DNA from: Antedon mediterranea
Lineage: Eukaryota > Echinodermata > Crinoidea > Comatulida > Antedonidae
Assembly: GCF_964355755.1 (NCBI RefSeq)
Contig: NC_092673.1
Location: 19,721,001 to 19,785,000, forward strand
Length of the DNA: 64,000 bases
Direction of reading: 5' to 3'
Of this stretch, positions 1-64,000 are shown in pieces. A program made the position numbers and the translations under genes. The notes beneath the pieces were generated by a model. That model saw only the letters and a program-made list of their open reading frames with translations. It was not told the origin of the DNA and did not search any database. Numbering within the stretch: position 1 is the first letter of the stretch; each line of letters opens with the position of its first letter.

Positions 1-160
1 CTTTATGAGTAATCTCACTATAGTAGTGTAAATATGCAATTAGAGCACCAATGGTACAGAAACAATTTTATATTGTTATTGTGACTTTAATATTAATTCT
101 CAGTACATATATTCTGGATATATTCCACAATGTCAATATAGCCTACTTAGAGTGAACTGT

Positions 161-263
161 AACATTTGACATCCCCGAGGGAATGACATTTTTCTCAAGG
201 AACTATATATTTTCCTGAAACAAGGCTGAGGGAAATATCATTTCCAGTAGGATGTCAAATGTT
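161..263. mobile_element. Small hairpin MITE
   Basis: The ends are inverted copies of each other (AACATTTGACATCC at the left, GGATGTCAAATGTT at the right) around about 75 bp without coding potential. This is the form of a very short non-autonomous DNA transposon. I see no second copy in the window, so the family is not established. Confidence 0.5.
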
Positions 264-949
264 GTAATGCACCAATATAAAATGTGATATTTGTTTTATT
301 ATATAGCCAAATATCAGTAGACCTGGCTGGGTATGCCAACTCATCTGCTGGGTCTGTCGGCTTTTCGGGTATGTCCCTATCAAGCCAGGTCAAAACCACA
401 TTTGGTATATGCCTAATAGAGCCTAATCTATTTATTTTGTTATAAAGTTTAAAGACTAGATGTTCGGCTTATTGATCGGAAGGAGTGTGCTCCTTCTAAT
501 AAACAGAGGTGTCCCCTGCACATAAAAGTTTATAATCCAATCCCAAGTTGCTGCACATAAATTACTCTTTCAATATAATACTAGTCCTCAAAAGTAAACA
601 GAATTTACAGTCAAAATAAACTCGATGTTTACAATCCACAAAACGGTAGCCATTCCAACCAATCACGTTCATGTATTCACATAAGTTATATAGAACATTA
701 TAACTGGATCCATAACTTGATCCATGATGAAAATTGTTTGATTGATTAATTATTATGCATCATCTTAATTCAATATTTATAAATAAAACAACAAGTTAAA
801 GAAACAATTTGAGACATGCTAAGAAATGTTCATAAAATTAACATTCATCAATATCTTTTGAATGCATTTATGCGATCTATTTACAGTGCTAAGCAAATAA
901 ACCAATTCTTAATGAATTTTTAATTTTGCGTATATATCTTTATTTAAAG
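264..949. other. Non-coding AT-rich stretch
   Basis: I see no exon, RNA gene or clear repeat here, only AT-rich sequence. If the candidate terminal exon at 1247 is real, this would be intron or upstream sequence of that gene. Confidence 0.4.
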
Positions 950-1416
950 GAGACAAAGGATACCGACAGGTAATTTAACCATTCTATTTTTAACTCCTGA
1001 CGCATTTTAAAGTTTTATTTCTCTTGAAAAACTAAATGCAATTTAGGATATGATACGATATTATTTATTTTCATTTTAACAACATGGTTCAAAGGAAATT
1101 TGGTTCGTTTGTAAGAAAAATAAATGATTACCTAATAAACAATTTTGTAATTTCCAAAAAGATAAATTTATATGAATGTTGTATTTTTAACTAATGGTGA
1201 TTTAAAAAAAACAACTTTATGAAGTTTAAATTTGTTTGTATTTCAGAGTACTGGGTAGCACTTATTTGTATTTTAGTAGCAGTCTTTGCAGTTTATATTT
1301 ATGGAAATATAAAAACCTTATTTTTGTATTTTGTTGCTATTGTAATTCTAGTTGTATTTATTGGTTATTTATGTGATAAACTGTGGAAGTTTTACACTCA
1401 AAACAGAGGGTGCTAA
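950..1416 (+). CDS. Possible 3' end of a small membrane protein (two exons)
   Basis: A 20-nt micro-exon (950-969) lies between an AG and a GT and joins in phase to an exon at 1247-1416, which follows a good acceptor (TTTGTATTTCAG) and ends in a stop. The joined reading gives about 62 residues with two hydrophobic stretches (around VALICILVAVFAVYIYG and FLYFVAIVILVVFIGYL) and a polar tail with KLWKFYTQNR. An AATAAA follows at 1509-1514. The family is not recognised, and the upstream exons would lie before the window. The micro-exon is supported only by splice signals and phase. Two membrane segments and a polyadenylation signal favour a real terminal exon, but chance cannot be excluded. Confidence 0.35.
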
Positions 1417-1514
1417 CAGCTGACTTAATCAACAGTCTGATTACTAATTAATCAATATTTAGAAATGTAATAATAACTAATCATGGTACCATTTTAAAGG
1501 CAAAGAAAAATAAA

Positions 1515-2088
1515 TGTGAAGTGAAAAGAAGTGAAAATATATGAGAATAATCAAATATCTATATGTATTCCTATTATGAATCTAAATAATAATTTGGTAA
1601 GAAATATATACATTTCATTTTTGTTCTCTTCATTTTATAATAAGCGTAATCAAATGATATATAATTTAGTAATTAGTTTATAGCATTATAAGTGTATCTT
1701 CTGAGTAGTAGTATTACACATTTTGTTCTCAATTCATTCTTTATGCAAACTTGATATCTGCTGTCCGTACCAAATGACACAGTCATAGTCCAATTCTTTA
1801 CATGGCTAAATTGTTGAATGTGACACTCTCGCCATGTCTCCACATATCAGATTGATTGCAGTGGAAATTGTAAGGTCTTTGAGCTCAGCATTTCATTTCA
1901 TTTCATTTCATTATTTATTAGGTCTATTTAAGTATATACAAAACAAAAAAAACTGAAATTGGGGAGACCAGGGTCAACCTAAGTGAACTTAATCACTGTA
2001 GCTGAGCCGGTTGACCCAACCCCAAAGTCAGTTTACACATAAAAGACAAAATACAGTTAACAGCGAATCAAAATGAATATGAACTTTT
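1515..2088. other. Intergenic with a short ATTTC repeat and repeat-like sequence
   Basis: There is an (ATTTC)n run near 1890-1912, followed by sequence resembling the 3' part of a dispersed repeat (about 1913-2060). No gene is seen. A run of ATA repeats lies just beyond this stretch, at about 2385-2405. Confidence 0.35.
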
Positions 2089-2963
2089 CTAATGAAGGCT
2101 GATGGGCTTTCTAGGACTGCACCATCTGTCAACGGCATCATCCAATGTGATCGCAAGATTGATGACCTGTTGACGGTAATCTCGTAAAATAGTATAATAA
2201 TAGTTTCTGAAACAGGAAGTGCCTCTCTTCATCCAGAGGTCGTCCAACCTAAGAAAACAATCATTAAAATAAAAATAAAATAAGCATCTCTCAAAAAGTA
2301 AATAATATTACCAATTAATATACCTATAGCCTATGATTTATACCTTGACATTTTCAACAGAGTGTTCGAACAGTGTCCTGCACCTATAATAATAATAATA
2401 ATAACAACTTTATTTAAAAACGGATGCAACTCTTGAATCACCATATTGGTGTTTTTCACAAGGCCGTTACTTACTACAAAACTATTAGACACAAGTTATC
2501 ATTTAAAATACATATGATTAAAAAACTATACAAAAAAATAAAACAAGATGATACAATGCCTCTTCAGCTACCAAATCTATGATTCCAGACAGACGTCCAG
2601 CAGCAACCTCATGTCCCCATGCATCACCTCGTTTCACTGCTGTTTCCATAATGTTCCTTTTCAGTTGATCCTTATAACGGTTATCAGGGACACGATAACA
2701 TTTTCTAGCCTTGTCTGAGGATGGACAGTATTACAGAATAAGATTTACGATTAAATAGTTTCATTTGAAGACTACTGTGTAGCATATTAAGGAGAAAGTT
2801 TAGAAATGCAACTTACTAGGGTTTTTGGCAAATGCTCCAACATTATTTGTTACACAATATATAAACTTCACGATAGGATTAGGGTTAGTGTGTTGGTGGT
2901 CAATGGGAATTGGGATTGGGAGTCTTTTTATCCTGACTGACAATTGGTCATCAAGGCCTTGTT
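2089..2963 (-). pseudogene. Decayed repeat-derived ORF fragments
   Basis: Three separated minus-strand segments translate sensibly. 2818-2963 lies between splice-like signals. About 2530-2722 contains [20 protein letters not shown] and, later, [10 protein letters not shown]. 2089-2248 follows TTCTTAG and ends in a stop, with DDLWMKRGTSCFRNYYY. The middle segment has the spacing 'K..I...A..R.D.WG..V..R....DLVA.EA.YH' that I associate with uncharacterised repeat-borne proteins common in marine invertebrates. The middle segment runs into stops and no consistent joining is evident, so I treat the region as a degenerate mobile-element gene. The last piece may belong to something else. Confidence 0.35.
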
Positions 2964-3869
2964 CTACATAAAATAATTATTAGTAAAATGTTATATAGTT
3001 TAACTTCAAACAATACTGTCTGCAAAAACTAATTATTGTAATTTCAAATTACTGAACTTGCAATAAAGAATATTGAACAAGAAGTAACTCTACGCACGAT
3101 TAGAAGTTGAAGTAGATTTTACAAGACTATATAACTATGTTTTACAGTCTACATGTCATCTACATTGTGGTTCAAGTCCTCATTTAGTCTTCTTATCAGT
3201 GGTGCATTGTCCTACAGATAAAACGTCTTAAAGCATGGCAGCTTACAACATACTCTTCTTTTTCCTAAACAACAATGTTAATTGCATGTACAGTATAACA
3301 TATTGATTGGAGATCAGAGAGTAAATTTAAATCTTTATAATCCAGATTCATTTCTATTTTAATGAAATGAAAAGTAATAAAAGTAGTAGAATTTTGCTAA
3401 TAACACTCTATAAAATTTCAACTGAATAATTAGTTTATTGAATGAGACGATAACATACATGGTAACCTAGACCAAGTAGGCCAACCCTATAATTAGCCTC
3501 CTGAGGAGGCTCTTTGTAGGCATAGTTTAGTCTATAAAAGTAGGAACTGGTTACCTTAAACAAAGCCTAAGGTCATGCCTACCTAAACTAAAGTCTAATT
3601 ACAATAATAATCTATTTATTTATTAAACTACTTCATTCAATGTTGCATATAAAATCGAAAAGCAACTAAATTAACTCAATATAAAAACAATTAAATTATT
3701 ATACATTGTTCATAACATTTGTTATGCACCTGTATGGTAAATGTTGATGGTTTGTCGGTTGACATTTTGTCAGTTGTCAAGTGTTGCTATGTATCAAAAC
3801 ACATGATCAGGACACATGATTAAACAAAGCTCTTTGCTGATTGGATAAAAGTTGATCAGTATTGGAAAT
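2964..3869. other. Non-coding stretch
   Basis: No supported gene. Short ORFs here have no recognisable protein features. Confidence 0.35.
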
Positions 3870-4490
3870 GCCATTTCAAATCACTTGGGACAAATATCTC
3901 CATACACTCTTTTAAGTAGGCATTTGCCGAACATATTTTTACCACAATACCGTATTATAACCAATAGCTTTTTAAATAAGTTCAGGTCGAAGGTCAAGTT
4001 GTCAAAAATTATATTTCTATTTAACTTTGGGGAAAAAGTTATATTAGATTAAATACAAATATGGATGTTTGGATGAAGTTAAGACCGATTTAAAGTGTCT
4101 GCGACCAATAGTTACCTAAATTAACACTAGATTGGGTCAAAGGTCAATAATGGTATTTCTGGTTAGTTTTGTAAAATTAGTTTTATTAATGTAAATATAA
4201 ACATGTATAAATTGAGACCAGTTTGAGGTATCTATGACCAGTAGTTACTGAGATACTGATAAGGTCGGGTCAAGGGTAAATTGGTCATAAAACCATATTT
4301 CCGGTCATTTTTGGAAAAAATATTCCATTAGAGTAAATATAAATATGTATATTATGAACATTTTGAGACCAAATATAAGTCTCTATGTTTATTAGTTAAC
4401 GAGATATATGAAAATGTCTTGTTAAAGGCTGCCATTTTGAAAAATGGCTGCCAAAAATTTTCCTCTAGGAGTTGAGTTGGAACTAATTGA
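3870..4490. repeat. Degenerate tandem repeat, unit about 130 bp
   Basis: Phrases such as 'gagaccagtttgaggt', 'gaccagtagttac', 'ggtcaagggtaaattggtc' and 'catatttccggtcatttttgg' recur in the same order three to four times with heavy divergence. The array ends in 'gctgccattttgaaaaatgg', which resembles the separate array at 7715-8535. There is no coding potential. The unit length is estimated by eye. Confidence 0.5.
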
Positions 4491-4955
4491 TAGATGTTAG
4501 TAGACATGTTTCTTGACACTTTGGCGAAAAAAGCTATTAGTAAGCAATTTTTTCCTAGATTTGAGACAAATTTGCTTAAAAGTTAGTTACTCCATCCATG
4601 ATATTTTGTCCACGTGCGATGTTGCCGTGTATGAGTTTTGGGGATTCCCTCATCTGTAACCAGAGCATGATTGGTAAAATGTGATCACGTGGTACAGTTT
4701 TTAAGACGTAGAGGATAATTTGAAGTGTAATGTTCGCCCTGACCAAATCACTCACGCCGTGTATATTAAAATAAAGTACAAAAATATGAAACAGTAATAA
4801 TTGCAACAGAATTTTTTTCAATGCAATGCATTTCTTTGAGGTCCCCAGAACACTATACTAAAAGTCCCAACAAATCCTAATAAGGGAAGACGTCTAATTT
4901 GCATAAATCCAAAAGGGCCACCAAAATTAAATAATTTGACATATTTTGACTTCTA

Positions 4956-5577
4956 AACGGTCAAGGCGCTTTTGGGGAAGTTTCTCTGATGAGACACACT
5001 CCGACCAACTCATTGGTTGCTGTCAAAACCATCTTAACTGGCAGTGAAGATAACATCCACCTAGAGGCTCGCACAATGCAACTATGTTCTGCTCACCCAT
5101 CATCCGTTCATGTTTGGCGTAGTAAGAGATGATAATAACATCATTCAAATTGTCTCTTCATTTATTGGAGTTGACAGTTCATCTCTTACTCTTCGAAAAG
5201 CAATAAAGAGTATTAAATTCGCCAACATAAACAGGAGGTCAATTCTTAACATCCTATTGACAGTATCTGATGGTGTGAAGTTTCTTCACCAGAAAAAAAT
5301 GCACATAATGATATAAAAGCTGAAAACATTCTCCTGTCAAGAAGGTTAGTTTACTAATTGTTGGTTTGAAAAAAAAGAATATTTCCAAAATCTACAAACC
5401 AGATGAACATTTTCAATCATTCTCCTTTCACATGAAAGTGATGAATGGGTGGGCAAGATTATTGACATGAGTGGAATAACATCACCACTTGTGGAACCAC
5501 CTGCTGCTGAAGTAACATCAAGCGACATCTTCGCCCTCTGCTTTGTTATGTGTGAAGTAGCCCAGGCATGCCATTAG
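4956..5577 (+). pseudogene. Broken protein kinase domain copy
   Basis: Kinase landmarks appear in order but in different frames. The glycine loop NGQGAFGEV starts at 4956, followed by the VAVK lysine and LEARTMQLC. After a frame change the sequence continues FGVVRDDNNIIQIVSSFIG and FLHQKK. A second frame change at an A-rich run precedes HNDIKAENILLS, the catalytic loop with N in place of the usual R. A C-terminal piece follows with VGKIIDMSG (DMS at the usual DFG position) and SSDIFALCFVMCEVAQ before a stop at 5575-5577. Frame breaks around 5095-5110 and 5295-5305, plus the altered DFG, indicate an inactivated or retro-derived copy. A multi-exon gene is possible but the gaps are too short for normal introns. 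Confidence 0.6.
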
Positions 5578-7714
5578 CAGCAACTTAATGAGTTGGCCGT
5601 GAGATGCAAGAAAACTCGACCACCGATTAACACATACATTATGTTCAAATTCAATAATCAATATTATATTTAATACTGAATCTCTGTTTTAATCATGTTT
5701 GCAACTTTCAACATAGAGCAATATTTGAATTATAATTATTTATAGATTTTTATACAAAGAAATGTTTTAAATACAATAACGGTATAATTATATGATATAA
5801 CAAAATGATATCTAAAATGTGTTTGTTGTACGTTTAGACAATATTGGTAGGCCTACAGTAAATCATTTCGTTGTAAAAACAGAAAGGGTTGCTTTCTGTG
5901 ACGGATCCTCGCGAATTATTTTACAACCTGATACAGAGACAGTGATGGCGATGACTGGTAGCGGTAATAACGCAAGCTGTTTTTTCTCTATCATGTGCTT
6001 TAATAATGTGCGATATATTTTATTATATAACACCTAAATAGATTCCTGTAATTCGATTGAACGATTGTTTGGTCGTTTGTTTACTACAGTAGGTGTGTTA
6101 TAAAATCCAAATGAATATAATGTAATGTAATACATTATTAAAAACCAAATGTTACTATTTCAATCAATAATGCTAGGCCTATCTTTTATTTGATTCAAAT
6201 GATAGGAATCTGTTTAGTTGTATAAAACAACTAATAATTTTTTTATATTCGTGTAATGGTACAAATAATGGCATTTGGTGAATGATGAAAGGTTATAATA
6301 ATATGTCAACTTGGCTTCGCCTCGTTAAAGGCCGATAACAATCGACGATAAATAGATAAAAATACATTTTTTTAAAGAACAGTTTTTGTTATAGGATAAT
6401 CATGTAGGCCTATGCTGTATTTGATAAGAATAATATTTTTTTAAATCCAATCAAATGTCATGATCAATAAAAACAATAAACTTGTTGTATTGTAACGATA
6501 TTATTGCTCTTACTAATCATGACGTCATTTGATTGCACGTGTGGAAATATTATTTTCATCAAAGGCAGCAGAGGATAAAACTTTGTAAATAGGCCTACGT
6601 GAACGTAATTGGTTGAAACTGCATCACATGACTACCGCTGCGAGGATCCTAAATCGTATAATTATATCTTCGAGTACAATGATATTAAACATATAAAATC
6701 CACCAAATTATCGAGTACGATGATATTGACTGTGTCATTTTCGTGTGGCAACACTCGCGAAGAATCAGTTTTCAGACATGAGCACAATAGAGAAAATCTT
6801 ATGTATCTTGAAATTAGTTTTTCAGCATTTCCAGATATAGCCTTCTACTTTTGGCATTTAGGCCATAACGAGCTGCTGCAAATATGAAAGCATACGGTAG
6901 ATGCTATATCTGAACCTATAGCTCTCATTTGTACAATCGTGCCTAAAAAGTTATACCATCTAATAATACAGCCACAGTAATGCTCTTGATATCTTTTTGA
7001 CTTTCCGCGTCTGACGGAAAATGGCAGTTTTCTTTTTCTAACTATTTGCAATCTTTACGTCACATTGGTTGATCGAAGGTTATTATGACTGGCAGATAAG
7101 CAGCTAGATTTACATTTGTGCATAAATGCAGACCATTTAGGGTGACTAGTGTTGATCTCCCAGTGTATTCATAAGATCTGTTACTTGCTTTATCCATAAG
7201 TTGTACTTTAAACTGCAAGTTGGCCATGTTTCTCTCTATATTTGGAAAATATCTTTACAGTCTATGTAACTTCTTTAGAATATCTTGTTTGTTAGTTTCT
7301 TCTCGCGAATGATAGTTACCTTACACTCTCTGGTATCTTCTTGTGTACCTCCTTGGTCGTAATCAGTATGGAACTCGATCTTGTGATTAACTCACGACGT
7401 CGACATAGTAATAATAAGGATTGTGATAGCGATAGATCTCGGAGACTAGACAAAGAGGATTGTACATAAATGTTATTATTGTGCCCGTTTGATTGGGAAT
7501 TTTAAAACTATTACTGTATTTAACAAACTGAATGCAAAAAATGAAACATCTAAAACCAGTGGAGCAGAGCCTTCAACTATGAAGTTTGGTCCTAAATGGA
7601 ATAAGAAGATCTGATCCCTTTCCGACTATGTATTTTAGAATGCTGATTTTCTATTCTGTAACCATCAAAACATAGACTTAGTTATCAAAATCATGTCTTC
7701 ATTATGAGCTAAGA
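5578..7714. other. Gene-free AT-rich region
   Basis: Short ORFs occur (for example 5819-6037 and 6609-6887) but show no domain, signal peptide, splice context or repeat family. TAGGCCTA occurs several times here. I support no gene. Confidence 0.35.
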
Positions 7715-8535
7715 AATGGTGGCCATTTTTAAAACAAAATGGTGGCCATTAAGTAAACTTTAAAAAAAATGCTGTAATTGAAATCCTTGACCCTCAAACA
7801 TATACATTGCCACCAAAATCACTTCCATACATTTTGATTTAAATTTATATTTATACCTCTTCAGTCAAAGACTGGTTTCCCAGAGGGCCCAGTTGGTGAT
7901 CAGTGGCTGTGATGTACTAATACACCGGGGTAACCCCCTACTCGTCTCGAAAGATGTACTAGGTTCTTTAAAGTGCACACGAGCTAGTTGTGTACACTGG
8001 ACCTACGGTTTATACTCCTTATCCGAGAAGACTCCTACTCGTTCTACCACCAGGACCATGGAGTGAGTGAGCCTCGAACCCCTGCCGATGTTATGGCTAC
8101 GTAATTACGGTTCCACTGTCTTAACCGCTCGGCCACTCACTCACTCACTCACTCACTCACTCATGCCGTTGAAGCTGAGATAAGAGCAAAAATCTGCAAT
8201 TTTATGGTGAAAAACAAAATGGCGGCCATTTAGTGAATTACGAATATGCTGTTTTTCTATTTCTTGACACTCACAACTACACTTTGCCACAAAAATCACA
8301 TTCATACGCTATGTAGAAATTGAGATGAGTACGGTACAAATCTGTATTTTATGGAGGCCATTTTGAAAAACAAGATCGCGGACATTCAATAAACTTCAAA
8401 ATGCTGTATTTGGATTCATTGACCCTCAAAACATATACTTTGCCACCAAAATCATATCCATACATGATGTACAAGCTGATATATGAGCAAAAATATGTAT
8501 TTTATGGCGGCCATTTTAAAATCCAAAATGGCGGC
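7715..8535. repeat. Tandem repeat with 'atggcggccatt' core, split by a SINE
   Basis: Units of roughly 150-170 bp carry the core 'aaaatggcggccatt', then 'aatgctgt', 'cattgaccctcaaa', 'actttgccaccaaaatca' and 'tccatac'. About four units are seen. The block 7875-8165 is foreign and is a tRNA-derived SINE inserted into the array. Confidence 0.6.
7875..8163 (-). mobile_element. tRNA-derived SINE (family 1), minus strand
   Basis: Read on the minus strand it begins with a tRNA-like head: an A-box-like GTGGCCGAGCGGTTAAGAC and a B-box-like GGGTTCGAGGCTC. The body contains GGTAGAACGAGT, GTCTTCTCGGATAAGG, GGTCCAGTGTACAC and AAAGAACCTAGTACATC. The head resembles tRNA-Ser or tRNA-Leu. A (CACT)n run adjoins the head. 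The same body recurs at 33838-34110 and about 25739-25965, which makes this a dispersed family rather than a tRNA gene. Confidence 0.8.
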
Positions 8536-9589
8536 TTTCCCCAGGCCAGATGAGCTGGAACTTTTTTTGTGGATATATAGAACCTATTTAACTCAAATCA
8601 GTTGAGAAACACTTGTTTCTAATTTTTTCCCAGATTGACCCTTTTTAGACTTAAAATAGGGATACTATTGGCTGGCAGCCAATTTGAATATTTTTTGCTT
8701 TAAATTACAGTTTTTTAGGTAAAAACATTTTTTCTGATCTAATTTTTGGTGACATAAAATGGCATATTAAAAAAAAGACAACAATTATTTTTTCAGGGGA
8801 ACATATATATATATATATCTATAAATTAATCTTAATTACTAAAAAAAACATAAATAAATAAAGAAATTGTATTTTAACTTGATTTTAGATGCATTTGTGA
8901 CAAAAATAAATGGAGGATAGTAATATCCCTTTTTCATAAATAGCTTATTGTTTAAGCAAAATACCTTAACATATTTGTTTATTACATAATGTAATAGGCC
9001 TATGCTAAATATGTACAAGAAGAAAGCACATTCTTTAAAAAAAATCACTGAAACTATTTAATATTAAATAGTAATAATAATAATATTGAAAATACATTTT
9101 GTTTTCAGATGTTAGAATCAGTTGAACTCCGTTATAATTTAAGGATATTTTAATCATACATGTTTTAGCCAAATAAGTGTTTTGGTATGATTTAAAAAAC
9201 AATATTTATACTTTCCAACTTTGAAATTAACCTTCTTAACTACAAGGTATCAACCAAAGAACTTATAATGGCGCCGCCCATTAGCTCTATTCTATCCCAC
9301 AATGCCTTTCGAAATTGTTAACTGTGTTTATAAATGTGGCAATTTCTCTGAGTATATGTACACTGATTAGCATAAGCATAATAATATGAATATGAATATT
9401 TAATATGAATCAGTACATTACTTTAATTGAATTGACTAGCAACATTTTGAAATATCTACATAAATACATATGCGAGACCAGCTCTATAATCCTGCCACAA
9501 CTTTATAACGAGTTTTATTAACAATACTCAATATTAGGTATAGGTGCATTTTTGTTTAATTTAATGTTATACTTGAGCATCAAACTAGA
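8536..9589. other. Gene-free AT-rich stretch
   Basis: Contains an (AT)n run near 8805-8820. No gene or clear repeat family is seen. Confidence 0.35.
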
Positions 9590-11912
9590 TGATACCTCTT
9601 AATATTTAGTAAGTAAAAATATTAGATATAACTTGATTAAAAACATCTCTCCATAATCGTTCAATTGTTTCATTGTGTTATTGGGACCCTGAACTAGGTC
9701 CATAAAAAGAGCAACGAAAAAGTTTTCGCCACCATGATCTGATCGTGTTCTTGATGGAAGGTCATATTGTATGGTAGCATTTACAAAATGACTCAAAACA
9801 GTTTTTGAAGAGTTATCATGTCCACAGTTAAAAAGGTAATGCACCGTGAAAAACCTTCAATATCCATGGATGACAAGCTTCCACCTGGAAGAAAAAAAAA
9901 CAATCATCAAATTTTCAATAAGGATCTATGCTTCGCTAATGCTAAATCACAGATTTTACTTTTAGCTTTCTGAACAATTTTTCTTTTATTTGGTATAAAA
10001 CAAAATCACAACCCCAATGGGCAAACCTGTGATTTACAAAACAAAGACAACGGTGATGATTTCTACAGTATTTTCATTTAAATCAATTTATCAAAAAACA
10101 TTGGCAGAGGTTTGTAGGTACAGGTGGCTCAAGGTTATGAATTTTGTGCTACATCTTATCCACAGCTCAGACTTTTGTACTATAAATACTAAGTATGAAG
10201 AATTTATATTAGAATCGTAAAGGTGTAACAAAAAATCTTTATAGTAATAATCATATTTACAGACCCCTTTAAAACTACAATGTAGTAATAATCTTCGCCT
10301 CATACGATAAGCAAGTTGAGCAACATTTTTCTATTTGTTACCTTATAAGCTTCATATCCATCCATACGGTATGCCATAAACTGTTAGGTGTTGGGAAATA
10401 ATAGAAAGGTTTCGCAATCTTACGAATACGATAACGAAAACGGATACGTCACGCACACGTATTCGTTTTCGTAAGCCATAAAAAAATCTGTTTCGCATGG
10501 CAACGAAATATTGAGGCGCGTCTAAAATATGACTGCGATAAATTTGAGCGAAGCGCAGGTACGTGTTGCTTGGTGCTTGACTGCCTAGGCCTAGCGTAAC
10601 ATCAACGCGAGTGAGGACTTTAAAAACTGCTATTTATCAAAATTGACTTGGCATTTTAGTAAATTACTTTAGTAAATTACTTTCAATAAATCTATAATCA
10701 AGTTTCAAGTTTCAAGTTTCAATTATATTATAATCATGAATCATTCCTGATTCAAATGCAAAATGTGCCAAAATAGATCAAAAACTATACTCGTTTTGTA
10801 GTTACGAATAGGACTGGTGATATTCGTCAACACGAATACGCTTTACGAATATGAAATGGGGATCAGCTCAAAAGTTTCACAAATGTATGACGTATCCGTT
10901 TCGTTATCGTATTCGTAAGATTGCGAAACCTCTCTATTATTTCCCAACACCTAACAGTTTATGGCATACCGTATGGATGGATATGAAGCTTATAAGGTAA
11001 CAAATAGAAAAATGTTGCTCAACTTGCTTATCGTATGAGGCGAAGATTATTACTACATTGTAGTTTTAAAGGGGTCTGTAAATATGATTATTACTATAAA
11101 GATTTTTTGTTACACCTTTACGATTCTATGATAACCTCCCTATTATGTTCTCCTTTTTACAGCTTTACTCCATCGCTCAGCTACAGCTGGTGGGTCTACC
11201 CGATTTGGCGAGCTACAGTACGAACTCTCCTTCGCTGTATTACACACACAACCATTTACATTAAAAAATGCCCTCATCATCTAAGAAAGAATTACAATAT
11301 AAATTTATAAAACATTTTGTTGAGTTGAGGTTTGACAAATTTAATATGGTATTTTTTATAATACAATATTTTTTCTGTAAGAAGGACATTAATAAATTTT
11401 TATTTAAATTAATTTTAAATTGATACCGTACGTTATTCATTTACATAACAGACTCAAATGAATTAGTTCCACCAACATGTTTGTAGGGGCTGGGGTATGT
11501 ACTTAAATTTTAAAAGGGGTTATTTCCAATGAATAATATAAAAGAACCTTCAAATGACAATGACAGGTTTTATATTGTACTATTTTATTCTGTATTTCAT
11601 TTTCACTGTTTATTAAATATTTTTAAATATTTTTTAAGAGTTTGGCATGAAAATGTTTTAAAAATATAATATGAGGGTTGTATTAAATTACCTGGTGCCC
11701 TGCATTTAGGAAGTCTGAGTGAAGAGACTGTACTTCTTGATCTATTTCCTCATCTGTGATGCCCGAATATTTTGAACGGAACCGTAAACCAAGCGATGCT
11801 AGCTTCTTATATACAAATGATGCTGAACATCCTAATTGTTTTACTTTGCAGTGTAAACCTAATTATGGACGTCAATTGCTCAATAGACATTTTGATTGTG
11901 GGTCTTCCTCCT
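9590..11912 (-). pseudogene. Integrase-like transposon gene remnant, interrupted by another transposon
   Basis: On the minus strand, 11700-11912 encodes an N-terminal part with GRPTIKMSIEQL and, after a frame break, SKYSGITDEEIDQEVQ followed by a GT donor. The piece 9599-9844 has LPSRTRSDHGGENFFVALFM, the DHGGEN block typical of a family of integrase-core proteins, then IERLWRDVFNQVISNI in another frame. In intact relatives these blocks belong to one protein of the 'helix-turn-helix plus DDE integrase core' kind. Here the middle is missing or replaced by the palindromic element at 10212-11126, and frames are broken. I infer a dead mobile-element-derived gene. Confidence 0.6.
10212..11126. mobile_element. 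Palindromic DNA transposon with long terminal inverted repeats and TA target duplication
   Basis: About 240 bp at each end are inverted copies (10212-10452 and 10886-11126). For example, GAATCGTAAAGGTGTAACAA at the left end returns reversed at the right end. TA flanks both ends (10210-10211 and 11127-11128), as expected for Tc1/mariner-type insertion. The 430-bp centre has no ORF. The inverted arms explain why the same short peptide can be read on both strands. This is a non-autonomous foldback-like element. Confidence 0.8.
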
Positions 11913-12646
11913 TTTTTACCTGCAGTTATTCAAATTATAAAATAGACATGACATACATTAATATAACAAGCCTATATAATATAATTCAAAGCCGGAACTT
12001 TAATGTTCTTGCATCTGGCCCAACAATGGCCAGGACAGGAGGTGGCTAGGGGAGCTCGAGTGGCATAGATATATACATTTTTCGTATGATTGAAATAAAG
12101 AAACAAACAGAGGACTATAAAGTAGAAGGACGTATAAAATGAGGCCCCTTCTGCTTAGTGTAAGTGTCCGAGTACATTTCTCACGTACCGATTAGAAAAA
12201 AAAAAGTTTTTGTCTACGTTAGGTTCCGATGTTGTGCTGTCAGAATTTACCATGGGATCTTCCTCTGTGGAAAGATGATCATTCAACGTTTTGACTTCAT
12301 CGGAGCATGTTTATTTATAACAAATTGATAATCGAACTAATGATACGTTTGACTTACCTTGGTTGTTATACGGATTACAGACTATTCTAATTAAAAAAAA
12401 GTCGTCATTTTTAATGACAACGCTAATGAAACAAGGAAATAAGTGATTGGCTGGTTCATTGCTATACTTGAGTTAAAAGGCCTTGGCTTAATTTAAAATC
12501 ATATCGTACTCTCGGGGATACGTTCTTATTAAATGATCGAACTAACGTATCTCACCTTTTGTACGTTCCTGGCGGTTTACGGTACTGTATTTAGATGTTG
12601 TCTCTATCGACTACACAGCAGATAATACCAAACTGACTTCTAGACA
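11913..12646. other. Upstream region of the class C GPCR
   Basis: No gene. This would hold the promoter and 5' untranslated region of the receptor starting at 12647. I cannot identify a core promoter element with confidence. Confidence 0.35.
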
Positions 12647-15600
12647 ATGTATTCCATATACATGTATCAATACTTTGTAATCGTAATATCGGCAGTGTAT
12701 GCAGATGATACTTATCTTCTCCAGACAACAGCGCCTCAGACACCCGCCGAAAACTGCCAAACGATGTCTGGTAACATTTACATCGGTGGTCTTGTTAATA
12801 TCCATCGTGTCAGCGAGGTAATAGACGATAGCTTGACAGAAGGACCAATTAAAGAAAAATGCTCAGAACCATACGATAACGGAATATACACTTCCTTGTC
12901 CATCATCCACGCTATTGAAGAAATAAATTCTCGCACGTACTTAGATTTGAAAAATGTAACTCTTGGATACGTGTTGGCGGATAGCTGTCGTTCAAGAACT
13001 GGTGCCCTTCGAGGGACGATTCAACTCTCCAGTGGTACATGCGGTCCTGAAGAAGCTCCTATTGCAGTCGTTGCTGATACTTTCTCCGGTTCTCTTAGTC
13101 CCGTGGCTCATTACTTACAGCTTACGACAACCCCACTTATTGCCGTATTTTCTACAAGTGTTGAATTCACTAACATGGAGTTTTATCCGACCTTTTTTCG
13201 AACTGTGCCGAACGACGACCACCAGTCTGAAGCATTGGTTCACATTGTCGACAGTTTTAATTGGAAGTGGGTGGGTGCTATTGCCACCGATGAAAACTAT
13301 GGTCACTACGGTGTTAGCCACTTTAAGGAAATTGCTATGAAAAGAGGAATATGCCTTGCTTTTGAATCCTACGTGCCAACATTTATAGATTCGAATAGCG
13401 TTTCTGATGTTGTCGATTTAATAATGAAATATCCTAAGGTTAAAGTTATTATAACTTTTATTAGTAGCGGTTACGAAGTGTTAAAGGTACTGGAGGAATG
13501 TGACAAAAAGAACATTGACAGTAAGTGTTTATTATATTTACTAGAATATTTACTCGCTTTGCCCACGGACCACCTAGGCCGTGCCCTCTCGAAAGAGAAA
13601 CCATTTTAAAATATATTCTTTATCCATTTAGTTACGAAATAATAATTGTTTTATGTATGTAATAATATACCACTAAACACAGTGTCACAAGATGAGTCCA
13701 AATGTTTGAGTCAAATTTACACAAATAGTCGATTGAAATAGTAAAGTACAAGTAACGATACACCACTATGACGTTTATATTTTATGTAATTCCAGTTTTA
13801 ATTAATACAAACGTTGAGAAGCAACTGTCAGTAATAATTTATTTGTATGTGTTTATATAATGTAAAACAGTTTGTGTAAAACACCTCTATTGGGGACAAA
13901 TCGTAAATTCGCTTCAATCGTCAATAAATTATCTAAATAAATCTAACTAAATTAGTAGGCCTAATGGTTTTCAATTGTTTCTTAGAGCCAATTTTATTTT
14001 TTTTTTTTTACATACTATGTGTTTACATTTACATATTTTGTGTAATTGCGATAATTTTGTTTAATGATGACCATTACTTTACTTGTCTTTTGAATGTATA
14101 TTGTTTCTTACCATGTAATTCAGCAGATTTGCTGAAAATTGGTTTGATTTTTAATAAAAAAAAAATTTATACTTAAGTGGGTTCCTACCCACCAACGTTG
14201 TTCTGCGTTAGGGTATGTGATCCTTCGTAGGCTAATGTAGGCCTATCCCAATTTGTTTAGTATCTTAATTAGAGCCAGTTCATACGGTACTTAGTTATTT
14301 ACAAGAGTAAGTTGGTTCCTACGCACCAAAGGTTGCGGTAACTGCTCTCAAGAAAGCAACTAACTCGGGTATATAACTATGTAACCCTTAGAAAGTTATG
14401 TGATACAGCGGTTTTGGTAAAAGCATTGAGAAAAATGTTACGCGCGATTTACTGAAATGTCCTAATACGAATACGAATAAAGCCCTGAATACGTCCTATA
14501 AAAACCTACGTCCTTACGTAAAGGAATACAATGTCATACGCTCTTTCAATTGCCCAAATGGCCCTCGAATACAGAACTTTGACGTTAATAACTGGAAATG
14601 GTAAAGATGAACACAGAGTGAATGAATACAGCGAATAAATAAACTTTAGACTTGAATTGTCTGTATCGCATGGTTACTGGCCTGCCACATTCCTGTCTCA
14701 TTATTTTAAAATATGATAGAGTGGTATCTTCATATTTATAAAATTCTCATCAAACATGGATTGTTTTCTTACAACAACGTCTTGCAATTAAGGAATATTA
14801 TATATTATATGTATTTGTTGTTCACTACTCATACATCTACTGGTATTATTAGCATTATATATTTTAACTGATCAATTGAAATATTAAGATGTACTGGCTT
14901 TACAACGTTACTAATGACATTGAGGGGGGAAGGTGTTGTGGGTGGTGATTGAACTGCAATAATAAAGTTGATTGTACAGATATAGACGGCGACTGAAACT
15001 GTCAGCTCATTTCTGTTTAAAAATACTTATATCCGCAGTATATCTGCAGTCACAGATTTTTAAAATCGATCGATGAGTGTACTTTCCTTTGTTATTACGC
15101 CTGCGGGAATAGACGCTTGTGAAAGAGCGATTGGAATGTTCCATTTATTGCAAATCAATACATTTGTATAAACGTATATCAAATCTATCAAAACAGTATT
15201 TTTCTATTCTTCAACATTATGATGCTGTACTAGAGCTGTGGATTTTCAAATATTAAAAACAATTATCGTAGAAGGAGATAGGTAAATGCGAAGAATCCTC
15301 GTATTATTGTGTGCGGGTATTTTTCAAGATGGACATCCATTAGACCGTGTATACCACGATCGGAAAATCGTTGAACCTAAATTCGTTTTAGTTGTCAATA
15401 ACTAATTCTAACTCAATTTAATTAGTAAATAGAGTTACATCAGGTGGTTAAAATCAGTACCCGAACCAACTTTATATACCATCGAGTACGGTAAACATCT
15501 AGAAGTAACGCGCGATTTACCGAATTTTGCTCTAACGTAAATTTATATATAGATAAATACCATAAATAAAGTAATTATTTACAGAATAAAAAATAGAGAA

Positions 15601-18600
15601 AATATGAACCGAAGCGAGGCGATAATTCATCCTTCAAACAAAAAAGAAAAGAATTATGTATATGAATTATCATATACAGTCACGTCACCGGTACATTTCA
15701 TCATCATCATTTTATATAAATCGTTATTTTAATTTTGTAAAGATGTTTTTAATTTCGATTGATGCATTTTGACATTTATAATAACCTTGGGTTTTAAGCT
15801 TTCACAATATCTATGATTAAAAGATTTCTATGATTTGCAAAAAACTATAAGGTAGATTGATTTACAACATAGTTAAAAAGTACATTATTATTGTATTTAA
15901 TGATTTACAAAAAATTCAATTTCAAATTCAAATAAAAAAAAAATCATTATTATTTCCTTGAGAAAAGACCAAAATACCTCTGATTTGATGGATTTCTTTC
16001 CATTTGTCGATAACTTAAATTTCTCCCTGAAATTGTTTTTGTTTATTAGGCCTATGCCATTTTAATGTTAAATAATAGTTGTTCACTTCTACAAAAAATT
16101 GGATCGAAAAGAAAAATATTTACATAAAAAACTGTCAAATTTTCTGTCAGGTGTTTGGTCTTTATATAAGTAAAATCATTATTTTTGTTTTGGTTTTTAT
16201 TATGTGACATTAAAATGGCATTCAACAAAATCAATTTTTTTTTAGGGGGCAATATATCTTGAAAGCCCGTAGTCTCTTAGACATTATGATAGACTATTCA
16301 GAAAAATATATAATGAATAGGCACAATTCCAAAAGAAATAATCGGCTCTCTGTCCAGTTTGTAAATCATGGGAGGTGGTGTTCATTGTGATCTATATAAA
16401 TCAATCCAATGTATTTTTGTTTCTATTAGAAAAGGTTTGGATAGGAACAGATGCTTGGATAATTTCACGAATATTTGCTTCAAATGTATTTTACAATGTC
16501 ATTGATGCGGTGATTGGTACCTCTATTGAAGAAGTTCGTAATGAAGATTTCTGGAACTATTTCTTATCTCGTAAACCCAACAACACTAATCTGAATTCTT
16601 GGTTTATTGAATATTGGGAGAAAATATTTTCTTGCCAGTTGTTTAACTATAAAGAGAACAACGAAACGGAGGTGAATCAAGAATGTTGGTCGCATTCACT
16701 AGAAGAAAAGGCTGATGAATTCAGAACATTCATTGATTTTACAACGTATAATGCCGTGTATGCTATTGGTTATGCCATTTATGACATCATTGAATGCAGG
16801 CCTCCTAATGGACTGTTGCAGGATGGACGTTGTCCTGACATAAACAACCTTGAACCGTGGGCACTAATGCAGTATCTTAGAAACGTGAACTTTACTCATC
16901 CTATTATTAAAGATCGTCAATTTATGTTTGATGACAATTATGAAGTTTTAGCTCGCTACACGGTTTACTACTGGAAACGTACGTCAGAAAATACCGTTAA
17001 AGTTGAAGTAATTGGAAGTTATGACCAGTCAAGTTATCCACACTTGGAAATGAACACGTCAACAATATTATGGAATGGAGGAAATTTGACGAAGGTATAC
17101 CACTTTCCTTGTAAAAAATGTTCTATAAAAAGTTTTCTCTCATGTATCAGGCACTTATGTTTATATTTAATTTTAAAGATTCCAATGTCGGTTTGTAGCT
17201 TTCCATGTCAGCCAGGTAGCAGAAAGGCGATTGATGCGAGTAAGCCTAGTTGCTGCTTTGATTGCTTCAAATGTTCCGATGGTACAATTTCGACTACTCA
17301 AGGTACGGTGATGGTATACATACTTTCAATCAGTATTTTAACAATTATTCATTTTTTATATTTCTAAAAATGTTCTTATTTCCATTTATGTGACGTCAAT
17401 ATTAATTTTCATTGTATTGTCCTCCTGAAAAATGTAAAAAAAATTTGTTGTAATTTTAATGTCAGATAATATTTATCCGCACCACGTGATATCCACCACA
17501 AAATTGGATTGAAAAAAAATGATTCAAATTGGTTGCAAGCCAATGAGTTTTTGGTTGAATTTCACCATTGATTTGGTCATTTTAGAAATGAAAACATTAA
17601 TTTTCCCGTTTTTTTCTACGGAATTGATTGAAACTATACAAAATATGAAATATGAAATATGAAATAAGATATTGAAAGTCTAATTACATTATTCTTCAAT
17701 TTTCACATGTTTTTTTTTTTTTTGGCGGGGGAGGGGGGAGTGGGGGACAAAACATCTTTAAGTATAATTTGCTTGTCGGAAAATATTTGGATAATTAAAT
17801 AAAATTATTGTTGAAAACTTTTTGTCTAGACCAAACCAAATGCACAGCTTGCGAGGATGGTTACTTCTCAAATGAAGAAAACACCAAGTGTTTATTAAAA
17901 CCTCTAGCAGTAGTGGAATGGAGAGATCCAGTTGTAATTGGTTTCCTAATCTGGTCCGGTGTTGGCTGTATTTTCACTTTCATCACTGTCGCTATATTTT
18001 TCGTAAAACGAGAATCGGAAGTAGTAAAATATTCGTCACGTGATCTGAGTGTAATACTACAAATCGGAATCATTGCTGGTTACCTATCTTCAATATTGTT
18101 CTTAATTCCTCCTACTGACGTCATATGCCAACTGCGCATTGCGGTTCCTAGTATTATAGCTTGTCTGTTGTTGGCGGTATTTCTAATCAAGATATATATG
18201 GTTATCAAAATATTTAACCGCGGGAAAAAGGGAAAGTCAATGATAAATGTAAAAATTCGGTTTATCAAATTCCGTTTGTTGTTTGTTTTGTTAATTACCG
18301 GTTTTCAAATTTGCATAGTACTTTTATCGTATTTTACATTTTCTGTTAAGAAAGTAGAGGACATTAAATCATCTACAAAAGAAACAATAATCGAATGCAA
18401 TGTGACGATTGAAGCCTACATATCCAACGAACTATTCAACTTAATGTTGATTATCGTCTGTTTCGTGTTCGCATTTCGCGCGCGTAAAATGCCGCATAAT
18501 TACCACGAAGCACGCTTTATATCCGTCGTGATGACGTTTTGGATAATAATCTTCTTGTTATCGATCACCACTCACTTGTTCACTGTTGGCGAACTACAAT

Positions 18601-18788
18601 CTATAATTGCTGTCATGTTCGTCTTAATTCTTTACACGCTCATTCTGATCATGCTTTTTGTACCGAAATGTTACATTCTAGCAATGAATAAAAACAATAA
18701 CGCGGGAAATCCAATCAAGTCAAGTGGTTCGTGTGCCACAATATCTACTATAAGAGAGACCGAGATTCAACATTGTTCACATATTTAA
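12647..18788 (+). CDS. Class C G-protein-coupled receptor, calcium-sensing-receptor-like (complete, 4 exons)
   Basis: The exons are 12647-13520, 16430-17094, 17179-17302 and 17830-18788. All junctions are GT-AG and in phase, giving 873 residues. A signal peptide (residues 1 to about 19) precedes a Venus-flytrap ligand domain (about 35-510). There FFRTVPNDDHQSEALVHIV and DENYGHYG resemble the calcium-sensing receptor and GPRC6A more than glutamate receptors. Residues about 515-580 form the nine-cysteine domain (CSFPC, CCFDC, CTACEDGYFSNE). Seven membrane segments follow (about 590-845) with the class C landmarks FRARKMPHNYHEARF and FVPKCYILAM. The cytoplasmic tail is short. AATAAA lies at 18860-18865. 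The ligand cannot be predicted: the serine-rich binding motif of amino-acid receptors is only partly kept (FSTSVEF). Orthology to CASR itself is not claimed. Confidence 0.93.
13521..16429 (+). other. Intron 1 of the GPCR gene (2.9 kb)
   Basis: It lies between the donor GTAAGT at 13521 and the acceptor TTTCTATTAG ending at 16429. It contains TAGGCCTA words and AT-rich sequence. I see no nested gene, and short ORFs inside it have no support. Confidence 0.6.
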
Positions 18789-18865
18789 GACACTTTCTTG
18801 CTTCTATTATTATATAGACTTGTAACATATTTATTATTATAACTTGCATTGTTACGGTAAATAAA

Positions 18866-19320
18866 TATTGGTGTTGACTACAACTTGTTTGTGAAAAATT
18901 AGTACCTGTGTTTAAAATAAGATCGTCACAATTATGACAGAGATAGCACGCCATACATGATAGGGTAGTTTATTTGGTTTACTTGTCTGTAAGTTACACC
19001 GTCACCTGGAATGACCTCCTGTTGTATACAAAAACAATCGTCAGGATCTAGGCACTGACGGAAATTACAGTAATTTGATTTTCCGTTAGTGATCTCTCCA
19101 ATTTATTCGTATTAAGGTAACAATACGGAACTATGCTTATTACATTTTAAATTGAAAATAACATCCTGTCGCAAATTCAGGGGCAACTAGAAAAATATGC
19201 CAGAAAAAAATGTGGGATTGGTTATTTTTGCTTCCTGTCTAATATTATAACAGTAAGGTCGAGTCATATTGAAAAAACGCGAACACCTCAATCAAGTGTT
19301 GTTTCTGCAATCTGATAAAC
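18866..19320. other. Intergenic spacer between the GPCR and the Tg-1 module gene
   Basis: About 450 bp after the GPCR polyadenylation signal. No gene is visible. It presumably holds the promoter of the downstream gene. Confidence 0.4.
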
Positions 19321-22300
19321 ATGTATCCAAATTTCTTAACTCTGCTGATATTTGTAAGGTAAGTGTAAAGTTTTACTACGTACGGTATATTGTCATTAAA
19401 AAATTATAACCAGCTGAGTAATAATGTTCATATTCATCCGAAAAGTTATTATAGTGTAGGCCTAGCCTACCACTATTACGTGTTTTCACTTAGTTTTGGT
19501 TCCACGCAACGGAAAATAATGGAAATCCGAAAGCTGTATTCTATAGCAATATAGAATAACTACGTATACAGGGCAGGGAAAAATGAAGGGAAGAGTGAAA
19601 TGTCACTCTTTCACTCTTCTCTGTTCTAACTTAGCCAGCTGCCCTAAGCCAGGCTGCCAAAACATAAACAAAGCTATTTTACCTCCAGCGTACCTCTGGT
19701 ACCTGCATGGTGGATTAAAAATAATAGTAGTAGGAGTATGGTAATTGTATACGATAATCTGAAAGATATAACATAAATGTTATATTAAATTATCAATTTG
19801 TTTTAGTAGTTGCTTACAGATAGTTTATGCAATCGTAGGATCAGGATGTGAGAGGCGTTTTGATGTAAATAACGGCGAGTTTGGAGTTGTTTACGAGTAT
19901 TTTCAAGCGGGCAACAATGTATCTTGTTCATTCCAATTCCACGGACAAGAAGAACATCGCGTTATGTTAGCTATCAGCCATATTGGTCTGTTACCAACAA
20001 AATCCGATGAATGCAAACCAGAATTGATAATAACAGATGTATTACCGGATGGTAAAAAGGCAACTTCAACGGTGATATGCGATGAACATGATGCCAAGGA
20101 TGGCTTTGTATCCTCAACAAACATGGCTACAGTTGACTTTAGGGGTCCATCTGCAGTAAATGGGATACTTCTTCTGCAGTATTGGTTTGTACAAGACGTT
20201 ACATTAGTTTCTAAAGACGATGACACTTTAACAGGTAACAGATGAATTTAATAATCTTCTTTATAATGTTAATTAATATAATAAAGCCTATCTCCTAATT
20301 TCCTAAAACAAATTGCCATGAACAATCATAATCATCAATCAATCAATCAATCAATATCATTAATTAAATTCTAAAGAATTTTAAGAATTCTAAGAAACCA
20401 TAAACGCAATAAAGCTTGGTTCCCATTGGACCAACGCAACGACGTTGGCATTAGTGCGTTGACCAATCACAAACAACAGTCCCTGTGATCCATAACATCG
20501 GGATTGGTACAAAATTGCAAACGTCTATTGTTGTTGTGTCAAATGGTACAAGCTTACTTTATTTTATTTTTTTTTATCTTATAGGTAGCACTACAGTATC
20601 TCCAATGATTGGAATGCCTAACCTGACAAAATCGGAAGGGTAATTAACCTTTTGCTCATTACCACCATGGAGAAATAAGTTGACTAATTTATCCATGTTA
20701 TCCATTTTACGAATGTAATATAACATATTCAAAGTCTAATTTAATTAATCCTCTTCATTTTTCATGTTTTTATACATCTTTACATCTTTACAATACATAT
20801 TTAAAAATCTCCCATCACAATATATATTATTTTGTGTTCATACATTAGGAAAATTGGTTGCTCTGGACGCAAGATGGACTTTTTAAAAGTTGGGATCGAG
20901 GCGCAATGTGATGCGAGTGATACATTCAGACCGTTGCAGTGTTCAAAATGGGGTTCAGAAATCAACCTTTCTCGGTAGATTAACTTTATTGATTCTAATG
21001 GGGATAATGAGTAAAAGCCAATTTACGGAAGATCTTGATATATTCTTACCTCAGTATTATTGCTCATCATTATTTTGAATTATCATTATAGGTGTATGTG
21101 TGTTGATGTGGTCACGGGCGAGGTAAACGGTCTAAAACCTCCTTACTGTTGTAAGTTACCAGTATTTGATAAACGCACGTGTCGAATACGTATATCATGT
21201 ATTTTATATTACAATTTATGCATTTATTTTCAATCACATTCGACAGCGGGAAACCCGCCACTAATAGAATGGATTAAAAATATTTTCCTTATTAGGACTA
21301 TAGCATGATTGTTCTATTCTACATTAATTCTACAAATTAACATGTTCTATAATGATTCTACACATTTTAAAACGTATATGACAATATTTATTTAACTAAT
21401 TAGGATATTATTTATTTTTGACAGTGGTTTCATCTGAACAATTTGAAACCAAGTAAGTTCTTTTAATGATTACCATTGCATTGAAATATAACAAAACCAG
21501 AATGCACGTTCTTGTTTGATCTTCCTGTGTTGTGTCAACGTCATCTAACTTCTAAATCAATCATAAATGTAATCATACACAAGAAATAAAGCTTGGTTTC
21601 AATTCGACCAACGCAACGACGTAGGCATTACGCAAGTGAGTTGACCAATCACAAACAACAGTTCGGATGATCCATCACATCGTGATTGGTCAAAAATTGC
21701 TAACATTTCCCGGAATATAACATGATCGTGAGCTCCGGATATCAAGGCTTTATCTGTGGCTGCGACACGATCAGTTCCACACCCCCTTAACCAGGGAAGA
21801 GTGAAATAAAAGTTACAAAATTACACTCTTCCCTGCCTTAACAGACACCGTATACTGTTGGTATTTGTCGCAGCCAGACATAAGATACAAGGACTGTTAC
21901 GATATTCCTATCTTGGCAAGACGAGATGTCCTGTTGTTAGATTGCCTTGTGGGAACCAAGCTTTATTAACATTCAAATACATCATATTTATAAATGTAAT
22001 AATAATCAACAAAGGAACACTTAAAATATTGATCAATATAATACAACATGAAATATTATACATAATTGTTTTCAGGTGTTTACAAGAGCTTGCAAAATTC
22101 CGCCATACAGTGACTCTTATTAACGAGGCTTTTCTATTACCGCCATCTTGTGACACTTCTGGTAACTACGACAAGTTACAATGCACATTCGTTTATAAGT
22201 AAGTAATTATATTAGTAAATTATTTAGTAAATTATTCCTTTTAAAATGAATAATTATTTTTACCGTACGGTGTTGTTTTGATAATTCTGACAATACTAAA

Positions 22301-25300
22301 TACCATTTGGCCTAAATGAAAATGGCTAAAGAAAAATGTAATTCAACAAATTTAACATTGCAGAGAAGACATTTGTAAATGTGTTGACCAAATTACTGGT
22401 GAAGTTACCGATCTCGCTCCACCTGCATGTGGTAAGTACAATTGTAATATACATATACATTCCTTTTAACGGGACATCACTTTCAATTATATTTAACACA
22501 ACAATTGAGGGACACATTTTGGGGTTCAGAAGGAGGATGTTGTAGCATGTGTTCTAAATTTAATTTTTTTTCCAACAGAATCTCCATTGACCACTCCAAG
22601 ACCGTTAACTACTGACCCTCTAACGGCCGTCAGTTTACCAGAACCAAAATGTTTCGTTTTCTTCTGCACTTTGGTTTGTGAATCTGGTTCGTATGCCATT
22701 GATGAAAACGGTTGTCAGATGTGTGCTTGTAACCAGACAATAACCGAACAAACAGCTGAGACATGTCAGCAAGCAAGGACCCGCTCTATCGAAGAAAACC
22801 TTTATCAATTCAATCAAGAAGACCCATCTCCGCCATATTCGTGGATTCCAGAGTGTCAGTTGTATTTATATGAACGAAGACAGAGAAATCATTTGGCAGG
22901 GTAAGAAATTAAAATAGTAGGCCTAGTGAGCACCGGTACCATTAAAGATATAGGCCAGAGATACGGTATACATATGTTTTTTACGTTCAAACGCTGTTAC
23001 CATTGAAGATATAGGCTAGTATGGTCCGGTATGATAACAGGTTATTTAGGCCTACGCGCGTTCAAACGCTGTTACCAGAAGACTTTGTGACCAGTGAAAT
23101 AACTATGTAAAATGATTCATGGTTCGAAACGAAGGCCATGGTAACAATTTACTGGTACACCAAAAGGTCATTTTAAGCTGAAGGAAGCATCTTAATACTT
23201 TTCTATTACAGTTACTTCTGTGCAGATCAAGAAACTGGGAAACCAAGCGGAAAAGACTTTCCAACATGCGGTGAGTTAGTAAAAAAAAAAAAAACGTTGA
23301 AAAAAGTTTGTTTGCAGAAACTATAACATTATTATCATTATTCCGTGTTCATTGTTTGTTTTCAGATACCTACAAAGCTTGTGTTAATAATAGAATTATG
23401 GGATTTTCAAAAGCGCTTCGAAAATCCGGTTACAAGCAAACATCTAAAGAAATGAAAGGATTACTGTCTAAGCCTAACGACGCAAATAGTTTCCAGAATA
23501 TTTGGAATTTGATGAGTGATGTAGAACGAGAAAACATTTTTAGCAAAAGTAGTATTTTTGTCCCAAGTTGTAACGCATATGGAGATTTCAACCCGTTACA
23601 ATGTAATTACGCTACTGGAAATTGCTGGTGTGTCGATGTGTTTGGCGCTCAGATCGAAGATAGCAGACGATCGATTACTCAGCAGATGCCAGATTGTACT
23701 AAATTTGTCAGATGGTGTAAGTCTTGCATACATTTTTTCTCTTTTGTGAAATTCACTCACATTTTTTCATATTTTTATACTCATTTTGACTAAATACATT
23801 TTTTGCAATCAGTTTCAAATTATCTTTTTTTGTTTTTGCATATACAGTATAATTATGATGACCTATTTATTATCACTGTGCTCAAGTACAACCAAAATGG
23901 GTATGATAGCGCACAGTGCAAAACTAAATCCTATTTATTATCAAAGTGCTCAAGTACAATCAAAATGGGTTTGGTAGCGTACAGTGCAAAACTAAATCCT
24001 ATTTATTATCAAAGTGCTCAAGTACAACCAAAATGGGTATAGTAGCGCACAATGCTAAACTAAATCCTATTTATTATCACTGTGCGCGAGTGGAACCAAA
24101 ATGGGTATAGTAGCGCACAGTGCTAAAATGAATCCTATTTATTATCACTGTGCGCGAGTGCAATTAAAATGGGTATGGTAGCGCACAGTGCTACATGCGC
24201 CAAAAATTAATTCTGAACCGCCCGGATGATGTTCTTAAATGAATTATATGATATACATATATTTCTTTTTATATATTAAGTTTTAGATTTGCGTACATTA
24301 TTAAAGACATTGATTTGTTTATCTATATTAATTTTTGTTAATTTGTGTTTAACTTTTGCAGTGGCACAATTGTCTTGGTCTGTTTCAAAAATCGTATCGT
24401 TACATTTATTTATTTTAATCATCTCGTTTTTAAATTCTTTAAAATTTGTTTTACAGCCAACCCAGTCCCGCTTTATCTAGAAGACATGTATGATTTTACT
24501 TTTCAAGTGAATGATAGTTGGGGTATTCACGCAACATTCGACAATTTTAACGAATCATCCAAATTTGACTTTTATAACTTCTGGACTAAAGATGGCGTAC
24601 CTGTACCGTTGATGAATGAGGAAAAATACTCACTTGACACTTGGTATGATGAGCAGAAATTTACAAGTGGTCTCAGTGTTTACGATACAACCGAAATGGA
24701 TGCTGGGTCCTACGTTTGCCATCTAGTCAAATTGTCTATAGGTTACGTTTATTCATCACCTTCAGCCACCGCCGAACGTGAGTGCCATTACTATTAAACT
24801 TAGACTTTTTTGTACATCATCGCCAGATTTATATATTTAAGTCATTTAAACCTTATGATATAGATCAACAACAACAACCGAGTCTGTAGGCCTAATTATA
24901 GCTAAACGAACTCTCAGGATAAAGTGAAATTTCACTTTTCCCTGGTATAGCCTATAGGCCTACTCGACACCATCGTCGCATATTAAGTACAAACAAGGCT
25001 GAGCTATTATTGTTTTTTTTTTATCATGTATATAAATATATTGTATAATCCGGGTTGTAAAATGAAAACAAACAAATGAAAATGTGTGAACTATTTTAAA
25101 ACGGGATAGATGATAATGATGATCCTGTCAAGTGTATAACAAAATATAAGAAAATTAATGAAAAAAGGAGTAATACAGAATTCATATATGTAAAAATGTT
25201 ACTTATGAACTGTAACGACATTTACAAGTTAAATAATACGATTTTATGTAATATGAGATAACATGAATGTGAATAAAAGTGGTGTTTGTGCCACAAAAGA

Positions 25301-28300
25301 GAGAAAAAAAAAGTACAAACAAGGCTTTATATTTTCCTTATTAGATTATATAAAGGGTGCATACCAGGCTTAAATCCAATGTAGACAAACCATATTTACT
25401 TATTTCTTTACTTAATACTTAATACGGTACATCTTCTGTTTTAAAGTTTTTGATGACTACAAATACGACTACGACTCCTATAACTACGGCGACGAGTGTG
25501 ATGCGCCGGACGCTTGTAACAAGGTATGCGCATTTGGATATTCATACAAAAGGTCGTGTGCATTATGCAAATGCAACGAGAGAAAAGGTACGACACGAAT
25601 TTCTATTTATTTATTCAACTTCTCACGAAGATGTAAATTAGTAAAGGATGCCACCAACAGGTGGTAAATACTTCTAAACGTTCCAATGGCATTTGCACAG
25701 TGGATGTGTGTGACAGTAGCTGTGTGTGTGTGTGTGTGTGGACTACTGTAGTACACCGGTATAACCCAAACTCGTTTCGAAGTAGTACTAGGTTCTTTAA
25801 GGTGCACATGAGCCAGATGTGTACACTGGACCTACTACGGTTTATAGTCCTTATCCTTATGGTTTTCACAAGCGCCTTGCACTTTAGTGGATATGTGCGC
25901 TGTATAAATCTTATTATTATCCGAGAAGACTCGTTCTACCACCAGAACCATAGAGCGAGTGACCCTTCCGAAACACAAACATTAGTAATTGCGCCGAAAA
26001 CTGAGGCCTTTTTGCAGAAATTAATGTAATTTCTTTTAAATCTTTTATAGATATAATACATTTCAAGATTTTGGAAGAAATTAAATTTGTGATTGCTACT
26101 TCTTTTGGAACAAATGACGGAAGGTATAGGCTCTACTTACTATCTATACTACTATATTATTCTGTTTTAAGTCTTCAGCTCTGTCTACGCTATCAAATTT
26201 ATGTGACAACAAAATGTGATGTGCTCATGATGTCATATCACTACCATATTTGGGCACATTACATTGGGTTTTTTTTCAAACTAGTTTGATAGTGTAGACA
26301 GATCTTTAGATTTCAGTGGTGGATCTAGTATGAGTTGCCACAACTACTCGTTTGAAAGAAATATACCAATATCAGTTTCCAATACATTATCATCATTCAT
26401 ACACTAATACATTTTGCATGGTGGTTTTATAAGTAAAACCCTCACAAGTCCCTTTAAAAATTTAATCAATTATTATCATATTGAGAATAACTATTTTGAA
26501 GTAAGGAATCTAACAATAGTTGTTAGATTTACCTTGTTCAAAATAGGCAACAAAACAGCGAACGTCAGGGAACGAATTTAATTGCTCAGATGTTTGACCT
26601 ACTCTGTATGTACATTTCGCAAGTAGGCCTATTCAGCATAACGTACCATTACGTCATAGTATAGTAAAAACATCTGATACTTACATTTTGAATTATTGGA
26701 CAATTTGATGTATTTATACCTTCGTTGTAGGTGTGAGGCAAAACGACAATGGATCATAAAAAATATAAAAGAAACTAACTTAGAAGAATATACAAGATTA
26801 ACGCATTTTGATATTCCTCCTTCGTGTGACGTCAACGGAAATTTTGCAAAAGTACAGCATATAGTGGAAACCGGGTAAGTACGTACATTCCATAAACAAC
26901 AACACAGATACTTAAATTATTAATATTAAAGTTTACGATAACGATACAATTTTATTGTAATTATCTTCATATAAAACAAGTTTAAATCAAAGTTTGGTGG
27001 AAAAGAGCAAGTTAAAGAAAAACACATTATTACAATAAAGATCTGTCTGTGCGAACTTTAGGTAGTGCGTGGTTTCTTAGCCGTCTTAAATTGTGTTTGT
27101 GAACTTTTCTTTAGAGAGGAGATGATGAAGTCTGTGATTTTCATTCTTTAAGTTAGAAAAAATATTGTTCGCTTAGTCTTAAGATTCTGTCGTTTTTGTT
27201 GTTAAATTTAATAACTGCAAAACATGAAGTTTAGAAGATATAGTTTAAGGGTAGAAAATAATTCGGGAAACATTATGTAAATGTTCATAACTTTTAATCG
27301 CAGGCCAGCCTGTGTTGACGTCATGACAGGTCAACCAAACGGAAGAACGCTACCCGACTGCAGTAAGCAATTCAAATTTTTAAAAATTTAAATTCATAAA
27401 GTTTAGGAACACCGGAATATAGGAAACTTTGTTTTCAGTTCAAAGTTTCGGAAGCAGCAATTCACCAAATTGTCATCAAACCGAGTGACCTGTAGGTTGA
27501 AGGTTAACGTGCTCGCCTTCCAATCCCAAAGTCCAGGGTTCGATCCTGACTAGTGCCATTGGGTTGTAATAACTCAGAACTTTCACTTATTTCACATCTT
27601 AAGCCTCAACTGAGATAAATTATTAAAAATAGTTTATCCATCCTCTAATTGGCGAGTTTATGAATGATGCGTATGAAAAAAAATAAATAAATGGGAGTAG
27701 GTCCAATTTTGTTTTACAATACTAACATGTAGGTTTATGTACAATTAATAATGTACGATTGCTTCAACAATTTAACTATGATATGTTTGTATTTCAAGTC
27801 AACATACGTTATTTAATTATTACGTTACTCATTATTATATTAATTTAGGAGAATTGAGTCAATGCTCCAAAGACAACATACTCGGAATGGAGACGTATCT
27901 TAATGCCTTTCTAAAAAACGAATCAGTTACTGATGATATCATTGCGAATGTAGCTAAATCGACGAGTTTGAGGGAGAAAAACATAATATACTATAATTCG
28001 TATCTTGACTTTGATGCACCCACCTACGTAATGAAAAATGAAACTTCAGCAGACCTTCTACCCGTCATGATTTGTAACCAGCAAACGGGACGGTTTTTTG
28101 GAAATCATATGTGTAGCGATGAGGAGCCTTGGAATTGTTTGTGTGTCGATGTGTACGGAAACAGGAAAGAACGTTCTCTTGTTGGAACCAATCAAACAGA
28201 ATATTACTGTGGAGAATTAATGCCAGGTAAGTATCAAATAGACCTACGGTATAATTGTACCACGTTTGTGAACACATTGCTAGGGTCCCAGGAGTCCAAC

Positions 28301-28805
28301 TACAGGCTTCCACCTCCCCCAACCAAAAAGAGCGTAGAGATTGGCCGTGTTTAACGAACCCTTTAGCATAAACTTTTGTAGTTTTTGGGGAGGTAGAAAA
28401 GGAGTGCTTCAGCAGAAATTCATAATTATGTGTGCTAAATAATCACTTTTAAATTATTCCTTTATAGATGACGACGCCACCAAAGTTTCACTGAAAACGG
28501 CAAACGACACATACCGGTATCTATCCGTCCACATGGATACGACAGTAACGCTTCTTTGTGCAACAGAAACAACAGTCGACGGCAACAACATCTATGGTGT
28601 GTGGAGAACGCCAAACGGATACCTGCAACAAGTTAAGATTGTTGATAACCGTATACAAATGATAGGAGACGGAATCAATGATTTTACGTTGCAAATTACG
28701 AATATCAATAATAGCGATGAAGGATCTTATTATTGTGAAGTTTACAATACCATTTCTGGTAGAATGCAAAGTGCTAATTATTACATCACGGTTTATTTGG
28801 GCTAA
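19321..28805 (+). CDS. Secreted multi-module protein: CUB-like, six thyroglobulin type-1, two antistasin-like, two Ig-like domains
   Basis: Eighteen exons keep one frame (1036 residues): 19321-19358, 19807-20234, 20585-20639, 20849-20974, 21092-21150, 21425-21452, 22076-22198, 22364-22431, 22579-22900, 23212-23270, 23366-23716, 24457-24777, 25447-25587, 26051-26123, 26731-26874, 27304-27362, 27849-28226, 28468-28805. Order: signal peptide (1 to about 21), CUB-like (about 27-145), Tg-1 (177-235), Tg-1 (245-308), antistasin-like (325-350, GCQMCAC), Tg-1 (360-435), Tg-1 (437-548, CWCVD), Ig (555-659, DAGSYVC), antistasin-like (675-706), Tg-1 (730-798), Tg-1 (800-915, CLCVD), Ig (925-1036, DEGSYYCEV). 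There is no membrane segment, so it is probably extracellular. Tg-1 and antistasin modules are known as protease inhibitors; that role here is inference. Weakest parts are the 55-, 28- and 73-nt exons. AATAAA is at 29211-29216. Confidence 0.85.
20408..20527. mobile_element. Partial MITE with AATAAAGCTTGGTT end
   Basis: It shares its first about 120 bp with the complete element at 21585-21967 (AATAAAGCTTGGTTCCC, then 'accaacgcaacgacg', 'accaatcacaaacaacag'). The second terminus is missing. It lies in an intron of the Tg-1 module gene. Confidence 0.6.
21585..21967. mobile_element. MITE with terminal inverted repeats AATAAAGCTTGGTT
   Basis: It begins AATAAAGCTTGGTTTC and ends GGAACCAAGCTTTATT, which are inverted copies. 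About 380 bp, non-coding, inside an intron of the Tg-1 module gene. An internal 'gggaagagtgaaat' versus 'acactcttccc' pair forms a second short hairpin. Parts recur at 20408-20527 and 46473-46678. Confidence 0.7.
23866..24198. repeat. Minisatellite, unit about 67 bp, five copies
   Basis: The order 'tatttattatca', 'gtgctcaagtacaa', 'ccaaaatgggta', 'agcgcacagtgc', 'aaactaaatcc' repeats five times with minor changes. It lies in the intron before the first Ig exon of the Tg-1 module gene. Confidence 0.85.
25719..25970 (-). mobile_element. Partial SINE family 1 copy with nested insertion
   Basis: After a (GT)n run, the body of the tRNA-derived SINE appears ('gtacaccggtataaccc', 'gtactaggttcttta', 'tgtacactggacctac', 'gaagactcgttctacc'). 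An extra about 65 bp ('aagcgccttgcactt' to 'gcgctgtataaatctt') interrupts it and resembles a common retrotransposon 3' tail. The tRNA-like head is missing. It sits in an intron of the Tg-1 module gene. Confidence 0.65.
26177..26305. mobile_element. Harbinger-like MITE, copy 1
   Basis: The ends are AGCTCTGTCTACGCTATC and its inverse (GATAGTGTAGACAGATCT), with the internal words 'atgtgatgtgctc' and 'atgatgtcatatcac'. It is one of eight copies of a family in this window. It is intronic in the Tg-1 module gene. Confidence 0.75.
27474..27650 (+). mobile_element. tRNA-derived SINE (family 2), plus strand
   Basis: It has a tRNA-like B-box (GGTTCGATCC) after 'cttccaatcccaaagtccag', then a body with 'aagcctcaactgag'. 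The same sequence recurs on the minus strand at about 42975-43105 and 44095-44225. It is too divergent in the 5' half to be a functional tRNA. Confidence 0.6.
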
Positions 28806-29488
28806 ACAAGGCACCCTTGGTCATCGGGCGTCGGCTCATAAAAATGTTACGTAATTGTAATCGTGATTAGTGTAACTAAACTTTGGAAGTCTGGGCGTCC
28901 GGGCCTAGAGGCCTACTAGGCCTATGAAGGGCAGCTATTTTGTGATAGGAAAAATGTCCTTCTAAACTTAATTAGCGCCAACGTGAAAATATTTATAACC
29001 AACGTCCACATCTAACCCATACGCCTAACAGAAATCAAAATCAAGTAACATTTAACAAATTGTAATCAATTATTTTTAACAATTGAAATATACCATATTT
29101 CATTTCAATTATAATTCATATATTTGTACTAAAACATTCTTAATGTAAAAGATTCTAATTATTTTAACACTGTGTAAATGTACTCATATTATTTCCATTT
29201 TAATTGGCAAAATAAATTGTTTCTTTTTTTTTGTTTCGTAATATTTATTCAACCAAAAAACATATTATTCAACATAAATATTAAACATTTTAAGATAACA
29301 TTTCTACTTTTTTTTTTTTTTGGCTGGGATCTGATTTAGAAGTATTAAACTTGTCTCAATCAGACCCCTAACAAAACAAATATTAGAAATAGTTTAAATA
29401 AGGAAAAAGGTATACGTCTTATTTAGACTTCAAATTATATAAGTAATTATGAGAATAAATACAGTATATGTAAATGACAGTTATATTT

Positions 29489-30470
29489 TTACTCATGGTA
29501 ATTAGACAAATAAAAATACTTTATACATTTCTTAAAAATTATTAAAGTTTTACAGTCAGTAAGTTCATCATCTAAATCATTCCACAGAGTTGGTCCTGAG
29601 AAGGTTATACAATATTTAGATTTGGTTAATCTAACAAGTGGTACAAGTATCTTACGTGGATTTCTAAAATTATATTTGTTTATAACAGTAGATTTAAGAA
29701 TTCAAGAATAGGTCTAGGTAGTGAGCCCTTTATGAATTTAAACATAAAAATAGAGATTTGAATGTTATGGATATCAGTAATTTTAAGAATATTTGATTTC
29801 TTAAACAATGGTTCAGAATGAGAATTAAATGGAGCTAAATGCATAATTCTAATTACACGTTTTTGCAACTTTAATAGTTTATCAAGATGAGATTGGTAGT
29901 CAGCTGCCCAAATAAGGTTACAGTATTGTAAATGGGGGAGTACAAGTGTGTTATAAAGTTGTATTAAAATATTGTACGGGAAAAAATGTTTAAGCTTATT
30001 TATTACACCCAATACTCTTGGAAATCTTATTTGCTATATAATGTTGCCTGTCCAGTTTAGATGTTCATTTATCAAAACACCCAGGAATAATTCTTCACTT
30101 TTTCGAGTGATTTTAACACCATTTAGTAAAATATTATGATTGTTATTGAATTTTATTCTTTTTTGATGAGAATGAAAGACAATACAATTTGTTTTTGTTA
30201 AGTTAATCAGCAATTTGTTTGCAATAAACCAGGTGCTAATTTTTTGTAATTCATTATTAAATACATTAAATAAGGTATCTATATTATCATGTTGGAAAAA
30301 AAACTCATCTGCAAATGAGATTACTTGAGATAGGTCATTTACGTAAATTAAAAATAACAAGGGGCCCAAAACAGAACCCTGTGGCACTCCACATGTAACC
30401 TGACTTGCAGATGACTTACAATTATTGCTTTGTACAAATTGTTTGCGGTCATTAAGATAATTCCCGAATC
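29489..30470 (-). pseudogene. Dead non-LTR retrotransposon (LINE) fragment, reverse transcriptase 3' part
   Basis: The minus strand encodes VPQGSVLGPLLFLIYVNDL, then FADEFFF where an active enzyme has the FADD catalytic pair, NKLLINLTKT, ELFLGVLINEHLNW, and in a shifted frame HLQYCNLIWA. It ends in GPTLWNDLDDEL before a stop near 29489. The order matches the palm-thumb end of CR1/L2-like LINEs. At least two frame breaks near 30020-30045 and the mutated catalytic motif show it is inactive. The 5' part is missing from about 30470. It lies between the Tg-1 module gene and BORCS7. Confidence 0.85.
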
Positions 30471-30795
30471 TGAATCTGAATCTTATTTGTTGGACTTTTC
30501 TTAAGAACTGTGTCTCTATTATGAAAGAGAAACATTAAAGTCATTGTCAATATTAGTATAGACATAATTAGAAGTAAAAACGTTATTTTAAATTTTCAAA
30601 AAAAGGAATTTTGATAATGTAATTACGAACAATTTTTATTTTTATTTCACCAATATTTGCATTGGTAAAAAATTAAACGGCATACCTGGTAAATATTATA
30701 CCATAAATTTTAATCTAATTAAATAAATTAACGATAGCGCCCTCTATATATGAACGCTTGCAAAAACTTCGTCGTGGAAAATAAATACACATAAA

Positions 30796-32377
30796 ATGGA
30801 TACAAGATTACCACTCAAAATTCAAGAAAATATAAATGATTTGGGATCACTCGCAAGGCATATAGCAAAATCTTCGAAAAGTAGTGAGGTAATTATGTTA
30901 TTTATAAATGGCAATAACTATTTTTTATTTTCTTTAGCAATGTTTTATCTAGGCCTAGGCTACCTAGCCCAAGAAAGGATATCTCACTACGTAAAAAGCT
31001 CACTTTTCATGCTGATACTGGTTTACCAGGTCGATTCGCCCGGTAGATATATACGCCCCTGTCTGAAGGGCGTGACGCGTATTAATATAATACAGTTTAT
31101 AATATGAATGTTTAGTACTACCACTCCACTGTGTTGTGTAATAATATTACAAGCGCAATTAAATGATTAATATTGAATATTAGGCTACATACTGACTGAA
31201 TATTTATATTATTATATTCACTTCTCTCTTTTTTTTAAATTTAGCATATTCTTCAGTCAGCTAGAATCTTTGCCGCACAAGAGCAAACAATCTTGAATTC
31301 TGAAAAGGTGAGAAATCAACTGTCATTCAATATTGATGAGTAAAATTAAATATTCTGAAACATTAATAACTAGCCTAGGCCTAGCCTAGAATATTCACAA
31401 GAATTCACATTTATTAATATTTTTGATTTCCACATTCAAAATCTAGAATTTAGAAAAAATCCAGATACAAGTATCTCACTTGGAATTTCAGTAAGTTTTA
31501 AATATTCTGAACTACTTTTTACCTACCCAATATAATGCTCTGTCTACACTATCAAACTTTATGTGACAAAATGTGATGTGCCCATATATATGGACACGAT
31601 GATGTCATATCATTACCATATTTAGGCATATCACTACCATATTTGGGTACTGTACATCACACTTGTTTTGTCAGACTAGTTTGATAATTATAGTGTAGAC
31701 AGAGCTTAATACACTTCTTGCTACACTTCTTTGTACCATTTCGTTTGCTGTTTGTGTACGTGTAGGCAAGTCTCATCCATCATTTATCCATTTTAAACTT
31801 ATCCTTTCTGGTTATGCTTTCAGAGAAGAAGCTATAGAAAGAAGGTTAGTATTCAGAGTTATCTTTGTTTTACATACCCTGATTTTACATGGATTTTACA
31901 TACGCATATAATGACCGATGACGTCATCATTTTTAGTAATTTAATACATAAATTTTCTTACATTGAGGGTGCAATTTAACAACAACAACGAACCATCACA
32001 AAGCCATGGCTGATTTGAGACAAGCCACACACATCGCACAGCCTGCATATACTTTTCTAGTAGGCTAGGCCTAGCTAATGACTGCTGCATGTTGTAAGTA
32101 AAGTAGGCAAACACGGCAGCCTTTTTAGCTACATTCTACGTATTTGGGGGTCAATTAAAGGTCAACCTAGATTTTACGAATCCCATTTTTTACATACCTG
32201 TACCTCTTACGGTCCCGTATGTAAAATGAATATTCTAATATACTGCAAGAACGAACTATTATTATTACTGTACTAACACACATTATTTTGTAATAAGTCT
32301 ATATAACCACAATTTATGTTCTTAGCTTTGAAGTCTTCGATACTCTTCAAGATCAGCTTCAAACATTGCAAAGATGA
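30796..32377 (+). CDS. BORCS7: BORC complex subunit 7
   Basis: Five exons, 30796-30888, 31245-31307, 31447-31490, 31824-31844 and 32326-32377, join in frame to 90 residues. The pattern matches BORCS7 along its length: ALARHIAKSS-like start (LARHIAKSSKSSE for the vertebrate LTKQVLKGSRSSE), RIFAAQEQTILNSEK, HLEFQEEAIE, and the C-terminal TLQDQLQTLQR. BORCS7 is a small helical subunit of BORC, which sits on lysosomes and recruits ARL8 and kinesin for outward movement. The fourth exon is only 21 nt. The protein is slightly shorter than the vertebrate one (about 105 residues), mainly at the N terminus. AATAAA lies at 32556-32561. It converges with LMAN2. Confidence 0.9.
31537..31706. mobile_element. 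Harbinger-like MITE, copy 2
   Basis: The ends are GCTCTGTCTACACTATC and GATAATTATAGTGTAGACAG plus AGC, flanked by TAA on both sides, consistent with a three-base target duplication. It lies in intron 3 of BORCS7. Confidence 0.8.
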
Positions 32378-32412
32378 TGCCAAAAGTAACCCACGTCATG
32401 TGTAGTTGTGAG

Positions 32413-32485
32413 GTCAAAAATGAGATGTGGCCATATATGGATGTGATGATGTCATCATTACATTTTTTTTGTCAAACTAGCTTTG
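32413..32485. mobile_element. Harbinger-like MITE fragment, copy 3
   Basis: It retains the interior words 'gagatgtgg', 'ccatatatggatgtgatgat' and 'ttgtcaaactag' but lacks both ends. It lies in the 3' untranslated region of BORCS7. Confidence 0.5.
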
Positions 32486-32561
32486 GAAAGAACAAGAATA
32501 ACAAACTTATGAACGATCTACTATTGGTTTGAGCAATTCTATTTATAGCGATGTAAATAAA

Positions 32562-33486
32562 AAAATATATATACAGTACTGATCACAGAAAGATTATTCT
32601 GTAGAGATAGCTAAAAGTAATCTTGCATGAGAAATCATGGAACATATGCAGTCAAAAATGAAACAAATTCCAACACTATAGTTTATTGCTTTGTATATAG
32701 AAATTATTGTAAATATTAAAGCACAAAAATAGGTATATTTCCGTATTCTGTGTCTGTGTTTATGGATGTCCACATGTATAAATGACAACAATAAAACACT
32801 CATTTATAACAAAAAGTATTTATTGAATAGAGTTTGTGAGCTAAATATAAATCTTTGTTTACAATTTAAAAAAACACCAATAAACTAGTAAGGCCTATCA
32901 TAAATTAAATTATTTAAACTTGTGGTTAATACAATGTTTACTCCTATATTATTATTAATGCCAAATAAAAATGCCTTTTAGCCGAAGCCCAATTTTTAGT
33001 ACAGGTAAAAAAATGATATACGATCTCCATTTAATTTAGTCACTTATTTACTGGTATACAGTAATATTAATTGATATTTGATGTATAAATATTACCTGGT
33101 ATAAGAAAGGAGGTTTAGACAAAATAAATCAGCAACATTGTAAAAGAATTTGGAATACAGTACAATCTAATTATTTGGATATTATAAATTTTATATCATA
33201 TAATGTAACATTTCTTTAGCAATAAAAACATAGAACAAAATGTATAACAATGAGGCAGGATTACCGTATTTATTCGAATAAATGCCCTGGATGTTTATTG
33301 TTCAGGAGTGTTTTTAGGGGGCCGTTTCGAGGGAAGCGTAAAAGAAACCATAAAAAACGAGTTGTAAAAATAAATACATTACAGGATTCAATTATTTACT
33401 ATATTGCATGATACTGTACTTTGAAAAAGACCAATTAAAAAATTAATTCAATCCACATTCAGGATAATTGGTTAAAATGTGTCCAC
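32562..33486. other. Spacer between convergent BORCS7 and LMAN2
   Basis: AT-rich with no exon. A fragment of a dispersed repeat ('accgtatttattcgaataaa' onward, about 33264-33450) is shared with 43467-43805 and 57945-58215. TTTATT at 33487-33492 would serve as AATAAA for LMAN2 on the minus strand. Confidence 0.5.
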
Positions 33487-33546
33487 TTTATTCTTCTAAA
33501 GCCTCTCCAATAAAATAAAAGTTTAGAAAATGTTATAAACGAAAGT

Positions 33547-36500
33547 CTAATAGAATCGTTTGCGATTGTGTTCCTGTCTTTTCATAAATACTACAGCTCC
33601 AACTATTACGCATACAGCGATGCCGAGTAGTATACAAAATATCATTAGAAACATTTTTTTCCAGGTTAGCGTTACATTCTTGAAAGCGCCCTTAGGATCG
33701 TCAACATGATCTGTGAAAATAAAATTTAATTTCAATATTACTTTCATTTCCAATTAACTATATACTCGTTTTTATAGGTTAATCAATAAAATGTTTAATT
33801 CCAACAAATGTGTACAGTATTGTCGAACATTAAGTAGCGAGTAAGTGGCCGAGTGGTTAAGACAGTGGAACCGTAATACATTGTCATAACATCAGCAAGG
33901 GTTCGAGGCTCTCTTGCTCCATAGTTCGGGTGGTAGAACGAGTCTTCTCGGATAAGGTCCAGTGTACACATCTAGCTCATGTGCACTTTAAAGAACCTAG
34001 TACATCTTTCAAGAAGAGTAGGGGGTTACCCCGGTGTACTAGTTCATACACAGCCACTGTCTCAAACTCCTCACAGTACTATATACTGAGCCCTCTGGAA
34101 GAAGTCTTTTGATAATTTTAAATAATTGTTAACAAACCTCTAGGTGGTGCAAAGAAATCAGCACTTGGATTTACATTTGCGTAATCATAGTCTTCTTTAG
34201 CGCCCTCTATCTCAAGATCAAACACTTTGTATGATATGATGTCATGATTATCTGCAAGGCGACAAAAGATCATGTAGAATTAATATAGCAAATGTGTGTT
34301 TTACTTTTGAAATTTAATGAATGAAAACATACTCTATTTCTCAAAAAAGAAAGTTTACAAATTTTGTTAAGTTAATAAAATATATAAAATTATTTATTTA
34401 TTTTTCACTGTACAGTCAACTCTCCTAATACTGGACTCTCTCAACTCTCTCAAAACCAGACTTTTCTCGAGGTCCAAAATTATTCTTTACTGTCATTAAC
34501 AACATATTCCAAATACCAGACTTTCAGGAAAACCAGACATATTAGGTTAGCCCAAAGGTGTCCGATATTAGGTCAGCCCACAGGTGTCTGGGATAAGGAG
34601 AGTTGACTATATTACAATACCTGCTAGTTGGCCAGTGGCAGCTGAAGCGCCAAAGTAGTAGCCAGTTGGTAAATGAATACCTGGTACATCAAGACATGGT
34701 TTCCATTCACCTTTACCATCGATGTCGGTCATTATCTAAACATAAACATTACTGTGACCTTAAAACCTTATCTAAAGCTCTGTCTACACTATCAAACTTT
34801 ATGTGACAAAAACATGTGATGTGCCCATATATGGACATAATGATGTCATATCACTACCATATTTGGGTATATCACTACCATATTTGGGTATATCACTACC
34901 ATATTTGGGTATATCACTATAATATTTAGGAATCCAAAGGCGAATCCAAAGGCAAATTACTGACAAAAATGACAATGCTGTGGGTATCAGTGGCTGGATC
35001 TCAATGGAGATACAAAAATAAAACGAAAAGCTAAATCAAAACGATAAAGTAAACAGCCAGAAAAGTTAGCAGAGCTAATATTTAGGTATATCACTACCAT
35101 ATTTGGGTATACAGGTATCACTACCATATTTGGGCAAACTAGTTTGATACTATAGTGTAGAAAGAGCTTTTTAATTGGAGTCAGTCAAATTGCAGATGGT
35201 GTGTTTGATAGGACATACCAAAAATTAAACATTAATTATTTTCATTAATGCTATGATGGATTTAAAACAATAAATGGAAACTAAAAAATATGAACATGCA
35301 AAATATGCTTAAATTACTAGTAAATAAAGCTAAGCAAACATGCAAAGAAATCATGCATTTAATACTAAAGTTTCTTTTCAATTGAAGACCAGTTTTAAAG
35401 ACATTTTACTGAGTGCCTCAATGGTTAGTAATCGGTACTGTATAGTTGGTCTTTAATTGAAAGAAAACATAGATAAATGATTATAAAGAAAAATGCAGAC
35501 TAATTAAATATAAAAGCAAGAGAAGCGCCAGTACTCACAGTCAAACGTTGCTTCGCATACCTAACAGCAATTTGTGTATTGTGATTTTTATTACGAAATG
35601 AACAAGAACAACCCGCCACCTCTGTATGAGTACCATCAGTGTCATGATCATAGTGCGTTGAACCATTATTAATCTGAGCAGATATGTAAGGATGCGGATG
35701 CTATAGAACAGAAGAAGGACACATAAAGACAGACAAATAAAGAAATGAAAAGGCGAAGTTCTTAAAACTTACAATTAAATGATCTTTGGAATATCGAATG
35801 ATAGCAAATGTATCGTCTTGTTTGTTTCTAAATGGAAAATGACAGCCACCGACTTCCGTATGGGTGCCGTCTCTGTCGTGGTCATAACTTTTTTTACCAT
35901 TATTAATTTGTACTGAAATATAAGGATGCTCATGCTAAAAAAATAAAGGCAAGACAGTTAACATGTGTAGGTATAGTATCAGTTTTAAGAACCATGTCGT
36001 TTTCACCATTCACATTTTATCCCCCTGAAAAAATATTGAAAGAAATGTTGTTGTTGAATATGCTATTTTAATTTCACATAGTAGGGTGGAGCTAAACAAA
36101 TTATTTAATAATCTCATCAACTTACATTGTGAGGACCATTGTGATTACTATATGTGTCAAAATATAATCCAAGTCCTATGTGATAATCCTTATTTCCAAA
36201 AACTGGACCTGAAAAAATATAAGACAAGACACTTAATTATGTTTGCCTCACTCCCCAGGTGTACTGTACAAATAGGCACCTGGGTGTACTGTACAAATAG
36301 GCACCTGGGTGTACTGTACAAATAGGCACCTGGGTGTACTGTACAAATAGGCACCTGGGTGTACTGTACAAATAGGCACCTGGGTGTACTGTACAAATAG
36401 GCACCTGGGTGTACTGTACAAATAGACACCTGGTAAAGGCACAACATTGCACTGATTACTAGTAACATTATGGGAGTATGTTTCCATATGTGTTTGATCC

Positions 36501-39500
36501 AAAAATGATCAGGGAAAATAATATGTACTGTACAACACTTTCACAGCATTAGACGCTTTATACATCCAGAATTATTATTTCCAGGTCTAATTAGTATTAA
36601 TGTGTGTAGTTAATATTATTCATGCATTTTTGCAGAGTATGTAAAATAAAGTGAAATCAGCTAGGATTTATTCTTTACCTAGCTGCATTCTATCCTTTGT
36701 GTACCAGATAGCGAATCCATCTCCATATAGTGTCTTGCCTTGACCATGTACTTTAAAATGTAGATGTATCTCCCAATTTGGCGATTCATTTGGCTGAAAC
36801 AGAAGATACATAGCACATTACTTTGTGAAATTTGAGAATTGTTTTAATTTCCCTTTTCCGTACTTGTAATATGTATCCAAAAAATGGCCGGGGTATTAAT
36901 GTGCAGCGTACTGAGCTTGCTTTGTATGTGCTATATAAAAATAAACCATTATTATTATTATCACTTTCGGAGACTACAACGTTTGAAACAAATTACTTAC
37001 AACTTTATTCCAGATTGCTCCTCGCTTACTCTGTCTATCCGGAGTAAGTCTGATATAGTTATTTGTTACTATTGTACTTCCAATGAAGTCCCACATTGGC
37101 ATGCTAGCTCCAGCACCTGCAATAGATCAAATTAAATATACTTGCATTTTAAAATTATTTCCATTATTATCCATTACATTAGCTAGGAAGGTAGCCGATC
37201 ACTCCAGCCGCCGTATCAGTTTAGCGCGATGTTATGCACTCCGGCCGCTATTCAATTCGACTTAGTATGGAGCGCCCATATCTACGTTTTCTATACTGTT
37301 CAGTGTTATAACAAATTCTTGGTGAATTTAAATGGAACTAGTTGAATATTTATTAGCAACAATTTTACTTGTTTCATTAACAATAACATTCAAAGAAGTT
37401 GGAACTGCTTTTTCTTTCAAACTAAACTTAACTTAATTAAATTCAATAATAAAATAATAATCGAATACCCGTCTAATTAATGCTTGAATAACAATATTTA
37501 ATTTCTTTCTATGTACATTTATTTTTATAGCTTTACATTTATTAACATTAAAAATTAGTTAAAACCCTTATTTTTATAACACTTTATCTTGCCAGTACCC
37601 ATACTTACTAATTATAGTTAATAACAATATTTACAATATTAATTAATTTATTTCAAATAATCAAATATCCGTCTAATTAATGTTACCTGGAATTGTATCA
37701 AGAATTAATATATCATTTTTGTACAGTCCAATTTACAATGATTTTATATTTTAATTTATATATGATAAAAATAATATGACATATAGGGTACATTGCAATA
37801 AATTACATTAATTAATCACATTACAATTAATATACTAGCCTATTACATTGGATAAAACACAAATTATTTTATTCTAGCATTAGACCTAATTTAAAACACT
37901 TGATGTTGTTGTGATCCTGAAAGAGAAAAAATATACTGTATGATTACAAATGTTTATTTTGATTCTCTACAAAAAACGTGTCTCGGTTGTAAAAGACTCA
38001 TTGGGCGCTCCATAGCTGCGGCCGGAATGAAGCGCGGCCAGAGTGAAGCGCGGCCGGAGTGATCTGTATTCGCTAGGAAGAGGGCTATGCTTATCTGGGA
38101 CGATTCGGCCTGGGATGATTTGGCCCACTATACTGTAGGTGGCACAATTCAGGTCCAAAATGTCCAACACACTTACGAGTACAGGAATGATGTCAACCCA
38201 GTTCTGATTGGTCGGTTAAAATGCTTACGTATAATAATTAATATAGTATAGGCCTATGTTTTATTCATTCATACAAAAATAAAACCAGATTCGACAGACG
38301 AGCTGGGTGGTGTAATGATGAGGCAACACTGCTCTAGGGGTTGTGGGATCGAATGATTATACGCGATGATTATATGCTTGGCAACATTATTTTTGTGGAA
38401 TTTTATAATAATTTTATGTGGAATTATTATTTCGACAACTTTGTTGTTTGCATCATTATCCCTGCCTGCCCTCCAGGCCCTGACCCTTCCCTAGTAGTAG
38501 TAGCTAGTACTAAGTAGACTAGCCTAGTGTAGTGCCAAGGAATACAGATCACTCCGGCCGCGCTTCACTCCGGCCGCGCTTCATTCCGGCCGCGATTCAT
38601 TCCGGCCGCAGCTATGGAGCGCCCAATGAGTCTTTTACAACCGAGACACGTTTTTTGTAGAGAATCAAAATAAACATTTGTAATCATACAGTATATTTTT
38701 TCTCTTTCAGGATCACAACAACATCACAAGTGTTTTAAATTAGGTCTAATGCTAAAACAAAATATTTTATGTGTTTTATCCAATGTAATAGGCTAGTGTA
38801 TTAATTGTAATGTGATTAATGAATGTAATTTATTGCAATGTACCCTATATGTCATATTATTTTTATCATATATAAATTAAAATATAAAATCATTGTAAAT
38901 TGGACTGTACAAAAATGATATACAGTATTAATTCTTGATACAATTCCAGGTAACATTAATTATACGGATATTTGATTATTTGAAATAAATTAATTAATAT
39001 TGTAAATATTGTTATTAACTATAACAAACATCAATAATAATTGATTATTTGAAATAAATTAATTAATATTTTACATATTGTTATTAACTATAATTAGTAA
39101 GTATGGGTACTGGCAAGATAAAGTGTTATAAAAATAAGGGTTTTAACTAATTTTTAATGTTAATAAATGTAAAGCTACAGTATAAAAATAAATGTACATA
39201 GAAAGAAATTAAATATTGTTATTCAAGCATTAATTAGACGGGTATTTGATTATTATTGAATTTAATTAAGTTAAGTTTAGTTTGAAAGAAAAAGCAGTTC
39301 CAACTTCTTTGAATGTTATTGTTAATGAAAAAATTAAAATTTTTGCTAATAAATATTCAACTAGTTCCATTTAAATTCACCAAGAATTTGTTATAACACT
39401 GAACAGTATAGAAAACGTAGATATGGGCGCTCCATACTAACGGCCCCTTTGCACAAGTTGTCGAATTGAATAGCGGGCCGGTTTACATATTGTTATTAAC

Positions 39501-40308
39501 TATAATTAGTAAGTATGGGTACTGGCAAGATAAAGTGTTATAAAAATAAGGGTTTTAACTAATTTTTAATGTTAATAAATGTAAAGCTACAGTATAAAAA
39601 TAAATGTACATAGAAAGAAATTAAATATTGTTATTCAAGCATTAATTAGACGGGTATTTGATTATTATTGAATTTAATTAAGTTAAGTTTAGTTTGAAAG
39701 AAAAAGCAGTTCCAACTTCTTTGAATGTTATTGTTAATGAAAAAATTAAAATTTTTGCTAATAAATATTCAACTAGTTCCATTTAAATTCACCAAGAATT
39801 TGTTATAACACTGAACAGTATAGAAAACGTAGATATGGGCGCTCCATACTAACGGCCCCTTTGCACAAGTTGTCGAATTGAATAGCGGGCCGGAGTCGAG
39901 TGCATAACATCGCGCTAAACTGATACGGCGGCCGGAGTGATCGGCTACCGTGCCAAGTAATACTTGCTAAACTAGCCTAGGCCATACTCCATATAAATCT
40001 CTCTCTTCCAAGTTTGGAAAAAAGGCTCATCTATGCTTATAAAATAAAATGCATATCAAAGCCGATAAATATAAATGGGCCGAATCGTCTCAGGGCCGAA
40101 ATGTCCCGGGTCAATACAGCAGCATCTCGCCTTAACTTTTCTAACGAGCGTAAACGGTCTCGGCCTAGCCAAAATGCTTTACTTTCTTACCTGTATAGGG
40201 GCGCATCAAACTGTGTTCTTTTCTCAAATAATCACTTGCCGTTTTTCTGTTTGCATTTACAAAACAGCTTAAAAACAAAGTAGTTACAATAGCATGAATT
40301 AACGCCAT
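33547..40308 (-). CDS. LMAN2: Vesicular integral membrane protein VIP36 (L-type lectin)
   Basis: Exons in transcript order are 40308-40191, 37116-37001, 36793-36679, 36208-36126, then one of two alternative exons (35934-35773 or 35700-35539), 34735-34621, 34251-34138 and 33710-33547. With one alternative exon the frame gives 328 residues. Signal peptide MALIHAIVTTLFLSC; lectin domain with EHSLMRPYTG, WDFIGSTIV, HLHFKVHGQG, GDGFAIWYTKDR, FDTYSN, and GYYFGASAATGQLADNHDI; membrane span FLMIFCILLGIAVCVIVG; tail KRQEHNRKRFY. VIP36 binds high-mannose glycans on glycoproteins and cycles between ER, cis-Golgi and later secretory compartments. Calcium and mannose ligands (the D, Y and N of DTYSN, and the H and D of the YDH loop) are present. 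Intron 1 is enlarged by transposons. Confidence 0.95.
33838..34110 (+). mobile_element. tRNA-derived SINE (family 1), plus strand, full head
   Basis: The head has A-box GTGGCCGAGTGGTTAAGAC and B-box GGGTTCGAGGCTC. The body runs through 'ggtagaacgagtcttctcgg', 'ggtccagtgtacaca', 'aaagaacctagtacatc' and 'gggggttaccccggtgtact'. It is the best preserved of three copies and lies in the last intron of LMAN2. Confidence 0.85.
34410..34605. repeat. Dispersed repeat with inverted ends (TCAACTCTCCT)
   Basis: It begins 'agtcaactctcctaata' and ends 'ataaggagagttgacta', which are inverted copies, with internal 'accagacttt' repeats. About 195 bp, non-coding, in an LMAN2 intron. Probably a MITE; no second copy is seen. 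Confidence 0.6.
34776..35168. mobile_element. Harbinger-like MITE, copy 4, enlarged
   Basis: The ends are AGCTCTGTCTACACTATC and 'tatagtgtagaaagagct'. Internally 'tatcactaccatatttgggta' is repeated several times, and a separate 145-bp element is inserted at 34931-35075. It lies in the LMAN2 intron between the alternative exon pair and the following exon. Confidence 0.8.
34931..35075. mobile_element. 145-bp inserted element carrying one copy of a 48-bp unit
   Basis: The element is flanked by an 11-bp direct duplication (TAATATTTAGG at 34920-34930 and 35076-35086). Inside are 'aaggcaaattactga', one copy of the unit 'atgacaatgctgtgggtatc' to 'caatggagatacaaa', then 'cagccagaaaagttagcaga'. Both flanks and the unit match the LETM1 intron array at 46729-48000, where the unit is amplified. 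No coding capacity. Confidence 0.8.
35539..35700 (-). CDS. LMAN2: LMAN2 alternative exon A (54 codons, carbohydrate-recognition loop)
   Basis: The exon encodes 54 residues in phase 0 at both ends, starting HPHPYISAQINNG and containing YDHDTDGTHTEVAGCSCSF. It lies between acceptor TCTATAG and donor GTGAGT. It is homologous to exon B 72 nt upstream in the transcript (33 of 54 residues identical by my alignment). It keeps the His and Asp of the ligand loop and the conserved Cys, with one extra Cys. Which of the two is used cannot be told from genomic sequence alone. Confidence 0.9.
35773..35934 (-). CDS. LMAN2: LMAN2 alternative exon B (54 codons, carbohydrate-recognition loop)
   Basis: Phase 0 at both ends, exactly 162 nt like exon A. 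It starts HEHPYISVQINNG and contains YDHDRDGTHTEVGGCHFPF. The acceptor follows a T-run and ends TTTAG; the donor is GTAAGT. The 72-nt intron separating it from exon A is short for the gene. Ligand-loop residues are conserved while the last third (after FRNK) differs most from exon A. Confidence 0.9.
36258..36433. repeat. Minisatellite, 25-bp unit, about seven copies
   Basis: The unit GTGTACTGTACAAATAGGCA plus CCTGG repeats almost perfectly. It lies in the LMAN2 intron just upstream of the exon at 36208. It opens ORFs on the minus strand that are artefacts. Confidence 0.95.
37190..38071 (-). mobile_element. DNA transposon copy 1 with 8-bp target duplication
   Basis: The ends are GGTAGCCGATCACTCC and GGAGTGATCTGTATTC, inverted around the core GATCACTCC. 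Subterminal 'ccggccgcgcttca'-type repeats lie at the 38-kb end. GCTAGGAA occurs immediately outside both ends. About 880 bp, no ORF. It is nearly identical, in opposite orientation, to the element at 38540-39952. The 8-bp duplication is as seen in hAT-type insertions, though the termini are not typical of hAT. Confidence 0.75.
38072..38539. other. Spacer between two opposite transposon copies
   Basis: About 470 bp of single-copy-looking sequence with no exon; part of LMAN2 intron 1. It contains short pieces of both target duplications at its edges. Confidence 0.5.
38540..39952 (+). mobile_element. DNA transposon copy 2, opposite orientation, with internal 412-bp duplication
   Basis: It starts GAATACAGATCACTCC and ends GGAGTGATCGGCTACC, with GTGCCAAG directly outside both ends. 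It is the reverse complement of the 37190-38071 element over most of its length. It additionally has two near-identical tandem blocks (39071-39482 and 39483-39894). No ORF. It lies in LMAN2 intron 1 and ends about 240 bp from the coding part of exon 1. Confidence 0.8.
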
Positions 40309-41273
40309 TTCTTACACAATTTGGAAAGAAGTCCAGCATGGGCGCAAATGGAGAGCAATCTCGATATTTCTAATGTGGCAACGTATACCATTTTAGAAAT
40401 ACTAATCAGACGGCGGTCGTATATCGTAACTCGTTAGACGGAATACCAATAATGATTTCCAGCTACGGTCAAATAGAATTCAACGCTAGTCAAAACTAGT
40501 AAGCACGCTCTGAGAACCATAATGCGCATACAGTTTCCTTAGTATTATTAATTTGGTTGTTTTATTTTGTAATGCAATAATTTAAATATAAGCATGTTTT
40601 AACATGAATGGCATTTAGTTATTCTGCTTTCAAAACGTTTTATTATTCGTTTACAAGCAATCTAAAAGTAGAGGGCGCTTTACATAACAAAACCAAAGAT
40701 ATATTAATACAAAACATTTCATATATAATTTGCTACACCACCAATATAATGTATTCCATTATTACAAGTTATTTCACAAGATATTCCTCCCATTGTGAAG
40801 CATTTCTCCCCATGATGATTACCAACAACAAGAGCACACACCAATGAATTGAAATTTCAACATTTGAAGGTACTAAATAACATATTCAGTAACTGGTCTA
40901 CTAAAATATTTACAAAATTAAATATATCAAACAAAATTAATGCAAGTATTCTTCTTTGGTTCAGATTACATCACCTCATTTTCAGCATTAAATGGACAAA
41001 AGTAGGAATAAACAGAAAATAGGAAATAAAAGACTATATATTTATGATATTATATAGCTTTTTAATAACATTATCTTCCCCAATACAAAATAATCGTTAA
41101 TGCATCCCAATATACAGTAATCAATGTCGTCTGATCGAGGATACTTGACATTTTATCACAATAATTCAAATTTATATCCTATATATTATCATCTTGATGG
41201 TTTAACTATACACTTTAAAATAATTTAAATGATATTAGCATCTGGCAGGAAGTTAATTTTAGGATATCGTAGG
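40309..41273. other. Spacer between LETM1 3' end and LMAN2 5' end
   Basis: This holds the LMAN2 upstream region on the minus strand and the LETM1 3' untranslated region. Short plus-strand ORFs, such as that at 40608-40847, have no recognisable features. No RNA gene seen. Confidence 0.5.
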
Positions 41274-52548
<11,275 letters not shown>

Positions 52549-53798
52549 CTTTAAAAATTCTAGCTTATTTAAAAGCAATTAATTAGTTTATTTAGTTGTA
52601 AAAGACTGACAATCGTATCAAGGTTGTATCTAGGCCTGGCTATACCCAGAGTTCATGTACCTTTCCGCCGGAAGCCGGTGCTGTAAACTCGTCAAAAACC
52701 AACTCGGCTGTGCGGCCTACATATCAACGTCAACTCGGACACAGTTTACTCAACCGTGTCGATTTGTGACCGGACCAGTAGTGCTTTTAAATTCATACAA
52801 AGTCTATGATAAACAAATGAAAACAATGACAATTGATGTTTTACTATAGTATTAGAATTTATTAAAAATATATGGTAATTTAATTAAAAAATGTATCAAT
52901 TTATTTATATATATTTGTATTATTAAATACACTGTCTACACAAAAACACTTTTATTCATCAATTAAACAAATTGCATTGATGTTTGCTTAAAAATCAACA
53001 TTTCATCAACAAAATAACATATGATAATATAATATATAATCTTAAATTATAAATCCAAAGGTAAATTGCTGAAAAAAAAAATTATATAAATATTTATGCA
53101 GATAACCTGATTAAGTCATAGTACAAAATTAATAGTAAATTAAAGTATTAATCCACAAACGACATTGACATCATTAATATTATCATGGAGTAAAGAATAA
53201 CTTTACTCCATGATATTATCGTTGTTGTTAATTACTGGCAGTACAGAATGGCAGTCAAAAATAAAATACAATCAAAATGTACTTTTTACCACCAACAATT
53301 AAGTTCCTCTTATTTTTTTTTTATCAACATTTTGTTTTTATTCTTAATTAAACTGTCAGCCATTGTCTGTTTTATGTGACAAATCTTGTCATTATACAAA
53401 ATATATTTTTAGGTTTACAGAATTTTCTACTTTAACTCTAGTCTTAAATTAATACATCTTTTATCAAAATTAGTCAATGGAATGTCATGAGATACACATT
53501 AGTCTTCCGCATGATAACCATTATTAATATTCAAATATTGAATTCTTACATGATGGTAAGAATACATGAGATTCATAATATATTTATATATAACGGTTCA
53601 TTTATTATTAATTTTAAATTAACTCTAAAGCATATTTTAAATGTCTGAGAGAACATTTCTAACTTTTTATATCATTTATTATTATACTAACAAATCAGGC
53701 AAAGAACAGTAATTCTAAACCGCCCGGTAATATACTGAAATTTAATTAATTAATCTTAAACGATAAAGATGAGGAAATCTGTGAGAATGAGAAAAAGT
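52549..53798. other. Region upstream of LETM1, no gene
   Basis: Non-coding. 53056-53090 carries the head ('aaatccaaaggtaaattgctga') of the element at 34931. A 15-bp perfect hairpin lies at 53181-53215. Confidence 0.45.
53181..53215. other. Perfect 15-bp stem-loop
   Basis: TATCATGGAGTAAAG and its exact reverse complement are separated by AATAA. The position is intergenic, and I have no functional assignment. Confidence 0.7.
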
Positions 53799-53872
53799 CG
53801 CCCCAACCGAGACTCAAACTCGGACCGCCTGCTTGATATGCAGATGTCCTATAACCATTAGACCACTGGGGC
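53799..53872 (-). tRNA. tRNA-like gene, anticodon AUC (Asp codon GAU); possibly a tRNA pseudogene or SINE head
   Basis: The minus strand folds into a full cloverleaf: acceptor GCCCCAG/TTGGGGC, D-arm GTCT/GGAC with AATGGTTATA loop, anticodon arm TCTGC/GCAGG with loop ATATCAA, T-arm CCGAG/CTCGG with loop TTTGAGT, discriminator G. A TTTTT run starts 3 nt after the 3' end, as a Pol III terminator. The anticodon would be AUC. Animal tRNA-Asp normally uses GUC, and the T-loop has TTTGAGT instead of TTCGANT, so this may be a decayed copy or part of a dispersed tRNA-like repeat. The fold and terminator are seen directly; function is uncertain. Confidence 0.6.
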
Positions 53873-54457
53873 TTTCATGGTATTGTTCAAACTCGATTGG
53901 ATAGCGACTCTTTAACATTTTCGGCGTGGTACGGCGGAACAGCACTAGTCCTCAGTTATACGCACGCGCACCAGAGATCAAATTGATACGCCCTCATCTT
54001 TCAGTATTTATTATATTATGTATTTTCATGTACTTGTATATTTATAGTATATTTTCTATGTAAATACATGAATGAGATTGGTTGAAATGGCATCACATAG
54101 CTACTGCTACATGGATGAAAAATTGATTAACAGGGTTCATTTTAGTGTCAAATTATTCAAAACATATTGTGTTATTTATACATATATCTTATTGTCATAA
54201 TACTACACTACCATTTATAGCACTTTGACCTCGTCTTCTTATATCTCAGTACTGATAAAGTAGGTAACTATTATGCAATAACACACTAGTTATATATATG
54301 TATAGTAGAACCCCTGCTTTCCTCTATTCAGAGGACACTCTTATTAAGGGGGAGGGGGGGGGGGGAGAGACACTTTGTTTGGTCTCAAAGGTGTCCCCTT
54401 AATAGGGTTATACTGTAATATTTAAGTACCCGCACATAAAAACAACATCTAGTTGCA
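53873..54457. other. Spacer with a dispersed repeat
   Basis: Contains the second 'tagaacccc' repeat (54306-54417: 'agaacccctgctttcctc', 'aggacactcttattaagg', 'aaaggtgtccccttaata') and a poly-G run near 54352-54365. TTTATT at 54458-54463 is a likely AATAAA for the minus-strand gene ending at 54508. Confidence 0.5.
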
Positions 54458-54507
54458 TTTATTGTACCAATAATTTGGAATTGATGAACATTAAACACCG
54501 TGAGAAA

Positions 54508-57500
54508 TCATAACCCTGCATATACAGGGTTTTGTCCCGACCGTCCCAAAAGAGGTTCGTGCTGTCCGCTTCGTCGTCGCTTTCGGAGGTAGACTGTAAT
54601 TGCGACGGCTATAATGATGGCCATAGCAACGGAACAAGTACAGACAATGATATAAAATTGAGCAGTAGGAACACATCCCTGGAAAAAAAAAATACAATTT
54701 AAGAAGTCGATATTTTAATGTAACGTTTTCAACTTTCATACATAGTAAAAGGGCCACTAACAATGTTAAATAAAGCCTTGTTCGCACTGGACTGGAAAAA
54801 TGGTAAATTTAACCATGATAGCTTTACAAAGATTTGACCATTGTTTTTTCATGCAGTTAGTTTACTGAGACCATGGTAAGTTTACTGGACTGGCAGTGGT
54901 CAGTAAAAGTAAATATTGCATATTGGTTAATAATTTAACCCTGTGGGAATTGTAGCTAGTGTTCGAATTGGACTTTCTTGGTCACTTTAGCCGGTGACTA
55001 GGTTAATTTGAACAAATCAAGTCCAGTTTGAAGACTCTAGAGGCAGAATTACACATTATTTTCATATTATCTCATCAAGTTTAGCTAGAGGTAGATTTGG
55101 ACCTCATTAGTATTTAGTAAGTATTTTGCAACTAAACATACAAAATCAATGCAGAAAATCAACTGGATTTTAGGAGTGAAAGTTTGAGGAGGTGCGTGCG
55201 ATATATTTATAAAATATTTAGAGATAATTACACTCACCTCTTCCTCATTACTGTACCATGTTGATTTACAATAACTGGGCTGTACACTCCCTGCTGGACA
55301 GTTGGCGTTGCTAGGGCAAGGCTCAGGTACACAAAATGGACACTGTAAAAGTTATTTAAAGATTGAAAAGAGGAAAAAAAAGCAAGAAATATAATTTGTA
55401 AAATGGTGAACTAAAAATAAAACAGGCAGAAAGACAGACTTTCAATCTACAGTAGCAATGGGATCCAACAAAATGTCCCTTTAATAGGGCTGTCCCTTTA
55501 ATAGACGTGTCCCTTTAATATGGGTGTCCCTTTAATAGATGTGTCCCTTTAATATGGGTGTCCCTTTAATAGATGTGTCCATTTAATAGATGTGTCCATT
55601 TAATAGATGTGTCCCTTTAATAGGAGTGTCCCTTTAATAGGAGTGTCCCTTTAATAGACGTGTCCCTTTAATATGGGTGTCCCTTTAATAGGAGTGTCCC
55701 TTTAATAGGAGTGTCCCTTTAATAGACGTGTCCCTTTAATATGGGTGTCCCTTTAATAGACGTGTCCCTTTAATAGACGTGTCCCTTTAATAGACGTGTC
55801 CCTTTAATAGACGTGTCCCTTTAATATGGGTGTCCCTTTAATAGACGTGTCCCTTTAATAGACGTGTCCCTTTAATAGGGGTGTCCCTTTAATAGACGTG
55901 TCCCTTTAATATGGGTGTCCCTTTAATAGAAGTGTCCCTTTAATAGGGCTGTCCCTTTAATAGACTTGTCCCTTTAATATGGGTGTCCCTTTAACATGGG
56001 TGTCCCTTTAATAGATGTGTCCCTTTAATAGGGGTGCCCCTTTAATATGGGTATCACTTTAATAGGGATTTCCCTTTAATAGGGTGTTTCTTTCATAGAA
56101 GTGTCCCTTTAATAGGGGTGTTCCTTTAATTGGTGTGTCCCTTAAATAGGGTGTACCTTTAATAGGGGTGTCCCATTAATAGGGGTGTCCCTTTAATAGG
56201 CGTTGGCTGTAGTGTTAAAACATATAAGACACTCGCTTCACAGGAATATTCTAGAATTTAACGTTAAAACTCTGCCTACACTCATACTAATTTGGCCAAA
56301 AAGTGTGATGTGCCCTAATATGATAGTTTTATGACGTCACCATGTCATGTTGTCATTGTAAATTGAATGCAAAATCGCAATTTATCTTACTGGACAGAAG
56401 TAACCTTGAGGGCACTGAATACAGGATGTCTGACCAGTCTTGTCCTGATACCAGCCTTGATGGCACACAGCACATAGATTGGTACTGGTGGATGACTTGT
56501 GGTATCCTTTAGAGCACTTTGTACAGTTTGTGGCGTGGATTTCATTTGCCTCATAGCCTGGCCCACAGCCTGAACAACTACAGTGGGAACAAACAAAAAA
56601 TCTTTAACAAATAAAATTACTATTTTAATTATTACTGTAATGTAAAAAACATTTAAGACAATGTAATGCAGTAAGTTACATCATCCTCAAAAAGAAATTT
56701 TGAATTATACTTAAAGATGTATTGTCCCTTTGACTAATCCCAAAAAAAATAAAAAATTAAAGATTTCGAAAAAAGGTGGGTCATTTTGAAGTATCATAAT
56801 AGTTATTAACTATCACCAAAAATTTGTCGAAAAAAAAATCATTTAACTAAAATACAGACGTTTTTTTGTTTAAAAAATAACTTTGACTTCCAGTCAAAGT
56901 TTTCCATCAAAACATATCCCATAATGAAACGCGCTTGTTTCGCTACTCTGTATGCATATTTCATAAAACTTCTTTACGATCTGTGTGAAAATACCTTCTC
57001 AACTGTGACGAGTTGTAAATAATCCTAATTAGCATATGCAATATGCGTACTCGTGGTTTGAAATCTTTGTTTACTTTCGCTCGCGACAATTTTCCAGACG
57101 AAATGTTATCAAACTAATTTACCTGTTATTTACGTAAACTTGTTGTTTTGGCTCGAATTTTCGACTTAAGGTGAATAAATTTAATATTACTTTGATATGG
57201 CCAATTTAAATTTAGAATATTTTGACCATCATTTTTTTGTGTTTCAAGGGACAATACATCTTTAAATAGTTTGTTGCTTTATTTTCTTATATAATTATTG
57301 TGAATTGTTTTATCATTCATTGCTAGTAGGCCTAGTCTAGGCCAAGTATGTCTTCTAAAATAGCTAATAATCCTGTCGCTTCCAGAGTGTATTTTCAATT
57401 GCCTTTTTTATTTGATTAAATTAAGATACAGTTCGTGATTTATACCTTTTTTCTTCTTTTTTTTTACGTCAATTGTTGGTTGGTTTATTTTCTTGTATAA

Positions 57501-60500
57501 GTAATTGTTAATTGTATTATTACTCATTGATGCTAGAGTTAAAAAGTTTAAAGTACATGGGCTTGTAAATAAAGTTAACTATACAAAACAAACAAGGCTA
57601 AACGATGTCTTTGTTGACTCATGATAGTAATAGCTAATGGTATTTACATACAGCACCTATTGAGTATGCCATTATCAATATAGCTTACATAACGCATGTT
57701 GATACTGTTGCTAGTAGCACTTAATATAAAAACATACATTTGGGGACAGATAAAGGCCAACAGAACTTTATATAACAACATTTCTTATACCCAGTTAGAG
57801 GGAAGGATATACTGTAGCTCAAATTATTAATATACCAGGTGTACTACAAGTTAAAAAAACTAGTGCAGAGATGGCTACCATTACATCTTATTTAATATGC
57901 TAGTAAATATATGCTATATACCGATTAATTTGAATAATAATTTATTTTTAAGGAGGGTTTTTAGAGGGGCATTTACCATTTACCATTTACTTTTTGTACC
58001 TGTAATATGGTAACATGTATAATCAAATAAATTTTCCCTAAATATGAAAAAAATACAACACAATTAATATCAAGAAGTGATAAAATACAGTAAAATTTCT
58101 ATCAAAATGCTTAGTCAATTGTAGATCATAAGTCAATGAATTTTACTAAAAATTTAAATGCTGTAATAATTGTGTGTATACTGTTTTATTGAGTGGGGCA
58201 TTTATTCAAATGATATTTTATACAGTAGAACACGTCCTCTCTGGGACACTTGCACATGAAACTAACAAAGGGCTATAAATGTTTCAAACACTATGGCCAA
58301 CCTCTATTGAGGGGACACTTTTGTGGAGTCCTGAAGGTGTCCCTTAACAGGGGTTCTACTGCATATGTAAATAGGATAATATTCAGGCCAGCAAACTTTC
58401 ACTATTATGGAAAAAAATAATGGTAAGTGATTGTTGGTTCATTCAACCATGGAGGTACCTCCATGATTCAACTTTGAAACAGAAAGCATACTATTATGTA
58501 TGACATACAATACATACCTTTGGCAGCCAGACACATTGCAATATGACCCAATTCTACATGGTTTACACTCTGTCTTTCCTAATTCATTCTGGTAATAACC
58601 ACTACTGCATGAGGTACAATTGATTGTTGCATATTCTTCACTGTAATACCCTGTAAATAACCAAATATAAACACTTTTACATAGAAAAAAAAGACAAAAA
58701 TGATGCAATAAATTTTGATAAAAATGAAATTCAACGGAAAAACAACTTCGAAATCGAAACTTCAGCTGACAAATGATACAGAAAAAAACAATTTAAAATT
58801 GTGCAACATATTAACTATTATACCATTTGTTTTTATAATATTATTCATTTTTTTCCTGTCTTTTTGAAGGTTGAACTTCTATTGTTCTGAAATTAAACAT
58901 TAACTGTTTATGAGTTAACATATGTTTTTCTTAAATGCATAAGGTCACATTTTGGAAAGAGAATATCATGAGTTTTGGCATTGTTTTGAATAGTCTTACT
59001 TGAAAAACTGTTCTTACCCTGACAGGCCCCTTATTTGAAAAACTGTCCTTACCCTGGCAGGCCCCTTATTTTATTCAGGGAAGAGTGAAATACACTCTTC
59101 ACTGTTTAATTATACGTTTCCTTAGCTCTGTCTGCACTATCAAACTTGATGTGAGAAAAAAATGTGATGTGCCCAAATATAGTAGTAATGTGCCCAAATA
59201 TGGTAGTGATATAATATCATCATGCCCATATATGAGCACATCACATTTTTTTGTCACATATAATTTGATGGCGTATACATAGCTTAATACCTACCATAAA
59301 AGCACGGAAGACATGTTTTGCTGGCAGTTTTATTAGCATAAAAACCAGGAGCGCATTCTTTACATGTTTCACTACCTTGTCTGTGTACAAAATATTGAGA
59401 CATATATATTCTAATTAACAACATAATGCTAATATTTTCTTATATGTTAATTCAGTAATTCATATCAGGCCTAGGGGTGGGTCCCGGATTTTGATCTGCC
59501 AAGACCTTAGGTATTTGAGCCACAGCCACCAAGGTCCCACTCCTCCCCCTGCCACCCTCCTATATGGTGGGGCCAGTGCCAAACCTAATTTAGGTAAATG
59601 GCATCCCCTCGCACATAAAATTCGTGATAAATGCCACTTCCCACTAAATTTGTTGGCCCAGAAATTACAATTCAATGTATCATCCAGCAATCAGCAAAAT
59701 GATTATACTTTTTCTGCCGTTAAACACACTAGTGACATAACATTTTTGCATATGTTAGAGATGTGCATGTTCTTTGTGAATGGTTGATGGTTTTCCACAC
59801 AGAGTCAACAGTTTTTTGTTATACATTCAATGCGTAGTCATGATTTTATATTAAAAAAAAGAGAGGCTTAAAAGAAAAGGCTGTTGAATTTTAGTGGCTG
59901 CTACGGCCTGTCCGCACATGAGAGGACAGTTACAGACCACCATTAACAAACAAATTGTTGTATTTGTTGTTCCATTTGCATTTGTTAGTTGAATAGAATG
60001 GACAGAATGTCTCTCCCACGGCCCCCCCCCCCCCTCCTCAGATATGAACAGAATAACTACTAATCGCTTTAAATACTCACTCGATGCTTGAATGACCCAA
60101 GTTACAGGGGTTACAGTCAGTTTGTCCCGTTTCATTTTGAAAGAATCCTAGCCCACATAACGTGCAATGCTCACTTCCTGTTTCATTGCTATAAGATCCT
60201 GCATGACATTCCATACAATGCTTAGTCTTTTCTGTATCAGCATAGTGACCCTTACCACACAGTATACAGGATGTTTTACCAGAAGCGGGTTGCTCATGGC
60301 CTTTTGGGCAATTTATGCAAGTGACTGTAGAAGTGGCATTTGTGAATGTGCCAGGGTCACAGGCCAAGCATTCATGAAGACCCTTCTGATTAGCATAATA
60401 TCCAGGTGTGCAATCAGAGCAGTTGGCACTACCTGTAACACTGTGACAAAAAAAAGGATCTTTTTAAATTTGTAATTCATTATCAGCTTAATAGAATTTG

Positions 60501-62506
60501 GTATTTACTGTAAAGCCCTGTAAAGAAAAGTCATTGTTCTGTGTTGCAGTATTTATTGTACTTTAAATTCCTTAAATTCCATTAAATTCAGCTTAAAATT
60601 TGAATTTGAACACCTGTTTTCTCTAATATTTATTTATTTATTTATATATATCACTAATATTTATACTAAAACAATTTATTAAATATTAATTGATATGAGA
60701 ACAAGTTCAATATTTTAGAATACACTGTAGACTTATGCACTTATTGTATGACCTACTATACTAACCCCTGGGAGAGGTGCATCATTTGTCTGTGCGTTAT
60801 ACCTTATGAATACCATGACAGACACAAAAAAAAAAATGACATACCTTAGGTGACCATTACGCACTCATTTTGACGCACTGTGACCATGTTGTTTATGATA
60901 TGGTGGGTAGTAAAGTGACACACCATTGTTCATTGATGGATAATTATTTGTAAATGACGCAACTCTCCCGGGGGTCGTATAGTGGGTCATACAATTGACA
61001 ATTAATGACTTACTTGGTAGCTGTTCCTTCTGAACAATTCAAGCACTTAGTTTGACCAATGTTTGGTTGGTATGTACCTGCCTCACACACTTCACACTGT
61101 TTTTCACAACATCCCTTCTGTTTACTATTACTTAATGTACCACAGCAGTAGCAGTCTTTTACCTCTACAAATTGAAAACATATTGTGTGCTAGAACATGG
61201 TTTCAGTTTCAGTGATAATTAATAAAACACTTTATAATACAATGCGATTGATTGATTTGATTAATCCAATTTGATTAATCCAACTGTTTCAATATACTTT
61301 CACTGAATTCCATGACTCAATAACTATGTTATCTACATTGCTACATTAAGTAAATTGAAAAAAAAAAGGGGGGGGGGGAGGGGGTTGGTGGTTTTTTTTG
61401 TAATAACCTGTGTTTAGTCAGGTGATTTTATTTACACTTTTACTATATCTTGTTTTGTATTTATTTGTGTAAAGTAATGATCTACTGTATGTATCGATGT
61501 AAATTGGGGTGGGGGGGGGGGGCGGTAGGATAGGGTTGATAGTTGCTTTTGCCTTTTTTTACTTTTCTGTTAATTGTTATATTTTATATTGTGAAGGATG
61601 GTGTGCCACCGATCTAAAGGTGTAATTCCAAATAAATAAATATACTGTTTGATTGCTTAATTAATTGATTGACAGTGTGATTTTTATTGACTGATTGATT
61701 GTCTCACCTTGATTAGAGAAATGGCCAGGTAAACAAAGTGAACAAGAGCTGTTGTCAAAGGTTGTACAATTAATATTATTATCTTCAGGAAAATCTATTA
61801 GGCCTAGGTGTTCAGCAACCGAGGAACTACTTGTTGTCAAGCAAAAACCTTCAAAAAATTAAAAAAAACATTTTGTTGTAATCCTGTATAACAAAAATAA
61901 TGGTACGGTAACAAACATTGATCGATATGATTGATGGTGAACTAGGCAATGTGAGCATAATAAATAAAAAGTTTTTGAATATAATACTTCAATTTTTATT
62001 ATATTGTTTTAAGAGGTGTGCACTTCTGTGGGTCTCTCTGTGTTGGCCCATGGTTTCCAAATTTTTAATAAATAAGAAGTCATGTAATAATAGAGAGTAA
62101 GATCAAATGAACAAATAAATAGTTATTAATTATAGGCCTAATTTACTCACAGACACAGCTATATAAATTAATAAATAGTAAATATTTCAAATATTACCTA
62201 AACATTATAAGTGATAAGACATTTATATTTTGGTAACAAATTCTACAGCCTTCTTATTTGTTACTGCTGTATAAATAAGCCTCCTATTATATAAAATCAT
62301 ATAATAAAGAGCCTGCTGCCTACCACTGCACTATATAGTACATATAGCATTGAATGGTACCCACCCCCACACAGTGATCACACACGTACGTAGTAAGTAC
62401 GGTCGGTGAGTAATCAATATTGGTAAGTTTTTATCAGGTAATTTCTACACTTACCTTGAAGTAAAATACTAATTGTAATCAATATACACAATTCCATAAT
62501 ATTCAT
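54508..62506 (-). CDS. Type I membrane protein with ephrin-receptor-like (GCC2/GCC3) cysteine repeats
   Basis: Nine in-frame exons in transcript order: 62506-62455, 61848-61708, 61164-61014, 60440-60081, 59380-59295, 58650-58518, 56577-56391, 55342-55238, 54678-54508; 461 residues. Signal peptide MNIMELCILITISILL. The ectodomain is a string of 'C..C..G.Y......G...C..C' units (for example CTPGYYANQKGLHECLAC, CHAGSYSNETGSEHCTLC, CAPGFYANKTASKTCLPC), about eight by my count, typical of GCC2/GCC3 repeats. One membrane span at 413-435 (FYIIVCTCSVAMAIIIAVAI) is followed by the basic stop RKRRR and a 26-residue tail ending NPVYAGL. No kinase or other catalytic domain is present. I do not recognise a named orthologue; a surface receptor or scaffold is likely. 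Confidence 0.85.
55471..56203. repeat. Minisatellite, 17-bp unit, about 43 copies
   Basis: The unit GTGTCCCTTTAATAGAC, with variants TATGG and AGGGG in the last bases, repeats from 'aatgtccctttaatagggc' to 'ctttaataggcgttgg'. It lies in the intron between exons 55238-55342 and 56391-56577 of the cysteine-repeat receptor. The unit resembles the end of the dispersed repeat at 54306 and 58229 ('ggtgtcccttaacagggg'). Confidence 0.95.
56270..56350. mobile_element. Harbinger-like MITE fragment, copy 7
   Basis: One end ('ctctgcctacactcatacta') and 'aaaaagtgtgatgtgcccta' are present; the other end is lost. Intronic, about 40 bp from exon 56391-56577. Confidence 0.6.
56715..57261. mobile_element. piggyBac-like MITE with TTAA target duplication
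   Basis: It begins AGATGTATTGTCCCTTTGA and ends TCAAGGGACAATACATCT, exact inverted copies. TTAA flanks both sides (56711-56714 and 57262-57265). 547 bp, no ORF. It sits in an intron of the cysteine-repeat receptor. TTAA duplication is the signature of piggyBac-type transposition. Confidence 0.85.
57945..58215. repeat. Dispersed repeat ('accgtatttattc' family), second copy
   Basis: It shares 'tgataaaatacagtaa', 'aatgcttagtcaattgtaga' and 'gcatttattcaaatgat' with 43467-43805. Intronic. Confidence 0.5.
58229..58366. repeat. Dispersed 'tagaacc ... gggacac' repeat, copy 3
   Basis: It starts 'cagtagaacacgtcctctct' and ends 'cttaacaggggttctactg', which form inverted ends. It contains 'aacactatggccaacctct'. 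Intronic in the cysteine-repeat receptor. Confidence 0.65.
59124..59284. mobile_element. Harbinger-like MITE, copy 8
   Basis: The ends are AGCTCTGTCTGCACTATC and 'tgatggcgtatacatagct', with TTA outside both. Interior 'tgtgatgtgcccaaata' and 'cccatatatgagcacatcac'. It lies 11 nt from exon 59295-59380. Confidence 0.75.
60744..60994. mobile_element. MITE with TTGTATGACC ends, copy 2
   Basis: It begins TTGTATGACCTACTATAC and ends GTATAGTGGGTCATACAA, inverted copies. The middle matches 51137-51435. It ends 19 nt from the donor side of exon 61014-61164. Confidence 0.8.
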
Positions 62507-62724
62507 GACCAGGATATTTCAGTTGACATGAAGAAAAACGTTATATTTAAGCGATTTTATTATAACAATAATACATCCACCTCCATATCTCACATCATCA
62601 AAACAACATTGCGAAAGTAAAGTTTGATTAAATACTGCCCTCTTGCGTCCCACCAACTCCGTCCCCAAATACTGTACTATGAAACGCAAAAAAAATGCAA
62701 CCAGGTAGTCAGCAAAGTACTGTA
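62507..62724. other. Upstream region of the cysteine-repeat receptor
   Basis: No coding sequence. It should hold the promoter of the minus-strand gene starting at 62506, but I identify no core element. Confidence 0.4.
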
Positions 62725-63010
62725 CCGTAAATCTTCTAACCCCCCTTCCATTTTTCTAATAGTAACCCACCTTATAAGTCAATCTATAATAATAACCCAT
62801 TATTTTGAAAATAATGAGATAATGCATGTTGATTGATGATATGAGTTGCTGACCGCAAAAGTTAGGGGTGGGTTACTATTTCCAGGTGCCTAAATTAAGA
62901 TTAGTAATAGTAAACCCACTACTCTAATGGTGACTCCTCTTCTAATAGTAACCCACCCTAAAAAACAATCAAAGAATAACAACCCAGGGTTACAACTAGA
63001 AGATTTACGG
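62725..63010. mobile_element. MITE with CCGTAAATCTTCTA ends and TA target duplication
   Basis: It begins CCGTAAATCTTCTAA and ends TAGAAGATTTACGG, with TA on both outer sides. Internal 'agtaacccacc' occurs repeatedly in both orientations. 286 bp, non-coding. Confidence 0.8.
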
Positions 63011-63358
63011 TAATTGCATTATAAAAATATGTCCTAATTCAGTTAATATATATCATTTATATCACAATATAAAGCTTGCAACCAATACAATATTTCATAT
63101 ATTGATATGACAAATATATTGACATGATAAAACAATTGTAAATAAGTTAAAAACGAAAATGGGTTTATCAATATTTTGCTTATTGGACAATGTACAACTC
63201 CTCCTAGAGTGGACCATTTAGATTGAATTCATGTTATGTCATGAAGTTATGATGTCACCACAGAGAATATGCTCCTAAATTTAAAATCGACCTTATATAG
63301 AGCAATAAAAACAAATGTACAAAAGAAACTCTGAACTCAGAAATGCAATGCAAAGCAA
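63011..63358. other. AT-rich spacer
   Basis: No gene seen. TTTATT at 63359-63364 is a plausible polyadenylation signal for the polymerase gene on the minus strand. Confidence 0.4.
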
Positions 63359-63456
63359 TTTATTCTTCCTTTCTTAGCCTTTATAAAATATGTCATTTGA
63401 GATGGAAGTCTAGAAATTGTTAAAAAATATTTCTGAATTGAATAGAGCCCATTTTG

Positions 63457-64000
<544 letters not shown>

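Follow-up and report, generated by a model that had tools for sequence, protein, structure and literature searches.

Exon duplication is known as a way of diversification for ion channels, myosin and Dscam. In vertebrates, the cargo lectin discussed here was diversified through gene duplication, into LMAN2 and LMAN2L. In the case of duplicated exons that are spliced exclusively, the distance between splicing signals may decide the outcome. The published limit for the simultaneous binding of U1 and U2 is approximately 50 nt, and in OGDH, branch points situated 25-41 nt from the donor enforce the exclusive use of two exons (PMC7969005). In the exon 17 pair of insect Dscam, steric hindrance is combined with RNA secondary structure, as cited in two other accounts (PMC7969005; PMC6071210). 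In human data, 9% of the exclusive clusters are of the short-distance type, and there are many neighbouring exons that resemble each other without being exclusive.

While exclusive duplicated exons are well known as a kind of system, no earlier report of their occurrence in LMAN2/VIP36 was found. A literature search of partial coverage on VIP36, LMAN2 and L-type lectins yielded no relevant account of exons that are duplicated or exclusive, although the pair may have been annotated in databases, and the words "LMAN" and "lectin" are absent from the main text of two human duplicated-exon surveys. Here we describe a pair of homologous exons in the LMAN2/VIP36-type gene of the crinoid Antedon mediterranea, for which mutually exclusive splicing is the best-supported interpretation.

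Gene structure and genomic context

The stretch of DNA analysed (64,000 nucleotides, hereafter the window) carries on its minus strand a complete gene of the VIP36/LMAN2 type. It has nine coding exons, when both exons of the pair (5A and 5B) are counted, and every intron is of the GT-AG type. In window coordinates the features are as follows:

40191..40308, minus strand: LMAN2/VIP36 coding exon 1, with ATG and signal peptide, ends in phase 1; reads MALIHAIVTTLFLSC...EHSLMRPYTG
37001..37116, minus strand: LMAN2/VIP36 exon 2, where the lectin domain begins
36679..36793, minus strand: LMAN2/VIP36 exon 3
36126..36208, minus strand: LMAN2/VIP36 exon 4, with Ca2+ loop 1 (DTYSN), ends in phase 0
35773..35934, minus strand: alternative exon 5A, 162 nt, phase 0-0, the more derived copy
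35701..35772, minus strand: intron between 5A and 5B, 72 nt
35539..35700, minus strand: alternative exon 5B, 162 nt, phase 0-0, the more VIP36-like copy, with an extra Cys
34621..34735, minus strand: LMAN2/VIP36 exon 6, starts in phase 0, with the second disulfide Cys; Gln at the position equivalent to Asp261
34138..34251, minus strand: LMAN2/VIP36 exon 7
33547..33710, minus strand: LMAN2/VIP36 exon 8, with the transmembrane segment, the tail KRQEHNRKRFY and the stop

The pair had been noticed in a first-pass annotation of the window. The positions given there for the two exons (35934-35773 and 35700-35539), their equal length of 162 nt and phase 0-0, the intervening GT-AG intron of 72 nt and the flanking junctions at 36126 and 34735 all agree with the gene model, as does a recount of the identical residues.

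Inclusion of either 5A or 5B yields a product of 328 residues, in which a signal peptide precedes a single lectin domain, followed by a transmembrane segment and the tail KRQEHNRKRFY. The Pfam domain Lectin_leg-like (PF03388) is matched as one stretch, with 293.6 bits in the 5A isoform and 302.9 bits in the 5B isoform. VIP36 is the nearest solved structure (296 and 303 bits for the 5A and 5B isoforms, respectively), and ERGIC-53 scores about 150-157 bits. Judged from its sequence, the gene is the animal pro-ortholog of LMAN2/VIP36. In VIP36, the depth of the sugar pocket is set by Asp261; the corresponding residue of the present protein is Gln (ATGQLADN), neither the Asp of VIP36 nor the Gly of ERGIC-53.

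Several introns of the gene contain repeats. Intron 1 harbours a foldback element (window 37178-39961) with nested inverted arms that are 91-99% complementary over approximately 2.7 kb, and within the element a segment of 300 nt is directly duplicated (39070-39369 and 39482-39781). A 25-nt tandem repeat (GGTGTACTGTACAAATAGGCACCTG) is present in seven nearly perfect copies in intron 3 (window 36233-36457), and a 21-nt tandem repeat (ATATCACTACCATATTTGGGT) lies between 5B and exon 6 (window 34827-35156).

Directly upstream of the LMAN2 gene and on the same strand is a LETM1-type gene (window 41274-51966, minus strand), with LETM1_RBD in the open reading frame 46131-46418 and a stop near 41274; its N-terminal extent (51394-51966) is putative and has no Pfam match. 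Window 46744-48064 is occupied by an array of units of approximately 50 nt, in which several frames are open on either strand; the array probably lies within an intron of this gene. The window also contains a family-3 GPCR-type receptor with an ANF_receptor ligand-binding region (12644-18788, plus strand) and, on the minus strand (60077-60463), a cysteine-rich gene in which Ephrin_rec_like repeats occur five times.

Divergence and origin of the exon pair

Exons 5A and 5B encode versions of the same lectin segment that are identical at 33/54 residues and differ at 21/54, with 64% of the bases identical. The similarity is well beyond chance (pairwise BLASTP E = 2e-24), and each exon alone exceeds the cut-off of the Lectin_leg-like HMM. 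Identity is unevenly distributed, with 13/18, 13/18 and 7/18 residues in the consecutive thirds of the segment, so that the final third is indeed the most different, as first described. Both copies retain the Y-D-H-x-x-D motif of the glycan/Ca2+ loop and the disulfide Cys, again in line with the initial description. The extra Cys (GCSC) had been assigned to exon A; if A stands for the first exon in the transcript this is wrong, and the residue belongs to the downstream exon 5B (35539-35700).

Base differences between the exons number 16, 14 and 28 at codon positions 1, 2 and 3 (28/54 at third positions). A codon model gives an omega of approximately 0.05 and rejects omega = 1 (2dlnL 30.6), with silent sites saturated. 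Under this model, the differences between 5A and 5B show strong purifying selection. Since omega is this low, neutrality is rejected and silent sites are saturated, the pair is old, and both copies have been coding for most of their separate history.

These data bear on the possibility that a single exon is in use, probably the more VIP36-like 5B, and that its partner is a relic, either recently dead or seldom used. Indeed, 5B outscores 5A against VIP36, ERGIC-53 and the Pfam model, seven residues of dog VIP36 are shared with 5B and absent from 5A, and the pairwise selection test is blind to a very recent death of 5A. However, 5A is fully open and flanked by good splice sites, retains both the His/Asp loop and the Cys, and shares with dog VIP36 five residues that were lost in 5B; divergence of the pair under purifying selection up to saturation of the silent sites argues in the same direction. 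We consider such a relic improbable.

Ten residues are common to 5A and 5B and absent from dog VIP36. This suggests a duplication in this animal's own lineage, after the split from vertebrates, although gene conversion would give the same pattern. The only other Lectin_leg-like gene found in the genome is an LMAN1-like paralog on contig C2, in which one fused, single-copy exon corresponds to exons 4 and 5. The donor at the end of the exon-5 segment (after ...LT) is located at the same place as in the VIP36-type gene. A matching exon duplication in the LMAN1 paralog was rejected on account of the single-copy fused exon, and, of these two genes, only the VIP36-type one has the duplication. Viral and prokaryotic contigs were also searched for stray animal sequence carrying the same exon, and none was found. 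It is probable that exon 5 of the LMAN2/VIP36 pro-ortholog was duplicated in tandem long ago and that the resulting copies are used in a mutually exclusive way.

Splicing outcomes and the short intron

The two exons have the sequence features by which exclusive exons have been recognized in published work: they are adjacent internal exons of equal length and the same phase, with compatible splice sites and homologous sequences. The WebScipio relative score of the pair is 0.60 (threshold 0.15). On the Drosophila X-chromosome, only 0.56% of non-exclusive exons share such features.

All four outcomes of splicing (5A, 5B, both or neither) are in frame, and decay of frame-shifted mRNA therefore cannot enforce exclusivity. 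With both exons or with neither the Lectin_leg-like domain is split in two, whereas either exon alone leaves it unbroken; the earlier statement that inclusion of both would keep the frame but duplicate the segment holds. As the frame is always kept and these two outcomes break the lectin domain, any enforcement must come from splicing itself.

Adenines occur in the 72-nt intron only at +3, +4, +10, +11, +13, +14, +27, +35 and +49, and then no more than 4 nt from the 3' end; the last 40 nt are 80% pyrimidine. Because there is no adenine beyond +49 except in the last 4 nt, the predicted branch point for 5B would by elimination lie no more than 49 nt downstream of the 5A donor, the candidates being +27, +35, +49 or positions nearer the donor. 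U1 at the 5A donor and U2 at the 5B branch point would then be unable to assemble together on this intron, resulting in exclusivity, although a branch point at +49 would fall right at the threshold. Animals, for example flies, can splice introns of 72 nt, so that steric exclusion is put forward as a candidate mechanism.

Intron lengths in this genome were sampled from neighbouring exon matches in chaperonin and kinesin genes. The sample of about 65 introns has a median of 365, a smallest value of about 88 and none of 80 or below, the lengths having been taken from profile-match boundaries and being approximate by some tens of bases. Of the 66 values listed, one (96, the second lowest) falls within a single open frame and probably does not represent an intron. 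The 72-nt intron is unusual for this genome, since it is shorter than all the introns sampled.

Joint inclusion of 5A and 5B, either constitutively or as cassettes, would yield a lectin with a duplicated segment of 54 residues. The preserved frame and the canonical splice sites are compatible with such a product. On the other hand, the tandem form splits the lectin domain into two profile stretches, and solved VIP36 and ERGIC-53 carry the segment once, as had been noted for VIP36. As the exon contributes a Ca2+ loop and one of the two cysteines of a disulfide, the beta-sandwich would have to accommodate a second copy of it. In addition, the intron between the exons is below every intron sampled from the genome. 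We therefore regard a tandem lectin as quite improbable. Mutually exclusive splicing of 5A and 5B is the best reading, and a strongly favoured one: each mature mRNA would take up either 5A or 5B, giving rise to two full-length type-I membrane lectins of 328 residues.

A candidate helix at the 5A donor

A second possible determinant of exon choice consists of two complementary arms:

35981..35992, minus strand: upstream arm GTTCTTAAAACT, in the intron upstream of 5A; candidate loop-out helix, from one genome
35758..35769, minus strand: downstream arm AGTTTTAAGAAC, at +4 to +15 of the 5A donor

The arms GTTCTTAAAACT and AGTTTTAAGAAC are perfectly complementary over 12 bp. Among equal-length control segments from the window, 1/660 forms a helix this long with the 5A donor region, a figure to be read with the fact that the helix was found after examining eight segment pairs and was seen in one genome, without cross-species covariation. 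The other donors of the LMAN2 gene form helices of at most 8 bp. The duplex energy of the whole intron is -35.4 versus -22.1 +/- 4.3 for shuffles, and 3% of sliding segments reach -35.4. The 12-bp helix is a candidate for a second lock and is treated here as a lead. Through this pairing with the upstream intron, the 5A donor would be masked and 5A might be looped out, shifting the choice toward 5B. A docking/selector system with the dock in the downstream intron was rejected, as the pairing (iAB x iB6, i45 x iB6) was not beyond chance.

Such a helix would also suit exons that are alternative without being strictly exclusive, that is, tissue-regulated cassettes with some forms including both and some skipping both, as it would act as a switch for skipping 5A and not as a strict either/or lock. 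With all four outcomes in frame, nonsense-mediated decay would remove no errors. However, skipping both exons loses a Ca2+ loop and splits the domain, and the short intron disfavours joint inclusion; we hold loosely regulated cassettes of this sort to be highly improbable. Within mutually exclusive splicing, a doubly locked switch may be put forward tentatively and with considerable doubt, in which the short intron would enforce one of the two exons and the helix would set which one, so that tissues or stages could exchange a non-sugar face of VIP36, and its protein partners or cargo along with it.

Possible consequences for the lectin

In ERGIC-53 the second Ca2+-binding loop comprises residues 176-185. 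Its equivalent reads YDHDRDGTHT in 5A and YDHDTDGTHT in 5B, with one residue different. The sugar specificity of VIP36 has been attributed to Tyr164 and Asp261, the positions of which are in exons 4 and 6 and are thus common to both isoforms. Since the loop is nearly identical and the specificity residues are outside the alternative exon, isoforms preferring different cargo sugars are unsupported. The first-pass annotation had proposed two exclusive isoforms with different cargo preference: exclusivity stands as the best reading, on the grounds of sequence criteria, selection, domain integrity and the intron, and the different cargo preference is unsupported in the form in which it was proposed. 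The two isoforms would have the sugar/Ca2+ site in common, with their differences located in other parts of the domain, and the sugar recognised would therefore be less affected than protein partners, stability or disulfide chemistry. It is more likely that the swap would alter protein contacts, stability or, by the extra Cys in 5B, disulfide pairing.

If exclusive use is true, one gene gives two versions of a cargo lectin of the early secretory pathway. The two isoforms would represent a natural domain swap, in which the sugar site is kept constant and the last third of the segment changes, and their comparison would help to separate sugar-dependent from protein-dependent cargo selection by VIP36. 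The locus is also a compact two-exon case, where steric exclusion and a donor-hiding helix are both testable within one minigene.

Comparison with known systems

A muscle-type myosin heavy chain gene of the same genome (contig C1, approximately 19,159,546-19,159,821) contains a duplicated exon pair of 102 and 90 nt separated by an 84-nt intron; the pair extends from the end of loop 1 as far as switch 1. Exclusive cluster 3 of scallop and squid myosin is found at the same position. By this comparison, the genome has at least one further pair that is built alike and is situated where exclusive splicing is known to occur. On another contig (C3:19614624-25122537) there are more than 20 closely similar myosin-head exon matches (profile 342-408 and 564-641) over approximately 5.5 Mb, which are taken as a large myosin gene expansion or array. 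In the exclusive clusters of muscle myosin heavy chain (PMC3912159), exons of the motor domain are tandemly duplicated and used alternatively, as proposed for the lectin exons 5A and 5B; these clusters belong to another protein, and the myosin pair of Antedon is unequal (102 versus 90 nt).

Exons 4a and 4b of vertebrate OGDH (PMC7969005) are, like 5A and 5B, homologous exons separated by a short intron with a long pyrimidine tract and with branch points near the upstream donor, below approximately 50 nt. The genes are unrelated, and in OGDH the branch points were mapped experimentally and exclusivity was shown, whereas those of the 5A/5B pair are predicted. The exon 17 pair of Dscam resembles the present locus in the two-exon cluster and the short intervening intron, and its base pairing between introns has a candidate counterpart here; the gene is again unrelated, and the candidate pairing in LMAN2 is seen in one genome.

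At the level of the protein, the counterpart is vertebrate LMAN2/VIP36 (PDB 2DUO, 2DUR, 2E6V), with which the entire Antedon protein can be aligned and with which it has the Ca2+/sugar loop, the disulfide Cys and the tail conserved. Asp261 of VIP36 is replaced by Gln in both isoforms, and the solved vertebrate VIP36 has one version of the exon-5 segment where the Antedon gene has two. By exon duplication, a single gene of Antedon would thereby reach what vertebrates did by gene duplication.
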